From Ruminiclostridium sp. (GTDB taxonomy: Bacteria > Bacillota > Clostridia > Oscillospirales > Ruminococcaceae): 58,078 nt of DNA. The position numbers were made by a program, and so were the translations under genes. The notes under the pieces were generated by a model. It saw nothing but the letters and a program-made list of their open reading frames with translations. It was not told where the DNA came from and made no database searches. The first letter of the stretch is position 1. Each line of letters opens with the position of its first letter. Shown in pieces: positions 1-58,078 of this stretch. The stretch spans positions 1 to 58,078 of the forward strand of contig JAGBMA010000231.1 of NCBI GenBank assembly GCA_017635095.1. The letters are read 5' to 3'.

Positions 1-290
1 CGATTTACCCGACAGTTTCTACTAAACAATAAGATACAGCAGACTCATAACAATCGGGTCTGCTGTTTTTATAAGTTGTGCAGAAACTGTCCCGCTCAGC
101 GCGGCAGCTACTAAAGTTTTTTTGGAAAGAGAGAGGGGTCGAGGGGCGAGAGAAAAGCCTTTTTTTACAAAAAAAGGTTTTCTCTCTCCCCCGCGGGGTG
201 TGGGGCAGAGCCCCACAAGCGCGTCCGCAGACGCGCTGAGGGTGCAGGGCGGAGCCCTGCCGGGGTGTGGGGCAGAGCCCCACAAGCGCG
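1..290. repeat. Dispersed palindromic repeat, copy 1
   Basis: This stretch opens with a hairpin built on AACAGCAGACTC/GGGTCTGCTGTT. It continues with a GAGAGAGGGGTCGAGGGG tract, an A/T-rich loop bounded by inverted CTTTTTTT/AAAAAAAGG, and then GC-rich hairpins such as GTGGGGCAGAGCCCCAC and GCGCGTCCGCAGACGCGC. Nearly the same modules recur at 44690-45025 and, inverted, at 46820-47125. Open frames read through it are repetitive and not credible genes. It sits directly after the end of trxB and may double as its transcription terminator. The left edge is cut by the window. Confidence 0.85.
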
Positions 291-1202
291 TTAAGCGGTG
301 AGTGATGAGATGTATCTGACGGCTTCGGTGGCAGCAACAGCACCGTCGGCAGCAGCCGTGACGAGCTGGCGCACAGACTTGGTGCGGTTGTCACCGGCAG
401 CAAAGATGCCGGGAGCGTTGGTGATGCAGTCCTCACCGGCTGCAACATATCCTGCGTCATCAAGCTTTATTATCTCGGCAAAGTTCTGGTTCTCGGGAAT
501 GCGTCCGACTGCAACAAAAAGCCCGTTCACTTCAAGCGTGCTGACGCCGCCGTCCTTGTCGGTGACTTCGATGCTCGTGAGACGCTTGTCCGCGTTGAGC
601 TTCGTTATCGTGCTGTTGTACACAAATTTCACGTTGTCACGCTGTTTCAGAGCGGATACCGTGGATTCGTCTCCCCTGAACGCGTCACGGCGGTGTATCA
701 CATATACCGTCTCCGCAAGATCCGCAAGATAGAGCGCGTCCTCAAGTGCAGTATTTCCGCCGCCGACCACAGCAACTACCTTCTTCCTGTAGAATGCGCC
801 GTCACAGGTCGCGCAGTACGAAACTCCCCTGCCAACGAGATCGGCTTCGTTCGGCAGTCCGAGCTTGCGGTTTTCGGAACCCGTCGCGATGATAACAGCC
901 TTGCCTTCGTACTCGTTCTCCGTGGTAACAACAGTCTTTGTGCCGCCGTTGTCCCTGATGCCCACAGCTTTCTCATAAACGAATTCCGCACCGAGCTCCT
1001 GAGCCTGCTCATAGACCTTGGTGGCGAAAACAAATCCCGAAACGTGGGGAACCGCAGGATAGTTCTCTATATCCGGTGTGTTGATTATCTGACCGCCGTA
1101 GCTGAGCGCTTCGAGCACAAGGACGCTCTTTGAAGCGCGGCGGGCGTATATTGCAGCGGTAAGTCCCGCAGGACCGGCGCCGATGATTATTATATCGTAC
1201 AT
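291..1202 (-). CDS. trxB: Thioredoxin reductase
   Basis: This is an FAD- and NADPH-dependent enzyme that reduces oxidised thioredoxin in the cytosol. At 303 residues it has the usual length for low-molecular-weight TrxB. An FAD-binding GAGPAGLTAA motif is near the N-terminus, the redox pair is seen as CATC around residue 135, an NADPH-binding GGGNTALEDA follows, and a C-terminal AAGD FAD motif is near residue 270. It is the last gene of a minus-strand operon, 11 bp after trxA, so substrate and reductase are co-expressed with a peroxidase and its regulator. Confidence 0.97.
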   Translation of the reverse strand: MYDIIIIGAGPAGLTAAIYARRASKSVLVLEALSYGGQIINTPDIENYPAVPHVSGFVFATKVYEQAQELGAEFVYEKAVGIRDNGGTKTVVTTENEYEGKAVIIATGSENRKLGLPNEADLVGRGVSYCATCDGAFYRKKVVAVVGGGNTALEDALYLADLAETVYVIHRRDAFRGDESTVSALKQRDNVKFVYNSTITKLNADKRLTSIEVTDKDGGVSTLEVNGLFVAVGRIPENQNFAEIIKLDDAGYVAAGEDCITNAPGIFAAGDNRTKSVRQLVTAAADGAVAATEAVRYISSLTA

Positions 1203-1213
1203 AGTCTGTCCTT

Positions 1214-1519
1214 TCAGATAAGCTTCAGGATCTCAGCCTTCGGCTTCAGTCCGACACTTCTCTTGTCCTCTTTGCCGTCCCTGAATACAACAAGGCAGGG
1301 TATGGAGGAGACGTTATATTCGTATGCAAGGTCGTCCTGCTCGTCAATATTGATCGAGACGATCTTAACGTCGTCGCGTTCTGCGGCTATCTGGTCAAGC
1401 GTAGGCTTGAGCATCTGGCAGGGACCACACCAATCCGCGTTGAAATCCGCGATAACGGGCTTATCCGCCTTGAGCACCTCGCTCTCGAATGTGTCCTTTG
1501 TTACTTCAATATTGTTCAT
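1214..1519 (-). CDS. trxA: Thioredoxin
   Basis: This is a small cytosolic dithiol protein of 101 residues. The canonical active site WCGPC lies at residues 30-34, and the conserved cis-proline is visible in SIPCLVVF. It probably supplies electrons to the Cys-type glutathione peroxidase upstream in the operon and is itself reduced by the TrxB gene immediately downstream. The start is preceded by an AGGAGG-like site in the 15 bp gap after the OhrR gene. Confidence 0.97.
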   Translation of the reverse strand: MNNIEVTKDTFESEVLKADKPVIADFNADWCGPCQMLKPTLDQIAAERDDVKIVSINIDEQDDLAYEYNVSSIPCLVVFRDGKEDKRSVGLKPKAEILKLI

Positions 1520-1534
1520 AGGTTTTTCCTCCTG

Positions 1535-1978
1535 TTACATTTGCATTTCTACGTTTGCAAGCAGCTTCGCTATCAGCTTATAAAGCGTCTGCGATTCTTC
1601 CCCGCTGAGCCCGATGCAGCCGCACATTTCGTCATGCACACGAAGCGCGGCTTCTTTGAGCTCATCACCTTTTTCGGTGATCGCAACAGTCAGATTGCGC
1701 TCATCTGACTGTGAACGGGTGCGTGTGATATAGCCTTTGGCTTCGAGCTTTTTCAGTATCGGTGTCAGCGTGCTCGGGTCAAGCATCAGCGTTTTGCCGA
1801 GCTCCTTGACATTCGAGCGCCCCTGCTCCCAGAAGAACATCATCACAACATACTGTGTATAAGTGAGGTCAAGCTCTTCGAGGAGCGCACCGTACTTGCG
1901 CGTCAGCTCTTTTGAGCAGAGATATATCGGGAAGCAGAGCTGGTTTCTCAGCCGCAGGGCTTCGTATCTCTCCTGCAT
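1535..1978 (-). CDS. OhrR-type MarR family peroxide-sensing regulator
   Basis: This is a winged-helix repressor of 147 residues. With the ATG at 1978 as start, a cysteine falls at residue 15 in the context LRNQLCFPIY. That matches the reactive peroxide-sensing cysteine of Bacillus OhrR in both position and surroundings, and a second cysteine is at residue 21. The DNA-binding segment (TLTPILKKLEAKGYITR) and the DERN wing are typical of MarR. The upstream gpx stop overlaps this start as TGATG, suggesting translational coupling. By analogy it should repress this operon until organic peroxide oxidises Cys15. A GTG one codon earlier is the alternative start. Confidence 0.9.
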   Translation of the reverse strand: MQERYEALRLRNQLCFPIYLCSKELTRKYGALLEELDLTYTQYVVMMFFWEQGRSNVKELGKTLMLDPSTLTPILKKLEAKGYITRTRSQSDERNLTVAITEKGDELKEAALRVHDEMCGCIGLSGEESQTLYKLIAKLLANVEMQM

Positions 1979-2517
1979 CACATAAGCGCTGCGATATCAG
2001 CGTCCATATCTTCGGGCTTGAAAGTGGGATCGTAGCGTTTTACAACATTTCCGTCCTTATCTACGAGGAATTTAGTGAAATTCCACTTGATATCGTTCGG
2101 CTTCTTGCAGGTAGTGCTTATCGCCTGTACCGCCTTCATTGCTGCCTTGTTCTTAATACCGACGATCTCCTCGTCCGGCTGCTGCTCTTTAAGATAGGTA
2201 TAGAGCGGGAGCTCGTTCTCGCCGTTGACATCTATCTTCATCATCTGGTCGAACTGTGTCTGATACTTTCCTGTGCAGAACTCATGGATCTCATCATCGG
2301 TACCGGGTGCCTGATGGCCGAACTGGTTGCAGGGGAAATCGAGGACTTCAAATCCCTTGTCATGGTACTTTTCATAAAGCTTCTCGATACCTTCATACTG
2401 AGGGGTGAACCCACAGCCGGTAGCTGTATTTACTACGAGGGAAACTTTGCCTTTGAGAGATGCGAGATCAAGCTCTTCGCCTTTTCTTGTTTTTACTTTG
2501 AAATCATATGCCGACAT
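1978..2517 (-). CDS. Glutathione-peroxidase-family (thiol) peroxidase
   Basis: This is a 179-residue peroxidase of the GPx/BsaA family. The catalytic residue is cysteine 35 (TATGCGFTPQ) rather than selenocysteine. The conserved Gln motif CNQFGHQAPG and the WNFTKF Trp/Asn motif complete the catalytic tetrad. Bacterial Cys-GPx proteins normally use thioredoxin, which fits the trxA-trxB genes downstream. The open frame extends upstream to 2628, but the ATG at 2517 has a clear AGGAGG eight bases before it, so I chose that start. It is the first gene of the redox operon. Confidence 0.93.
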   Translation of the reverse strand: MSAYDFKVKTRKGEELDLASLKGKVSLVVNTATGCGFTPQYEGIEKLYEKYHDKGFEVLDFPCNQFGHQAPGTDDEIHEFCTGKYQTQFDQMMKIDVNGENELPLYTYLKEQQPDEEIVGIKNKAAMKAVQAISTTCKKPNDIKWNFTKFLVDKDGNVVKRYDPTFKPEDMDADIAALM

Positions 2518-2598
2518 GGTGAATACCTCCTGTTGATGCTTACGGAAACGGTTTACAGCAATATTATGCTTCATCGCTCCCGAATTATTATTTTGTTC

Positions 2599-2635
2599 AC
2601 AAATTGATTGTACCACATTTAATTGCATTTGTCAA
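2599..2635 (-). promoter_or_regulatory. Redox operon promoter with OhrR-like operator
   Basis: On the minus strand TTGACA (2635-2630) and TACAAT (2612-2607) are separated by exactly 17 bp. An imperfect inverted repeat with ACAA and TTGT ends lies at 2599-2611, over the -10 box. It is a reasonable position for OhrR binding, since OhrR operators are TACAAT-rich palindromes. The operator call is inference. Confidence 0.75.
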
Positions 2636-2788
2636 GAGTTTTTTCAAAAATTTTAGGCAAGTCAAGGAATTTCGGTCCAAGATGACGGAATATTATGCAA
2701 GCAAGGTTCGTGCGTCTGTTTGCGCGGTATTGCCTTTAGGGAACCTCTAAAAAAGTCCGGGAACAGCATATCGCAGCTCCCGGATACG

Positions 2789-4360
2789 TTACTTGCCGTT
2801 AAGCATATACTCCAGCGAATCTGTCAGGGCTATGACGCTGGCATTGATTATATCCCTGCTCGCCCCCATTGTGGTCCATGTATTCTCGCCGTCTGTGCTC
2901 TCTATGAGAACGCGTGTGATAGCCGCAGTACTGTCGTTCGATGTGACGACACGCACCTTGAAGTCTATCAGGTGCATCTTTCTGAGCTGGGGGTAGAACA
3001 CTTCAAGAGCCTTTCTGAGCGCCTTATCTATCGCATTTACCGGGCCATCGCCCTCATCTGCGGTGATCTCGTACTTATCGCCGACCTTTACCTTGACGAG
3101 AGCATTTGCCTTTTCGGTAAAGGACTGGCCGTCGAGACTGTCCATAGATGAGATTATGCGGTAATGGTCGATCTCGAAATGGGGCGTGAACCTGCCGAGC
3201 TCTTTCATCACCAGAAGCTCGAAGCTTGCCTCCGCAGCCTCAAACTGGAAGCCCGCGTGCTCAAGCTCCTTCATTTTCTCCGTGATAGCGATAGTCTCGC
3301 TGCTGGACTTTGTCAGCGACCCATCAAAACTGCGGACGCGTGGGAGTATCGAGGAGCGCCCCGAGACCTCGCTAACTATGAACCCGCGCTTTCCGCCCAC
3401 GAGTTTCGGGTCGATATGCTCGTAAGTCCTCGGCTCTTTCGCCACTCCGTCGGCGTGCATACCGCCTTTGTGCGCAAAAGCGGACTTACCCACATACGGC
3501 AGATTTATGGGCAGTCTCACGTTCGTGACCTCGCTTATGAACCGCGCCGTCTTTGTAAGGAGAGCAAGTCTGTCCGGGCTCACCACGTTATAGCCGAGCT
3601 TTATCTGAAGATCCGGAATGACCGTGGAAAGCGCGGCGTTCCCGCATCGTTCGCCTATCCCCGTGAATGTCCCCTGAACATGGAGAGCGCCGGATCTTAC
3701 CGCCGAGACCGTGTTTGCCGCAGCACACCCCGTATCGTTGTGACAGTGTATGCCGATAGTGGTCTTGATCGTCTTGCCGACTGTCTTTACGATCTTCGCG
3801 ATCTCGTCGGGGAAACAGCCCCCGTTGGTATCGCAGAGAATAACAGCCTTTGCACCGGCTTTCTCCGCCGCCCTCACCACGTCCAGCGCATATTCCGGAC
3901 GGGATTTGTAACCGTCAAAGAAGTGCTCGGCATCGAAGAATACCGAACGCCCGTTGGCACGGAGAAAATTTATGGTCTTGCTTATCATGCTGAGGTTTTC
4001 TTCGAGCGATGTTCCTAAAATGCAGTCAACGTGAAGATCCCACGCCTTTCCGAATACGACCACATGATCCGTCCCGGCTGCAAGAAGAGCACGGAGACCT
4101 TCATCGTCCTCCGGAGCGGTATCCTTCCGCACCGTAGAACCGAATGCGGCAAGTTTAGCCGTTGTGAAATGCATTTTGGAAGCCTTTTCGAAAAACTCCG
4201 CGTCCTTCGGATTGGAATAAGGGTTTCCCGCTTCTATATAGCTCACTCCGAATTTGTCGAGCACCTCCGCGATCTTGAGCTTGTCCGAAACGGAAAAGCT
4301 TATATTCTCGCCCTGTGCGCCGTCCCGGAGCGTTGAATCGAGTATCTCCACCTTTTTCAT
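2789..4360 (-). CDS. cimA: (R)-citramalate synthase
   Basis: This enzyme condenses pyruvate and acetyl-CoA to citramalate, the first step of the threonine-independent isoleucine route. The 523-residue protein starts MKKVEILDSTLRDGAQGE, the HMGL-type catalytic barrel signature. Metal-binding GIHCHNDTG follows near residue 205, and the C-terminal LeuA-type allosteric domain occupies the last ~150 residues. The sequence and length fit the CimA subfamily better than 2-isopropylmalate synthase or homocitrate synthase. I chose the ATG at 4360, preceded by GGAG, over a longer frame that runs into repeat sequence. No other isoleucine or leucine gene is adjacent. Confidence 0.88.
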   Translation of the reverse strand: MKKVEILDSTLRDGAQGENISFSVSDKLKIAEVLDKFGVSYIEAGNPYSNPKDAEFFEKASKMHFTTAKLAAFGSTVRKDTAPEDDEGLRALLAAGTDHVVVFGKAWDLHVDCILGTSLEENLSMISKTINFLRANGRSVFFDAEHFFDGYKSRPEYALDVVRAAEKAGAKAVILCDTNGGCFPDEIAKIVKTVGKTIKTTIGIHCHNDTGCAAANTVSAVRSGALHVQGTFTGIGERCGNAALSTVIPDLQIKLGYNVVSPDRLALLTKTARFISEVTNVRLPINLPYVGKSAFAHKGGMHADGVAKEPRTYEHIDPKLVGGKRGFIVSEVSGRSSILPRVRSFDGSLTKSSSETIAITEKMKELEHAGFQFEAAEASFELLVMKELGRFTPHFEIDHYRIISSMDSLDGQSFTEKANALVKVKVGDKYEITADEGDGPVNAIDKALRKALEVFYPQLRKMHLIDFKVRVVTSNDSTAAITRVLIESTDGENTWTTMGASRDIINASVIALTDSLEYMLNGK

Positions 4361-4379
4361 AATATCATCTCCATTCACT

Positions 4380-4408
4380 ATACTACCATATATTACAGGA
4401 TTTGTCAA
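4380..4408 (-). promoter_or_regulatory. cimA promoter
   Basis: On the minus strand TTGACA (4408-4403) and TAGTAT (4385-4380) are 17 bp apart, with a TGG just before the -10. The promoter lies just inside the right inverted-repeat arm, so gene and promoter both sit between the element ends. Confidence 0.75.
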
Positions 4409-4544
4409 ATGAAGGGTGGGGAGACTTGACGCAGCAGTTGGCGCAAGCAGCTCTTTTTCTCTCAAATGGGTTTTTAGAGGTTCCCTGAAGTGAGCTGTTT
4501 TCGCTGCATATCCGATATCCGCTCACCAACGCCGGATCAGCCCG

Positions 4545-4775
4545 ATGCGCCGAGCTTTCAAAAGGAAAGTATTGCAAAAACAAGTAATATGTGATATAAT
4601 TAGGAAGGCAGGCTTTATCCGCAGGGACAGTGGATCTGTCAAGTGGGTGTATATCGGCAGCAGGTGTGCGAACTGCGGAGTTCTCGGCTCCTTCCTTGAT
4701 TGGAAGATCGACTATGAGCCGACAGACGAACCAGAGAATAATATTTTGAATGGTAACATACGACGAAAAGCATAG
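4545..4775 (+). pseudogene. Possible gene remnant upstream of the unknown island genes
   Basis: This frame of 76 codons ends with a protein-like stretch containing CANCGVLGSFLDWKIDYE and overlaps the next gene by 26 bases. Its first half coincides with a promoter and has no ribosome site. The tail looks like a real coding sequence whose 5' part is missing or starts at an unusual codon. I do not recognise the family. Confidence 0.3.
4573..4601 (+). promoter_or_regulatory. Promoter of the AT-rich island
   Basis: TTGCAA and TATAAT with a 17 bp spacer precede the unknown genes at 4750 and 5399. The promoter lies inside a short open frame (4545-4775), which argues that this frame is not translated from its first ATG. 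Confidence 0.6.
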
Positions 4776-5388
4776 GGCTGTTATTGAAAGCGGTATTGAG
4801 AATATAAGAAAATCACTGTTTGAGGAAGATATTTATTATGTCAGGCAAGTACTTTTCTGCCTTGATTGGTATTTAGATCCGTTTTATAAAAACAATTTGC
4901 CTTATAAGAATGAAATATACGATTTATTACAGGAACTTGTAGTATCAAGCAATAACGATGACATTATCGAGGATTGCCTACAGCTTATCGGGTATTACTG
5001 CAATGATTTATCATACCTTGAAGAGAATTTTGATAAAATAAAAGATAGTATGAAGCAGGAAGTAATGCGTGTTTTAGAAGATAATAGAATTACATTAAGT
5101 TACTATGATATTGTCTCTATGAATAATACCTGTATTATATTCAAAGCAGGAAATCAAATAGTATATTCCGAATGTGCAAACAGAGACAGCAGATATTCAG
5201 AAAAATGTATCGGAGTACGAAACGCACTTGCAGACCCGCCGTATGTCGAGTTCTTCACCGGCAACGGCAATATACGAGTGGTGTTCGATAAGACCGGAAT
5301 ACTTGAAAAGAAGAAAAATCAGCGGGATTTTGCTCAGTTTCACATAGACATACATAAGTACGGTTATACCACATTTGACCTTAGCTGA
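4750..5388 (+). CDS. Unknown protein, AT-rich island
   Basis: This is a 212-residue, probably cytosolic protein without signal peptide or membrane segments. The first ~115 residues look helical and rich in acidic and aromatic residues (YYVRQVLFCLDWYLDPFY). The second half is more mixed. The DNA is clearly more AT-rich than the flanking housekeeping genes, which suggests transfer. I see no strong ribosome site, but the start overlaps the preceding frame, so coupling is possible. Size, composition and partner gene would fit a polymorphic-toxin immunity protein. That is speculation, since no toxin is visible. Confidence 0.65.
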   Translation: MVTYDEKHRAVIESGIENIRKSLFEEDIYYVRQVLFCLDWYLDPFYKNNLPYKNEIYDLLQELVVSSNNDDIIEDCLQLIGYYCNDLSYLEENFDKIKDSMKQEVMRVLEDNRITLSYYDIVSMNNTCIIFKAGNQIVYSECANRDSRYSEKCIGVRNALADPPYVEFFTGNGNIRVVFDKTGILEKKKNQRDFAQFHIDIHKYGYTTFDLS

Positions 5389-5398
5389 GGTGCCGGAT

Positions 5399-5917
5399 AT
5401 GGATAAAAACATACTTATTGCAGAAATACTGTATATCATCTTCGTGCATTATAAAGGTCTCGGCAGACACTACAAGACCGGAAAGCTGAAAAAAGAAATG
5501 TATGAGTGCATGATAACCGCAAAACTGCTGTATAAGGACTCTCTTTCTGCTGAGAACATTCAGCAGATACGCAAAATGCTTGTTATCTGCGGACAATACA
5601 CAACGACAGACACAAACGGCATCAGTCTTGGTGACCTGACAGGCGGCGCTGTTGAAATACAAGAACCTGCCGACAGGATATGTGAGATCATAGGAAAAGT
5701 GATCTCTGAAAGTTCCGGTTTTTTCGTCCGCGACAAAATATCTCTGTATCTGCACGCTCTTCACAATCTTCCCCTTGCTTATGTATCGGATAATGTGAAT
5801 TATCTCAGAAATCATATCAAACGAATGCGTTCCGACGAAGCGCTGAAATATTGCAATGAATGGCTTGACAGGATCAAGACTGTCCGAGGAAATGAAAAGC
5901 CCGAAGATCGGATTTAA
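5399..5917 (+). CDS. Unknown protein, second gene of the island
   Basis: This 172-residue protein starts at an ATG preceded by GAGGTG. A longer frame from 5375 overlaps the upstream stop and is less likely. It appears mostly helical (ILIAEILYIIFVHYKGLGRHY, then NYLRNHIKRM near the end). It has no recognised catalytic motif and no clear signal peptide. It is in tandem with the 4750 gene with a gap of ten bases, and a terminator covers its stop codon, so the pair is probably one transcript. Confidence 0.65.
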   Translation: MDKNILIAEILYIIFVHYKGLGRHYKTGKLKKEMYECMITAKLLYKDSLSAENIQQIRKMLVICGQYTTTDTNGISLGDLTGGAVEIQEPADRICEIIGKVISESSGFFVRDKISLYLHALHNLPLAYVSDNVNYLRNHIKRMRSDEALKYCNEWLDRIKTVRGNEKPEDRI

Positions 5918-5940
5918 CGGTCCGGTCTTCGGGCTTTTAA
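5898..5940 (+). terminator. Terminator of the AT-rich island
   Basis: The hairpin AAGCCCGAAGATCGG/CCGGTCTTCGGGCTT is followed by TTTT. It overlaps the last codons of the 5399 gene. Confidence 0.8.
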
Positions 5941-5943
5941 CGA

Positions 5944-7038
5944 TTATATGTTAACTGAATAAGTTCTTTTCTTCCAATGTTTTGCAATAACTGCAAACAA
6001 CGGCTTTGTCACAAGATCGTATATCAGGAATATACCAAAGCTTATAAGATACATTATGATCGTGCAGCCCAAAATATGTGCCGTGAGAAGCGCAGCGTTT
6101 TCCTGTACAAACTGCTCGACGCCGCAGTATTCAAGCAGGTTCATGTGAATGAGATATGCCGGGAATGACGCGACAGCGAGCTTGTTTATCACCTTGCTGC
6201 TGCCGATGTTTATGTTCCGGAATATCAGGAATACGAGAACAGCCTCTATTATAACAAGAGGGTGCTCGTAATTGTATGCAGTAGTGTCAAAGATCGCTCT
6301 GCCGGTAATTGACTTGTCAAGAAATGTCAGTCCGAAGATCGCCGCAACTGTCAGCGCAAGCAGAAGCACCAGCTTGCCCGTACCTGTTTTCTTTCCTTTT
6401 TCTTCACAGTCTTTCAGATAACAGCCAATGAGATATACAAGTACAAAATTGACTATCGTATATCCTGATTGCGAGCCAAAGAGCCCTATGGTGCTTGCAC
6501 CGTAAATATCGTTCTGATAGTAATACTGAACGATATCGACAATTACGGCATATACCGAAAACAAGCCTGTCAATATCAGTAACAGATTTTTTTTGCCGGA
6601 GTCGTTCAGATGCGACCATACAAGGTTTATGTACGGTGAGATCAGGTACAGCGCGATATACACAAATATGAACCAATAGCTCGGCGTAAAGTATTCAAGA
6701 ACAGTCTCAAAGTCAAGACCGCTGCCCTTCGGAAGTTCCTTTATCAGACAGAAAGCAAGCTCAATAATAATAAGCTGAGCGATAAGCTCCACAGGCTTTA
6801 GGAAGTCTCTTTTCATTGAATCCCGCATAAAATAGCCGGAGATAAGCACATAAAGGTTTACGGCGCAGATAGATAACGACTCGAAGAACGTCAAGATACC
6901 CTGATTTATGCTGCCGTCGTTCACAGCCGCAAACCCGCCGCCTATATTCGGATTGTTGTAATGAAGTATGATCACCCCACACGCTGCGATGATACGCAGT
7001 AATTCTATATTTGATTGTCTTTTAGCTCTGTCAGCCAC
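5944..7038 (-). CDS. Membrane acyltransferase, family 3
   Basis: This 364-residue integral membrane protein has about ten hydrophobic segments. It starts with the family signature NIELLRIIAACGVIILHY, in which the His is the conserved catalytic-site histidine of acyltransferase-3 (OafA/WecH-like) enzymes. Such proteins usually acetylate surface polysaccharides using acetyl-CoA from the cytosol, though some are sugar or lipid acyltransferases. The gene stands alone: a terminator for the opposite strand lies immediately downstream and it has its own promoter. Confidence 0.85.
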   Translation of the reverse strand: MADRAKRQSNIELLRIIAACGVIILHYNNPNIGGGFAAVNDGSINQGILTFFESLSICAVNLYVLISGYFMRDSMKRDFLKPVELIAQLIIIELAFCLIKELPKGSGLDFETVLEYFTPSYWFIFVYIALYLISPYINLVWSHLNDSGKKNLLLILTGLFSVYAVIVDIVQYYYQNDIYGASTIGLFGSQSGYTIVNFVLVYLIGCYLKDCEEKGKKTGTGKLVLLLALTVAAIFGLTFLDKSITGRAIFDTTAYNYEHPLVIIEAVLVFLIFRNINIGSSKVINKLAVASFPAYLIHMNLLEYCGVEQFVQENAALLTAHILGCTIIMYLISFGIFLIYDLVTKPLFAVIAKHWKKRTYSVNI

Positions 7039-7110
7039 AATATACGCCCCTTCACCAAATCATGATTTAAGGTCTTCCCATTGACCTATATGGTCTTGGT
7101 TACCTTTATC

Positions 7111-7139
7111 ATTATATCACAGAAGGTAAAAATAATCAA
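7111..7139 (-). promoter_or_regulatory. Acyltransferase promoter
   Basis: On the minus strand TTGATT (7139-7134) and TATAAT (7116-7111) are 17 bp apart, about 75 bases before the acyltransferase start. The following 7140-7360 holds only short frames and nothing I can assign. Confidence 0.6.
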
Positions 7140-7365
7140 TTCTAAAAATCCTGTCAGTCTCACCCGAAATTCTCCGGTATCCGGTAGTATTATCAGTTCA
7201 AATCGCGTACTTTTCCGACTTATGTTCAAAAAGTCAGGGCTTGTGAGCGAAATGTCAAAATCTTTCCGGAAAGCCAAAAAGCCGTATGCCCTTTGTTTAA
7301 GGCAGTTCAGAGAAATGAATAGTCCGCAAATCTGACTTAGTGGTTCAATTTGCAGACTTTTACCA

Positions 7366-7760
7366 AGTATATCCTAACTCTGAACAGCAAAGAAGAAAAT
7401 ACCGTATAGCAGATAACTGCCATACTGTTTCGCGCCCGCCGTCGCGGGCTGTGATCGCATAACAAAAGGTATATCCGTACTCCGGACAGCGAGGGCGGCG
7501 GACGCGCCGCAGCGAATCGCTTCGCGTTCTTTTTTCAGAGCATTGGCTGGGTAACAAAAAAGTATATCCCCAAATAGGACAGCGAGAAAGAAAAATATCC
7601 CGCCTCAGGTAAAACCCGAGACGGGATTCGGTGGCGCCGTCGCGGGCTGTGATCGCATTACAAAAAGTATATCTGAACTCCGGGCAGCGAGGCAGAAAAA
7701 TATCCCGCCTCAGATAGACCCGAGACGGGATTCGGTGGCGCCGTCGCGCCTGTCTCTGCC
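7366..7760. repeat. Degenerate tandem repeat array next to tRNA genes
   Basis: About four imperfect copies, roughly 90-110 bp apart, share the order AAGTATATC, then CCGGACAGCGAG, then often a CCCGCCTC/GAGACGGG hairpin, then GGTGGCGCCGTCGCG and GGCTGTGATCGCAT. Two full copies lie around 7555-7660 and 7661-7760. Two eroded copies lie around 7366-7466 and 7467-7554. No gene is apparent. On the minus strand the array lies downstream of tRNA-Arg, so it may be remnants of duplicated tRNA spacers and terminators. Confidence 0.65.
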
Positions 7761-7786
7761 GAACGCTTTAGATTTCAGGGTAAAAC

Positions 7787-7825
7787 AAAGCCCCCGGCAA
7801 GAAGTATCTTGCGGAGGCTTTTTTA
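7787..7825 (-). terminator. tRNA transcript terminator
   Basis: The hairpin AAGCCTCCGCAAG/CTTGCCGGGGGCTT lies just after tRNA-Arg on the minus strand, with T-rich sequence on both sides. Confidence 0.65.
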
Positions 7826-7844
7826 CGGTGGCGCCGTCGCGCCC

Positions 7845-7921
<77 letters not shown>

Positions 7922-7935
7922 ATATTGTATAAAAA

Positions 7936-8009
7936 TGGAGCGGGTGATGGGAATCGAACCCACGTGTTCAGCTTGGAAGGCTGACATTCTACCATTGAAC
8001 TACACCCGC
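7936..8009 (-). tRNA. tRNA-Gly (anticodon UCC)
   Basis: The reverse complement gives a complete 74-base cloverleaf. The acceptor arms are GCGGGTG and CACCCGC, the anticodon stem is TCAGC/GCTGA around CTTCCAA, the T-loop is GGTTCGATTCC, and CCA is encoded. It lies 14 bases upstream of tRNA-Arg and is probably co-transcribed with it. Confidence 0.97.
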
Positions 8010-8083
8010 ATATTTAATGCTTTATAATGATAACACAAAAAACTCACTTTGTCAAGCATTTTTTTCAAAAAACAGTATTTTTT

Positions 8084-8193
8084 TGCAAATATCAGGATCT
8101 CCGTGCTGCTTTACGCGGTGGTATCTGTTGAAAACGGATCTCCCTGCCGGAACGAAGGCTCTCTGCATACACAGAGAGCCCGGATATTTGCAT
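8084..8193. repeat. Short inverted-repeat element after the membrane protein gene
   Basis: The outer ends GCAAATATC and GGATATTTGC are inverted, and an inner hairpin GGCTCTCTG/CAGAGAGCC follows near 8157-8181. A related sequence with GGATCTCCGTG lies around 28888-28930 in the opposite orientation. The hairpin may end transcription of the 8202 gene on the minus strand. Confidence 0.45.
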
Positions 8194-8201
8194 CGTTAAA
8201 A

Positions 8202-9566
8202 TCAACTGCGGCGACGGTCGAGCCCGGCGAGGATATCGTCTATATTGTAGGGCGCACCGCTTTCGCTGTCCTCACGGAGCAGCGAATCCAACCGAGGGAT
8301 AGAGGTGGTGGTATTTGTGCTCCTGTTCGGGGTGTACTGGCGTACAGTTTCTTCCTGAACGGGCTGAGGAGCCGTTTTTTGAGACAAGGGGCGCTGGATA
8401 CGGCGGGACTGAGAAGAAGGTGCGCTGAGCTGAGGGCGCGGAGGACGGATACCGGAGGGCTGTTGGAGCGACGCAGCTCTTGCGGCTGCACCGGACAGAT
8501 CGGACGTTCTCTTCTTAGAAAGCTCATCGAGGACTGTGGTCTTTGCAAGATCGGAGGTCTTGCGGGCTGCGGCGCTTATGCTTCTTTCGCTGCGCTCAAA
8601 TTCTTTCTCCGCCTGTATTGCAGCTCCGCGGGTCTTCTGGATATCCTTGACGATCTGGGAGCGGACTTTCTTCATATCTTCGAGCTCATGCTCGGCTTTC
8701 GTAGCTTCGATAGCTTCATTGAGCTTCTTTGAGGAGAGCGGCATGGTCACACGGGGAGCCGACTGCTGAGGACGCCGGGTAGGAGTGGTGAAAAGCGGCG
8801 ACTGCTGCTGAGCCGCCTGCTGGCGTGCAGCTATCTCGGCGTAGTCTCCGCGCATTTCCTGAGCAGGCTTGCGGGCGGGATTAGTCTCGCTGATCCCGGT
8901 ATCATAGATACCGATGCTGTTATCGAGCGAGGCGTTCCGATAGGCTCGCGCCGCCTCGGCAGTCCCTCTGCGCTCGCGCGGGAGCTTATCCGCGGAATGG
9001 CTGTAGGTGGGGACTTCGTACTGTTTCTTTATAGTCTCGATCTCGGGCTGAGGCATTATCTTTCCGGCAAACTTCACGATCTCAAGGATAATGATGATGA
9101 TGCTCGGAACGATAGCGACCATGAGCATTCCGAAAGGCGATGTGGCAAAAGTTATCAGTCCCCCGAGAAAGTCGGAGTAACTCATTCCCTTTGCGACCAC
9201 CTGGCTCTGTGAAAGCGTGATCTCGGCGTTGTTCTCAGTGATGACACTGAAGCTGTAAACGCCGTCGTAGAGGTTGCTCGTAAGGACCTGGGCAAGGGCG
9301 GGCTTGCCGTTCTCAAGGGTGAAGATGACTATATTGGTGGGCTGGATCTCGGCGTTGGGTACTTTGCTTGCGATCACGGCGGTTCCGTTGTGAAGAAAGC
9401 CGAAAGCGTCGGTTTTCACGAGATAGACATTAGATCCGAAAACGTTCGGCGCCCCGTCTCCGCCGGCATAGACCGCGGCAGTAACGCCGAGAAATATTGC
9501 AAGAACAAAGAATAACCCGCATATCACAAGCAGGATTATCTGGAAAGCTCTATTTTTAAGGCTCAT
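8202..9566 (-). CDS. Membrane protein with signal-peptidase-I-like domain and long disordered tail
   Basis: The 454-residue protein begins MSLKNRAFQII with a first membrane helix at residues 7-33. An extracytoplasmic domain follows to about residue 130, then a second helix (MLMVAIVPSIIIIILEIV). The rest is a long charged tail with a KLNEAIEATKAEHELEDM coiled-coil and proline/glutamine-rich linkers. The outer domain resembles the S26 signal peptidase fold (PTNIVIFTLENG, VVAKGMSYSDFLG), but I see no SxMxP nucleophile serine or general-base lysine. It may be an inactive scaffold rather than a peptidase. The start at 9566 has AGAGGTC upstream; the longer frame begins in an AT-rich promoter-like region. 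Confidence 0.7.
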   Translation of the reverse strand: MSLKNRAFQIILLVICGLFFVLAIFLGVTAAVYAGGDGAPNVFGSNVYLVKTDAFGFLHNGTAVIASKVPNAEIQPTNIVIFTLENGKPALAQVLTSNLYDGVYSFSVITENNAEITLSQSQVVAKGMSYSDFLGGLITFATSPFGMLMVAIVPSIIIIILEIVKFAGKIMPQPEIETIKKQYEVPTYSHSADKLPRERRGTAEAARAYRNASLDNSIGIYDTGISETNPARKPAQEMRGDYAEIAARQQAAQQQSPLFTTPTRRPQQSAPRVTMPLSSKKLNEAIEATKAEHELEDMKKVRSQIVKDIQKTRGAAIQAEKEFERSERSISAAARKTSDLAKTTVLDELSKKRTSDLSGAAARAASLQQPSGIRPPRPQLSAPSSQSRRIQRPLSQKTAPQPVQEETVRQYTPNRSTNTTTSIPRLDSLLREDSESGAPYNIDDILAGLDRRRS

Positions 9567-9755
9567 CTTAAAGACCTCTCTGTATTTATATATTATAATG
9601 GTGCAAAAACATACTATACAAATATATAATATCACAAAATACGACGTTTTGCAATACTTTTTTACAACATTTACCGAATTTTTCCCGAACACGGCACAAG
9701 ATGTAGTATATGCGCAATAAAATGAGCCGCAAGGTCAAAAAGTTGCGAAAAATAC

Positions 9756-9784
9756 TTGACAATCGGGGAGAATTGTGGTAGAAT
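9756..9784 (+). promoter_or_regulatory. Promoter of rpmG-secE-nusG-rplK-rplA
   Basis: TTGACA (9756-9761), a 17 bp spacer and TAGAAT (9779-9784) with TGG just before it. Confidence 0.85.
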
Positions 9785-9789
9785 ATTCT

Positions 9790-9965
9790 TACCTCGAAAA
9801 GGGGTCTATTTTTTTGTGCGGTTTTACGGAAGCAGTGCCGCACGTTCCCCTGCCGTGTCCACAAGGGGCGCGGACGCTTGAACGTACCTGCAGGGATATG
9901 TGTCCCGCAGCCCGCTGAAGCTGCGAGGGAGGCTTAACCGCTCATCCGAACGGTAATAAAACAGG
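9790..9965 (+). ncRNA. Structured 5' leader of the rpmG-secE-nusG operon
   Basis: About 190 bases separate the promoter from the rpmG start. They contain nested inverted sequences: GTGCGG/CCGCAC (about 9815-9842), CGTTC/GAACG enclosing GTCC/GGAC, and a third CTGCAGGG/CCCGCAG pair followed by more complementary blocks. No open frame with a ribosome site is present. The structure suggests a regulatory leader, but I do not recognise a known class. Confidence 0.4.
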
Positions 9966-9975
9966 AGGTGCCAAA

Positions 9976-10134
9976 ATGGCCGGAACGAGAAACAAGATCA
10001 CGCTCGCGTGCACAGAATGCAAACAGCGTAATTACAACACCAAGAAAAACAAGAAGAACGATCCCGACAGAATCGAAATGAACAAGTACTGCAGATTCTG
10101 CCGCAAGCACACGCTCCACAGGGAAACCAAGTAA
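9976..10134 (+). CDS. rpmG: Ribosomal protein bL33
   Basis: This is a 52-residue 50S subunit protein. It begins [20 protein letters not shown] and carries a second pair, [13 protein letters not shown]. The two CxxC pairs identify the zinc-binding (C+) form of L33. An AGGAGG site precedes the ATG. Placement just before secE-nusG is the standard Firmicute arrangement. Confidence 0.96.
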
Positions 10135-10147
10135 GGAGGATCGCATT

Positions 10148-10402
10148 ATGGCGAAGGACAAGACAACGGCAGTCACAAAGGCAGCCGCAGCAGCTTCCGT
10201 ACCAAAGCAGAAGCGCTCGATCGTCAAGTATTTCAAAGATGCAAGATCCGAATTCAAAAAGGTCGTATGGCCGTCAAGAAAACAGGTCGTAAACAATACG
10301 ATCGTGGTAATAGTTGCCCTCGTGGTATCGGGTATTGCAATATGGGCACTCGATACGGGCTTCGGCTCGCTGCTGATGCTCATGCTCGGAAGAAACGGCT
10401 GA
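10148..10402 (+). CDS. secE: Preprotein translocase subunit SecE
   Basis: SecE stabilises the SecYEG channel. The 84-residue protein has a short basic N-terminal region, the conserved amphipathic segment with FKKVVWPSRKQV (residues 36-47), and a single membrane helix at about residues 50-70. It lies 13 bases after rpmG with an AAGGAGGA site and 24 bases before nusG. Confidence 0.97.
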   Translation: MAKDKTTAVTKAAAAASVPKQKRSIVKYFKDARSEFKKVVWPSRKQVVNNTIVVIVALVVSGIAIWALDTGFGSLLMLMLGRNG

Positions 10403-10426
10403 AATTAACAGTATAGGAGACAGACC

Positions 10427-10969
10427 ATGTCAGAAGCTAAATGGTATATCCTGCATACCTACTCCGGTTACGAGAACAAGGTTGCAAACGACATCAAAAC
10501 ACTCGCAGAGAACAGAAACCTTCAGGATCTCATAGAAGACGTAATGGTCCCGATAGGACCCGCTACCGATGACTATGGCAAGCCCGTCCTCGATAAGGAA
10601 GGCAACCAGAAGGAAGAAAAACTTTTCCCCTGCTACGTTTATGTCAAGATGGTCATGACAGACGAAACATGGTATATCTGCCGCAATACAAGAGGCGTTA
10701 CGGGATTCGTAGGTCCCGGATCAAAGCCTATCCCGCTTACAAATGAGGAGATCGAGAACCTCGGCGTGGCGAAGAGAGCTTCCGCTCCGTCAGTCAAGGC
10801 AGGCGATATCGTCAAGATCGTATCCGGCGTAAGCAACCTTATCGGTTTCGAGGGTACAGTCCAGGAAGTCGATGAGGAACAGGGCAAGGTGACTATCGCG
10901 CTCATGATGCTCGGAAGAGCAACAAGCACGACCCTTGAGCTTTCCGCAGTAGAGAAAGTGAGCGGCTGA
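10427..10969 (+). CDS. nusG: Transcription termination/antitermination protein NusG
   Basis: NusG binds RNA polymerase and modulates pausing, Rho action and transcription-translation coupling. The 180-residue protein has the N-terminal NGN domain (WYILHTYSGYENKVANDI; FPCYVYVKMVM; RNTRGVTGFVG) and the C-terminal KOW domain beginning near residue 125 (DIVKIVSGVSNLIGFEGTV). Length is normal. Confidence 0.97.
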   Translation: MSEAKWYILHTYSGYENKVANDIKTLAENRNLQDLIEDVMVPIGPATDDYGKPVLDKEGNQKEEKLFPCYVYVKMVMTDETWYICRNTRGVTGFVGPGSKPIPLTNEEIENLGVAKRASAPSVKAGDIVKIVSGVSNLIGFEGTVQEVDEEQGKVTIALMMLGRATSTTLELSAVEKVSG

Positions 10970-11020
10970 AAGATTTTCAGCTATATGAATGTTCTTTAAT
11001 TTTTTTGGAGGTAAAACAAA

Positions 11021-11446
11021 ATGGCTCAGAAAGTAGTCGGATTTATCAAATTACAGATCCCCGCAGGAAAAGCTACTCCTGCACCGCCGGTAGGACCCGC
11101 ACTCGGTCAGCACGGCGTAAATATCATGGCGTTCACAAAGGAATTCAATGAGCGCACAAAGAATGACGCAGGTCTTATAATCCCTGTAGTTATCACAGTA
11201 TATGCAGACAGAAGCTTCACTTTTGTTACAAAGACTCCTCCCGCAGCTGTCCTCATCAAGAAGGCGTGCGGTATCGAGACAGCTTCCGGTACACCGAACA
11301 AGAACAAGGTCGCAAAGATCACCAAGGCTCAGGTCAAGGCTATCGCAGAACAGAAGATGCCCGACCTCAACGCAGGCTCCGTTGAGTCCGCTATGTCCAT
11401 GATCGCAGGTACAGCGCGTTCTATGGGTATCGAAGTTGTTGATTAA
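11021..11446 (+). CDS. rplK: Ribosomal protein uL11
   Basis: The 141-residue uL11 binds the GTPase-associated region of 23S rRNA. It starts [20 protein letters not shown] with the hallmark [15 protein letters not shown], and the C-terminal RNA-binding part holds the [10 protein letters not shown] signature. GGAGG precedes the ATG. Confidence 0.97.
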
Positions 11447-11470
11447 TCAGTAAGGAAATTCATTGAAAAG

Positions 11471-11497
11471 TGGGAGGTCTGTGACCGTCTGACCACA
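11471..11497 (+). promoter_or_regulatory. Candidate L1-binding hairpin before rplA
   Basis: In the 65-base gap between rplK and rplA, GTGG at 11471 can pair with CCAC ending near 11497. A G-rich bulged loop lies between them, followed at once by AAGGAGG. L1 represses its own operon through an rRNA-mimicking hairpin in many bacteria. Assignment here is inference from position and shape. Confidence 0.35.
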
Positions 11498-11511
11498 AGG
11501 AGGATAATAAT

Positions 11512-12204
11512 ATGAAGCATGGAAAGAAATATAACGAAAGCGTAAAGCTCGTTGACTCTGCAAAGCTTTACGAAGTTGCGGAAGCTTGCGACCTTGTCTG
11601 CAAGACCGCTAAGGCTAAGTTTGATGAGACTGTTGAGCTCCACATCAGACTCGGCGTTGACTCGCGTCACGCCGACCAGCAGGTAAGAGGCGCTGTTGTA
11701 CTCCCCAACGGTACCGGTAAGACCGTAAGAACTCTCGTATTCACAAAGGGCGAGAAGATCAAGGAAGCACAGGACGCAGGCGCTGATTTCATTGCAGACG
11801 ACGATACAGTAAAGAAGATCCAGGACGGCTGGATGGATTTCGACGTTGTTATCGCATCTCCCGACATGATGGGCGTTGTTGGCCGTCTCGGTAAGGTGCT
11901 CGGTCCGAGAGGACTCATGCCGAACCCCAAGGCAGGTACTGTAACACCCGAGATCGGTAAGGCTATCGCTGATGCAAAAGCCGGTAAGATCGAGTACAGA
12001 CTCGACAAGACCAACATCATCCACTGCCCTATCGGTAAGGCTTCCTTCGGCCAGGATAAGCTCTCCGAGAACCTCGAAGCTCTCATGGGCGCTATCGTAA
12101 AGGCTAAGCCTGCAGCTGCAAAGGGTCAGTACATCAAGAGCTGCGTAGTAACATCTACAATGGGCCCCGGCGTTAAGATCAATACCGCAAAGTACGGTTC
12201 ATAA
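11512..12204 (+). CDS. rplA: Ribosomal protein uL1
   Basis: The 230-residue uL1 forms the L1 stalk. It begins [20 protein letters not shown] and carries the family signature [18 protein letters not shown] near residue 128. It is the last gene of the operon and is followed by a strong terminator. Confidence 0.97.
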
Positions 12205-12221
12205 ACCGCTATATTGACGTT

Positions 12222-12255
12222 AAACCCCGTTTCATAAAGAAACGGGGTTTTTTGT
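12222..12255 (+). terminator. rplK-rplA operon terminator
   Basis: The perfect hairpin AAACCCCGTTTC/GAAACGGGGTTT runs into TTTTTT. Confidence 0.95.
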
Positions 12256-12264
12256 CCCGGGCTA

Positions 12265-12293
12265 TTGACAAACCGAAAAAACTGTGATATAAT
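12265..12293 (+). promoter_or_regulatory. Promoter of the ECF S component
   Basis: TTGACA (12265-12270), a 17 bp spacer and TATAAT (12288-12293). The short leader that follows can form CTATCC/GGATAG around a loop containing GTATGCATAC. I do not recognise a riboswitch in it. Confidence 0.85.
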
Positions 12294-12348
12294 TTCACTA
12301 TCCCGGTATGCATACTAAAAGGATAGGCTTACGAAAGGAGATAGACTT

Positions 12349-12864
12349 ATGGACAAAAGATTGAGAAAGATCGTGACTTCGGCCGTATTTGCCGCGCTCA
12401 TCTGCACATCAACACTGCTGATACAGATACCGACGCTGACCAAAGGGTATGTAAATCTCGGAGACTGTTTCGTGCTTCTTGCAGGCTGGCTCTGCGGTGC
12501 GCCGTGGGGATTTGCAGCCGCGGGAATAGGTTCCGCGCTTGCAGATATGATCGCGGGATATGCAATATACGCTCCCGGAACTTTTGCAGTCAAAGGGCTC
12601 ATGGCCGTCATAGCCGCAGCGATCATTTATGCGTTCCGTGAACGTGAGTTTATCGGGCGCATAGTGAGCGCGATCGCAGCCGAACTTTTCATGGCAACAG
12701 GATATTTCTTCTACGAATGGCTGTTCATCACAGGGACTTTCGAGACTTCCGTTATCGGCATTCCGGAGAACCTGATACAAGGACTTGTGGGAGTTCTTGC
12801 ATCGGTTGCGGTGATGACCGCGCTTGAACGGACAAAAGCGCTGAAGGTGCTTAAACTGAAGTAA
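12349..12864 (+). CDS. ECF transporter S component (substrate unknown)
   Basis: This is a membrane substrate-binding subunit of an energy-coupling-factor vitamin importer. The 171-residue protein has about six hydrophobic segments and a basic N-terminus (MDKRLRKIVTSAVFAALICTSTLL) typical of S components. Its GYVNLGDCFVLLAGWLCG segment matches the S-component family that includes riboflavin-type and uncharacterised members. No EcfA or EcfT genes are in the window, so it presumably shares a module encoded elsewhere. The substrate cannot be read from sequence. Confidence 0.85.
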   Translation: MDKRLRKIVTSAVFAALICTSTLLIQIPTLTKGYVNLGDCFVLLAGWLCGAPWGFAAAGIGSALADMIAGYAIYAPGTFAVKGLMAVIAAAIIYAFREREFIGRIVSAIAAELFMATGYFFYEWLFITGTFETSVIGIPENLIQGLVGVLASVAVMTALERTKALKVLKLK

Positions 12865-12869
12865 CAGAA

Positions 12870-12900
12870 AAACAGCAGATCCGGATCGGATCTGCTGTTT
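12870..12900. terminator. Bidirectional terminator between ECF S component and hsp20
   Basis: The hairpin AAACAGCAGATCC/GGATCTGCTGTTT is flanked by A and T runs on both sides and separates two convergent genes. Confidence 0.85.
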
Positions 12901-12921
12901 GTTCGTATTATGGCGAGAACA

Positions 12922-13344
12922 TCACTCGATAGCGATGTACTTTTCTTTCTCGGGCTTCGGAAGCATCTCCGGCTTCGGTATGCCAAGCATCAGAACACCG
13001 TTCTCAAACTTCGCTTTGATATCATTCTCGGTGACTGCATCGCCGACATAGAAGCTCCTGCTGTAAGAGCCGCTGAAACGTTCGCGGCGGATATAGTTGC
13101 CTTTCTTGTCCTTTTCGTCCTTGTTGTTGGAGGTAGAGGCGGTAATCGTGAGATATCCGTCGTCCAGCTTTACCTTGACGTCTTCTTTCTTTATGCCCGG
13201 GAGATCGACATCGAGCTCATATCCGTTTTCGGTCTCTCTCACATCGGTCTTCATCACCGCTGCAGTCTGTGTGCGTGCGGGGATCTCGGGAAAATCGAAA
13301 AAGTCATCAAACACATTTCTTCTGAACATATCCGGTACAAACAT
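12922..13344 (-). CDS. Small heat-shock protein (Hsp20/alpha-crystallin)
   Basis: This is an ATP-independent holdase chaperone of 140 residues. The alpha-crystallin domain covers roughly residues 30-125. It starts with KTDVRETENGYELDVDLPGI and ends with the conserved FENGVLMLGIPKPE. A short N-terminal arm with aromatic residues (FDDFFDFPE) is as expected. The promoter carries a CIRCE operator, so the gene should be repressed by HrcA and induced by heat. Confidence 0.95.
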   Translation of the reverse strand: MFVPDMFRRNVFDDFFDFPEIPARTQTAAVMKTDVRETENGYELDVDLPGIKKEDVKVKLDDGYLTITASTSNNKDEKDKKGNYIRRERFSGSYSRSFYVGDAVTENDIKAKFENGVLMLGIPKPEMLPKPEKEKYIAIE

Positions 13345-13442
13345 AAGTCATAACTCCTTTCAATGCCTTCCGGCTGTTATATTTTTATTATTGAACTCTG
13401 TCGGGGTATCTATTCATCTGCCCTTTCCTTTGTTCTGTACAC

Positions 13443-13485
13443 AGTATAGCACAGATTTTTAGCACTGTCAAGAGGAGAGTGCTAA
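13443..13485 (-). promoter_or_regulatory. hsp20 promoter with CIRCE operator
   Basis: TTAGCACTG, nine bases, then GAGTGCTAA at 13459-13485 is the HrcA-binding CIRCE element with one mismatch in the left arm. On the minus strand TTGACA (13471-13466) lies inside it and TATACT (13448-13443) follows at 17 bp, so HrcA binding would block the -35 region. Confidence 0.93.
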
Positions 13486-13561
13486 TTTTGACACACTTTT
13501 CACAATTGTCACATTCCTGTCATATTTGCATGGTCTGACAGGCTTATTTTATCGCAAAAGG

Positions 13562-13590
13562 TTGACTAATAAAGGTAAATGTGGTATAAT
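13562..13590 (+). promoter_or_regulatory. Promoter of the CofE-like gene
   Basis: TTGACT (13562-13567), a 17 bp spacer and TATAAT (13585-13590) preceded by GTGG. Confidence 0.8.
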
Positions 13591-13632
13591 ATACGGTATT
13601 CACGAAACTGCAAAAGAAAGGGAATGACAAAA

Positions 13633-14337
13633 ATGGAAATGCCGTTTGAACCGAATGAGGGAAAAAGCCTTACGATAGATACCGATTTCGGCACCTTTGC
13701 ACGCTATCCCATAAAAACTCACGTTATAATGAAAGAAGACGTGATGACGGACGTGCTGGACAAGTATGTATGTCCTTATCTCGAAAAGGGCGATACAGTC
13801 ATAATATCCGAGAAGATCATAGCAATAACCCAGGGCAGAGCATTCCCGCTTGAAGAGATAAAGGTGTCGCGTCTTGCGAAGATACTCAGCCACTTCGTAG
13901 TAAAGACGAACTACGGTATCGGTCTCGGAATGCCGGAGACTATGGAGCTCTGCATTCGCGAGGTGGGACGTCCGAAAGTTCTCTGGGCAGCGTTCTGCGC
14001 TGCTATCGGCAAGCTTTTCGGAAAGAAAGGCGTGTTCTATAATATATGCGGCATGAAAGCCCGCGCGATTGACGGTCCCTGTGACTACACGCTCCCGCCG
14101 TACAACCACTATGCGAAAATGGCTCCGGACAAGCCCGACGAAGCCGCCGCAGCTCTCGCGAAACACTGCGGCTGTGATGTCATCATCATAGACGCAAACG
14201 ATATCGCTGCAACCGTTCTCGGAAAGAGCAGAAAAGACCTCCCCAACGCCTTCGGTGAGCAGGTCTTCCGCGACAACCCACATGACCAGTGCTCTCAGCA
14301 GACACCTATCTCGATAGTCCGCAAAGTCAGCGCGTGA
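13633..14337 (+). CDS. CofE-like (F420-0:gamma-glutamyl ligase family) protein
   Basis: This 234-residue protein belongs to the coenzyme F420 gamma-glutamyl ligase domain family. Supporting segments are YLEKGDTVIISEKIIAITQG, a family-like substrate-binding region, and a C-terminal CDVIIIDANDIAATVLG. In archaea and actinobacteria CofE adds glutamates to F420-0. Clostridia are not expected to make F420 and no other cof gene is present, so the real substrate is unknown. I preferred the ATG at 13633, nine bases after AAAGGGA, over ATGs at 13624 or 13579. Confidence 0.75.
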   Translation: MEMPFEPNEGKSLTIDTDFGTFARYPIKTHVIMKEDVMTDVLDKYVCPYLEKGDTVIISEKIIAITQGRAFPLEEIKVSRLAKILSHFVVKTNYGIGLGMPETMELCIREVGRPKVLWAAFCAAIGKLFGKKGVFYNICGMKARAIDGPCDYTLPPYNHYAKMAPDKPDEAAAALAKHCGCDVIIIDANDIAATVLGKSRKDLPNAFGEQVFRDNPHDQCSQQTPISIVRKVSA

Positions 14338-14619
14338 GCCTGCGTTCCGGCGCGTCTGCGGACGCGCGCGGGACTCTCTCCCCTCGACCCCTCTCTCCTT
14401 TCAAAAAACTATTGCAGCTCCGCCCAGAAGGGAGAAGGAAACAGGGATTTCGAAGGTTCCTCTTATGCGCGCATCGTGCGCGCTCTTGGGAACCTTCTTT
14501 ACTACGTCATGTAGTTTCGAAGGTTCCTCTTATGCGCGCATCGTGCACGCTCTGGGGAACCTTCTTTACTGCGTCCTGCAGATTTATGCCGCCTATTTTT
14601 TTGTAAGGAAAAGAAAACT
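14338..14619. repeat. Repeat-rich spacer with a 67 bp tandem hairpin duplication
   Basis: The first part (14341-14420) holds fragments of the dispersed repeat family: a GCGCGTCTGCGGACGCGC hairpin and CTCTCTCCCCTCGACCCC. Then a 67 bp unit occurs twice, at 14448-14514 and 14515-14580. Each unit has GAAGGTTCC paired with GGAACCTTC around a CG-rich loop (ATGCGCGCATCGTGC). No gene is present. Confidence 0.8.
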
Positions 14620-15303
14620 ATGAAGCACAGTGACCCGATGATATACATACGAATTGCCGGGGTGCTCTGGGTCCTTGCCGCAGCCTGCGCGCTCGTGTAC
14701 AGAAGCGGGATCTTTGGAGCGCCGGAACCGCTCGCGCTTGCGGGAACGATAGTGTTTGCAGTATCGGGTCTCGCCCTCGCCGCAGTATTTATCGTGAAAT
14801 GCAGGAAAGGAACAGCTTTTTCCGGAGTAGGTCAGGCTGTCGGCGACGCGTTCAGAAAAATGCAGGAAGAAGTCTATGGGAACGAGGACGACGGCAAAGA
14901 AGAGATCTCGCTCGTATCGGAGAAAATAGGAAAGTTCATCTACCGCCGCAAACCCGCCTGGTATGAATGCACAAACGCAAAGTGGTGCGGCGAACGGGTT
15001 TTCGTATCATTCAGAGTCGGGGAAAAAACTGCTCCCGAAGAAATGCTCGGAAAGGTAGAAAAGTTCTTTGATGACCAGAAAAAACACGACGAGCGTATTC
15101 GCGCCGGCATAAAAAAGGAATTCGGCAAAACGTCCGCTTCCGGTGCAGTCCCCGCCTTGCTCAGCGTGGAAGCCGACGGCGCTTTCAAGATGCACTACCG
15201 CTTCGTGTCTGCCGATGATGCAGTCTCCATGACGGTTGCGGCAACATTCACCGCTGTCGGCACCCTTGACGGCGGCGTTAAGGGAGTAGTGCTGAGCAAA
15301 TAG
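14620..15303 (+). CDS. Unknown membrane-anchored protein
   Basis: This 227-residue protein has two N-terminal membrane helices (about residues 10-28 and 37-58) in a short loop. A soluble, probably cytosolic domain of ~165 residues follows. That domain contains WYECTNAKWCGERVFVSFRVG and a conserved-looking tail YRFVSADDAVSMTVAATF. I do not recognise the family. It stands alone between a repeat-rich spacer and the CarD-like gene, with only weak ribosome-site sequence (AAGGAAAAG) before the ATG. Confidence 0.75.
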   Translation: MKHSDPMIYIRIAGVLWVLAAACALVYRSGIFGAPEPLALAGTIVFAVSGLALAAVFIVKCRKGTAFSGVGQAVGDAFRKMQEEVYGNEDDGKEEISLVSEKIGKFIYRRKPAWYECTNAKWCGERVFVSFRVGEKTAPEEMLGKVEKFFDDQKKHDERIRAGIKKEFGKTSASGAVPALLSVEADGAFKMHYRFVSADDAVSMTVAATFTAVGTLDGGVKGVVLSK

Positions 15304-15569
15304 GGATAAAATATTTTATTTTGCAGACAGCGTCGTTTCCGGACGAGATCCGCGGCAGTTCACCCGTAAAAGTGCCGCAGGATCGTTAAAAGTCCGACAA
15401 ACGGCGCTGTGCTGTGCATTATGCGCTATCGCATATTTTGACAAGATTGGTTTTTTGTACAAAAAGCCTATGTTAAAAGTTTGCAAAATGTGGTATAATA
15501 TATAAGGAAGATTTGTCCGGTTTCCGGACGGAAATAATATGCACGGTTCGCTTTAAGGAGGTTTTGTGA
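15304..15569. other. Non-coding spacer before the CarD-like gene
   Basis: There are no credible open frames. A -10 box TATAAT at 15494-15499 with the extended TGTGG context is the likely promoter of the CarD-like gene. The best -35 candidates around 15470 (TATGTT) are weak. An AAGGAGG site lies just before the ATG at 15570. Confidence 0.5.
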
Positions 15570-16091
15570 ATGAATGCGGCAGATTTTTCGGTCAATGATT
15601 ATGTGGTTTATAAGGGGGTAGGCGTTTGCCGCATCGAGGCGGTAGAGAACAAGACCTTCGACGGCGAAAAATACGAGGATTACCTTAAACTCGTGCCCCT
15701 CGGCTCAGGCTCGTCGTCCTATTTCGTGCCGGTGGGAGCGGCGGAAAAACGGCTCCGCAGACCCATGACCGAGGACGAGGTGAACGAAGCTATCGACAAT
15801 TCCGTAAGCGGAGAGATAAGCCTTACCCCGAATACAAGAGAACGTAAGAACGCTATCGAGTCCATACTCAAAGAAGGAGACTGCACACGGATAATCACAC
15901 TTATCAAATCTATCTATCTGCATACCCAGTCCTGCCGTGACAACGGAAGAAAAGTGCTCGTTTCCGACGAGAATGCCCTCAGAATGGCTGAAAATATGAT
16001 ATACCCCGAGTTCTCATTCGTCCTCGGCATAGACGAGAACGAAGTTGCCGGATACATCGGAAAGCGTCTTGAAAACGCAATAGACGCGTAA
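15570..16091 (+). CDS. CarD-like RNA polymerase-interacting regulator
   Basis: The 173-residue protein has the CarD N-terminal domain (FSVNDYVVYKGVGVCRIEAV, then YLKLVPLGSGSSSYFVPV), which binds the RNA polymerase beta subunit like the TRCF domain. A helical C-terminal domain with basic residues follows (RERKNAIESILKEGDCTRI). CarD proteins stabilise open promoter complexes and affect rRNA and stress genes. It is a single gene followed by a terminator. Confidence 0.88.
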   Translation: MNAADFSVNDYVVYKGVGVCRIEAVENKTFDGEKYEDYLKLVPLGSGSSSYFVPVGAAEKRLRRPMTEDEVNEAIDNSVSGEISLTPNTRERKNAIESILKEGDCTRIITLIKSIYLHTQSCRDNGRKVLVSDENALRMAENMIYPEFSFVLGIDENEVAGYIGKRLENAIDA

Positions 16092-16105
16092 AACCTCAGA
16101 CGTGC

Positions 16106-16145
16106 GCGCCCTGACCGTGAAAAATCACGGGCAGGGCGCTTTTTC
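16106..16145 (+). terminator. Terminator after the CarD-like gene
   Basis: The hairpin GCGCCCTGACCGTG/CACGGGCAGGGCGC is followed by TTTTT. Confidence 0.9.
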
Positions 16146-16146
16146 C

Positions 16147-16175
16147 TTGACATTTACCGTAAAATGGAGTATTAT
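16147..16175 (+). promoter_or_regulatory. trkA-trkH promoter
   Basis: TTGACA (16147-16152), 17 bp, TATTAT (16170-16175). Confidence 0.8.
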
Positions 16176-16227
16176 AAGTATGGTCGGCGTGATCCGCCGG
16201 CAAAGCTATTTTTTTCGGAGCAGATAT

Positions 16228-17586
16228 ATGAATATTATCATTGTGGGCTGCGGCAAAGTCGGACAGACCCTTGCCGAACAGCTCAACGAAGAAGGAAATA
16301 ATATAACTGTCATAGATATGCTTCCCGCAAAGGTGAACGAGACTGCCGCAAGATACGACGTCCTCGGCGTCATAGGCAACGGTGCCACTCATCTCACCCA
16401 GCAGGAAGCCGGCATCAAAAACGCCGACCTGCTTATTGCAGTCACAGGCTCGGACGAACTGAACCTGCTCTGCTGCCTTATTGCAAAGAAGGCCGGTAAC
16501 TGCCACACCATAGCCCGTGTCCGCAGTCCCCAGTACAGCAGCGAAGCTCCCTACCTCAAAGAGGAGCTCGGTCTTGCTATGGTCATAAACCCGGAGCAGG
16601 CTGCCGCGGCGGAGATCGCAAGAGTACTGCGCTTCCCGTCGGCCATCAAGATAGATACGTTTGCCAAAGGAAGGGTGGAACTGCTCAAATTCAAGCTCCC
16701 CGAGGACAGCCCCCTTGAAGGCCTTGCGGTAAAGGAGATCTCCACGAAGCTGCACTGCGACGTGCTTGTCTGCACCGTAGAACGCGGTGACAACGCCTAC
16801 ATAGCAAAAGGCGACTTCCGCTTCATGGAGAAGGACGTCATCTCGATAATCGCTTCCCCGAAAAACGCGAACCATTTCTTCAAGCAGATAAAATACAAAA
16901 ATACATCGGTCAAGGACGTTATGATCGTCGGCGGCGGTAATATCACCCACTACCTCTGCGAGCTGCTGAACCGCTCCGGCATAGAGGTCAAGGTCATCGA
17001 AAAGGAACGGGATCGCTGTGAGGAGATAGCCGAGGAGCTCGAATATGTGACTGTCATAAACGGCGACGCGGTGGATCAGCAGGTGCTTTTTGAGGAAGGC
17101 ATAGAAAATGCCGGCGGATTTGTTGCGCTCACGAATCTCGATGAGGAAAATATACTGCTTTCGCTTTTCGCGAAGTCGGTGAACAAGGGAAAGCTTGTCA
17201 CAAAGGTGAACCGTATAGACTTTGACGATGTCATACGTCATCTTGAACTCGATACCGTCATCTACCCGAAAAACATAACCGCCGAGGGCATAGTCCGCTA
17301 TGTCCGCGCAATGAAGAATACCATAGGAAGCAACGTCGAAACGCTCTACAGCATCATAAAAGGCAAGATCGACGCTGCCGAGTTCATAATCAAGGAAAAT
17401 TCGCCTGTGGTCGGCAAGCCGCTCATGGAAATGAAGCTGAAGCCGAGCGTGCTTGTGGCGTCGATAATGCGGGACAGAAAAGTGATAATCCCCCGCGGCG
17501 GCGACACGATCGAGGTGGGCGATTCCGTTATAATCGTTTCGGACTTCCCGCTGCACGACATAGCGGAGATACTTCTTGAAGCATAA
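16228..17586 (+). CDS. trkA: Trk potassium uptake protein TrkA (NAD-binding gate regulator)
   Basis: TrkA is the cytosolic RCK ring that gates TrkH. The 452-residue protein has two tandem RCK units, each with a Rossmann motif: MNIIIVGCGKVGQTLAEQL at the start and VMIVGGGNITHYLCELL near residue 232. Each is followed by an RCK_C (TrkA_C) domain. The second ends with RGGDTIEVGDSVIIV. Duplicated architecture and length match full-length TrkA. It lies 23 bases before trkH. I used the ATG at 16228 after CGGAG, not a longer frame that crosses the terminator. Confidence 0.96.
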   Translation: MNIIIVGCGKVGQTLAEQLNEEGNNITVIDMLPAKVNETAARYDVLGVIGNGATHLTQQEAGIKNADLLIAVTGSDELNLLCCLIAKKAGNCHTIARVRSPQYSSEAPYLKEELGLAMVINPEQAAAAEIARVLRFPSAIKIDTFAKGRVELLKFKLPEDSPLEGLAVKEISTKLHCDVLVCTVERGDNAYIAKGDFRFMEKDVISIIASPKNANHFFKQIKYKNTSVKDVMIVGGGNITHYLCELLNRSGIEVKVIEKERDRCEEIAEELEYVTVINGDAVDQQVLFEEGIENAGGFVALTNLDEENILLSLFAKSVNKGKLVTKVNRIDFDDVIRHLELDTVIYPKNITAEGIVRYVRAMKNTIGSNVETLYSIIKGKIDAAEFIIKENSPVVGKPLMEMKLKPSVLVASIMRDRKVIIPRGGDTIEVGDSVIIVSDFPLHDIAEILLEA

Positions 17587-17609
17587 CACGATCGGAGTTT
17601 CGGCAGAGT

Positions 17610-19043
17610 ATGAATTACCGTATGATTGCAAATATCCTCGGCTGGCTGATGATATTTGAGAGCCTGTTCATGGCTGTACCCGCGCTTACCGCGCTAATAT
17701 ACTTGGAGAGTGCGTTCTGGCCGTTTTTCGGAACAGCTATGTTCTGCCTTGCGGCAGGCGTGCTCATAACCCGAAAAAAGCCGCAGAACACAACGCTTTA
17801 CTCCCGCGAGGGATTCGTGATAGTCTCTCTGAGCTGGATAGTACTGTCCCTTTTCGGTGCAGTCCCCTTTGTGCTCACAGGAACTATCCCGTCATTCGTA
17901 GATGCTCTTTTTGAAGCAGTATCCGGCTTCTCCACGACGGGCGCTACAGTAATAAACGACGTTGAATCTGTACCGCGCTCGATACTTATGTGGCGAAGCT
18001 TCACCCACTGGGTAGGCGGAATGGGAGTTCTCGTATTCATCATGGCGTTCCTGCCGCTTTCCGGCGGTCAGAATATGCACATAATGAAGGCAGAATCCCC
18101 GGGACCGTCTGTAAGCAAGCTTGTGCCTCATGTGAGAACGACGGCCATGCTGCTCTATTCGATATACTTTGTGCTTACACTGGTGATGTTCGTCACGCTG
18201 ATAGTGTTCGGAATGGATCCGTTTGAGGCGCTCAACACCGCGTTCGCCACCGGCGGCACCGGAGGAATGGGTGTAAAGAACGCAAGCATGGGAGGATATT
18301 CTCCCCAGATACAGATAGTTGTGACGGTCTTTATGGTGCTGTTCGCAATAAACTTCAACTCCTACTTCTTCCTTATACACGCCAAGTTCAGGGAGATATT
18401 CACCACCGAGGTCATCACGTTTCTCGCCATAGCGGTGACATCTTCCGCGGTCATAGCCTTCAACATCAACGGTATCTACGGCAATATGGGTGATTCCGTG
18501 CGTCATTCCGCCTTCACCGTTGCGTCGATCATGTCAACCACGGGATTTTCCACCGAGGACTTCAACCTGTGGCCGGAGCTTTCCCGGTCGCTGATAGTGA
18601 TGCTGATGTTCGTCGGCGGCTGCGCCGGAAGTACGAGCGGCGGCATCAAAGTGTCGCGTATCATCATACTCTTCAAGAGCATGAGAAAAGAGCTCGGAGT
18701 GCTTATCCACCCGAAGCAGGTCAAGAAGATAAACGTTGACGGTCACCCGATAGAGCATGAGGTGGTGCGCTCGGTAAACGTGTATATGGTAGGCTACGTC
18801 CTTATTTTTGCAGTCTCCATGATGGTGCTCTCATTCGACAACATGGATCTTATTACGAACTTCACTGCGGTAGCTTCCGCAATGAACAATGTGGGACCGG
18901 GACTCGAACTTGCGGGGCCCGCATCCAACTTCTCCATATTCTCGGAACCGGTGAAGCTCGTACTGATCTTCGATATGCTTGCAGGGCGACTTGAGCTGTT
19001 CCCGATACTGCTTCTGTTCTCACCGGCGACCTGGAAGAAATGA
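17610..19043 (+). CDS. trkH: Trk potassium channel subunit TrkH
   Basis: This is the membrane pore of a Trk/Ktr potassium importer, 477 residues. The four selectivity-filter loops are visible in order: STTGATV (about residue 110), ATGGTGGMGV (about 212), STTGFST (about 310) and NNVGPGLE (about 430). The end LAGRLELFPILLLFSPATW is the family's normal C-terminus, so it is complete. It works with TrkA encoded just upstream. Confidence 0.96.
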   Translation: MNYRMIANILGWLMIFESLFMAVPALTALIYLESAFWPFFGTAMFCLAAGVLITRKKPQNTTLYSREGFVIVSLSWIVLSLFGAVPFVLTGTIPSFVDALFEAVSGFSTTGATVINDVESVPRSILMWRSFTHWVGGMGVLVFIMAFLPLSGGQNMHIMKAESPGPSVSKLVPHVRTTAMLLYSIYFVLTLVMFVTLIVFGMDPFEALNTAFATGGTGGMGVKNASMGGYSPQIQIVVTVFMVLFAINFNSYFFLIHAKFREIFTTEVITFLAIAVTSSAVIAFNINGIYGNMGDSVRHSAFTVASIMSTTGFSTEDFNLWPELSRSLIVMLMFVGGCAGSTSGGIKVSRIIILFKSMRKELGVLIHPKQVKKINVDGHPIEHEVVRSVNVYMVGYVLIFAVSMMVLSFDNMDLITNFTAVASAMNNVGPGLELAGPASNFSIFSEPVKLVLIFDMLAGRLELFPILLLFSPATWKK

Positions 19044-19353
19044 GCGGGATCACCATATCATAGTTGCAGATGTGGACGGAAGGATAGTTTCGTCCTGCGT
19101 ATGCGTCGTGATAATCAACTTCACCCACAGCCGGCAGCCATACGCCCTCATCGAAAACGCAGCGACCGACGAAGAATACAGAAAATGCGGGCTTGCCACG
19201 ACCTGCCTTGACTATGCAAAAGAGATCGCGGTAAGAGAGAACTGCTGCAAGATGATGCTTCTCACCGGCTCGAAAGAGGAAAGCACGCTGCGGTTCTATG
19301 AGCGCGCCGGCTACAACCGGCACGACAAGACCGCGTTTATAAGATGGCTGTGA
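19040..19353 (+). pseudogene. 5'-truncated GNAT acetyltransferase remnant
   Basis: Immediately after the trkH stop, a different frame encodes the C-terminal two-thirds of a GNAT enzyme: HHIIVADVDGRIVSSCVCVV, then EYRKCGLATTCLDYAKEI (the acetyl-CoA-binding region), and KTAFIRWL at the end. Relatives are about 150 residues. The first ~50 here are missing and no good start codon or ribosome site is present. It looks like a deletion that joined trkH to the inside of a GNAT gene. Translation from an internal GTG cannot be excluded. Confidence 0.7.
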
Positions 19354-19392
19354 AAATGTGAGAGAAAAAATCTGCAATTTTCTCTCCTCACC

Positions 19393-19446
19393 TATTGACA
19401 AATCGCAGAATTATGGTATAATGGAAATAACTTGTAAACGATTACA
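19393..19446 (+). promoter_or_regulatory. Promoter of the GH31 gene with cre-like operator
   Basis: TTGACA and TATAAT (16-17 bp apart) are followed about a dozen bases later by TGTAAACGATTACA, ending at 19446. It fits the CcpA/LacI-family consensus TGWAANCGNTNWCA perfectly. Sitting downstream of the start point, it would act as a roadblock repressor site under CcpA or a local LacI-type regulator. Confidence 0.8.
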
Positions 19447-19480
19447 AAATTGCATCAAAAAATGAAAGGAAATAAAGACT

Positions 19481-21796
19481 ATGAAATTCTCCGACGGCTT
19501 CTGGCTCAACAAACCGGGCTACAATGTGAACTTTGCGACACAGGCATACGAGATCGACGCCGATGAGCGCTCGATAACCGTGTTCTGCACCGCGAACTGG
19601 ATCCAGAACAGAGGTATGACCCTCGGTGGACCCTGCCTTGAGGTAACGTTCACATCTACCCTCGAAAACTCCATAAAGGTCACTGTCGATCACTACAAGG
19701 GACAGATCCGCAGAGGCCCCGCGTTTGAGCTCAACGAGGACGAAAACTTCAGACCCGTGATAAATAAGCTCGACAACGGCGGCTATGAGCTCATCTCAGG
19801 AAAGACCAAGGTCGTTATCGGCGCTGCAAAGGGCGCATGGGACATAAAGTACTACTACGGCGATAAGCTCCTCACAAAGCAGGGCTGGCGCACCACCAGC
19901 TACATCGAGGAAAACCCCCAGCGTACCGAAAACCGTATGCTCGCAAAGAAAGGCGAGAATTTCTATGCGGACAGCGAGACTTCCGACAGCGCTTTCATGC
20001 GTGATATGTTCAATATCGCAGTCGGCGAGAATATCTACGGCTTCGGCGAGAAGTTCTCAACATTCGTGAAAAACGGCCAGTCCGTTGAAGTCTGGAACAA
20101 CGACGGCGGCACCTGCACCGAGCAGTCCTACAAATCCATTCCGTTCTATGTTTCGTCACAGGGCTACGGCTGCTTCGTGAACCATCCCGAAAAGGTGATG
20201 TTTGAAGTCGCAAGCGAGACAGTCTCCAAAGTTGCATTCACTGTCCAGGGTCAGCACCTTGAATACTTCGTATTCGGCGGCGACACCATAGCCGACGTTC
20301 TCAGAGTCTATACCGACCTTACCGGAAAGCCCGCGCTCCCGCCCGCTTTCACATTCGGTCTCTGGCTCACCACATCATTCACTACCGACTACGACGAAAA
20401 GACCTGCTCCTTCTTTATCGACGAGATGGAGCGCCGTGATATACCCCTTGAAGTGTTCCATTTCGACTGCTTCTGGATGAAGGAGTACAGCTGGTGCGAC
20501 TTCACATGGGACAAGAATATGTTTGCGGATCCCGCGGCTATGCTCAAGCGCCTCAAAGCCAAGAACATAGAGATCTGCGTATGGATCAACCCCTATATCT
20601 CCCAGCGCTCCTCGATGTTCGACGAGGGCATGGAAAACGGCTACTTCATCAAAAAGAAGGACGGTTCCGTATTCCAGGCGGATATGTGGCAGCCCGGAAT
20701 GGCTATCGTTGACTTCACCAATCCCGACGCCTGCAAGTGGTACTCGGATAAACTGAAAAAGCTCTGCGAAATGGGAGTTGATGCATTCAAGACCGACTTC
20801 GGCGAGCGCATACCCACCGATGTCATCTACTACGACGGCTCCGACCCGTACAAGATGCACAACTACTACACATACCTCTACAACAAGACCGTGTTCGATG
20901 TGCTGAAAGAATACTACGGCGAGAACAAAGCGTGCCTGTTCGCACGCTCGGCTACTGCGGGCGGCCAGCAGTTCCCCGTTCACTGGGGCGGAGACTGCTT
21001 CTCCAACTACGAGAGTATGTGGGAGACTATACGCGGCGGACTTTCGCTGTGTATGTCCGGATTCGGCTTCTTCAGCCATGACATCTCCGGTTTCGAGGCT
21101 ACCGGCACGCCCGACCTCTACAAGCGCTGGTCGGCATTCGGTCTCATGTCCACACATTCGAGACTGCACGGAAACAGCTCCTACCGCGTTCCGTGGAACT
21201 TCGACGAGGAGAGCTGTGACGTTGTAAGACACTTCACCAAGCTCAAAGGCAGACTCATGCCGTACCTGTTCAGAAATGCAGTCGAGACTCATGAGACAGG
21301 CGTACCGATGATGCGCGCAATGGTAGTTGACTATACCAACGATCCTGCAGTCCTCTCCCTCGACAGACAGTATATGCTGGGCGATTCGCTTCTCGTAGCG
21401 CCGGTATTCAACGAAGAGGGCATCGTGAAGTTCTACCTGCCCGACACAGGCATCTGGACCGATATCCAGACCGGTGAGCAGCTCGACGGCGGCAAGTGGT
21501 ACGAAAGAAAGTATGACTACTTCGGAATGCCGCTCTACGCAAAGCCGGGTTCGATCATAGCATACGGCGACTTCAAGCGCAATTTCACATACGATTACGC
21601 CGAAAACGCAAAGCTTGTGATCTACGGACTTGAAGACGGTCAGACCGCAGAGACCGTGATCTATGACAGCGAAGCAAAGTGCGTCCTTAAAGTCACCGCA
21701 GTAAGAAACGGCGGCACGGTCACCGTCAAAACCGAGGGAAAAGCGGAAAATATTACGGTAGAAAGCGCTCAGAAGCTTGACATAGTCCACTCATAA
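19481..21796 (+). CDS. yicI: Alpha-xylosidase (GH31, YicI-like)
   Basis: This cytosolic glycoside hydrolase of 771 residues has no signal peptide. The GH31 nucleophile motif KTDFGERIP (Asp near residue 439) and the acid/base region HWGGDCFSNYESM are present. N-terminal beta-sandwich and C-terminal beta domains flank the barrel. The order and sequence fit YicI-type alpha-xylosidases, which release xylose from xyloglucan oligosaccharides such as isoprimeverose. An alpha-glucosidase with related specificity is possible. A cre-like site controls it. No transporter is adjacent. Confidence 0.88.
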   Translation: MKFSDGFWLNKPGYNVNFATQAYEIDADERSITVFCTANWIQNRGMTLGGPCLEVTFTSTLENSIKVTVDHYKGQIRRGPAFELNEDENFRPVINKLDNGGYELISGKTKVVIGAAKGAWDIKYYYGDKLLTKQGWRTTSYIEENPQRTENRMLAKKGENFYADSETSDSAFMRDMFNIAVGENIYGFGEKFSTFVKNGQSVEVWNNDGGTCTEQSYKSIPFYVSSQGYGCFVNHPEKVMFEVASETVSKVAFTVQGQHLEYFVFGGDTIADVLRVYTDLTGKPALPPAFTFGLWLTTSFTTDYDEKTCSFFIDEMERRDIPLEVFHFDCFWMKEYSWCDFTWDKNMFADPAAMLKRLKAKNIEICVWINPYISQRSSMFDEGMENGYFIKKKDGSVFQADMWQPGMAIVDFTNPDACKWYSDKLKKLCEMGVDAFKTDFGERIPTDVIYYDGSDPYKMHNYYTYLYNKTVFDVLKEYYGENKACLFARSATAGGQQFPVHWGGDCFSNYESMWETIRGGLSLCMSGFGFFSHDISGFEATGTPDLYKRWSAFGLMSTHSRLHGNSSYRVPWNFDEESCDVVRHFTKLKGRLMPYLFRNAVETHETGVPMMRAMVVDYTNDPAVLSLDRQYMLGDSLLVAPVFNEEGIVKFYLPDTGIWTDIQTGEQLDGGKWYERKYDYFGMPLYAKPGSIIAYGDFKRNFTYDYAENAKLVIYGLEDGQTAETVIYDSEAKCVLKVTAVRNGGTVTVKTEGKAENITVESAQKLDIVHS

Positions 21797-21805
21797 GTGT
21801 ATAAT

Positions 21806-21856
21806 ATTATGTGCAGTCACCATGTTCCCCATGGCGGGCTGCACATAATTTTTTTC
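21806..21856 (+). terminator. Terminator between the GH31 gene and the aquaporin
   Basis: ATTATGTGCAG pairs with CTGCACATAAT and is followed by seven T. Aquaporin expression must come from read-through or an unseen promoter. Confidence 0.85.
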
Positions 21857-21876
21857 TGCAAACAGGAGGAAAAGAA

Positions 21877-22566
21877 ATGAAGAAGTATATTGCCGAATTC
21901 ATCGGCACCTGCGTGCTCGTAACGCTTGGCTGCGGTACAGCTATGCTGGTAGGCTGCGATGCGGCCAACGGCGGCGGCTACATTCTCACCGCTCTCGCGT
22001 TCGGACTTGTTATCGTCGGAATGGCATACTGCGTAGGCAACATATCGGGCTGCCACATCAACCCGGCAGTGTCGCTTGCTGTGCTCATAAGCGGCGGAAT
22101 GGACGTCAAGGACTTCATCGGCTACATTGTCGCTCAGTGCCTCGGTGCATTCGCAGGCTCCGGCATTCTCGCAGCTATCTTCGGCTCGGGAAGCGTAGTT
22201 GACAAGACCGGCGGCTTCGGTGCAAACGGTCTCGGCGGCGTGAACGGAAGCGTTGTTGCAGGTCTCATCGTTGAAGTAGTGCTCACATTCATATTCGTGC
22301 TCACTATCCTCGGCGTGACTTCCAAGAAAGCCGGCCACGGCTCTTTCGGCGGTCTTATCATAGGTCTCACCCTCACTCTCGTGCATATCCTCGGCATCGG
22401 TCTCACCGGCACATCGGTAAACCCCGCAAGAAGCATAGCACCTGCTGTATTTGCCGCTATAAACGGCAACGGCGACCCGCTCGCTTCCCTTTGGGTATTC
22501 ATCGTAGGACCGTTTGTAGGCGCTGCTCTCGCGGCAGTAGTTTACAAGTTCCTCGAAAAAGAGTGA
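21877..22566 (+). CDS. Aquaporin (MIP family, AqpZ-like)
   Basis: This 229-residue membrane channel has six helices and two half-helices bearing NPA motifs: CHINPAVSLAV near residue 62 and TSVNPARSIAPAVF near residue 180. The Arg after the second NPA and the short loops match water-selective AqpZ channels better than glycerol facilitators. AGGAGG precedes the ATG. Two terminators isolate it. Confidence 0.92.
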   Translation: MKKYIAEFIGTCVLVTLGCGTAMLVGCDAANGGGYILTALAFGLVIVGMAYCVGNISGCHINPAVSLAVLISGGMDVKDFIGYIVAQCLGAFAGSGILAAIFGSGSVVDKTGGFGANGLGGVNGSVVAGLIVEVVLTFIFVLTILGVTSKKAGHGSFGGLIIGLTLTLVHILGIGLTGTSVNPARSIAPAVFAAINGNGDPLASLWVFIVGPFVGAALAAVVYKFLEKE

Positions 22567-22589
22567 TACTGCTCACGGAAAAAACAGCT

Positions 22590-22625
22590 TATCCCCTGTT
22601 CCCGCCCGGAACGGGGGATATTTTG
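22590..22625 (+). terminator. Aquaporin terminator
   Basis: TATCCCC...GTTCC pairs with GGAAC...GGGGATA and is followed by TTTTGTTTT. Confidence 0.8.
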
Positions 22626-22637
22626 TTTTCAGGCGCG

Positions 22638-22877
22638 GAGAACCGGGTTCTACTGCCAAAATCGTAAAAGCGAACGTCGATACTTTATGCCGCGAAAGCC
22701 TATTGACAATGAGCTTGAGTGTGGTAGGCCGGTAGCCGGGCAGCAGCCCTTCGGGGGGCGGCTGCCCGTGCTGCCGGACTGCCACGCTCATCGAGGCTCG
22801 TTGTCAATAGGATCGTGGAATAGATTATCGACCCTAAAATCATTGCGATTTTCGGAGTAGAACCTGAGAACCGGCTC
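22638..22877. repeat. Long (~240 bp) imperfect palindrome
   Basis: The inner arms CCTATTGACAATGAGC (22699-22714) and GCTCGTTGTCAATAGG (22796-22811) pair almost perfectly. They surround a GC-rich core in which GCCGGTAGCCGGGCAGC pairs with GCTGCCCGTGCTGCCGG around CCCTTCGGGG. Outer arms GGTTCTAC (22646) and GTAGAACC (ending 22863), with CAAAATCG/CGATTTT, extend the symmetry. Nothing coding is present. It lies just upstream of the rmlA promoter. Confidence 0.85.
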
Positions 22878-22880
22878 GTA

Positions 22881-22909
22881 TTGACTTTTTACCGGTATTT
22901 TGGTATAAT
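22881..22909 (+). promoter_or_regulatory. Promoter of the rmlA operon
   Basis: TTGACT (22881-22886), 17 bp, TATAAT (22904-22909) preceded by TGG. Confidence 0.8.
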
Positions 22910-22970
22910 GTACAAAGAGTTTTTATGTCCCGGCTGAAAACTGCCGGTGCAGCATAGCGGAGGTGGCTGT

Positions 22971-23855
22971 ATGAAAGGTATAATAATGTCCGGAGGACGC
23001 GGAACAAGGCTCTATCCGACCACAAAATCGGTATCGAAACAGCTTCTTCCTATCTACGACAAACCGCTCATATACTACCCGCTCTCCGTGCTGATGCTGG
23101 CGGAGATACGGGATATACTCATAATCACCACTCCCCACGATCTTGAGCTTTACAAAGAGCTTCTTGAGGACGGGAGCCGTATCGGCATAAACATAAGCTA
23201 CGCTGTCCAGGAAAGTCCCGGAGGGCTCGCCCAGGCGTTCATCATCGGTGAGGACTTCATCGGAGATGAAAGCGTATGCTTCATTCTCGGCGACAATGTC
23301 TTTTACGGCAGAGATCTCACCCTTATACTTGAACGGGCGAAGAAGGAGCTGGACGGTGCCGTGATCTTCGGCTATCCGGTAAAAGACCCTACCGCGTTCG
23401 GAGTGGTAGAGACAGATAACGACGGGCGCGTCATCTCTATAGAAGAAAAACCCGCTGTGCCAAAGTCCGATCTTGCAGTCCCCGGACTGTACTTTTACGA
23501 TAACAGCGTTGTGGAGATTGCGAAGGGCATAGTTCCCTCGGCGCGCGGAGAACTGGAGATAACCGCGGTCAACGAGGAATACCTTAAACGCGGAAAGCTC
23601 AAAGCGGAGCTTCTCGGCCGAGGAATGGCATGGCTCGACACCGGCACCCCCGACTCCATGCTCAAAGCCTCCCAGTTCATCAAAGCCGTGCAGGATATGC
23701 AGGGCTTCTATATATCCTGCATAGAAGAGATCGCATGGCGCAGAGGCTTCATAACCAAAGAACAAATGCTCGGCATAGGCGAGAGCCTCAGAAACACCGA
23801 CTACGGCAGATACCTGCTGTCGCTCGGAGATGCGGGATACGGAGATGAAGTATGA
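22971..23855 (+). CDS. rmlA: Glucose-1-phosphate thymidylyltransferase
   Basis: The enzyme makes dTDP-glucose from dTTP and glucose-1-phosphate, the entry to dTDP-deoxysugars. The 294-residue protein starts [20 protein letters not shown] with the nucleotide-binding GGxGTRL motif. It continues with [18 protein letters not shown] and the [12 protein letters not shown] substrate motif. The start at 22971 follows GGAGGTGG. It begins a tight five-gene operon and overlaps the next start by four bases. rmlB, needed for the next step, is not in the window. Confidence 0.95.
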
Positions 23856-24223
23856 AAAAGATCGTTCCGTATATCGTGCTCCACGCAGTCATGGCGGTCT
23901 GCTCCGTCGGCGGGATATGCTCGAAAATGGCAGCATCAAAGGAGTTCCTGTCGCCGGAGTGGATACTGCTGTACGGTCTGCTTCTTTTCACCCTCGCGTT
24001 CTACGCCGTGATGTGGCAGCAGATACTCAAAAAGATCCCCCTGAACGTTGCGTATGCCAACAAAGCAGTGGGGCTTATCTGGGGAATGATGTGGGGCTGC
24101 ATCGTTTTCAACGAGACTATCGGCGTCCCGCAGATCATAGGTGCCCTGCTCATACTCGCGGGCATAATACTTATGGCGCCCGTGGGGGACAAAGGCAGCA
24201 AGGAGAAAAAAGACGATGAGTGA
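23852..24223 (+). CDS. Small EmrE/ArnE-like membrane protein A
   Basis: This 123-residue protein has four hydrophobic segments and a short basic C-terminus, the size and layout of SMR/DMT half-transporters. Its region [14 protein letters not shown] is the conserved last-helix motif. It overlaps rmlA and the next gene by a few bases each, so the two small proteins are translationally linked. By analogy with ArnE-ArnF they may form a heterodimer that flips a lipid-linked sugar. Export of another substrate is possible. Confidence 0.75.
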
Positions 24224-24572
24224 GATGTTTGTTTTTTCCTGCATCATGGTACTGAGCTCGCTCATATCCTCCTTCTCCCAGATGATACTGAAAAAAAGCT
24301 CCCAGAAGACCTATTCCTCCCACATACGGGAATACCTCAACCCGCTGGTGATAACCGCATATGCCCTGTTTTTCGGCTGCACGTTCCTTTCCATGTACGC
24401 GCTGAAAGTGGTGCCTCTTTCCTTCTCGCCCGTGCTCGAAGCGTCAGGGTACATTTTTGTTGCAGTCCTGAGCTATATTTTCTTCAAGGAAAAGCTTACC
24501 CGGCGCCAGCTCGCGGGAATGCTTCTCATAGCGGCGGGCATAGCCGTAAGCGTTTTTTTCAACGGAGGCTGA
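24216..24572 (+). CDS. Small EmrE/ArnF-like membrane protein B
   Basis: This is a 118-residue partner of the preceding protein, again with four hydrophobic segments. Signature stretches are LNPLVITAYALFFGCTFLSM and FSPVLEASGYIFVAVLSYIFFKEKL, the EamA-like repeat. It starts inside the previous gene and ends seven bases before the aminotransferase gene. Two unequal SMR-like genes in tandem are typical of obligate heterodimers. Confidence 0.75.
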   Translation: MSEMFVFSCIMVLSSLISSFSQMILKKSSQKTYSSHIREYLNPLVITAYALFFGCTFLSMYALKVVPLSFSPVLEASGYIFVAVLSYIFFKEKLTRRQLAGMLLIAAGIAVSVFFNGG

Positions 24573-24578
24573 CGAGAC

Positions 24579-25718
24579 ATGATACCATTCAATATCCCGC
24601 CTTACACAGGCAGGGAGCGCGAATACATTGATAAAGCGATAGACAATCACAAAATATGCGGCGGGGGCGAGTTCGACAAGCTGTGCTCGGCATGGTTTGA
24701 GAAACAGACCGGTTCTTCTGTGCTCATGACACCGTCCTGCACCCACGCCCTTGAAATGGCGGCTATCCTCTGCGATATCAGAGAGGGCGATGAGGTCATA
24801 CTTCCCTCATATACCTTCGCCTCCACAGCGGACGCTTTCGTTATGCGCGGCGCAAGGCTCGTGTTCGTAGATGTGCGGCCGGATACGATGAATATGAATG
24901 AGGAGCTCATAGAGGAAGCGATAACTCCTGCAACGAAGGTCATAGCGGCGATGCATTACGGCGGCGTAGGCTGTGAAATGGACAGGATAAACGAGATCGC
25001 GGAAAAGCATGGGCTTGATGTGGTGGAAGACGCTGCCCAGTGCGCACAGGCATACTACCGTGGCAGACCGCTTGGGACGATGTCGCGTTTCGGCTGCATG
25101 AGCTTCCATGAAACAAAGAACTTCTCCATGGGAGAGGGCGGAGCTTTATTCATCAACCGCCCCGAAGACCTCGAAAGAGCAGAGATAATACGCGAGAAAG
25201 GAACGGACAGGAGCCGTTTCTTCCGCGGCCAGGTCGATAAATACACATGGCGCGACGCAGGTTCGTCCTACCTTCCGTCGGAGTTCGGCTGTGCGTATCT
25301 CTATGCACAGCTTGAACTTGCGGATAAGATCACCGAAGCCCGTGTCTCTCTCGCAAACGGGTACAGGGAACGGCTCTCGGCACTCGAAAAGAGCGGAGCC
25401 GTGGAGTTTCAGCATATCCCGTCATACTGCACACCGAACGGACATCTGTTCTATATAAAGGCTGAAGATCTCGAAGAACGCACCGCCCTTATCTCATTCC
25501 TGAAAGAAAACGGAGTAAATGCGGCTTTCCATTATGTACCGCTGCATTCCGCGCCGGCCGGGATAAAATACGGACGGTTCTCGGGAGAGGACGTGTGGAC
25601 TACCCGCGAAAGCAGCCGGCTTGTGCGGCTGCCCATGTATTACGGGCTGAGCGAAGATGACCTCGACTATATATGCGGCTGCGTGGAAAAGTTCTACGCG
25701 TCCGCACCCCGTAAATGA
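24579..25718 (+). CDS. rffA: dTDP-4-amino-4,6-dideoxygalactose transaminase
   Basis: This PLP enzyme (DegT/DnrJ/EryC1 family, WecE/RffA type) transfers an amino group to dTDP-4-keto-6-deoxyglucose, giving dTDP-Fuc4N. The 379-residue protein starts MIPFNIPPYTGREREYIDKA, typical for this subgroup. The PLP lysine is K180 in SFHETKNFSMGEGG, and DAAQCAQAYYRGRPLG supplies the PLP-ring aspartate. It is co-operonic with rmlA, which feeds the same pathway. Confidence 0.9.
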   Translation: MIPFNIPPYTGREREYIDKAIDNHKICGGGEFDKLCSAWFEKQTGSSVLMTPSCTHALEMAAILCDIREGDEVILPSYTFASTADAFVMRGARLVFVDVRPDTMNMNEELIEEAITPATKVIAAMHYGGVGCEMDRINEIAEKHGLDVVEDAAQCAQAYYRGRPLGTMSRFGCMSFHETKNFSMGEGGALFINRPEDLERAEIIREKGTDRSRFFRGQVDKYTWRDAGSSYLPSEFGCAYLYAQLELADKITEARVSLANGYRERLSALEKSGAVEFQHIPSYCTPNGHLFYIKAEDLEERTALISFLKENGVNAAFHYVPLHSAPAGIKYGRFSGEDVWTTRESSRLVRLPMYYGLSEDDLDYICGCVEKFYASAPRK

Positions 25719-25817
25719 TACAACAAACGAGACCGGTGCGGCATCCGCTGCGCCGCAGTATATCACAGAACGGAACGCGGTCCGTGCAGCCGCGTCCGTA
25801 CAGGAAGGTGACATGAA

Positions 25818-28781
25818 TTGACCGGAAATAAAAGTGTCGGAGCTGCCCTTGACTCTCTCTACAAGCGGGTGACAGCCAAGCGCTCCGACGAATTCCTGAT
25901 GGGCGCAGTTGTATTCACGCTTATGTTCGCCCTCGGATATCTTACGCTCATAATGCCCGCGATAAAGGAGACGGGAACCCTTCTCGCCGGCGACGGAAGC
26001 GCCCAGTATTACCCCGTCCTGCTTGCATTCAGGAGAACTATGCTTCAGTTCTTCGACAACATCGCCAACGGCATTTTTGAGTTCCCGATGATGGATCTCG
26101 CCACGATGTTCGGTACAGATACCACGGGCTACATATCATTGTACGCGCCGTTTTTCCCGTACTACCTGCTGACCGTGCTCGTACCGGAGACCTTTGTGGA
26201 CGAGATGCTCATGGGCGGCATCATTATATTCATGTTCCTCTCGGGGCTTTCGTTCATGAATATGTGCAGACACTTCCGGGCGAACATGATCTGGAGCGGA
26301 TTGTTTGCGGCTTTCTACGTTTTCTGCGGCAACAACATCTCGACCACCATGTGGAACCCCCATTTCTTCGTAATGACGATCGCGTTCCCGTTCATCGTGA
26401 CAGGCATAGACAAAATACTGCACGACGGGAGCGGTCTGACGCTTACCCTCGCTGTGGCATGGTCATCGCTGGGCTCAATAACCTTCCTGGTGTATATGCT
26501 GCCTTTTGCAGGGTTGTATGCGCTTGTACGGCTGATCTATGTAAAAAAGGAAAAGCTTCTCATAAATATCCCGAAGTACTTCGGGCTCGGTATCCTGTCA
26601 ATCGCGATCGGTGTCATGATAGCCGGTATCTTCTCGGTCTCGGAGCTTTTGGGGCTTCTGGGAATGAACCGTGAGTTCGGCGGTTCCGGTCAGTCTATCC
26701 TCTCATTCTTTATCCCGTCCGACGAGCTTCTGAGATCAGCGCTTTACTCGACAAGCATAAAAGCGGATACGAGCGTCTCGGCCGCAGTGATCCCGCTGTT
26801 CCTGTACACGCTCATCTCCTCCAAGGCAAAAAGCGAGTACAGATGCTATTCGCTAATCTGGCTCGTCCTCTTATCGCTGCCCGCTATCGCATATGGCCTT
26901 AACGGGTTCATGTATGATCTTTGCCGCTGGGGATTTATACCGGCACTGTATATGTGCTACATCGGGGCGGCTCAGATGCCGCAGATCGTCCGCACCGAAA
27001 AGCGGGACGCGGTGTTTTTTACGGCAGGAGTATCGGTTTATATGCTGATCTCGGTGCTGGATCTTCCCGTCGTCGGCGCCGCGTTTCTTGCAGTATGCGG
27101 TATCGTCAACAGCATACCGCGTCTTCGCTACCCCGTTGACAAGATCCTCTACAGTCTTTACGACCGTATTTTTGCAGACGAAAAGAACGCTTCCGGTCAC
27201 GGCACTCACACCGTATCCGTCACGGTGGTACTTCTGTTCGCCGCGATAATGTTCGGCATGACATCATATATGCTGGGTCTTCTGCCGTTTGCGGCGGGAG
27301 CAATGGGGTTCTGTCTTATCGTTGTTATAATGGCTGCAAAAAGAAACATCTCCGCTTCCGTGCTGTCGGTATTGTTTGCGGCGGTGTTCCTGGTTTCAGA
27401 CAGACTTTATGCAAACACCGTGAACTTCGCGATATATATAATCTATGATATGCCGATATACAACGCCATGCTCGCAAATTACGGCGAACCGGATATGTTC
27501 AACAGGTTCCATAATCAGAAGTATGAGGTGATAAATTTCGTCGATCTCAAAGCGGAAAGGGAAGATTCTTTCATTACACGCTTCCCTCAGGACAGCGAAC
27601 TTCTCGGTTATTTCGACAACATCAAAGTGTACAATGACGCGAGAAACAACCGCGGAATGAGGTACGGATTCCCCGACGACGGCGGATTTACGAGCGTGCT
27701 GAACCCGAGGTTCTCAAAGCTTATGTACCGCTGCGGCCAGGACACTTTCTCCATGTGCTCAACGGTGTATTATGAGGGATTTTCCGGAAAAGAGCCGCTG
27801 TATTCCCTTTTCGGCATCAACTATATGTACGGTTCTCTCAAAGACCCTGTGATCTCCGGTATAACACCGATAAAGAGCATCGGCAAGGATCTTGAATACA
27901 TCAATATGTACCACAACGACTACGCGTTCCCCGTGGGTGTGACATACGACACCCTTTACAGCGAAGCGCAGTTCAGCTCATTCAGCCCGGCGGAGCTCCC
28001 CTTCGCGATGATGAACGGAGTGTACCTTGAAGGCTATGAGGGGTCAGCTTCGGAAAGCGCCGAGAGAATATCCCGGGACTGCAGCTATAACGTGACCCAT
28101 AATGTCACCGGCTCCACAGCTTACGGATCCGAGATCTCCGAGAACCGTATCGACATCAGCAGCGATGTGAGCGGCTGCTTCCTGTACCTTACGATGAACG
28201 ATGTGAGCGCTCCTGCCGCCCCGGACGAATACAACATATTCTCCGATCTGTTCTTAGATGACAGCAGGAAGGTCACACTGAGCGTCGAGACCGGAAACTG
28301 GCCGTGGCGGAGAAGTATAACGAGTTATACTTTCGCCCTCGGATATACCGAAGATGATGTGAATGCAATTACATTCAACAGCAGGTTCAACTTCGACGCG
28401 GACTCACTTACGCTTACCGCAGTTCCTTTTGAGTCCTTTGAAAGCGCCTACCGCGCACAGACAGAGGAGACGCTGAAAAACGTGGTTATGCAGGGCAACA
28501 CAGTCTCGGGACATATAGATGTAACGGGCGATAAAGTGCTCTCAACAGCAATACTGTACACCGACGGCTGGAAAGCGTATGTGGACGGCGAGCCCGCAAA
28601 GATCTACCCCTCCAACGGAGTATTCCTCGGCGTTCCGCTGAGCGAAGGCTCACATGATGTGAAGTTCGTGTATGAGACCCCGCTCATAGCCGAAAGCGCC
28701 GCAGTTTCCGGCATCGGTATCCTTGCCGCAGCAGCATGGGAGATAATATACCGTCTCGGCAAGCGAAAGAAAAAAGCGTAA
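25818..28781 (+). CDS. YfhO family multi-pass membrane protein
   Basis: This 987-residue protein has at least a dozen membrane helices in the first ~560 residues. A large extracytoplasmic domain follows (VINFVDLKAEREDSFITRFP, then GINYMYGSLKDP), and there is one last helix before a basic KRKKKA tail. YfhO proteins are GT-C-like and are implicated in decorating teichoic acids or other surface polymers with lipid-linked sugars. The start is TTG, eight bases after AGGAAGGTG. The only nearby ATG is followed at once by a stop. It closes the sugar operon. Confidence 0.88.
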   Translation: MTGNKSVGAALDSLYKRVTAKRSDEFLMGAVVFTLMFALGYLTLIMPAIKETGTLLAGDGSAQYYPVLLAFRRTMLQFFDNIANGIFEFPMMDLATMFGTDTTGYISLYAPFFPYYLLTVLVPETFVDEMLMGGIIIFMFLSGLSFMNMCRHFRANMIWSGLFAAFYVFCGNNISTTMWNPHFFVMTIAFPFIVTGIDKILHDGSGLTLTLAVAWSSLGSITFLVYMLPFAGLYALVRLIYVKKEKLLINIPKYFGLGILSIAIGVMIAGIFSVSELLGLLGMNREFGGSGQSILSFFIPSDELLRSALYSTSIKADTSVSAAVIPLFLYTLISSKAKSEYRCYSLIWLVLLSLPAIAYGLNGFMYDLCRWGFIPALYMCYIGAAQMPQIVRTEKRDAVFFTAGVSVYMLISVLDLPVVGAAFLAVCGIVNSIPRLRYPVDKILYSLYDRIFADEKNASGHGTHTVSVTVVLLFAAIMFGMTSYMLGLLPFAAGAMGFCLIVVIMAAKRNISASVLSVLFAAVFLVSDRLYANTVNFAIYIIYDMPIYNAMLANYGEPDMFNRFHNQKYEVINFVDLKAEREDSFITRFPQDSELLGYFDNIKVYNDARNNRGMRYGFPDDGGFTSVLNPRFSKLMYRCGQDTFSMCSTVYYEGFSGKEPLYSLFGINYMYGSLKDPVISGITPIKSIGKDLEYINMYHNDYAFPVGVTYDTLYSEAQFSSFSPAELPFAMMNGVYLEGYEGSASESAERISRDCSYNVTHNVTGSTAYGSEISENRIDISSDVSGCFLYLTMNDVSAPAAPDEYNIFSDLFLDDSRKVTLSVETGNWPWRRSITSYTFALGYTEDDVNAITFNSRFNFDADSLTLTAVPFESFESAYRAQTEETLKNVVMQGNTVSGHIDVTGDKVLSTAILYTDGWKAYVDGEPAKIYPSNGVFLGVPLSEGSHDVKFVYETPLIAESAAVSGIGILAAAAWEIIYRLGKRKKKA

Positions 28782-28784
28782 ACA

Positions 28785-28815
28785 AAAACCGGCAGGCTGT
28801 TGCCTGCCGGGTTTA
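28785..28815. terminator. Hairpin after yfhO, copy 1
   Basis: AACCGGCAGGC/GCCTGCCGG follows yfhO. An almost identical ~30 base sequence recurs at 28953-28983. Its T-rich side faces the minus strand, so it would act best against transcripts entering yfhO from the right. Confidence 0.6.
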
Positions 28816-28949
28816 AGTCCGGCGCTCACGCGCTTTACTCTCCCGAGTGGGGCCAGCCTGCGCGGCTGGATCGCGCCAGCGTGACGCTGGACCCTGTACC
28901 GTAACACGGAGATCCGGACATCTGCATAAAATATGATGCTTTTTTTGAC

Positions 28950-28985
28950 AAACAAAAACCGGCAGGCTGTTGCCTGCCGGCTTGT
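28950..28985 (-). terminator. Hairpin copy 2, terminator of the surface-protein gene
   Basis: On the minus strand GCCGGCAGGC/GCCTGCCGG is followed by TTTTTGTTTG, fitting a terminator for the gene ending at 29032. The 130 bases between the two copies hold a CCAGCGTCACGCTGG palindrome and a sequence related to 8084-8193. They hold no gene. Confidence 0.7.
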
Positions 28986-29031
28986 TCTTATACTTTCTTT
29001 TCCAACAAATCACCGTTATTCTGTATCTGAG

Positions 29032-29667
29032 TTATCTGCGCTTTCTCGAAAGAACCATTACACCGCCGGAAATGAGGGCTGCGGTGGTAAGACCTACGAG
29101 ATCCTCAACGCCTGTGGGAGGATTGCCGCCCTTGGATACATCTGTCGCGGCGTCAACGTTTCCTGCCGCGGGAGCTGTATCATCAGCGGCAGCTGCAGGC
29201 TCAGAGGGTTCGGGGAGTGTTTCATCGTTGGAGAATGTGAGCGAACCGAGGGTAACGCCGTGACCCATGAATGCCATACCTGTGGACTGGAGAGTTTCAA
29301 GAACATCAGCGGGTATCGTGAACTTGATCTCTGTCATTCCGGGAGAAACAACGTATGTGTCCTTGCCCTCGGAAAGTGTTACGCCTGCGAGGTTGTCGAT
29401 AAACGGCCAGCCCGTGTCATTTATCATTGTCTTTACGCACCAGTAATCATGCGCTGTCATGTCCTTGAGCGACTCATCTACTGTGAGTGTGAGCGTAAAT
29501 ACCGAGTCGGAGGTAGCTCCCTCAAATTCCTCTGCGGGAACTGTGGTGCTTACGTTCCAGTGTGTTTTGAGATCCTTGTTGATGTCGTAGGCAGACGCGC
29601 CGAGTGCGAATACCGATACTGCTGCGGCTGCAGCTGCGAACGATGCGATAAGCTTTCTTAATTTCAT
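29032..29667 (-). CDS. Secreted, probably wall-anchored protein with NPPTG motif
   Basis: The 211-residue protein begins with a clear signal peptide (MKLRKLIASFAAAAAAVSVF, cleavage near ALGASA). A beta-rich domain of ~120 residues follows (HWNVSTTVPAEEFEG to FMGHGVTLGSLTF), then an Ala/Pro/Asp linker. It ends with NPPTG, a hydrophobic helix and RKRR. That C-terminal layout is a sortase-type sorting signal of the NPxTG variety. The ligand of the beta domain is unknown. No sortase gene is in the window. Confidence 0.8.
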   Translation of the reverse strand: MKLRKLIASFAAAAAAVSVFALGASAYDINKDLKTHWNVSTTVPAEEFEGATSDSVFTLTLTVDESLKDMTAHDYWCVKTMINDTGWPFIDNLAGVTLSEGKDTYVVSPGMTEIKFTIPADVLETLQSTGMAFMGHGVTLGSLTFSNDETLPEPSEPAAAADDTAPAAGNVDAATDVSKGGNPPTGVEDLVGLTTAALISGGVMVLSRKRR

Positions 29668-29789
29668 AATGAATCCGTCCTTTCATTTCACCGGTTTACC
29701 GGAGATCTTGCTCCTTTTGGTATCTTTATTTTACCCCATACTGCAATAAAAATATATCACGTTTTTAATATTATTATCAATATTTTGCA

Positions 29790-29833
29790 CAAAAAAGCCG
29801 CAGACGGAAACATTCCGAAGTCTGCGGTCTTAT
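29790..29833 (-). terminator. AraC regulator terminator
   Basis: On the minus strand AAGACCGCAGAC/GTCTGCGGCTT is followed by TTTTTG. Confidence 0.85.
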
Positions 29834-29847
29834 ACCGGATCCCGCGA

Positions 29848-30603
29848 TCATTTTCTGTCGCCCCAGCGCGTTCTGAAAAAACGGTCGCGGTATTCTTTAG
29901 GCGTAGTTTTCGTGCAGCTCTTGAACACCGATATGAAATGGCTCTCTGTGCCGAAGCCGAGGTAATGGGAGATCGCGGAACAGGGCTGGTCCGAGAACTT
30001 GAGGAGGTTCTCCGCCGCCTCCACTTTTTTGTGCAGTATGTACTGCTTTATGGTCACGCCCGTTTCCTTATGGAAGAGCTTTGAGAGGTACGGGGCGCTG
30101 AGACCTGTGATATCCGCAAGATCGTCGAGGGTTATCTTCGAGTGCAGGTTGTCATATATGTAGTCGATGCAGGCGATAACGGATTTCGACAGCATTCTGT
30201 CATTATGCAGCTTCTCCATTGTACGGACGTAAGTATCAACGACCTCGCGGTGTATCGCATTTACTTCCTGCTCCGAGCCGCATTTGTCCACGCGCCGGAT
30301 ATAGATATCACTGAGGTTGTACGCCTCCTCCATAGGCAGCCCGCCCTCGATGCAGTATCGTGTGATGAACGCGATAGTGATGACAAGATGATATTTGATG
30401 TTTCTGAGACTGTCGTCGCTGAGTTTTCCGAGCCCCTCACTGGTAAGCGGCTTGAAAAGGCGCATGGTCTCTTCCACATTTCCCATTTTCACACTCTGGT
30501 AAAATTCCATTTCCCTGTCGTAAGAGAGATGTGTTATCATGTACTCACGATTTCTGAACTCCACTTCCGAAAGCAGCTTTTTCATTTCCGTGCTGTCCGC
30601 CAT
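29848..30603 (-). CDS. AraC family transcriptional regulator
   Basis: This 251-residue regulator has an N-terminal helical sensing domain (MKKLLSEVEFRNREYMITHL to ~145). It is related to the ligand-free or unknown-ligand domains found in YesN-like clostridial regulators. A C-terminal AraC-type double helix-turn-helix follows (ITLDDLADITGLSAPYLSKL, then CSAISHYLGFGTESHFISVF). It lies 55 bases downstream of the flavoprotein gene, probably in one transcript. Targets may include the flavoprotein or the nearby sugar-binding lipoprotein. Confidence 0.9.
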   Translation of the reverse strand: MADSTEMKKLLSEVEFRNREYMITHLSYDREMEFYQSVKMGNVEETMRLFKPLTSEGLGKLSDDSLRNIKYHLVITIAFITRYCIEGGLPMEEAYNLSDIYIRRVDKCGSEQEVNAIHREVVDTYVRTMEKLHNDRMLSKSVIACIDYIYDNLHSKITLDDLADITGLSAPYLSKLFHKETGVTIKQYILHKKVEAAENLLKFSDQPCSAISHYLGFGTESHFISVFKSCTKTTPKEYRDRFFRTRWGDRK

Positions 30604-30658
30604 ACCAACACCTCATTTCTCATTCGCCCTGCTGCCGCGTTCCGGCTTCCCGAAAATT

Positions 30659-31234
30659 TCACCCGAGATCCATGGCTGAGATCCCGGCTTCCGCCTGTTT
30701 CATTATTGCGTCCACATCTGCGCCGTAAATATCGAGACCTACGGCTGAGATCTTTCTTACATCACCAATACCGTAGAAATTCTGCGCCAGGGACTTTACA
30801 TATCCGAAGCCGAATTCCTCAGGCACATATCCGCCGCCCGCAGTAGTCACATAGAACAGCCTGTCCGCCTTGCAAAGCCCCACCGGAACGCCGTCTTCCG
30901 AATATCTGAAAGTTATTCCCACAACATTTATCTGTTCAAGGTACTGCTTCAAAGCAGCGGGAAACGAGAGATCCCAGAACGGCGCCGCGATCACGATAGT
31001 TTTCGCTTCCGAAAACCGACGTGCAAGATCAAACACGGGATCCCCGAGTTCTCCGGCTGAAATGAGCCGGTCGCGCATATTCAGGAAATCCTCATTGACG
31101 GTGGGAAATGTGATTTTCTCAAGTCTTACTTCCTCAAACGGTTCGTTAAGTTTTGAGAGCAGTTTCTCCGCAAGTCCTGCGGTCCTTGAACCTTTTCTCA
31201 CACAAGCGTTGACATAAAGTACCGGTCTTTCCAT
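30659..31234 (-). CDS. NAD(P)H-dependent oxidoreductase, flavodoxin-like fold
   Basis: This 191-residue protein of the FMN-binding NQO/azoreductase superfamily starts LYVNACVRKGSRTAGLAEKL, with the phosphate-binding loop. It has the substrate-side motif IAAPFWDLSFPAALKQYLEQ (compare P-x-WN-x-S-P-A). The mid-region VTTAGGGY is the second flavin loop. It is likely to reduce quinones or azo compounds with NAD(P)H. The start at 31234 follows GAGGTG. Confidence 0.85.
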   Translation of the reverse strand: MERPVLYVNACVRKGSRTAGLAEKLLSKLNEPFEEVRLEKITFPTVNEDFLNMRDRLISAGELGDPVFDLARRFSEAKTIVIAAPFWDLSFPAALKQYLEQINVVGITFRYSEDGVPVGLCKADRLFYVTTAGGGYVPEEFGFGYVKSLAQNFYGIGDVRKISAVGLDIYGADVDAIMKQAEAGISAMDLG

Positions 31235-31277
31235 ATCACACCTCACTGAACTCGGATGCATAATTCTTCTGTACTAT

Positions 31278-31306
31278 ATTATATCATATACGCGGGAAAA
31301 TTGCAA
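31278..31306 (-). promoter_or_regulatory. Flavoprotein-AraC promoter
   Basis: On the minus strand TTGCAA (31306-31301) and TATAAT (31283-31278) are 17 bp apart. Confidence 0.75.
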
Positions 31307-31430
31307 CAAAAAAACGAAATAGAAGATAAATTTGTGATATTTTTATGACGGGCTGAGTGTTATAATGATGGCGAAGGGTGAAGAAGCCCTTGAAAGAGCA
31401 ATGTATATTATTCGGAAAGGAAATGATATT

Positions 31431-32864
31431 ATGAAAAACACAAGCAGAAAAATACTTACCGCTCTTACTGCGGCAGTCTGCATACTTTCTGCAGGTGCCT
31501 GCGGCGGCGGATCAAGACCCGAAGCTCCGGCTTCCGCCGCAGCCGATACCACAGCAGCGGAGACCACCACTACCACTCCTCCCGCGACCCTCAAAGAAGA
31601 GGACAAGGAAGCTATCGAAGAGATCGAGACGGATCTTCCCGTTCTTGAGAACAAGACCGTAAGGCTTCTCGCCAACTTCGACCTCAACCCCGCGGCAGGA
31701 AAGCCCAAGGGTGTTGCACTTGAGATGTTCGAGTCCAAGTGCGGCGGAAAGATCGAATCCATACTCTGTTCGTGGGACGACCGCTACGACAAGCTTGCAA
31801 CAATGGTGCTCGGCGACGACGCTCCCGATATGTTCAGCGCCGAGGATCTCGATATCTTCCCCGGAAAGGTGATCGACGGAAAGTTCCAGTCCATGGATAA
31901 CTACGTTGACTTCGATTCCGAGCTCTGGGCTCCTATGAAGCACGTCAACGATATGTTCACGATAAGAGGCAAGCACTACATCGGCGCGACTTCCACTGAT
32001 GCCGGCGTAGTCGTTATCTACAACAAAAAGACCATAGAAGAAAACGGTCTCCCGGACCCCGTTCAGCTCCTTGAAGAGGATAACTGGACATGGGATACGT
32101 TCTATGATATGATGAGCAAGTTCTGCAGCCGTCCGGACGAGAAGTTCGGCATCGACGGCTGGGAATTCGAGAACGCGTTTGCAGTTACCTCCGGTGTACC
32201 TTATATCGACTATCAGGACGGCAAGCTCGTGAGCAACCTCGAAAACCCCAAGATTGTAAACGTACAGGAGTATATGCTCAACCTCAAGAGAAACGATCTT
32301 CCCGTGCCGAAGAGCGAATACGCGTGGTCGGTACACCCGGAAAAGATCGCTTCCGGAAAGACACTGTTCTATCCCCAGGGCACATACGTTCTGTTTGAAC
32401 CGGACAACAAGGCTGTATTCGGCGATCCGGAAGATGTAATGTTCGTTCCGATGCCGCGCTGTCCCGACGCAGACGCTTACTACCTGCCCAGCATCATCAA
32501 GGGCTTCTCTATACCCATGGGCGCGAAGAACCCCGAAGGAACCGCAGCTTACCTTGACTGCTGCATGATCTGCCGCGACAACGAAAAGGTACGCGAGATC
32601 GAGGAAAAGCAGGTGTTCGAGGATTACGGCTGGACACAGGAAATGTACGATATGCTGCTCAAGACGAGAGAGATCACAGAAGCTCACCCCGTATTCGAGT
32701 ACTTCAAGGCTGTCAACGAGGACGTTTACGGCTGTGTACTGAATCCCTCCAAGGAGAGCTACAACCAGGGAACTCCGTGGGCACAGACAGTAGAAGAGAT
32801 CAAGTATGAGCTCCAGTCTTACCTTGATACGGCGAACGAGAAGCTCGATTCTCTTGTAAACTGA
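31431..32864 (+). CDS. ABC transporter sugar-binding lipoprotein (orphan)
   Basis: This family 1 extracellular solute-binding protein has 477 residues. A lipoprotein signal peptide ends at LSAGAC, and a Ala/Thr-rich linker follows. The body has typical features: KPKGVALEMFESKCGGK, DDAPDMFSAEDLDIFPG, VVIYNKKTIEENGLPDP and NWTWDTFYDMM. Carbohydrate is the likely ligand. No permease or ATPase gene is adjacent. A TATAAT at 31361-31366 with a TG extension is the likely promoter. The longer frame from 31365 would start inside it, so the ATG at 31431 after GAAAGGA is right. Confidence 0.9.
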   Translation: MKNTSRKILTALTAAVCILSAGACGGGSRPEAPASAAADTTAAETTTTTPPATLKEEDKEAIEEIETDLPVLENKTVRLLANFDLNPAAGKPKGVALEMFESKCGGKIESILCSWDDRYDKLATMVLGDDAPDMFSAEDLDIFPGKVIDGKFQSMDNYVDFDSELWAPMKHVNDMFTIRGKHYIGATSTDAGVVVIYNKKTIEENGLPDPVQLLEEDNWTWDTFYDMMSKFCSRPDEKFGIDGWEFENAFAVTSGVPYIDYQDGKLVSNLENPKIVNVQEYMLNLKRNDLPVPKSEYAWSVHPEKIASGKTLFYPQGTYVLFEPDNKAVFGDPEDVMFVPMPRCPDADAYYLPSIIKGFSIPMGAKNPEGTAAYLDCCMICRDNEKVREIEEKQVFEDYGWTQEMYDMLLKTREITEAHPVFEYFKAVNEDVYGCVLNPSKESYNQGTPWAQTVEEIKYELQSYLDTANEKLDSLVN

Positions 32865-32905
32865 CGTTTCCGAATAATATATACGGAGTTTGCTCCTCCG
32901 GAAGA

Positions 32906-32940
32906 AGCCGACCGCTTATGCGGCCGGCTTTTTCGTACTC
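32906..32940 (+). terminator. Terminator of the sugar-binding protein gene
   Basis: AAGCCGACCGC/GCGGCCGGCTT is followed by TTTT. Confidence 0.9.
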
Positions 32941-32941
32941 G

Positions 32942-33008
32942 CGCACAATACAAAAACAGCAGGCTCACGGTTACTTTCAGATGCGGCCTGCTGTTTTTGT
33001 ATTGTGCG
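32942..33008. terminator. Perfect 23 bp inverted repeat between convergent operons
   Basis: CGCACAATACAAAAACAGCAG (extended by GC) is exactly mirrored at the other side of a ~21-base loop. The arms contain AAAAACAGC/GCTGTTTTT, so it can terminate in both directions and closes the sulfur-carrier operon, which ends at 33010. Confidence 0.85.
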
Positions 33009-33009
33009 G

Positions 33010-33417
33010 TCATTCTATAATGAGTTCTTCCTTTGTTGCTTTGTTGTTCTCGACGTGGAACGAATTGAGCACCGGCTCCTCGTCCATAAGCGACAGTATC
33101 ATATAGCTTGCCTTGCTGTCATAAGCGAGCCGCTTATCCTCCTCAGACGGGCGGGAGGGCGAGACCGGGTGGGAATGCCAGTTTCCGAGCGGCACAAGCC
33201 CGTTCGCTCTCATGTCCTTCACCGCGGCGAGCTGTTCTTTCGGGTCGAGGGTGAAGTGCTCCTCCGCATGGTCGGTGTTGGTGAGGATATACACCTTTTC
33301 TATGAACTTGTCGCCGTTCTCTGTGCGCCCCGCGATAAGCCCGCAGGCTTCCACCGGCGCCTCTTTCCTTGCGTGGGCAAGTATCGTTTCATAGTCCTGT
33401 TTGTGCAGTTTTATCAT
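33010..33417 (-). CDS. JAMM/M67 metallopeptidase of the sulfur-carrier operon (HcyD/Mec-like)
   Basis: This 135-residue single-domain zinc protease carries the complete JAMM motif: the early Glu (VEACGLIAG), then HSH, seven residues, SEED (NWHSHPVSPSRPSEED). Bacterial proteins of this type either trim the C-terminus of ThiS-like sulfur carriers or release cysteine from them. The carrier in this operon has two residues after its Gly-Gly, so trimming is a likely job. It is the last gene, 28 bases after the E1-like gene. Confidence 0.88.
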   Translation of the reverse strand: MIKLHKQDYETILAHARKEAPVEACGLIAGRTENGDKFIEKVYILTNTDHAEEHFTLDPKEQLAAVKDMRANGLVPLGNWHSHPVSPSRPSEEDKRLAYDSKASYMILSLMDEEPVLNSFHVENNKATKEELIIE

Positions 33418-33445
33418 ATCTGTCTCCGTTCGGGTATGCAGCGAC

Positions 33446-34252
33446 TCAATGGTCGGTGCATTCCGCCTGTTCGTAATCTATAAGTTCCGTGATAGTCGGG
33501 TGGTCGCCGCAGACCGCGCAGTTGTGGGTATTGCCCGGAAGCTTTACCTTGCGCCACTCCATTTTGAGAGCGTCGAAAGTAAGAAGATAACCCGTGAGCA
33601 GATCACCCGCGCCTACGATATACTTTACCGCCTCCATAGCCTGCAGCGAACCGATAACGCCGCCCATTGCGCCTATAACTCCCGCCTGTTTGCAGGTCGG
33701 CACCGCGTCTTTCGGCGGCGGTTCCTTGAACACACAGCGGTAGCAGGGTCCCTGGCCGGGAACGTAAGTCATGAGCTGACCCTTGAAGCGGATAATGCCG
33801 GCGTGGGAAAAAGGCTTCTTCGCCATTACGCACGCGTCGTTTATCAGGAATTTCGCCGGGAAATTGTCCGTCCCGTCAAGTATGAAATCATAGTCTTTTA
33901 TCAGGTCGAGCACGTTCTCACTTGTAACGAATGTGTGGTATGTGTTTACAGTGACATCGGGGTTGATCGCTTCCATGGTCTCTTTCGCCGACTGCACCTT
34001 CGGCTTTCCTATGTCGGCGGTAGCGTGGATCACCTGTCTCTGGAGATTGGAGAGATCCACCTCGTCCGCGTCAACTATACCGATAGTACCTACGCCCGCG
34101 GCTGCAAGATATAAGGCTGCGGGGGCACCGAGACCGCCTGCGCCTATGATGAGGACTTTCGCGTTTGCAAGCTTTTTCTGTCCCTTTGCGCCGACTTCCT
34201 TCAGTATTATGTGACGGGAGTAGCGTTCGAGCTGTTCATTTGTGAATGGCAT
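33446..34252 (-). CDS. E1-like sulfur-carrier adenylyltransferase (ThiF/MoeB/HcyF-like)
   Basis: The 268-residue enzyme activates the carrier's C-terminal glycine with ATP. The nucleotide loop is VLIIGAGGLGAPAALYLA. The ATP-contact segment DADEVDLSNLQRQV and the zinc pairs CYRC and CAVCGDHPTI are present, and the MoeB-like ending ITELIDYEQAEC is intact. It has no rhodanese domain, so sulfur must come from another protein, such as the TusA-like or reductase proteins upstream. It lies 16 bases after the carrier gene. Confidence 0.93.
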   Translation of the reverse strand: MPFTNEQLERYSRHIILKEVGAKGQKKLANAKVLIIGAGGLGAPAALYLAAAGVGTIGIVDADEVDLSNLQRQVIHATADIGKPKVQSAKETMEAINPDVTVNTYHTFVTSENVLDLIKDYDFILDGTDNFPAKFLINDACVMAKKPFSHAGIIRFKGQLMTYVPGQGPCYRCVFKEPPPKDAVPTCKQAGVIGAMGGVIGSLQAMEAVKYIVGAGDLLTGYLLTFDALKMEWRKVKLPGNTHNCAVCGDHPTITELIDYEQAECTDH

Positions 34253-34268
34253 TTTTCATTCCTCCCGA

Positions 34269-34478
34269 TCAATACTGTCCGCCGCCCATAAAGTACAGGA
34301 ACTCGACGGTATCACCGTCTTTGAGAGTCGTTGACGCGAAGCTCCCGCTCTCCACAAATTCCTCGTTTATCGTGACTGTGACGTACTCCGGCGTTTCCAC
34401 ATTTTCAAGCTCAACGAGCTTTGCCACGGTAAGTCCGTCCTCGTATTCCTTTTTTGTTCCTGCAACTGTTATAGTCAT
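34269..34478 (-). CDS. ThiS/MoaD-like sulfur carrier with masked C-terminus (HcyS-like)
   Basis: The 69-residue ubiquitin-like beta-grasp protein runs MTITVAGTKKEYEDGLTVAK to VEFLYFMGGGQY. Sulfur carriers need a terminal Gly-Gly to become a thiocarboxylate. Here Gln-Tyr follows the glycines and would have to be removed, presumably by the JAMM protease in the same operon. A ribosome site (GGAG) precedes the ATG at 34478. A longer frame from 34508 overlaps the thioredoxin-like gene. Confidence 0.88.
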   Translation of the reverse strand: MTITVAGTKKEYEDGLTVAKLVELENVETPEYVTVTINEEFVESGSFASTTLKDGDTVEFLYFMGGGQY

Positions 34479-34491
34479 GTCTGTGTCTCCT

Positions 34492-34809
34492 TTACTGTAT
34501 TTTTTCAAATTCCGATCTTATATCGGCTTCTTTTGCCGCGCCGCGTATTCTTCCGGCCTCGGCGCCATTTTTAAAGAATATCAGGGTCGGTGCAGCCTGG
34601 ACCTCGTATTTCTCTACAAGCTCCTGCTCATATCCCACATTCACCTTGTATATCGCGAGCTTTCCCGCGAGCCCGGTCTCAAGCCTGCTCAGCACCGGCG
34701 ACATCATCTTGCAGGGTATGCAGCTGTCCGAATAGAAATCCACCAGCACCGCCGTCTTTGCTTCGAGCACCTTTTCGGTGAAGTTCTCCGCGGTTATGCG
34801 CTCCGCCAT
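34492..34809 (-). CDS. Thioredoxin-like protein with CIPC active site
   Basis: This 105-residue thioredoxin-fold protein has the active site given as DSCIPCKMM, so the usual WCGPC is replaced by SCIPC. The cis-proline is kept in AAPTLIFFKNG. The altered site usually changes redox potential or specificity. Lying between the TusA-like and carrier genes, it may reduce persulfide or thiocarboxylate intermediates. That is inference. A housekeeping trxA is at 1214. Confidence 0.88.
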   Translation of the reverse strand: MAERITAENFTEKVLEAKTAVLVDFYSDSCIPCKMMSPVLSRLETGLAGKLAIYKVNVGYEQELVEKYEVQAAPTLIFFKNGAEAGRIRGAAKEADIRSEFEKIQ

Positions 34810-35055
34810 TCAATCACCGACTTTCTGCACGATGAGCCTGTATGTACCGTCATCGTTCTGCGTAAGCTTCAGCACCTTGTGACCTTCTTCTTTAAGGCTT
34901 CTCGGTACATTCTGCACCGGTTCGCCGTCGTTCAGGCGTATCTCAAGAATATCGCCGTCATCAAGCTCCTCAAGCGCAACTTTTGCCTTTACGAATGTAA
35001 CGGGGCACACCACGTCGGTGATGTCCACCGTATCTGTTATGCTGAAATCAGCCAT
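34810..35055 (-). CDS. TusA-like sulfur-transfer protein
   Basis: This 81-residue protein has the TusA/SirA fold signature VVCPVTFVKAKVALEEL. The cysteine carries persulfide in relatives. The second half, GDILEIRLNDGEPVQNVPRS, is typical of the YeeD/TusA group. It overlaps the reductase gene by eight bases and abuts the thioredoxin-like gene. A role in passing sulfur from the reductase to the carrier is plausible. Confidence 0.88.
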   Translation of the reverse strand: MADFSITDTVDITDVVCPVTFVKAKVALEELDDGDILEIRLNDGEPVQNVPRSLKEEGHKVLKLTQNDDGTYRLIVQKVGD

Positions 35056-35911
35056 TGTTTATCGCCTCCATGATAACTTCTCTGAACTTGTCATGTCCCA
35101 CGCGGTCAAGCGTGAAGCGGAACCTCTCGCTCGGATTCGCGTTTGCCGCAAAGAACTCTATCGCCGCGTCGCATACCCGCATGAGCGTATCGTGATCCTC
35201 GATGAACGGAACTATCGGCTCGCCTTTTACGATGCTGTTGCCGAAGAGCCCGCCGAAAGATACGATGTACCCGTGAACGCAGTCCCACGCTTCGGTAGGG
35301 CAGGACTTGACGCAGCGTCCGCAGAAGTTGCACTTTCCGGTATCCACGGTTATCTTTCCGTCATTTATGGTAATTGCGTTTGTGCGGCAGGCTTTTTCGC
35401 AGACGCCGCAGTTTATGCAGTCGCTTTCCCGCCACTTGACCTGTATGCCGCCTTTTATGCCGAGGTCATTCTCCTCCGCTTTGAGGCAGTTGTTCTGACA
35501 GCCTGTGATGCCGAACTTGAACTTGTGGGGGAGCTCTCTTGCGAAATATCTCTCATCGAGCTCCTTTGCAAGAGCGTAAGTATCTATGCACCCGCTGGGA
35601 CAGACTGCGCTGCCCTGACAGGCGGTTATGGTGCGGACTCTCGGGCCGCATACGCCGGGCTCCACTCCGCCTTCCCCGAGCGCATTCTTCACTTCCTCGA
35701 TCTGGTCGAGCTTTATGAATGGTATCTCGATGCTCTGGCGGGAGGTAAGGTGCACATGACCGTCACCGTATTTCTCCGAGACTTCGGCGATCTTGGCAAG
35801 CTGAACCGCCGTAACGTTTCCGCCCACAACGCGGAGCCTTAGTGAAAAGTTGTCTTTCTGCTTCTGTCTCATGAAGCCGCCCTTTTTGAGCGCTGCGTAA
35901 TCTGCTGCCAT
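35048..35911 (-). CDS. Siroheme/4Fe-4S reductase with ferredoxin domain (sulfite reductase-like)
   Basis: The 287-residue protein has the half-repeat of sulfite/nitrite reductases (FSLRLRVVGGNVTAVQLAKI, HLTSRQSIEIPFI). The coupled siroheme-cluster cysteines are seen as CQGSAVC and GCQNNC, around residues 105-150. Two [4Fe-4S] ferredoxin motifs follow (CINCGVCEKAC and CNFCGRCVKSC). The architecture matches small anaerobic AsrC/Fsr-like reductases. In this context it probably reduces sulfite to sulfide for the MetY route. Nitrite is a less likely substrate. Confidence 0.88.
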   Translation of the reverse strand: MAADYAALKKGGFMRQKQKDNFSLRLRVVGGNVTAVQLAKIAEVSEKYGDGHVHLTSRQSIEIPFIKLDQIEEVKNALGEGGVEPGVCGPRVRTITACQGSAVCPSGCIDTYALAKELDERYFARELPHKFKFGITGCQNNCLKAEENDLGIKGGIQVKWRESDCINCGVCEKACRTNAITINDGKITVDTGKCNFCGRCVKSCPTEAWDCVHGYIVSFGGLFGNSIVKGEPIVPFIEDHDTLMRVCDAAIEFFAANANPSERFRFTLDRVGHDKFREVIMEAINNG

Positions 35912-35912
35912 A

Positions 35913-37145
35913 TCAGTTCTCCTTTGCTTTCTTCCATGCGTTTCCGAAATCTTCCGTAAGATCGTCGATGTCTTCTATGCCGACGCTCACTCTTATCGTG
36001 TCATCATACACGCCTGCCTGTTCCCGGCGCTTTTCGTCCGAGTGCAGGTATATCGTGCTTGCAGGGTGGATAACGAGTGTGCGTATATCTCCTATGTTGG
36101 TAGCTATAAGCGCGTATTTCAGGCTGTTTATAAGGCTGAACGCGCGGGCTTTGCTTCCGGCTCTTACGGTAAGGATACCGCCGCCCCTGCCGCCGAGTTC
36201 AGACTGCGCCAGCGGGGAATACGGGCTTGACGGGAGCGCCGGATAATTCACGGTAAGTCCGTCAAGCGAGCCGAGAAACTCCGCAAGCCGTAACGCATTC
36301 CCGCATATCCTGTCCATGCGCAGCCCCAGCGTCTCCATGCCTACCATGTTCATGTAGGCGTTGAGCGGGGACAAACAGGCACCCACATTTCGCCAGATGC
36401 CGTTGCGAAGCTTTGCTGCATACGCGAATTTCCCGAGCTTTGAATACTCCGCGAGACCGGGGTATTTCTCCCTGTCCCAGCGGAAATTGCCGCTGTCGAT
36501 GATGACACCGCTTATGGAATTGCCGCCGCCGTTGATGTACTTCGACGTCGAGTGTATCACAATGTCCGCGCCGTACTCAAACGGATGGACGAGATATGGG
36601 GTAGCTGTGGTGCTGTCGATGATTAGCGGGATACCGTTTCTGTGGCAGACCTCCGCAACGCTTTTCATATCAACCACATCAAGCTTCGGATTGCCGATAA
36701 GCTCGGTGAATACGGCACGCGTGTGTTCATTTATCAGCTCCGATACGCTTTCCGCCGTTACCGTGTCCACAAACCTTGCGGTGATCCCGAAAGCTGCAAG
36801 ATCGCCGAAGAGGTCTATTGTACCTCCGAAAAGACCAGCGCCTGCGATGACCTCATCTCCGGAGCGCAGTATATTGAGAAGCGCCATTGTGACTGCCGCC
36901 ATTCCCGACGAACAAGCCACCGCGGCGATACCGCCCTCAAGCGCGGCGATCTTCTTCTCGAACGCGTCAACGGTGGGGTTGCCGATACGGGTGTATGCGA
37001 ACCCCGATGCCTTGTTCTCAAAGACCTTTTCGAGCTTCTCCGCGCTCTCATGTGAGAACGCGCTCACCTGGTATATGGGCGGCTGAGTGGAGCCGTACTT
37101 GTCGGATGAAGATGATGTGTGAAGCAAAGCTGTATTGAATTTCAT
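35913..37145 (-). CDS. metY: O-acetylhomoserine sulfhydrylase (MetY-like)
   Basis: This PLP enzyme of the Cys/Met metabolism family has 410 residues. The cofactor lysine is in HSTSKYINGGGNSISG, and TQPPIYQVSAF and AYTRIGNPTVDAFEKKIAALEGG are typical N-terminal motifs. It converts O-acetylhomoserine and a sulfur donor to homocysteine. In the protein-thiocarboxylate version the donor is the carrier protein, and the operon supplies every part of that version. It is the first gene of the operon. Confidence 0.92.
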   Translation of the reverse strand: MKFNTALLHTSSSSDKYGSTQPPIYQVSAFSHESAEKLEKVFENKASGFAYTRIGNPTVDAFEKKIAALEGGIAAVACSSGMAAVTMALLNILRSGDEVIAGAGLFGGTIDLFGDLAAFGITARFVDTVTAESVSELINEHTRAVFTELIGNPKLDVVDMKSVAEVCHRNGIPLIIDSTTATPYLVHPFEYGADIVIHSTSKYINGGGNSISGVIIDSGNFRWDREKYPGLAEYSKLGKFAYAAKLRNGIWRNVGACLSPLNAYMNMVGMETLGLRMDRICGNALRLAEFLGSLDGLTVNYPALPSSPYSPLAQSELGGRGGGILTVRAGSKARAFSLINSLKYALIATNIGDIRTLVIHPASTIYLHSDEKRREQAGVYDDTIRVSVGIEDIDDLTEDFGNAWKKAKEN

Positions 37146-37242
37146 ATTATCACCGGTTTCCGGATCAGATGCTTTGATCGGTGCGGCAGGCTCATCATGA
37201 TGACGAATCCGGTCACACCGGGTGGTTCCTGATCACAAGCTG

Positions 37243-37275
37243 ATTATACTACAGTTTTCATAGTAAGTCAATAGG
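37243..37275 (-). promoter_or_regulatory. metY operon promoter with candidate Rrf2 operator
   Basis: On the minus strand TTGACT (37271-37266) and TATAAT (37248-37243) are 17 bp apart. The 17-mer CCTATTGACTTACTATG (37275-37259) covers the -35 box. It matches 15 of 17 positions with a sequence at the suf promoter (42733-42749). The divergent Rrf2 gene is the natural candidate regulator. Confidence 0.7.
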
Positions 37276-37345
37276 AATTAGGACTTTTCTACATATTAAA
37301 CATATAGAATTAATAGGATAATGCATTTTTTATGTAATCCGCCCA

Positions 37346-37375
37346 TTGCATAACCGATGCAAAATGTGTTATACT
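37346..37375 (+). promoter_or_regulatory. Promoter of the Rrf2 regulator
   Basis: TTGCAT (37346-37351), 18 bp, TATACT (37370-37375). The region to the left (37276-37330) is very AT-rich with repeated AATTAATAGG-type words that could be further operator sites. Confidence 0.6.
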
Positions 37376-37423
37376 TATTAAAACAGTAGGATTACTCGAT
37401 TTACCGAAAGTGAGTGTCATAAA

Positions 37424-37873
37424 ATGAAGATCTCTTCAAAAGTCGAATGCGGCATCATCTCCCTCGTGGATATATGTATTTATTCCAACAACAGTGTCGT
37501 TACGGTAATAAATATCTCGGCACGGCAGAATATCTCCGCAAAGTACCTCGAACAGATACTGCCCCAGCTCAGGCAAGCCGACATAATCAGGAGCGTGAAA
37601 GGCGCAAAAGGCGGCTATACCCTTACCCGCCCCGCGGAGCAGATAACGCTCCGGGACGTGATAAACGCGCTTGACAGCACAGTCCTCGGAGATGTGCGTT
37701 TCAGCGGCAAGGAAGATTCCATCATGACCGACGCGCTCTCGAAATGTCTGTGGAGCAAGATGACCGCTTACCTCCGGAACTTCACGGAGAATGTCACGCT
37801 CCGAGACCTCGCCGACAGCTATGACAAGCTCTCCTCCGAGACTACGTCCGCAGAACCCATGTATTATATATAG
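37424..37873 (+). CDS. Rrf2 family transcriptional regulator (CymR/IscR-like)
   Basis: The 149-residue winged-helix regulator starts MKISSKVECGIISLVDIC and has the recognition region ISAKYLEQILPQLRQADII and the wing VKGAKGGYTLTRP. It lacks the three-cysteine cluster motif of IscR, so direct Fe-S sensing is unlikely. The CymR type, which senses cysteine status with cysteine synthase, is closer. It is divergent from metY and lies between metY and the suf operon, both sulfur-using. Its stop codon is formed at the edge of an inserted repeat. Confidence 0.9.
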   Translation: MKISSKVECGIISLVDICIYSNNSVVTVINISARQNISAKYLEQILPQLRQADIIRSVKGAKGGYTLTRPAEQITLRDVINALDSTVLGDVRFSGKEDSIMTDALSKCLWSKMTAYLRNFTENVTLRDLADSYDKLSSETTSAEPMYYI

Positions 37874-38031
37874 GGTACCTCTAAAAACCGCTTTGAAAAG
37901 AGAAAATGAGATAGCTGCGTCGGATACAAGGAAAGCCGACGAAGCCGGGCTGACGCCCGGTTAGGAGGTTTGACGCAGTAGACGGCGTGGATAGCTCTTT
38001 TTCTCTCAAATTGGGTTTTTAGAGGTTCCCT
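37872..38031. mobile_element. 160 bp MITE-like element
   Basis: The ends AGGGTACCTCTAAAAACC and GGGTTTTTAGAGGTTCCCT are inverted. The similarity extends inward for ~45 bp (AAGAGAAAATGAGATAGCT against its mirror AGCTCTTTTTCTCTC). No coding capacity is seen. The right arm closely matches 4420-4486 beside cimA. The flanks suggest a short ATA or TA target duplication. The left tip supplies the AG of the TAG stop of the Rrf2 gene. Confidence 0.8.
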
Positions 38032-38047
38032 ATAAAATTTCCTACCC

Positions 38048-38091
38048 AAAGCGAAGCCGCCTGTGAATTTCACCACAGGCGGCTTTGCTTT
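38048..38091 (-). terminator. suf operon terminator (bidirectional)
   Basis: AAGCCGCCTGTG pairs with CACAGGCGGCTT, with T-rich sequence on either side, between convergent rrf2 and sufU. Confidence 0.85.
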
Positions 38092-38099
38092 ATCCGGTA

Positions 38100-38525
38100 T
38101 CAGCCTTGTTCGTTTATCATCTCGGTTATGGTGCGCCAGCCGAGCGTTGCGCATTTCACCCGCGCCGGCATATGGGAGATATCCTGTAAAGCGCCGGCTT
38201 CCTCAAGTTCGTCGATCTCTTCGGGGCTGCATTCGCCGCGTATCATCTTCGTAAAGATCCCGCTTAAACGCACAGCCTCTTCTGTGGTCTTGCCGATAAC
38301 GAGGTCGAGCATTATATCCGCGGAAGCCTGAGATACCGCGCAGCCGCTCCCTGTGAACGATCCGTCCGATATAACCCCGTTTTCTATGCGCAGATTGAGC
38401 GTGATCTCGTCGCCGCAGGACGGATTAACTCCGTCCCGTGTACAGCTGCACGCGGCAAGTTCGTGCTTGTGTACCGGGTGCATATTATGGTCGGTAAGTA
38501 TCTCGTTGTAAAAGCTATTCGCCAT
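38100..38525 (-). CDS. sufU: Fe-S cluster assembly protein SufU
   Basis: This 141-residue IscU-type protein accepts sulfur from SufS. The three conserved cysteines are seen in NPSCGDEI (about residue 36), GSGCAVSQAS (about 62) and VKCATLGW (about 124). A ~20-residue insertion before the last Cys marks it as SufU rather than IscU. Its start overlaps the end of sufS. It is the last suf gene. Confidence 0.95.
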   Translation of the reverse strand: MANSFYNEILTDHNMHPVHKHELAACSCTRDGVNPSCGDEITLNLRIENGVISDGSFTGSGCAVSQASADIMLDLVIGKTTEEAVRLSGIFTKMIRGECSPEEIDELEEAGALQDISHMPARVKCATLGWRTITEMINEQG

Positions 38526-39741
38526 ATCCCATTCTTCCTCTCATGGTCCTGAGGCAGTCCGTGAACCTGTGCACATCGCTCTCGTCGTTATAGAAAGCAA
38601 TGCTCGCGCGGACGGTGGACTGCAGATTAAGGTACTTGTGGAGCGGCTGTGCGCAGTGATGACCTGCTCTTACCGCGACCCCCGCTTCATCGAAGATCGC
38701 TGCAGCGTCGTGGGGATGAACGTCATCGACTGTGAACGTAACGATGCCGTGGTGCTCATCGGGATCGTCGGAGCCGATGATGTGAACATGGGGTATCTCC
38801 GCCATTTCCCTCATCATTAGCCGGGTAAGCGACTGCTCGCGCCGCCCGATCTCCTCAAAGCCCAGTGCATTTATATAATCTATCGCCGCGTGCAGCCCCA
38901 CAGCTCCGCCGGCATTCACCGTCCCCGCCTCGAACTTGTGGGGAAGCTCGGCGAAAGTCGCGCCGCAGAGCGTCACATATTCTATCATCTCGCCCCCGTA
39001 AAGGAACGGCGGCATCTGTTCAAGCAGCTCTTCCCGCCCGTAAAGTACGCCGATCCCCATTGGTGCCAGCATTTTGTGCCCTGAGAAAGCGAGAAAATCC
39101 ACCCCGAGTTCCCGTACATCAACGGGCAGGTGCGGTACGCTCTGTGCGCCGTCACAGACTATGACGGTTCCGTTTTTATGACAGACCTCCGCAAATCCGC
39201 GTATCGGGTTGAGCCTTCCGAACACGTTCGATATCTGCGCACAGGCGAATATCTTCGTCCGTGGAGTGAGCGCTTTTTCAAGCATCTCGACCGTGTATTC
39301 CCCGCTTTCGCTGCACTTGAGGAATTTCAGCCGCGCGTTCTTCTCTTTCGCAAGTATCTGCCACGGCAGAAAGTTGCTGTGATGCTCGGAGATGGTCACG
39401 AGTATCTCATCGCCCTCGCGGATATTCGCACGCCCGTAGCTGCAGGCGACAAGATTCAGGCTCTCGGTGGCATTCCGGGTGAATATGATCTCGCGCTCGC
39501 TTGCGGCACCTATAAAGTCACGGACTGCGGCACGGGCGTTCTCATACGCATCAGTCGCCTTTACCGCAAGCGAGTACAGTCCCCTGAGCGGGTTCGCGTT
39601 CTCACTTCGGTAATACTCCGCAACAGCTTCGATGACCTGCCGTGGCTTCTGGGAAGTGGCGGTGCTGTCGAGATAGGCGATATCGGGGTACTGCTCAAAA
39701 ACGGGGAAATCCGCTTTGTAGTTACGTTCACTCAACTTCAT
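38515..39741 (-). CDS. sufS: Cysteine desulfurase SufS
   Basis: This 408-residue PLP enzyme takes sulfur from cysteine and passes it to SufU. It starts MKLSERNYKADFPVFEQYPD. The PLP lysine is in FLAFSGHKMLAPMGIG, the PLP-histidine motif is TISEHHSNFLPW, and the active cysteine loop is AGHHCAQPLHKYL. The start overlaps the end of sufD by 14 bases, consistent with coupling. An ATG at 39789 would start deeper inside sufD and is less likely. Confidence 0.96.
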   Translation of the reverse strand: MKLSERNYKADFPVFEQYPDIAYLDSTATSQKPRQVIEAVAEYYRSENANPLRGLYSLAVKATDAYENARAAVRDFIGAASEREIIFTRNATESLNLVACSYGRANIREGDEILVTISEHHSNFLPWQILAKEKNARLKFLKCSESGEYTVEMLEKALTPRTKIFACAQISNVFGRLNPIRGFAEVCHKNGTVIVCDGAQSVPHLPVDVRELGVDFLAFSGHKMLAPMGIGVLYGREELLEQMPPFLYGGEMIEYVTLCGATFAELPHKFEAGTVNAGGAVGLHAAIDYINALGFEEIGRREQSLTRLMMREMAEIPHVHIIGSDDPDEHHGIVTFTVDDVHPHDAAAIFDEAGVAVRAGHHCAQPLHKYLNLQSTVRASIAFYNDESDVHRFTDCLRTMRGRMGYGE

Positions 39742-40537
39742 CACCCCACCCGAGAATGTTGTAAATGCGCTGTTCTGTCTTTTCGTCACCGATCTTTCGT
39801 ATTATGCGCGCAAGTTTGGAGCGCGTTATCATCTCGTAGATCTTTTCTTCGGGAATGCCCCTCGACTTCATATAAAAGACCTGACCCTCGTCGATGCGGC
39901 CTATTGACGCACCGTGAGAGCCCTCCACATCTTCTTCGGCGCAGAGTATCACCGGGACCGTCTTGTTCACCACAGCCCCATCCATGAGGATAACGTCTTC
40001 TTTCTCGCTTCCTTTGGCGCCGGACGAGCCTGTTCTGAAATCAATGGTGCCCTTGAATATTTTCTGTGCATTTTCCCGGAGAACACCGCCCGCATTTATT
40101 TCCGATATGCTTTTTCTGCCGTTGTGATCTGCTGCAAGGTTCAGGTCGAGGGTGCAGTCTTTACCGAGATCATAACCTATGTCGGCTCTGAAAAACGACC
40201 TGCTGCCGTTGAGCTCCGCGATTATCTCACTCACATTATTGCCGCCGAGATAAAGCTGGATAAGCCCGAGCTCCGCGTCTTCGTCAAGCGCGGCATTCAC
40301 CTTTGATACACAGCCCTGTTCCGATGCGCATACACGGACGAGCTGAAGCCTTGCGTTTTTTCCGACTGCAACACAAGTGTCGTCGTCCGAGTCCACGAAC
40401 TGTATGATCTGCCGATCCGCGCCCTCGGGAACAGATATATTTTCCTTTCCCGCAAAACCGACCTCACGTTCGGTGTAATTTACGCCGAGATGCCCGAAAG
40501 TCGGTGTGGGGAGGATATTAAGTCTTGTTTTTGTCAT
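39728..40537 (-). CDS. sufD: Fe-S assembly scaffold protein SufD
   Basis: SufD is the partner of SufB in the SufBC2D scaffold. At 269 residues it is short, lacking most of the N-terminal helical domain of long SufD. The beta-helix is present, and the family end runs from GASIGRIDEGQVFYMKSRGI to RKIGDEKTEQRIYNIL. It lies eleven bases after sufB in the same operon. Confidence 0.92.
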   Translation of the reverse strand: MTKTRLNILPTPTFGHLGVNYTEREVGFAGKENISVPEGADRQIIQFVDSDDDTCVAVGKNARLQLVRVCASEQGCVSKVNAALDEDAELGLIQLYLGGNNVSEIIAELNGSRSFFRADIGYDLGKDCTLDLNLAADHNGRKSISEINAGGVLRENAQKIFKGTIDFRTGSSGAKGSEKEDVILMDGAVVNKTVPVILCAEEDVEGSHGASIGRIDEGQVFYMKSRGIPEEKIYEMITRSKLARIIRKIGDEKTEQRIYNILGWGDEVE

Positions 40538-40548
40538 GTCTTCTCTCC

Positions 40549-41958
40549 TTATCCGATGCTGCCCTTCATCTCGATGTTGATGAGGTTGTTCATTTCAGCT
40601 GCGTATTCGAGGGGGAGCTCCTTGGAGACATTCTCCGCAAACCCGCTTACGATAAGGGCTTTTGCAGAATTCTCGTCAAGTCCACGGGACATGAGGTAGA
40701 ACACAGCCTCGTCGCTTATGCGGCCGATACGCGCTTCGTGGCCCACGTCCGCCTTATCGGTCTTTACCACCATTGCCGGTATCGTGTCCGAGCGGGAAAT
40801 GCTGTCGAGCATGAGCGATTCGCAGGAGACAGACGACTTGCTTCCCACCGCGTTTTCGTTTATCACGACCGAACTGCGGAATGTGCTTATTCCGCCGCTC
40901 TTGGATATGGAACGCGTGTTCATATACGACGACGTGTCCGGAGCATTATGCACGATCTTTGCCCCGGTATCGAGGTTCTGACCCTCTCCGGCAAAAGTGA
41001 TGCCGGTGAACTCGGCTCTTGCGCCGCGCCCGTTGAGAATGCTCATAGGATAGAGATAGGAAACGTGGGAGCCGAAAGATCCGGAGACCCATTCCACCTT
41101 TGCGTTCTCGCCGACGGTGGCGCGCTTGGTATTGAGGTTGTACATATTCTTCGACCAGTTCTCTATCGTTGAGTACCGGAGCGTGGAATTGTTCCCGACA
41201 AAAAGCTCGACGCAGCCTGCGTGCAGGCTCGCCTCGTAATACTTCGGTGCGGAACAGCCTTCGATAAAATGCAGATAAGCATTCTCGCCGACGATTATGA
41301 GAGTATGCTCGAACTGACCCGCTCCCCGCGCATTCAGCCGGAAGTAGGACTGGAGCGGTATTTCGAGCCTTACCCCGTCCGGCACATAAACGAACGAGCC
41401 TCCCGACCAGACCGCCCCGTGCAGCGCCGCAAACTTGTGGTCGGTCGGCGGCACGAGCTTCATGAAATGTGAGCGTATCATCTCCGCATACCGCTCGTCA
41501 TGCATTGCGCTTTCGAGATCGGTATAAACTACACCACTCTCTGCGACTTCCTTGCGGACGTTGTGATATACGAGCTCACTGTCGTACTGGGCACCGACCC
41601 CCGCGAGGGATTCCCGCTCCGCCTGAGGAATACCGAGCTTCTCGAACGTCTCCTTTATATCGTCGGGAACGCTTTCCCAATCGTTCTGCATACGCTTTTC
41701 CGGTCGGATATATGCAACTATCCTGTCCATATCGAGGCCGCTTATATCGGGACCCCATGCGGGCATTTCCAGCCGTTCATACACTTTGAGGGCGTGGAGC
41801 CTGAATTCCGTCATCCACTCGGGATCGCCCTTTTCCTGCGATATCTCGCGGATAATGTCGGGAGTTATGCCGCAGCCGAGAAAGCTGCTCTCGTCCTCCT
41901 CATACCGGAAATCGTAGAACGCGCGGTCAATATCCGCGACCTGTGTTTTTTCTTTCAT
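40549..41958 (-). CDS. sufB: Fe-S assembly scaffold protein SufB
   Basis: This is the 469-residue core scaffold on which clusters are built. The start MKEKTQVADIDRAFYDFRYE and the hallmark segments SYFRLNARGAGQFEHTLIIV, FIEGCSAPKYYEASLHAGCV and VGSKSSVSCESLMLD are clear. The ending GHEARIGRISDEAVFYLMSR is the conserved SufB C-terminal region. The longer frame to 42006 overlaps sufC and is unlikely. Confidence 0.97.
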   Translation of the reverse strand: MKEKTQVADIDRAFYDFRYEEDESSFLGCGITPDIIREISQEKGDPEWMTEFRLHALKVYERLEMPAWGPDISGLDMDRIVAYIRPEKRMQNDWESVPDDIKETFEKLGIPQAERESLAGVGAQYDSELVYHNVRKEVAESGVVYTDLESAMHDERYAEMIRSHFMKLVPPTDHKFAALHGAVWSGGSFVYVPDGVRLEIPLQSYFRLNARGAGQFEHTLIIVGENAYLHFIEGCSAPKYYEASLHAGCVELFVGNNSTLRYSTIENWSKNMYNLNTKRATVGENAKVEWVSGSFGSHVSYLYPMSILNGRGARAEFTGITFAGEGQNLDTGAKIVHNAPDTSSYMNTRSISKSGGISTFRSSVVINENAVGSKSSVSCESLMLDSISRSDTIPAMVVKTDKADVGHEARIGRISDEAVFYLMSRGLDENSAKALIVSGFAENVSKELPLEYAAEMNNLINIEMKGSIG

Positions 41959-41962
41959 TGTA

Positions 41963-42706
41963 TCACCGTCCGATATATTTGTCGAAGCCGTTTGCGGTGA
42001 TCTCATCTATGAGCTCAGCGCCGCCCTCGGCAGTTATCCTGCCGTCGGCGATTATATGCGTCCTGTCAACTGTCAGGGCTTCGAGTATCTTTGTGTTGTG
42101 CGTGATGATGAGGAGAGAACCGCCGGTCTGCTCACGATAGGCTTTTATGCCCGCGGAAACAGTCTTTACCGCGTCAACATCAAGGCCGCTGTCCGTTTCG
42201 TCGAGAATGGCGAGCTTAGGCCGGAGCACAAGAAGCTGCAGTATCTCGGCTTTCTTCTTCTCACCGCCGGAAAATCCGACGTTGAGCTCTCTTTCCGCAT
42301 AGGCGCTGTCCATGTTGAGAACGTCCATTGCGGCTTTCAGCTTTTTCTTGAAATCGAACAGCTTTATCCGTTCTCCGGTAACATTCTCATATGCGCTTCG
42401 CAGAAAGGAAGAGAGGGTTATCCCGGGTATCTCCACCGGATTCTGGAACGACAGGAATATCCCGAGTTTTGCGCGTTTATCCGGCGTAAGCCCGGTGATA
42501 TCCTCGCCGCGGAATGTGATGCTGCCGCTTGTTACGGTGTACTCGGGGCTTCCGATGATCGCGGAACCGAGGGTGGATTTGCCCGCGCCGTTTGGTCCCA
42601 TTATGACGTGAGTGCTGCTCTCTTCTATTGTGAGCGAGACTCCGTGAAGTATTTCCTTACCGTCTGCCGATGTGTGCAGTCCGGTGACATTAAGCAGTTC
42701 TGACAT
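41963..42706 (-). CDS. sufC: Fe-S assembly ATPase SufC
   Basis: This 247-residue ABC-type ATPase of the SUF scaffold has Walker A GPNGAGKSTLGSAI, the signature NVGFSGGEKKKAEILQ, Walker B PKLAILDETDSGLDVDAV and an H-loop in ITHNTKIL. It lies first in the operon. The ATG at 42706 follows AGGTGA. A GTG three codons earlier overlaps the ribosome site. Confidence 0.97.
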   Translation of the reverse strand: MSELLNVTGLHTSADGKEILHGVSLTIEESSTHVIMGPNGAGKSTLGSAIIGSPEYTVTSGSITFRGEDITGLTPDKRAKLGIFLSFQNPVEIPGITLSSFLRSAYENVTGERIKLFDFKKKLKAAMDVLNMDSAYAERELNVGFSGGEKKKAEILQLLVLRPKLAILDETDSGLDVDAVKTVSAGIKAYREQTGGSLLIITHNTKILEALTVDRTHIIADGRITAEGGAELIDEITANGFDKYIGR

Positions 42707-42732
42707 AGTGTTCACCTACAATTTCTATAAAT

Positions 42733-42782
42733 ACTATTGAATTACTATGATTTATTATACAACATAGTCTCTGTTTTGTCAA
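42733..42782 (-). promoter_or_regulatory. sufCBDSU promoter with candidate operator
   Basis: On the minus strand TTGACA (42782-42777) and TATAAT (42759-42754) are 17 bp apart. The 17-mer ACTATTGAATTACTATG at 42733-42749, read on the plus strand, covers the likely start point. It is 15/17 identical to the sequence over the metY -35 box. Confidence 0.75.
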
Positions 42783-42848
42783 TAGTTATTTTTCAAATCC
42801 CGCTGCATTGTATTCCCGCAGACGCAGACTCTGTTTCAGCCGTCTCTG

Positions 42849-42877
42849 TTGCAATTTTACGGGTTTTATGCTATAAT
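42849..42877 (+). promoter_or_regulatory. Promoter of the cloverleaf RNA and HAD-fusion gene
   Basis: TTGCAA (42849-42854), 17 bp, TATAAT (42872-42877). Transcription would start at about 42884, within or just before the outer stem of the cloverleaf. Confidence 0.75.
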
Positions 42878-42880
42878 TCA

Positions 42881-42986
42881 TGTGTCCTCAATAACTGCCT
42901 TTTGGCAGTTATTGACTGAAAATCTGCAAAACAGATTTTCAGATGTTGTTTAAATGCTCCTGCGGTGCATTTAAACAACGGACACA
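42881..42986 (+). ncRNA. Cloverleaf-like structured element, copy A
   Basis: The outer stem is TGTGTCC/GGACACA (42881-42887, 42980-42986). Three perfect hairpins lie inside it: CAATAACTGCC/GGCAGTTATTG (42889-42914), CTGAAAATCTG/CAGATTTTCAG (42916-42942), and GTTGTTTAAATGC/GCATTTAAACAAC (42945-42979) with a CCTGCGG loop. Copy B at 57845-57950 keeps all stems with compensatory changes. Here it is the 5' leader of the HAD-fusion gene. Whether it works as RNA or as a DNA element is open. Confidence 0.75.
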
Positions 42987-43027
42987 TTCCTTGTTGAGCA
43001 GACATTAATTCGGTAGGAGGAGGAGCA

Positions 43028-44593
43028 ATGACACTATATGTCAGCGATCTTGACGGGACGCTTCTTAGCGATGAGGGAAAGCTTAAACCGCGCACAGCGG
43101 ATATGCTCAACCGCTTTATAGACGGAGGCACGCTGTTTTCGTACTGTACAGCCCGCGGTCTTGCAACAGCCGGAGAGATAATGTCGGAGGTCAGGATAAA
43201 CGCTCCGGTGGTGCTCATGAACGGCGTATATATCTATGATCCCGTGACCGGGGAATATCCCGTCCGCAATATGTTCGGTGAGCGCCAGTGTGAACTGCTG
43301 CGGAACGTGGTGACCGAAAACGGCGAGACGCCTATGATATTTGCATTTATAGACGGCAGGGAGCGCGTGAGCTTTGTGAAAGACGCCGCAAATCTGAAAA
43401 AGCATCTTTCCCGCCGTAAGGGCGACAGCCGCCGGAGACCGCTTGCGGACAATTCGGGACTTTTCGACGGCGAGATGTTCTATGCCGCATTCATAGATCC
43501 GGTGAACAAGTCGGCACTTGAGACTGTATTCACCGAGGAGAACGGCTTCCGCACAGCCTGCTACACCGACACATATCCGCCGCACCAGCTCTGGTTCGAG
43601 GTGTTCCCTGCAAACGCGGGCAAGGCGAATGCAGTCCGCCGTCTCAAAGAACTCACCGGCGCAGACGAGATCGTATGCTTTGGCGACAACGCGAACGACC
43701 TGCCGATGTTCGGCGCTTCTGACAGATGTTACGCTGTCGGGAACGCGATACCCGAAGTGAAAGCTGCGGCAAACGGCGTGATAGGCACGAATGAGCATTA
43801 CGGAGTCCCGGAATTCATCGAAAAAGAGATCTTCCCGGTTTTCCCCTACACTCCGGCGGACAGATGTGCACCCGATGCAGAACGGTTCACCGAAGCCGTA
43901 AGCAAGGCTCTGTCCCGTGAAAGGACAACTATAGGAACACTCAACGAAAAAGCCATACACAATGCGCTCAAATGCTATTACTGCAACGAAGCGGATCACG
44001 AAGCGAAGATCGGCGGATTTTACGCGGACGGTGCGGGCGAAAACGGCATTTTCGAGATACAGAGCGCAAACTTCACATATCTTGCAAAAAAGCTGTCGCA
44101 GATGCTCCGGGTGAGCCATGTGACAGTGGTTTACCCATACGAAAAAAGATCTCACATCATCTCTGTTAATGAAAGCACAGGCGAGGTGATGTCCGAGACT
44201 ACGCGCACCGACAACTCTTTCTCGAAGCTGTTTCTGGAGCTGTACCGGCTCAAGGCATTCCTTACCAATCCCAATCTCACGATAAGGATAGCGTTGCTTT
44301 CTGTTGACAAGAAGATCTGCTACAAGAACGAGAAGCGCATCCGCCGCAAGGGAATGAAAAAGGAAAAGGTGCCGACCGGCTTCATACAAGAGATCGTTCT
44401 TGAAAGCTCTTCGGACTATGCGATATTTCTGCCGGACGGACTTCCCGGCACATTCACGAAAGCCGAGCTTCAGAAACTCTGCCGCACAACAGACGCCGGC
44501 ATCATGCTTTCCGTCCTCGAATTTGTCGGCGCAGTTCACCGCGTCGGCAAACGCGGCAACGCTATTCTGTGGGGCATAGCCCCCACAGAATAG
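43028..44593 (+). CDS. Cof-type HAD phosphatase fused to a nuclease-like C-terminal domain
   Basis: The 521-residue protein has two parts. Residues 1 to ~275 are a Cof-type HAD hydrolase: SDLDGTLLSDEG at residues 6-17, CTARGLATAG, and FGDNANDLPMFGASDRCYAV. Residues ~295-521 form a separate domain beginning GTLNEKAIHNALKCYY. It has IGGFYADG and FEIQSANF spaced like the D...ExQ core of PD-(D/E)XK nucleases, then VTVVYPYEK and SSSDYAIFLPDGLPGTF. I recall stand-alone relatives of this second domain in clostridia but know no function. AGGAGGAGG precedes the ATG. Confidence 0.85.
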   Translation: MTLYVSDLDGTLLSDEGKLKPRTADMLNRFIDGGTLFSYCTARGLATAGEIMSEVRINAPVVLMNGVYIYDPVTGEYPVRNMFGERQCELLRNVVTENGETPMIFAFIDGRERVSFVKDAANLKKHLSRRKGDSRRRPLADNSGLFDGEMFYAAFIDPVNKSALETVFTEENGFRTACYTDTYPPHQLWFEVFPANAGKANAVRRLKELTGADEIVCFGDNANDLPMFGASDRCYAVGNAIPEVKAAANGVIGTNEHYGVPEFIEKEIFPVFPYTPADRCAPDAERFTEAVSKALSRERTTIGTLNEKAIHNALKCYYCNEADHEAKIGGFYADGAGENGIFEIQSANFTYLAKKLSQMLRVSHVTVVYPYEKRSHIISVNESTGEVMSETTRTDNSFSKLFLELYRLKAFLTNPNLTIRIALLSVDKKICYKNEKRIRRKGMKKEKVPTGFIQEIVLESSSDYAIFLPDGLPGTFTKAELQKLCRTTDAGIMLSVLEFVGAVHRVGKRGNAILWGIAPTE

Positions 44594-44594
44594 C
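44560..44594. repeat. Hairpin spanning the HAD-fusion stop codon
   Basis: GCTATTCTGTGGGG and CCCCACAGAATAGC form a 14 bp perfect inverted repeat across the last codons and stop. It may protect the 3' end or terminate transcription, although no T-tract follows. Confidence 0.6.
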
Positions 44595-44689
44595 TCCCGC
44601 GCTTGTGGGGCTCTGCCCCACGCCCCGTGTCCGGCGCTCCCGCGCGTCTTAACAGACGGTTTCGGGGCTTACGCCGCCCCGAGCCCCGC

Positions 44690-45025
44690 GGCAGGGCAAG
44701 CCCTGCACCCGAAGCTGTCGCGATTTACCCGATAGTTTATACATAACAAAAAGATACAGCAGACCCGATTGTTACGAGTCTGCTGTTTTTATATGTTGTG
44801 CAGATACTTTCCCGCTCAGCGCGGCAGCTATTAAAGTTTTTTTGGAAAGAGAGAGGGGTCGAGGGGAGAGAGAAAAGCCTTTTTTTACAAAAAAAGGTTT
44901 TCTCTCTCCCCCGCGGGGCGTGGGGCAGAGCCCCACACGCGCGTCCGCAGACGCGCCGAGGGTGCAGGGCAGAGCCCTGCCGGGGCGTGGGACGGAGCCT
45001 CACACGCGCGTCCGCAGACGCGCTG
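44690..45025. repeat. Dispersed palindromic repeat, copy 2
   Basis: It has the same order of modules as 1-290. Near 44690 it also has a flanking GCAGGGCAAGCCCTGC hairpin and CACCCGAAGCTGTCG that are shared with copy 3. Preceding 44594-44690 is GC-rich with GTGGGGCTCTGCCCCAC and CGGGGC hairpins and no gene. It lies between the ends of two convergent genes. Confidence 0.9.
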
Positions 45026-45031
45026 CACGAG

Positions 45032-45958
45032 CTATTTCAAGAAACGGCTCTTGAGGAGAATGACTGTGGCGAGAGATGCGAGGACAAGAGCGAGAACAAT
45101 AGCGACCCATGTATATGGCAGCGGGAGGTCGGTGTTCATGCCATAGTACGCGAAAATTATATTCGGGATCTCAAGAACGATCGTTATGATAGTGAGGGCT
45201 TTCATGACGCGGTTCATGTTGTTGGAAATGATATTCGAGTAGGCGTCCATGGTGTTGGACAAGATGTTCGAGTAAATATTCGACATCTCGATCGCCTGCT
45301 TGATCTCAACGAGTACGTCCTCAAGCAGCTCCTGATCTTCGTCATAGAGCTTTATCACGCGTCCGCGGAGAAGCTTTTCAAGAACCGTTTCGGTGGATTT
45401 GAGAGATGTTGAGAAGTAAATGAGCGATTTCTGAAGTCCGAGGAGCTGAATGAGATGCTCGTTCTTCATCGAAGTGTGAAGCTGTTTCTGAACATAGTTG
45501 AAGATCTTCTCGATCTGTTTCAGGTATTGCAGATATTTTGCTGCAATACGAAGAAGAATGCAGAAAACGAACTGGGTCTTGAACTTTGTGTTGACATTCT
45601 TCACAACGCCCTTTGAAAAGTCATCTATTATTGCATTCTGTGTAAGACTTACGGACACGACATTCGAGTCCGTAAGGATGATCCCCATAGGGAGCGTGGA
45701 ATACGAGAAAGTCTCGTCGTCATTTTTTTCCGCTACCGGGTAGTCAAGGACGATAAGTGTCTGACCCTCATCATTCTCGATACGCGAGGACTCTTCCTCG
45801 TCAAGTGCGGAACGGATAAAGTCGCGGTCTATCGAAAGCTCGTTCTCAAGCTTTGATATCTCCGCTTCTGTCGGTGCTATCGCGGAGATCCAGCAGCCCG
45901 GTTCGAGCTCCTCGACCTCGGTCAGACCTGCACCCGCGGATCTGTAGGTGGTAATCAT
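45032..45958 (-). CDS. corA: CorA-family divalent cation (Mg2+) transporter
   Basis: This 308-residue protein has a long cytosolic helical domain and two C-terminal membrane helices. The pore signature YYGMN lies between them, followed by TDLPLPYTW. The tail LLKSRFLK is basic, as in CorA. Sequence in the first domain (EEESSRIENDEGQTLIVLDY) fits the CorA group common in clostridia. The ATG at 45958 follows AAAGGAG. A 140-base leader suggests regulation at the RNA level. Confidence 0.92.
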   Translation of the reverse strand: MITTYRSAGAGLTEVEELEPGCWISAIAPTEAEISKLENELSIDRDFIRSALDEEESSRIENDEGQTLIVLDYPVAEKNDDETFSYSTLPMGIILTDSNVVSVSLTQNAIIDDFSKGVVKNVNTKFKTQFVFCILLRIAAKYLQYLKQIEKIFNYVQKQLHTSMKNEHLIQLLGLQKSLIYFSTSLKSTETVLEKLLRGRVIKLYDEDQELLEDVLVEIKQAIEMSNIYSNILSNTMDAYSNIISNNMNRVMKALTIITIVLEIPNIIFAYYGMNTDLPLPYTWVAIVLALVLASLATVILLKSRFLK

Positions 45959-46133
45959 TGCGTTTTCTCCTTTTATCGGGAGACAGCGCACGGCAAGCCT
46001 CCCTCCGAGTATTCTGTACGTCTTCGCCCGTGCGGGTCGCCAGCCATTTATCTCACCCCTTTAATACGTTTCCGGTGCAGTCCGCCTGCACCTATATCTT
46101 TTACATTTTATCACAAAAATCCGTTATTTGCAA
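45959..46133 (-). promoter_or_regulatory. corA promoter and structured leader
   Basis: On the minus strand TTGCAA (46133-46128), 17 bp, TAAAAT (46110-46105). The leader has a GGTGCA/TGCACC hairpin. A CGCACGG/CCGTGCG pair overlaps a GGGAG/CTCCC pair just before the ribosome site, so two exclusive folds can be drawn. It does not match the M-box or yybP-ykoY consensus that I know. Confidence 0.45.
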
Positions 46134-46297
46134 TATATTTGCTGAAATTTCCCTTATTTTTCTCAAAACCCTCTATTCTTCCTTTGATATCCTGTAAATG
46201 AAACTGTATGCAATAACACATTGGGATTATTATATGCAGCCCGATCCGTTGTATTGCAGCCGCAAGTACAGCTCATCGCACAGATGTCGGCATACTA
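46134..46297. other. Spacer between corA and zinc-ribbon gene promoters
   Basis: This AT-rich, gene-free DNA separates two divergent promoters. I see no further structure in it. Confidence 0.5.
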
Positions 46298-46326
46298 TTG
46301 ACAATATAACTGTTTTCTGCTATAAT
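46298..46326 (+). promoter_or_regulatory. Promoter of the zinc-ribbon gene
   Basis: TTGACA (46298-46303), 17 bp, TATAAT (46321-46326). Confidence 0.85.
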
Positions 46327-46373
46327 TCACGGTAGGGAGTACAGGACTTTCATCAGACAGAAAGGACATAAAA

Positions 46374-46817
46374 ATGAAGAAATGTTTGAACTGCGGAGCA
46401 GAGAATAAAAACGAGAATTTATTCTGCAGCTCCTGCGGAAACAAGGAATTTACCGAACCAAACGATCTGCCGGTACAGCCGCAGCCTACCGTGCAGATGA
46501 ACGAACCGGCGGCCGCACCGCCTCCGATGCCTCAGCCTCAGTTCCCGCCCATTCCCAGAAAACCGTTCGGAGTATTCGACCTTCTAACGATCCTCGGTTT
46601 TGTGTCGTCGATAGTCGGACTTTTCTGCAGCTGGGTCGTGCTTGAGCCGCTTGCAATAGTATCTTCGCTTATCGGCTTCATCAAGGGCACAAGGAGCAAA
46701 GGTCTTGCTGCTGCCGGCATCGTTATTGCCGTTATCGCTTTCATTATCCGACTCTTCCTCTCGCTTTACGACAACAACGTCATCGGCAAGTGGGCGGTCG
46801 AGGGCATCTTCCGCTGA
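46374..46817 (+). CDS. Zinc-ribbon membrane protein with DUF4190-like helices
   Basis: The 147-residue protein starts with a zinc ribbon (CLNCGAENKNENLFCSSCG). A proline-rich linker of ~40 residues follows, then two or three membrane helices (TILGFVSSIVGLFCSW, ... GLAAAGIVIAVIAFIIRLFL), with the KGTRSKGLAAAGIVI motif typical of DUF4190. Such proteins are common in clostridia and have no known function. Confidence 0.8.
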   Translation: MKKCLNCGAENKNENLFCSSCGNKEFTEPNDLPVQPQPTVQMNEPAAAPPPMPQPQFPPIPRKPFGVFDLLTILGFVSSIVGLFCSWVVLEPLAIVSSLIGFIKGTRSKGLAAAGIVIAVIAFIIRLFLSLYDNNVIGKWAVEGIFR

Positions 46818-46819
46818 AC

Positions 46820-47125
46820 CGGTGCAGGGCTTTGCCCTGCACCCGCAGCGCGTCTGCGGACGCGCGTGGGGGGCGCTGCCCCACGCCCCGCGGGGGAGAG
46901 AGAAAACCTTTTTTTGGAAAAAAAGGCTTTTCTCTCTCCCCTCGACCCCTCTCTCTTTCCAAAAAAACTTTAGTAGCTGCCGCGCTGAGTGAGACAGTAT
47001 CTGCACAACATATAAAAACAGCAGACCCGATTGTTACGAGTCTGCTGTTTTTATATACTTTTATGATAACTGACGGGTAAGTCGCGGCAGCTTCGGGTGC
47101 AGGGCTTGCCCTGCCGCGGGACGGG
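46820..47125. repeat. Dispersed palindromic repeat, copy 3 (inverted)
   Basis: This is the reverse complement of the module order at 44690-45025, including the same flanking GCAGGGCTTGCCCTGC hairpin and CAGCTTCGGGTG. It lies directly after the zinc-ribbon gene stop and downstream of pnp. The rest to 47199 is GC-rich spacer without a gene. Confidence 0.9.
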
Positions 47126-47199
47126 GGCGCGTAGCCCCAGCGCCGTCTGCGAAGACAGCGCGTGAGCGCCGTACCGCCGCCCGCGTAGGGCGACCCACA

Positions 47200-49320
47200 T
47201 TACTGCTGCTTGTTCTTAGCGGCTTCTATGTCAGCGAGAGCAGCCTTTCTGGAAAGACCGATCTTGCCCTGATTGTCGATCTTGATGATCTTGACGATGA
47301 TCTGATCGCCGACGTTACAAACATCTTCAACCTTGTCAACGCGTCTGTTTTCAAGCTCGGAGATGTGCACCATGCCCTCCTTGCCGGGAGCAAACTCAAC
47401 GAATGCACCGAATTCCTTGACACGAACGACCTTGCCCTTGTAGATAGCGCCGATCTCGGGATCGGTAACAATAGACTTGATGGTGTCGATGCAGGCGTTA
47501 GCCTTGTCAAGGTCAGCGCCGCAGATGAATACATTGCCCTCTTCGTCGATGTCGATCTTTACGTCGAAGTCAGCGCAGAGCTTCTGAATAACCTTTCCGC
47601 CTGTACCGATGACCTCTCTGATCTTCTCTGTCGGAACCTTCATGCCCATCATCTTCGGAGCATACTTGTTAACGGTAGCTCTCGGAGCCGGGATAGCCTT
47701 GAGAATGATCTCATCGATTATATAGTCACGAGCCTTGTGTGTCTTTGCAAAAGCGTCCTTGATGATCTCGGGAGTAAGACCGTCGATCTTGAGGTCCATC
47801 TGGATAGCTGTGATACCCTTGTGAGTACCGCCTACCTTGAAGTCCATATCGCCGTAGAAGTCTTCAAGACCCTGGATATCAACCATTGTCATCCAACGGT
47901 CGCCCTCAGTGATAAGACCGCAGGAAATACCTGCAACAGGCGACTTTATCGGAACACCTGCGTCCATAAGTGCAAGTGTGGAGCCGCAGATAGAAGCCTG
48001 GGATGTGGAACCGTTAGAAGAAAGCACCTCGGAAACAAGTCTTATAGCGTACGGGAATTCGTCAACACTGGGAAGAACAGGTTCGAGAGCGCGCTGTGCA
48101 AGCGCACCGTGACCGATCTCACGGCGTCCGGGACCGCGGCTCGCCTTTGTCTCACCTACGGAGTATGCGGGGAAGTTGTAGTGATGCATATATCTCTTGG
48201 TGTCTTCATCGTCGAGACCCTCAAGCTTCTGGGAATCGCTCACCGGTCCGAGAGTTGCAACTGTGAGCACCTGCGTCTGACCACGGGTGAAAAGACCTGA
48301 GCCGTGAACGCGGGGGAGCAGGTTGACTTCTGCTGCAAGAGGACGCATCTGATCCATCTTTCTGCCGTCAACACGCTTCTGCTCATCGAGCAGCCAGCGG
48401 CGAACGATGACCTTCTGGAGCTTGTAAATAGCTTCGTCGATCATGGAAGCCTGGTCGGGATATACGGGATCGAATTCCTCATGGATAGCGTCCTTGATGG
48501 GCTGGAGGCGCGCTTCACGAACGTTCTTGTCGTCGGTATCGAGAGCGAACTTCACCTTTTCGCCGTACTCTTCGAGGAGCTTGTCGAGGAAGTCGTGATC
48601 TATTTCCATAGACGGGAAGCTGAACTTCGGCTTTCCGATCTGTGCCTGAATGTCCTTGATGAACGGGATAAGAGAGCGGTTAATCTCCTCGTGGCCTGCC
48701 ATGATCGCTTTGAGCATGGTATCATCGTCAACTTCGTTGGCGCCCGCTTCGATCATAACGACTTTCTTTTCGCTGGAAGCGACCGTGAGCTGGAGGTCGG
48801 ACTTTGCGCGCTGATCGGCATCGGGCATGAGCACGATCTCACCGTCAACAAGACCTACGGAGATGCCGCCGATAGGTCCGTTCCACGGGATATCGGAGAT
48901 AGAAACTGCAATAGAAGCGCCGATCATGGAGAGGATCTCGGGCTGAGTATCGGGATCGACTGCAAGCACCGTCATGGTGATAGCGACATCATTTCTCATA
49001 TCCTTGGGGAAGAGAGGACGCATGGGGCGGTCAACGACACGGGAAGTGAGTATAGCCTTCTCGCTCGGACGACCCTCTCTCTTGAGGTAGCCGCCGGGGA
49101 TCTTACCTACGGCATAAAGCTTCTCCTCGTAATCAACGGAAAGCGGGAAGAAATCAACTCCCTCACGGGGCTTGGGGCTTGCCGCAACATTTACCATTAC
49201 GACAGTCTCGCCGTAGTGGATCCAGCAGGAACCGTTCGCGAGTCCGCAGACCTTTCCGGTCTCGACCATAAGTTCTCTGCCGGCAAATGTTGTTTTGAAC
49301 GTTCTGTAGTTTTCAAACAT
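47200..49320 (-). CDS. pnp: Polyribonucleotide nucleotidyltransferase (PNPase)
   Basis: This phosphorolytic 3'-5' exoribonuclease has 706 residues. Its domain order is complete: first RNase PH domain (from [19 protein letters not shown]), helical linker, second RNase PH domain ([30 protein letters not shown]), KH domain ([19 protein letters not shown]) and S1 domain ([20 protein letters not shown]). It lies downstream of rpsO with a long hairpin between, as in many bacteria, where RNase III cleavage triggers PNPase autocontrol. Confidence 0.98.
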
Positions 49321-49349
49321 CTGTATTTCTCCTTTTTATGATATTTGAA

Positions 49350-49426
49350 GAGGTACAGATCAAGCAATAAATTCAATGCGGACATCTTTCGTCTGCACTC
49401 AATTTATTGCTGAATCATCTGTACTC
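49350..49426 (-). promoter_or_regulatory. Long hairpin between rpsO and pnp (possible RNase III site)
   Basis: AGAGTACAGAT and GCAATAAATTGAGTGCAGAC pair with nearly perfect mirrors (TGCGGAC, GAATTTATTGC, ATCTGTACCTCT) around a short loop. A long double-stranded leader before pnp is the classic RNase III target. A second small GGCAGAG/CTCTGCC hairpin near 49455-49471 may attenuate rpsO transcripts. Confidence 0.7.
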
Positions 49427-49485
49427 TCTCCGTTTCGTGAAATTTGCAAACGGGCAGAGCATCTCTGCCCCGCCCTATCGCCTGC

Positions 49486-49752
49486 TTACTTTCTGATACC
49501 GAGCTTTGCGATTATCGCACGATAACGCTCGATGTCCTTCTTCTGGAGGTAGTTGAGAAGGTTACGTCTTCTACCTACCATTTTGAAGAGTCCGCGTCTG
49601 GAATGATGATCCTGCTTGTGGTTCTTGAGATGTTCGGTAAGGTCGGCAATTCTCTTTGTGAGAATAGCGATCTGAACTTCGGGAGAACCTGTATCATTCT
49701 CGCTGAGGCGGTTTGCCTCGATGATAGCGGTCTTTTCTTCTTTGAGCATCAT
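49486..49752 (-). CDS. rpsO: Ribosomal protein uS15
   Basis: This 88-residue 30S protein has the full signature: [47 protein letters not shown] and the ending [13 protein letters not shown] ~125-base leader separates it from its promoter. Confidence 0.98.
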
Positions 49753-49909
49753 GATAAATACACCCCTTTACAGTTTTATTCCGCGCATAGCACAGCAAAG
49801 GGCGGGTATCATCTCCACAGGAGCTTAGACCTCAGAGCCGTGGTATGTGCATTACGTTGTCGGAATACAACAACGATGTAATTATACCATAAACGGGCGC
49901 GTTTGTAAA
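49753..49909 (-). promoter_or_regulatory. rpsO promoter and leader
   Basis: On the minus strand TTTACA (49909-49904), 17 bp, TATAAT (49886-49881) with TGG before it. The leader has GC-rich complementary blocks (CGTTGTTGTATTCCGACAACG hairpin, then GGGCGGGTATC region). S15 represses its own mRNA through leader structures in several phyla. The specific site is not assigned. Confidence 0.6.
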
Positions 49910-49947
49910 TAGGTTTTTGAAATTTTTTTGCAGTTCCCGGCTTTTTG

Positions 49948-50439
49948 CTACACCCACCGTCTTGCGCCAATGATGTGTATGCATCTTATATAACGGTAGC
50001 TGTACTCAGAGAGAGGTCTGTTATAGACATCGAAGGTGTGGGCTGTGACAAGGGGCCCGCCGGTTCCGCCTTTGCCCGTGACCAGAAGGCTGTGGTAAAA
50101 CCCGTCATCGGTGCCGAGCTGAACTACATCGCCGGGTTCCACATCGCTCAGTGGCACCTGCACGCCGAACGGTCCCGCACTCTTGTTGCCGAGCATGAAC
50201 GCCGCGAAGAACTCCACTCCCGTCCATGCGGCCGCCCTGTCCGAGAGCGAGATATAATACCAGCCCAGATCCGGCGTATAATTCATCACTGCGCCGCCCG
50301 CGTAGATGCACTGTGATACAAAGTTCGTGCAGTCTCCGCCCAGCTCCGAAAAATCATAGAAGTCCGGATTTACCCCGAACGCCCATTTCTCCGCGTATGC
50401 AAGCATAGCCTCTCTGTCTATTTCGTATGTTTCGAGCAT
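49948..50439 (-). CDS. Amidase-domain (amidase_6-like) cysteine hydrolase
   Basis: This 163-residue protein has a NlpC/P60-like papain-fold signature of the putative amidase domain. The catalytic Cys is in LGGDCTNFVSQCIYAGG, and a His is in FYHSLLVTG about 80 residues later. No signal peptide is seen from the ATG at 50439, which follows GGGTGAGGGAG, so it may be cytosolic or leaderless. The frame extends upstream to 50529, ending four bases from murC. Substrate unknown; peptidoglycan peptides are a guess. Confidence 0.75.
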   Translation of the reverse strand: MLETYEIDREAMLAYAEKWAFGVNPDFYDFSELGGDCTNFVSQCIYAGGAVMNYTPDLGWYYISLSDRAAAWTGVEFFAAFMLGNKSAGPFGVQVPLSDVEPGDVVQLGTDDGFYHSLLVTGKGGTGGPLVTAHTFDVYNRPLSEYSYRYIRCIHIIGARRWV

Positions 50440-50532
50440 CTCCCTCACCCCTGCAAATAATACTGCCCTGCCTGTTTTGACGCAAGCAGGGTATATTGCA
50501 TTATATGCAGCCGGTTCGGGCGCTGTCACAGA

Positions 50533-51912
50533 TCACAGCAGCTTTCCGCCCAGCTTCTCTATCATAAGGTATCCCACCTTATACACATCGCCGCAGCCGA
50601 AAGTGATGACGAGATCGCCGCTTTCCGCGTTCTTCACCACATAGTCCGCCACTTCCCCGAACGTGGGGAACCATACCGCGCCGTCTATCTTCTCCGCGAG
50701 ATCTTTTGAATAGATGTTGTAGGTGTTCTTTTCGCGGCTCCCCATTATCTCGGTGAGCACCACCTTATCCGCTATTGCGAGCGCCTCCGCGAATTCGTTC
50801 AGCAGAGTTGCGGTGCGGGAATAGGTGAAAGGCTGATGCACCGCCCAGACGCGCCTGAAGTTCATGGCTTTTGCGGTTTCAAGCAGCGACCGCACCTCCG
50901 TGGGGTGATGAGCGTAATCGTCAACAAAGGTGATGCCGTTCACTTCCGAAAGCTTCTCGAACCTTCGCACCGAGCCGTGGAACTCATCAAGCCCCTTTAC
51001 ACAGCTCTCAAACCTGCAGCCGTTCTCGACCGCCGCAGCTATCGCCGCCACCGCGTTCAGTATATTGTGAGCGCCGGGAACATGGATCGCCGCTTTCCCG
51101 AGGAGCTCTCCCCTGCGCCATACCTCGAACTCGGTATTGAAATCGGAGATGCGGTTTATTGCGGCAGGGTAATAATCGTACTTGTCGCTGCTGCCGAATG
51201 TCACCAGACGGGCTTTCGTGTCGGCTGCACTTACCGCCTCCACCGTGTTGGCGTCCCCGCCGTTGTAAACGATAGTTTTTGTGGTCATCTCACAGAACTT
51301 CGTGAACGACTTCTTCATGTTATCCATGGTCTTGAAGTAATCGAGATGATCGCAGTCTATATTGAGCACTACCGCGGTGTCCGGGTAGAGCTTCAGGAAC
51401 GTATCGACGAACTCACAGGCCTCGCAGACCATGGTATCGCTTGTGCCGCAGATGCCGCTCCCGCCTATCGCCTTGAGCTTTCCGCCGATGACTGCGGTAA
51501 GGTCGTTCCCGTCCGCCAGAAAGATCTGCGTGAGCATGGAGGTGGTCGTCGTCTTTCCGTGGGTGCCGCAGACGCATACCGCGTTATCGTACATACTTGT
51601 GATGAGCCCGAGCAGCACCGAGCGTTCTATTACCGGCACTCCGCTCGCTTTTGCGGCGATAAGCTCCGGGTTGTCCGCCATGATCGCCGCTGTATGCACG
51701 ATAAGATCGGCGCCCTCTATATTTTCGGCTCTCTGCCCCATATATACGGGGATACCCATGTTCCGCACAGCTTTGAGAGTCTCGGTCTCGTTGTTGTCCG
51801 AGCCGGTGAGATAATATCCCTGCTTGTGCAGTATCTGCGCCAGCGGGTACATACCGCTTCCGCCGATACCGATAAAATGGATATGCTTCTTTCCCAAAAG
51901 AAAATTCTCCAT
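50533..51912 (-). CDS. murC: UDP-N-acetylmuramate-L-alanine ligase
   Basis: This cytosolic ATP-dependent ligase adds the first amino acid to the peptidoglycan precursor. At 459 residues it has normal length. The N-terminal UDP-binding motif is IHFIGIGGSGMYPLAQIL, the ATP loop is CGTHGKTTTTSML, and DDYAHHPTEVRSLLETA is in the C-terminal domain. The ATG at 51912 follows AAGGAG. Confidence 0.97.
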   Translation of the reverse strand: MENFLLGKKHIHFIGIGGSGMYPLAQILHKQGYYLTGSDNNETETLKAVRNMGIPVYMGQRAENIEGADLIVHTAAIMADNPELIAAKASGVPVIERSVLLGLITSMYDNAVCVCGTHGKTTTTSMLTQIFLADGNDLTAVIGGKLKAIGGSGICGTSDTMVCEACEFVDTFLKLYPDTAVVLNIDCDHLDYFKTMDNMKKSFTKFCEMTTKTIVYNGGDANTVEAVSAADTKARLVTFGSSDKYDYYPAAINRISDFNTEFEVWRRGELLGKAAIHVPGAHNILNAVAAIAAAVENGCRFESCVKGLDEFHGSVRRFEKLSEVNGITFVDDYAHHPTEVRSLLETAKAMNFRRVWAVHQPFTYSRTATLLNEFAEALAIADKVVLTEIMGSREKNTYNIYSKDLAEKIDGAVWFPTFGEVADYVVKNAESGDLVITFGCGDVYKVGYLMIEKLGGKLL

Positions 51913-52104
51913 AAAGTCTCCTTCCCATGCGTACCGACCGCACGCAGTTATCCTCAGTCCGGCCGACTGCATCAGACCGGAGCGGGAAAAATGATCTATA
52001 TAAATGATTATTCACAGGACAGTTTTTATTATTCCGCGCACCGTATAATTGCACCGAAAACGCTTAAAATACTGGTGACAAAACGGAAAGGAAGGTCGCT
52101 GAAA
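51913..52104. other. Divergent spacer between murC and spoVG
   Basis: A TATAAT at 52044-52049 is the likely spoVG -10 box. No good -35 or SigH-type motif is seen. No other feature is apparent. Confidence 0.4.
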
Positions 52105-52383
52105 ATGAACATAAGCGATATAAGGATAAGAAAAGTGCTTCAGGACGGTCGGCTCAAAGCCGTCGTCTCCATGACGGTGGATAACGCGATCGCCGTACAT
52201 GACATCAAGATCGTGCAGGGCGATGAGCGGGTGTTTGTGGCAATGCCCAGCAGGCGCGACGAATCGGGAATGTTCCGTGACATTATCCACCCGATAAGCC
52301 CCGAAGCCCGCGGCGAGATCGAACATCAGATCATAAACGCATACGAAAAGTATGTATCAGCCCAGCAGTCTGGAAGCCTTTAA
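52105..52383 (+). CDS. spoVG: Septation/RNA-binding regulator SpoVG
   Basis: This 92-residue protein has the invariant SpoVG core: LKAVVSMTVDNAIAVHDIKI, then FVAMPSRRDESGMFRDIIHP and ISPEARGEIEHQII. SpoVG binds nucleic acids and affects sporulation septation and surface gene expression. The ATG at 52105 follows GAAAGGAAGG. A much longer frame upstream is antisense to murC. The gene's last 27 bases overlap the convergent Nudix gene. Confidence 0.95.
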   Translation: MNISDIRIRKVLQDGRLKAVVSMTVDNAIAVHDIKIVQGDERVFVAMPSRRDESGMFRDIIHPISPEARGEIEHQIINAYEKYVSAQQSGSL

Positions 52384-52890
52384 CAGTGCGAGCTGAGTCT
52401 TCGCGTCCTCGATCTCTCCGTTCATCACCATTTCCACCGCCTTATCAAAAGGCACGGTGAACGCTTCGAGGAACTCGTCCTCGTCAAGCTTCTGCTTGTC
52501 TTTATGCAGTCCCTTGGCGAGATACATATGTATCACTTCGCTGTCGTAAGCGGGGGTGGGGTAAAGACAGCCGAGATATGTGAATTCATCGGCGGTGTTG
52601 CCGGTCTCCTCCCGGAGCTCCCGCTTCCCGCATTCGAGGTGGCTCTCGCCCCATTCGAGCTTGCCCGCGGGTATCTCGGTAAGAACTTTCCCGTGAGGAT
52701 AGCGGAACTGACGCACCAGATACACTTCGTTGTTTTCGGTAAGCGCGACTATGCACACTCCGCCCGGGTGGCGGACCACATCACGCTTTGCTTCTTTTCC
52801 GTTTTCGAGCAGGGCTGTATCGCTGTACACGTCGATGACGCTGCCCTTGTATTTAAGCTCGCTTGCTACCTGTTTTTCCGTAAGTTCCAT
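52357..52890 (-). CDS. ADP-ribose pyrophosphatase-like Nudix hydrolase
   Basis: This 177-residue protein has the complete Nudix box GKLEWGESHLECGKRELREE followed by TG, at about residues 76-97. The proline-containing GCLYPTPAYDSEVIHMYLA region after it is typical of ADP-ribose pyrophosphatases (NudF). It clears ADP-ribose or related nucleotide sugars. It is last in a run argS, 54339, 53391, 52890 with gaps of 50, 15 and 21 bases. Confidence 0.92.
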   Translation of the reverse strand: MELTEKQVASELKYKGSVIDVYSDTALLENGKEAKRDVVRHPGGVCIVALTENNEVYLVRQFRYPHGKVLTEIPAGKLEWGESHLECGKRELREETGNTADEFTYLGCLYPTPAYDSEVIHMYLAKGLHKDKQKLDEDEFLEAFTVPFDKAVEMVMNGEIEDAKTQLALLKASRLLG

Positions 52891-52911
52891 TCTTCCGTTC
52901 CTCCGTATATA

Positions 52912-53391
52912 TCAATCCTGTATTATATAGCATACGTTGCTGTAGACCTTCTTTTCCGGTATGAGCGCGATGAACTCGTCGAGAGTTATGACGCCGCAGA
53001 CGTCGTTCTTCTCTTCGCCCTGCATACGGGCAAGGAATACGAGCATACCCGACGGAGACAGCTTCCTGAGCTGCTTCATCACAAGCTTCATATCCTCGAA
53101 AAGCTCCGCCGACCGCAGCGTCAGACTGTAGTGGTCTTTCCCGTTCTCCCGCCAGAAGAGCTCTTTTTCACCGTGCTCAAAGTCAAAGTCGCAGATATCG
53201 AACGAACCAAGCATATCCGGCGTTCCGTCCTTCCGGAGCTCAAACCACTCTCCCCGCATTTTCGCGGCGAAAGGGTAATCCTCCGCGAAAGCCTGACCAA
53301 AGCCGCCGGTTCTCGAAGCGACGATACTGCCGCAGCTTATATTCATTCTGCAGGACGCGCCCGCCGACAGCACTTTTATATCGTATGACAT
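52912..53391 (-). CDS. Unknown protein in the argS-nudix gene run
   Basis: This 159-residue soluble protein has no signal peptide. It contains three short cysteine-bearing stretches (CRMNISCGS, SFDICDF, NDVCGV) without a recognisable metal site, and a central EWFELRKDGTPDMLGSFDI. I do not recognise the family. It lies 15 bases downstream of the 53407 gene, so the two are probably co-translated. Confidence 0.7.
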   Translation of the reverse strand: MSYDIKVLSAGASCRMNISCGSIVASRTGGFGQAFAEDYPFAAKMRGEWFELRKDGTPDMLGSFDICDFDFEHGEKELFWRENGKDHYSLTLRSAELFEDMKLVMKQLRKLSPSGMLVFLARMQGEEKNDVCGVITLDEFIALIPEKKVYSNVCYIIQD

Positions 53392-53406
53392 TTATTCTCC
53401 ATTATC

Positions 53407-54339
53407 TCAGTATATCACAGCGCCGTACTTCTGCGCCGCTTTTTTCAGTTCGTCCGGGTCGATAAGGCTCGTTCCGTCGATCATAGCCCGCCCCTGGTAG
53501 AGCATCACCGCAAGCTTTATGGCGATCTCGTCCTCGCCGCTGAACATGACGGGAAGCGTTGCCATATGGGCGTTGTCCGCGAAATCGAGAACATCATCGG
53601 GGCTGTTTATCTGTATCCTTAGCACATCACAGCCGCTCTGCTCACAGGCGGCTATAAGATCTTCGCCCATACCAGCGTTGCATTCGATAGGCTCCGAGAT
53701 CTCGGTGGTGTCATGCTCAAGGAAGAACGCCGAGCGCTCATTCGCCAGCATAAGCGAGTCTATGTACTCCGTCTCGGGCGCCATATATCCCTCGGAGGAT
53801 ATTATATTCTGCAGCCTTGTATGACTGTCATCGTCCAATCCGATAAACACGTCCGTTCCCGCTTCGAGAAGCTCCGTAAGCTCATCGTCCGTGAGCCTGC
53901 ATTTCTTCGGGCGCACAGCAAGAGGTATCTTTGCATAGGGCTTGATGCGTCTTATGCCCTCGGCAAGCGTCTCCGTATCGTCCGCGGATATGCCGAAGCA
54001 AAGCGCTCCGAGACTCTGCATCACAATAAGCGCGGCGTCCGCCGGAAGCTCATGCTCGGTCTTCAGCTCGTCGTCAACGTTCAGCATAACATAGACCGGG
54101 CAGCCGTATTTCCTGCATTCAAGAAACGACGCGCGAAGATCCGCCAGCATCGTCATTCCGTCAAGCATGAACGCGCCGGTGCTTTCCGTGTCGATAAGAT
54201 CGAGCTTCTCCTTATAGATCGTTTTAAGCTCGGTGAATGAAGTCTCTCCGTAAGGGATAGTCATTTCACCGCTCGGTGCTATGAACGTGAAATTGTCGGT
54301 GTTTATTGCAACAGGCCGTAAACAGTCGTCTGTCATCAT
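53407..54339 (-). CDS. Homocysteine-methyltransferase-like protein lacking its zinc cysteines
   Basis: The 310-residue protein seems to have the TIM-barrel plan of the homocysteine S-methyltransferase domain: DLIDTESTGAFMLDGMTMLA, CPVYVMLNVDDE, ALIVMQSLGALCFGIS, and a later strand-helix series with LPVMFSGEDEIAIKLAVML. The GGCC-type zinc-binding cysteine pair that such enzymes need is not seen. A single Cys in RPKKCRL stands where a substrate strand would be. It may be an inactive or repurposed relative. The fold call is tentative. Two adjacent ATGs could both serve as start. Confidence 0.6.
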   Translation of the reverse strand: MMTDDCLRPVAINTDNFTFIAPSGEMTIPYGETSFTELKTIYKEKLDLIDTESTGAFMLDGMTMLADLRASFLECRKYGCPVYVMLNVDDELKTEHELPADAALIVMQSLGALCFGISADDTETLAEGIRRIKPYAKIPLAVRPKKCRLTDDELTELLEAGTDVFIGLDDDSHTRLQNIISSEGYMAPETEYIDSLMLANERSAFFLEHDTTEISEPIECNAGMGEDLIAACEQSGCDVLRIQINSPDDVLDFADNAHMATLPVMFSGEDEIAIKLAVMLYQGRAMIDGTSLIDPDELKKAAQKYGAVIY

Positions 54340-54389
54340 ATTTCCTTTCGTCGTTTGTTTATCGCAGTCATGTCAGAACTGCGGCTTCG

Positions 54390-56078
54390 TCACATCTTCT
54401 CCGGCGCTTCGACTTTAAGCAGGTCGAGCAGGTTCTTTATGACCGTCTTTACCGCCGTGCAGAGCGCAAGTCTTGACATGACCACTTCCTCCGCTTCGCC
54501 CTTGATCTTGCAGCTGTCATAGAATTTGTGGAAAAGCTGGGCGAGCTCGTAAACGTATCTCGTGATGCGGGACGGGTTGTATGCAGATGCAGCCTCGTTC
54601 ACTGTATCCGGGAGAGCCGCGATCTTGCGGATAACTGCAAGCTCGGCTTCGTCGGTGAACACGAGCTTTTCCGACGGCATCTCTGTGAACTTTACGCCTT
54701 CTTCCTCAAACTTGCCGAGCATACGGCAGATACGCGCATGTGCGTACTGCACATAGAACACGGGGTTCTTCGAGCTCTCCTCGATAGCGAGATCAAGATC
54801 GAACTCCAGGTGGGTATCGGGATCACGGAGGTTGAAGAAAAATCTCGCCGCGTCCATAGGTATCTCGTCAAGCAGCGTCGCAAGAGTTATCGCCTTGCCG
54901 GAGCGCTTTGAGAGCTTTACTGTCTCGCCGCCGCGCACGAGCCGCACCATCTGCATTATCACGATATCGAGCTTATCCGCGTCTACGCCCAGAGCTGTGA
55001 GTGCCGCTTTCATTCTTGCGATATATCCGTGATGATCCGCGCCGAGGATATCTATCGCCTTGTCAAATCCGCGGGTCACAAGCTTATTGTAATGATATGC
55101 GATATCGGGCACGAAATATGTCGGAACTCCGTTGGCGCGCACAAGAACTCTGTCCTGATCGTCGCCGAAATCGGACGCCTTGAACCATACCGCGCCGTCC
55201 TTCTCGTAGGTGACTCCCTTGTCCTTGAGCATCTGCACGATCTCCGCGACCTTGCCGCTCTCGTGAAGGCTGCTCTCCTTGAACCATGTATCGTACTTTA
55301 TACGGTACTTGAGCAGGTCGTCCTCAAGCCCCCGGATATTTATGGGAAGCGCATAGTCAACGAGCGCTTTCCTGCGTTCCTCCTCGGATACGCTCATGTA
55401 CTTGTCGCCGTACTTATCCGCGAAAGCTTTCGCGTGGTCGATGATATCCTGACCGTGGTAGCTGTCCTCGGGCATTTCCTCGGTGCTGCCGAAAATCTGT
55501 TTATAGCGTATATCGAGACTGAGCCCGAACTTGTTCACCTGATTGCCCGCGTCGTTTACATAAAACTCCCGCTCAACGTCATAGCCCGCGTACTCCAGCA
55601 CCGACGAAAGACAGTCGCCTATCGCGCCGCCCCGGGCATTTCCGATATGCATGGGGCCGGTGGGATTCGCGGAGACGAACTCCACAAGCACTCTTCTGCC
55701 CTGTCCGAGATCGGTCTTTCCGTAATCCGCCCCCGCGCTTATTGCAGCATTGACCGTTTCCGCGAACCATAGCGGCTTCAGGAAAAAGTTGATAAATCCG
55801 GGGCCCGCAACTTCGATGCGGCCGAAGAGCGTTCCGTCAAGCACCGCAGCCTCGGATATGAGCCCGGCAGTCTCTCTCGGATTTTTTCTGAACACTTTCG
55901 ATGACGCAAGTGCGGCGTTGCAGGAAAAATCGCCGTGAGAGCTGTCGGCAGGCTGCTCCACCGTAAAGGGCGGTATCGGCTCAGCCGGGAGTTTACCCTC
56001 CGCGGTAAGTCTGCCGAGAGCGTTCATAACGATCTCTTTTACTTCGTTCTTTGCTTTTTCTGTCATATTTACTTTCAT
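54390..56078 (-). CDS. argS: Arginyl-tRNA synthetase
   Basis: This class I synthetase has 562 residues. The N-terminal Add1 domain is followed by the HIGH motif in PTGPMHIGNARGGAIGD near residue 130 and a KLSKRSGKAITL (KMSKS-like) motif near residue 380. The C-terminal DALR anticodon domain ends at LDLLKVEAPEKM. All regions are intact. Confidence 0.97.
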   Translation of the reverse strand: MKVNMTEKAKNEVKEIVMNALGRLTAEGKLPAEPIPPFTVEQPADSSHGDFSCNAALASSKVFRKNPRETAGLISEAAVLDGTLFGRIEVAGPGFINFFLKPLWFAETVNAAISAGADYGKTDLGQGRRVLVEFVSANPTGPMHIGNARGGAIGDCLSSVLEYAGYDVEREFYVNDAGNQVNKFGLSLDIRYKQIFGSTEEMPEDSYHGQDIIDHAKAFADKYGDKYMSVSEEERRKALVDYALPINIRGLEDDLLKYRIKYDTWFKESSLHESGKVAEIVQMLKDKGVTYEKDGAVWFKASDFGDDQDRVLVRANGVPTYFVPDIAYHYNKLVTRGFDKAIDILGADHHGYIARMKAALTALGVDADKLDIVIMQMVRLVRGGETVKLSKRSGKAITLATLLDEIPMDAARFFFNLRDPDTHLEFDLDLAIEESSKNPVFYVQYAHARICRMLGKFEEEGVKFTEMPSEKLVFTDEAELAVIRKIAALPDTVNEAASAYNPSRITRYVYELAQLFHKFYDSCKIKGEAEEVVMSRLALCTAVKTVIKNLLDLLKVEAPEKM

Positions 56079-56250
56079 TTTTCTGTTATCCTTTTTTGTT
56101 TATTACCGGTGTCATTTTTCCGGAGCGTTCGTGTCTTACTTGCCAGTCTGTATTAAATGCGCGGAGTTGAATAGTTCCTGCTTTACCGTATAGTTCGCGG
56201 AGAAAGCAGCCGCCTGTGACAAACTCGGGTGAGCAGGTGCTCCGGGCGGC

Positions 56251-56697
56251 TTATTCACCGCCGCGCGTTCGCGGTTCATCCCCGGAAGGTGTTACGAGTA
56301 TTTCCATCTCGTTCTCGGAAACAAAGTCGTTGTTTATATCTATACTGTACTTGAACCAGAGCCTTCCGCCGACTTCGCCGAGGGTGTTGTCAACATCATA
56401 GGTGTTGATGCCCATGGTGAAATCACCGAAAGGCGTACCGTAAACACAGTGATGCTTGACATTCTTCTCCACGCAGAGGGTAGATGCGGCGGGACCTGTT
56501 CTCTCGACGGTTATGCAGTTCCCGTCGGCGGTTATGCTTACGCTGCAGTTCTCGTAGCCTATGCCCTCGGACTCCTCATAGCTTATAACGAAGCCCTTTC
56601 TGGAATGCCTGAAGCTGCCGACGGTGAAAAACTCGATCTTCTCCTCGTCGTCCTCGGACTTGACTATGCTCGTAATATTCAGATCAACAGGTATCAT
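56251..56697 (-). CDS. DUF1934 (YwiB-like) protein
   Basis: This 148-residue predicted beta-barrel of the calycin type has segments FVISYEESEGIGYENCSVSI, HHCVYGTPFGDFTMGI and GRLWFKYSIDIN. They match the DUF1934 family, which often lies next to argS in Firmicutes. The function is unknown. The gene follows the Ddl-like gene by 11 bases. Downstream, 56079-56250 is a spacer with an AGCCGCC/GGCGGCT hairpin (56210-56250) that may partly terminate before argS. Confidence 0.85.
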   Translation of the reverse strand: MIPVDLNITSIVKSEDDEEKIEFFTVGSFRHSRKGFVISYEESEGIGYENCSVSITADGNCITVERTGPAASTLCVEKNVKHHCVYGTPFGDFTMGINTYDVDNTLGEVGGRLWFKYSIDINNDFVSENEMEILVTPSGDEPRTRGGE

Positions 56698-56708
56698 AGC
56701 TTATCCTT

Positions 56709-57764
56709 TCAGGCGTCAACATCTACGGCAAGGCTCACCAGCCGGTTTATTGCATCGCTGTATTCATAGCCGCTCGCTTTCATGAGCCTCATGAAGGAGC
56801 TTTCGGGGGTAAATCCCGGAATGACCGATACACGGCGGAGCAGGACCCTGTCACCTGCAAGACGGAACGACATCTTCGCGTAGCCCTTGAAGCTGAAAAA
56901 GCGGAAAACCTTCTTGGCGGTGTTGTAGATCTTATCGCGCTGTTCCGGCGTTACCTCCGGGGCGATAATGTAATCCGCGGTATAGGAAACGGCGGAGTTT
57001 ATACCGTGATCCTTGACTACTTCCCCGAGCACGGTAGTCTCGATCTCGTAGGCATTTCCGAGGACCGCACACTCTATCGTGCGTCCCGAGATCTCTTCCT
57101 CGACGATGGCGGTATGGTGGTGGGAAAAGGCGATCTTGGCCGCGGCTTTAAGTTCCTCCGCATTGTGGACTATATTTGCGCCGATAGAGGTTGAACAGCT
57201 CGAAGCCGATACATAAACGGGGTAATTCAGTATCTTCTCGGCTTCCGCGATCTTCTCGCCGATGATGTTCATGTCACTTCGTTCCAGCACCGCAAACTTC
57301 GGCACATCGACTCCCGCAGACGAGAGCAGTATATGGGTGAGCGCCTTATCCGTGCAGTACATCGCCGTTTCGGGGTCACAGTCCACATACGGTATCTTCG
57401 AGAGCTTCAGAAGTGACTGGATACGTCCGCCCTCACCGTATTTTCCGTGGAGCACGGACATCACCGCATCGACGCGCTTTATTGCAGTCGAGCCGTCGGA
57501 CATTATGGTGATTATCCCTGCGTGGAGCGGATCCGGGCTTATTATCGCGGAACAGCAGTCGCTGGACATTTCCCATGTCCCGTCGCGTATCTCGTCGAAG
57601 CTTCCCGGGAAGTAAAGCCACCTGCCCGCCTTCGTGATACCGATCGGCGTTACATCGTACCTGTCGTGCGAAAGCCCGTTCAGAAGTGAGTATGCCGACA
57701 TGAGCGAGATCTTGTGATCCTTTGTGGCGCCGCCGAAAAGAACGGCTATCCTGATTTTTGCCAT
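56709..57764 (-). CDS. D-alanine-D-alanine-ligase-like protein, probably inactive
   Basis: The 351-residue protein has the ATP-grasp Ddl plan: start IAVLFGGATKDHKISLMSAY, HGKYGEGGRIQSLLKL, and PGFTPESSF near the end. Key residues are changed. The substrate Glu of the GGxSxExxVS motif is Lys. The ATP lysine of the VKPxxxGSSVG loop is absent (VYVSASSCSTSIG). The three Mg ligands of RxD and ExN are replaced (KMS and RRVS). It is unlikely to make D-Ala-D-Ala and may be a regulatory or scaffold paralogue. The ATG follows GAGGGG. Confidence 0.85.
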   Translation of the reverse strand: MAKIRIAVLFGGATKDHKISLMSAYSLLNGLSHDRYDVTPIGITKAGRWLYFPGSFDEIRDGTWEMSSDCCSAIISPDPLHAGIITIMSDGSTAIKRVDAVMSVLHGKYGEGGRIQSLLKLSKIPYVDCDPETAMYCTDKALTHILLSSAGVDVPKFAVLERSDMNIIGEKIAEAEKILNYPVYVSASSCSTSIGANIVHNAEELKAAAKIAFSHHHTAIVEEEISGRTIECAVLGNAYEIETTVLGEVVKDHGINSAVSYTADYIIAPEVTPEQRDKIYNTAKKVFRFFSFKGYAKMSFRLAGDRVLLRRVSVIPGFTPESSFMRLMKASGYEYSDAINRLVSLAVDVDA

Positions 57765-57797
57765 TTCGTTTTCCCCTCAAAAATGCATTATTATGTT

Positions 57798-57826
57798 ATT
57801 ATAACACATTATACTCATTTTTTCAA
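57798..57826 (-). promoter_or_regulatory. Promoter of the Ddl-like gene
   Basis: On the minus strand TTGAAA (57826-57821), 17 bp, TATAAT (57803-57798). Confidence 0.7.
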
Positions 57827-57844
57827 TACCGTTTTGATAAATAA

Positions 57845-57950
57845 TGTGTCCTCAATAACTGCCTTTTGGCAGTTATTGCCTGAAAGTCTGTATAACAGAC
57901 TTTCAGATGTTGTTCCAATGAACCTGCGGCGCATTGGAACAACGGACACA
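57845..57950 (+). ncRNA. Cloverleaf-like structured element, copy B
   Basis: The outer stem TGTGTCC/GGACACA and first hairpin are the same as copy A. Hairpin 2 is CTGAAAGTCTG/CAGACTTTCAG and hairpin 3 is GTTGTTCCAATG/CATTGGAACAAC, again with a CCTGCGG loop. Changes relative to copy A are paired on both sides of the stems. No clear promoter precedes it on the plus strand. The conserved flank TTCCTTG follows both copies. Confidence 0.75.
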
Positions 57951-57988
57951 TTCCTTGATGTCAAGCTCATTTCGTCCTTCGGACGAAC

Positions 57989-58078
57989 AAAAGTGCAAGG
58001 AAAATCTTAAAATATATAAATTTTCCTTGCACTTTTGCAACCGTGAAAAGCCTTCAAGCTGCGCTATGAAGACTTTTC
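57989..58078. repeat. Palindromes at the right window edge
   Basis: AAAAGTGCAAGGAAAA and TTTTCCTTGCACTTTT form 16 bp perfect arms around an AT-rich loop (57989-58036). A second imperfect palindrome with GAAAAG and CTTTTC ends occupies 58045-58078 and may continue outside. TCGTCC/GGACGA lies just before them. Confidence 0.7.

Follow-up and report, generated by a model that had tools for sequence, protein, structure and literature searches.

Background

IS200/IS605-derived elements and REP/BIME repeats carry hairpins near their ends, have no coding capacity and are not known to duplicate their target, and the ISDol1 group of insertion sequences produces duplications of 6-7 bp. The repeat family described here resembles, as far as the excerpts of PMC2229807 and PMC10969869 go, bacterial MITEs such as Correia/NEMIS, ERIC, RUP and QMITE, which are short, non-coding and multicopy, with terminal inverted repeats, target duplication and a strong fold. 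It also resembles BOX elements of Streptococcus pneumoniae, which in the excerpted text of PMC3049150 are dispersed composites of modules that can be missing and which, like the present family, would fold if transcribed.

The window analysed here, a whole stretch of 58,078 nucleotides from Ruminiclostridium sp. (contig JAGBMA010000231.1), contains two copies of a cloverleaf sequence for which a first-pass annotation had offered two readings, a new regulatory RNA or a mobile DNA cloverleaf. Terminal repeats, target duplications, many copies and empty sites bear out the second reading and not the first. We conclude, with a probability of roughly 0.92, that the sequence belongs to a non-autonomous, MITE-like mobile DNA element, a twin cloverleaf of approximately 254 bp when complete; less surely, its stems may be kept mainly by homogenisation at the DNA level.

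Results and discussion

Structure of the two copies in the window

Copy A and copy B, with left cloverleaves at 42880-42987 and 57844-57951 on the forward strand, are 88% identical over 124 nt, and each left cloverleaf consists of a closing stem, ATGTGTCC/GGACACAT, followed by hairpins of 11, 11 and 12-13 bp. The closing stem is 8 bp long and not 7 bp as originally described; in copy A it pairs 42880-42887 with 42980-42987, and hairpins 1, 2 and 3 occupy 42889-42914, 42916-42942 and 42945-42979, as assigned by folding and by pair counts over 60 distinct sequences. Both copies exist and fold in the annotated form (z -12.6 for each; 0 of 200 dinucleotide shuffles as good), and their reverse strands fold as strongly (z -12.3 and -13.9). 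Such a strong fold favors a new structured regulatory RNA, either a leader or a small RNA, whose stems would be kept by selection on the transcript; against this, Rfam at the gathering score gave no family at either copy, and only two tRNAs in the whole window.

Copies A and B differ at 12 positions. Three double pair changes account for the compensatory changes reported in the annotation, all of which were recovered (in hairpin 2 an A-T pair has become G-C, and in hairpin 3 a T-A and an A-T pair have both become C-G), and of the other differences one unpairs a hairpin 3 pair in copy B and five fall at unpaired positions. The loop CCTGCGG, which had been called invariant, is the same in both copies, but many copies elsewhere in the family have CTTTCAG.

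The annotated coordinates located both copies, but the feature extends beyond them. Copy A (42880-43005) measures 126 bp and lacks the right domain of the element, its left cloverleaf being fused straight to the right end. It is bounded by the target duplication TAATTC at 42874-42879 and again at 43006-43011, its terminal inverted repeats (ATGTGTCCTCAAT versus ATGTCTGCTCAAC) are identical at 10 of 13 positions, and its right terminal repeat GAGCAGACAT (42996-43005) is the sole exact one in the window. Copy B (57844-58078) comprises the left cloverleaf and most of the right domain, where the contig end cuts it; the target sequence TAAATA lies to its left (57838-57843), and the right copy of the target would fall past the contig end.

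Other repeats were also observed in the window. A second family of approximately 240 bp, G+C-rich and with long palindromes, is present in three copies that are 94-95% alike (55-291, 44775-45011 and, inverted, 46824-47048). A third family (4415-4486 and 37869-38034), with ends like AGGGNACCTCTAAAAACC...GGTTTTTAGAGGTTCCCT, is perhaps another small inverted-repeat element, and a stretch resembling it comes after an element copy at another locus (L098). Two 67-bp tandem units at 14448-14581 resemble each other at 93%, and the arms AAGGTTCC and GGAACCTT are present in both.

The complete element and its copies

Copy A was used as a query against the genomes of 99 relatives, and matches were found in 14 genomes, all of one genus and including the window's own genome, G000. 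The matched loci showed that the element continues beyond the cloverleaf, which forms its left half; a complete copy of approximately 254 bp consists of two successive cloverleaves with three hairpins each, the right one closed by ATGTC..GCTCAT and ATGAGC..GACAT, between termini that are the inverted repeats ATGTGTCCTC and GAGCAGACAT. The complete copy folds with z -14.2 (RNA energies), and a diverged copy from G024 with z -15.6 (DNA energies).

In G000, the left-end scan returned 59 matches (28 forward and 31 reverse, solo palindromes being counted twice) and the right-end scan 50, compared with one in the control; the copy number in this genome is approximately 50 to 60. Left-end matches were obtained in 13 of the 14 genomes, which had been picked for already having hits. 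The two-ended copies comprise 84 distinct sequences, of which 26 have a length of exactly 254 bp and 44 fall within 240-262 bp; in these 44 full-length copies the longest open stretch, by a liberal count, is most commonly 64 amino acids, with 53-85 amino acids among the ten commonest values.

Some copies carry internal deletions, and some are mosaics. Short forms of 51-216 bp also bear exact duplications, and their junctions, in our reading, fall at short direct repeats; these forms may result from repeated deletions, perhaps after insertion, and do not thereby prove that the hairpins are dispensable. A 42-bp mini-element (L091, 694-735) retains the two ends, is flanked by TAATTA left and right, and has none of the left cloverleaf hairpins. 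Solo palindromes of approximately 44 bp, each formed by a pair of left ends (L104, 5098-5141; also L041, L107, L174 and L211), lack a matching duplication, often have TAAnnA outside each end, and are perhaps recombination products of inverted copies.

Target duplications and empty sites

Exact duplications flank 71 of 91 two-ended copies, 66 of them being 6 bp and five 7 bp long, and 20 copies have none; this count omits left-end matches without the target TAA (22 distinct, mostly evident chance matches), six tandem and four internal matches, and those preceded by fewer than 60 nt. When all two-ended matches are kept, the duplication is present in 72 of 97. The commonest targets are TAATTA, TAAATA, TAATAA and TAAGTA.

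Sites without the element were found in relatives. At the gene that follows copy A, four genomes (G023, G057, G058 and G033) have TTGCAA, 17 nt and TATAAT, then the gene, with no element between, and a fifth (G010) has TATAAT and then the gene, with the element absent. No complete cloverleaf is present in any of the 16 other loci compared at this gene, where the traces seen were an eroded left-end fragment, reversed and upstream of the promoter, in G033 and an 11-nt match to hairpin 1 in G047. Of 85 queries made of joined flanks, ten had hits spanning the junction, and six of these ten are element-free sites, one of which (L280) rests on 75 nt only; the other four, all from the nested locus L004, are other copies or the same place. 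Four of the six element-free alignments cross the insertion point and two cover part of it. All of these empty sites are comparisons between species, at approximately 70-87% identity, not between strains.

The alternative that recombination, rather than transposition, spread these palindromic repeats draws on the mosaic copies and on the solo palindromes that lack matching duplications. It is largely contradicted by the exact duplications of varied sequence in the 71 copies, and the targets in the empty sites are single-copy, so that we consider it extremely improbable.

Target sequence and relation to promoters

The gene downstream of copy A (43028-44593, forward strand), whose predicted 5' leader now holds the element, matched the Pfam family Hydrolase_3 (HAD type) over the 291 residues scanned. 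Its older promoter, found where the annotation had placed a predicted transcription start at copy A and a gene behind it, is predicted from the sequence and from the relatives to consist of TTGCAA at 42849-42854, a 17-nt spacer and TATAAT at 42872-42877. Judged from sequence, the insertion target of copy A is the -10 box of this pre-existing promoter.

Target preference was examined by comparing 153 distinct insertions at TAAnn[AC] with 2353 TAAnn[AC] sites of the examined DNA that carry no element and lie outside open frames, the coding-position filter having been applied to the unoccupied sites only and not to the insertions. TATAAT was present at 63 insertions (41%) and at 170 free sites (7.2%), an odds ratio of 9 (p 2e-28), which explains why copy A seems to begin at a transcription start. 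Promoter activity as the attractant was rejected, since a -35 hexamer with at least five of six matches was no commoner at used TATAAT sites (24/63) than at unused ones (59/170; p 0.65); promoters are struck because they contain the target sequence. The remaining 90 of the 153 insertion sites are not TATAAT, which argues against a regulatory RNA, and an in-frame TAA stop codon was the site of 9 of 104 evaluable insertions.

Co-directional next genes might also be taken to favor a regulatory RNA. After insertions at TATAAT with a -35 hexamer of at least four of six matches, the next gene was co-directional in 18 of 21 cases by one gene call, and in 13 of 19 when genes were called more strictly and sufficient room was demanded to the left and right; however, this orientation follows from insertion into promoters. 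Ten genes behind promoter-like insertions were scanned, and seven fell into different Pfam families while three had no Pfam match; together with the HAD hydrolase behind copy A, they show no consistent association with a gene family. The suggestion that the genes following the copies be compared accordingly led to different kinds of genes, and the gene adjoining copy B is divergent, with copy B standing before it.

Compensatory changes in the stems

Across the 60 distinct cloverleaf sequences, pairing holds in 94.6% of cells. Double changes were found in 20 of 43 pairs, a number attained in 1 of 500 shuffles (mean 15.9), and the covariation score was 0.290, compared with 0.122 in shuffles, both figures being inflated by the relatedness of the copies. 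These values, and a layout that is kept in diverged families, favor a structured RNA; further pair types, in contrast, were no more numerous than in shuffles (40 versus 39.5). Among 37 near-identical copies (of 52, the 15 with more than six differences being left out), the stems carry 62 changes in 86 columns and the unpaired positions 44 changes in 25. Selection on structure would give both this lower rate of change in the stems and the layout kept across diverged families.

The pairing itself marks neither strand as a selected transcript. Departures from pairing on the forward strand comprise 25 G-T and 57 A-C cells, G-U pairs in the 44 full copies number 111 on the forward and 140 on the reverse strand, and covariation of the kind that tolerates G-U pairs on one strand was not found. 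In addition, loops are inverted in some copies, with AAAA for TTTT in L185 and CTGAAAG for CTTTCAG in L022 and L238, and one copy (L099) differs from its nearest common variant by two double changes and no single ones. Inverted loops and multiple compensatory changes are footprints of template switching, and compensated changes combined with loop inversions are called rare, in the excerpt of PMC8794818. The absence of a G-U bias and the inverted loops speak for a DNA-level cause of the compensation.

Conservation of the stems, which holds for the double changes between the two window copies, is not general, since hairpin 3 is partly broken in L067, L070, L085, L086, L100 and L104. Mosaics with such a hairpin 3, like the lower rate of change in the stems, speak against the DNA-level cause. 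Both kinds of observation that the annotation had named as refuting, copies with broken stems and sites empty of the element, were thus encountered. A regulatory RNA is set aside here because there is no gene association, no strand signal and a set of empty sites in which relatives have the promoter and the gene without the element; together with the target duplications, these make it very unlikely.

Distribution of the family and search for a mobilising enzyme

A covariance model gave matches in 21 of 71 genomes of the genus, with at least 53 matches each in G000 and G033, near the ceiling of 54 scored candidates; those in G028 are a G+C-rich palindrome and probably not family members. In a sample across the order, searched at E 1e-4 with stricter filters and with 13 candidates per genome scored, matches came from 2 of 295 genomes, both belonging to the window's genus, the only one matched of the 148 genera sampled. 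Among the named-contig matches listed, the titles were of the kind uncultured Clostridia bacterium, Ruminiclostridium, Ruminococcus and Ruminococcaceae, and rumen or omasum appeared in several of them. A search of plasmids, phages and viral contigs gave no match.

Diverged families within the genus keep the hairpin order with other stem sequences. Those of G024 and G018 have exact 6-bp duplications (TAATTC in the former; TATATA and TTATTA in the latter), the G025 copy has flanks TAATTA versus CAATTA, and a copy in G043 stops within hairpin 3.

Searches of G000 and G010 for exact pairs of ends found no enzyme gene between them, nor did a looser end-pair search among the matches listed, and no mobilising enzyme gene was found in 799 kb of G010 or in the collected loci. 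Thirty left ends that lack a right end were inspected by eye: they belong to truncated copies, to solo palindromes or to copies whose right end is unusual, and none runs into a transposase. A candidate autonomous copy in G000 (contig C2), with two right ends 3.3 kb apart, was rejected, as one of these ends belongs to a 42-bp mini-element, the other stands isolated, and the genes between them are ordinary. PF01609 was matched once in G000, by a sequence that contains an internal stop, and had no match in G010, G033 or G058. The mobilising enzyme may belong to another family, may lie in unread parts of the genomes or may have been lost.

It has also to be considered that the element moved as a folded single strand, of DNA or RNA, for which the twin cloverleaf was required. 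The hairpin order kept in the G024, G025 and G018 families despite other stem sequences is in keeping with this, as is the absence of a PF01609 match from three of the four carrier genomes searched. The 6-7-bp duplications, however, suggest ordinary staggered cutting, and the short forms bear exact duplications, although their shortening may postdate insertion; movement as a folded strand is, on balance, unlikely. A related proposal, that this is an undescribed type of element whose machinery reads the folded twin cloverleaf, is aimed at TATAAT, leaves the -10 box intact and uses an enzyme that belongs to none of the usual transposase families, is in our judgement quite unlikely. No description of the element family was found in the portions of the literature that were searched.

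Proposed mode of insertion and significance

For the MITE-like mobile element, the following course of events is proposed. An enzyme encoded elsewhere would recognise the ends and make cuts staggered by 6 bp at TAAnnA, and, as -10 boxes carry sequences of this type, some copies would land exactly on them. The left copy of the duplication would retain the -10 box, and the element would become the first part of a predicted 5' leader. The near-perfect stems may, with less certainty, come mainly from homogenisation of the arms by template switching in palindromes and from the spread of whole variants, in which case selection at the RNA level would probably not be their main keeper.

The family shows that a mobile element can mimic a structured RNA, with its strong fold, compensatory changes and start at a promoter, and palindromes together with a TATAAT target can give all three features. 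It also offers a natural experiment, in which one hairpin leader stands behind the promoters of unrelated genes within one genus, so that what a structured leader does to expression could be measured. Through its inverted loops and the matched changes in its arms, template switching in bacterial palindromes can be put to the test.

Comparison with known systems

Hairpins at the ends and a lack of coding capacity are shared with IS200/IS605 elements and with REP/BIME, from which the present family is separated by its duplicated target (71 of 91 copies). The length of the duplication is like that of the ISDol1 group, a likeness in length alone and a lead only. Unlike BOX elements, with which it was compared by description in the excerpted text of PMC3049150, the family loses whole hairpins in its short copies and is without tandem boxB arrays. 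Unlike the MITEs as described in the excerpts of PMC2229807 and PMC10969869, it has no partner transposase among the sequences searched, a TATAAT-type target with a 6-7-bp duplication, and a pair of cloverleaf domains that diverged families retain. For a MITE, the twin-cloverleaf layout is unusual.
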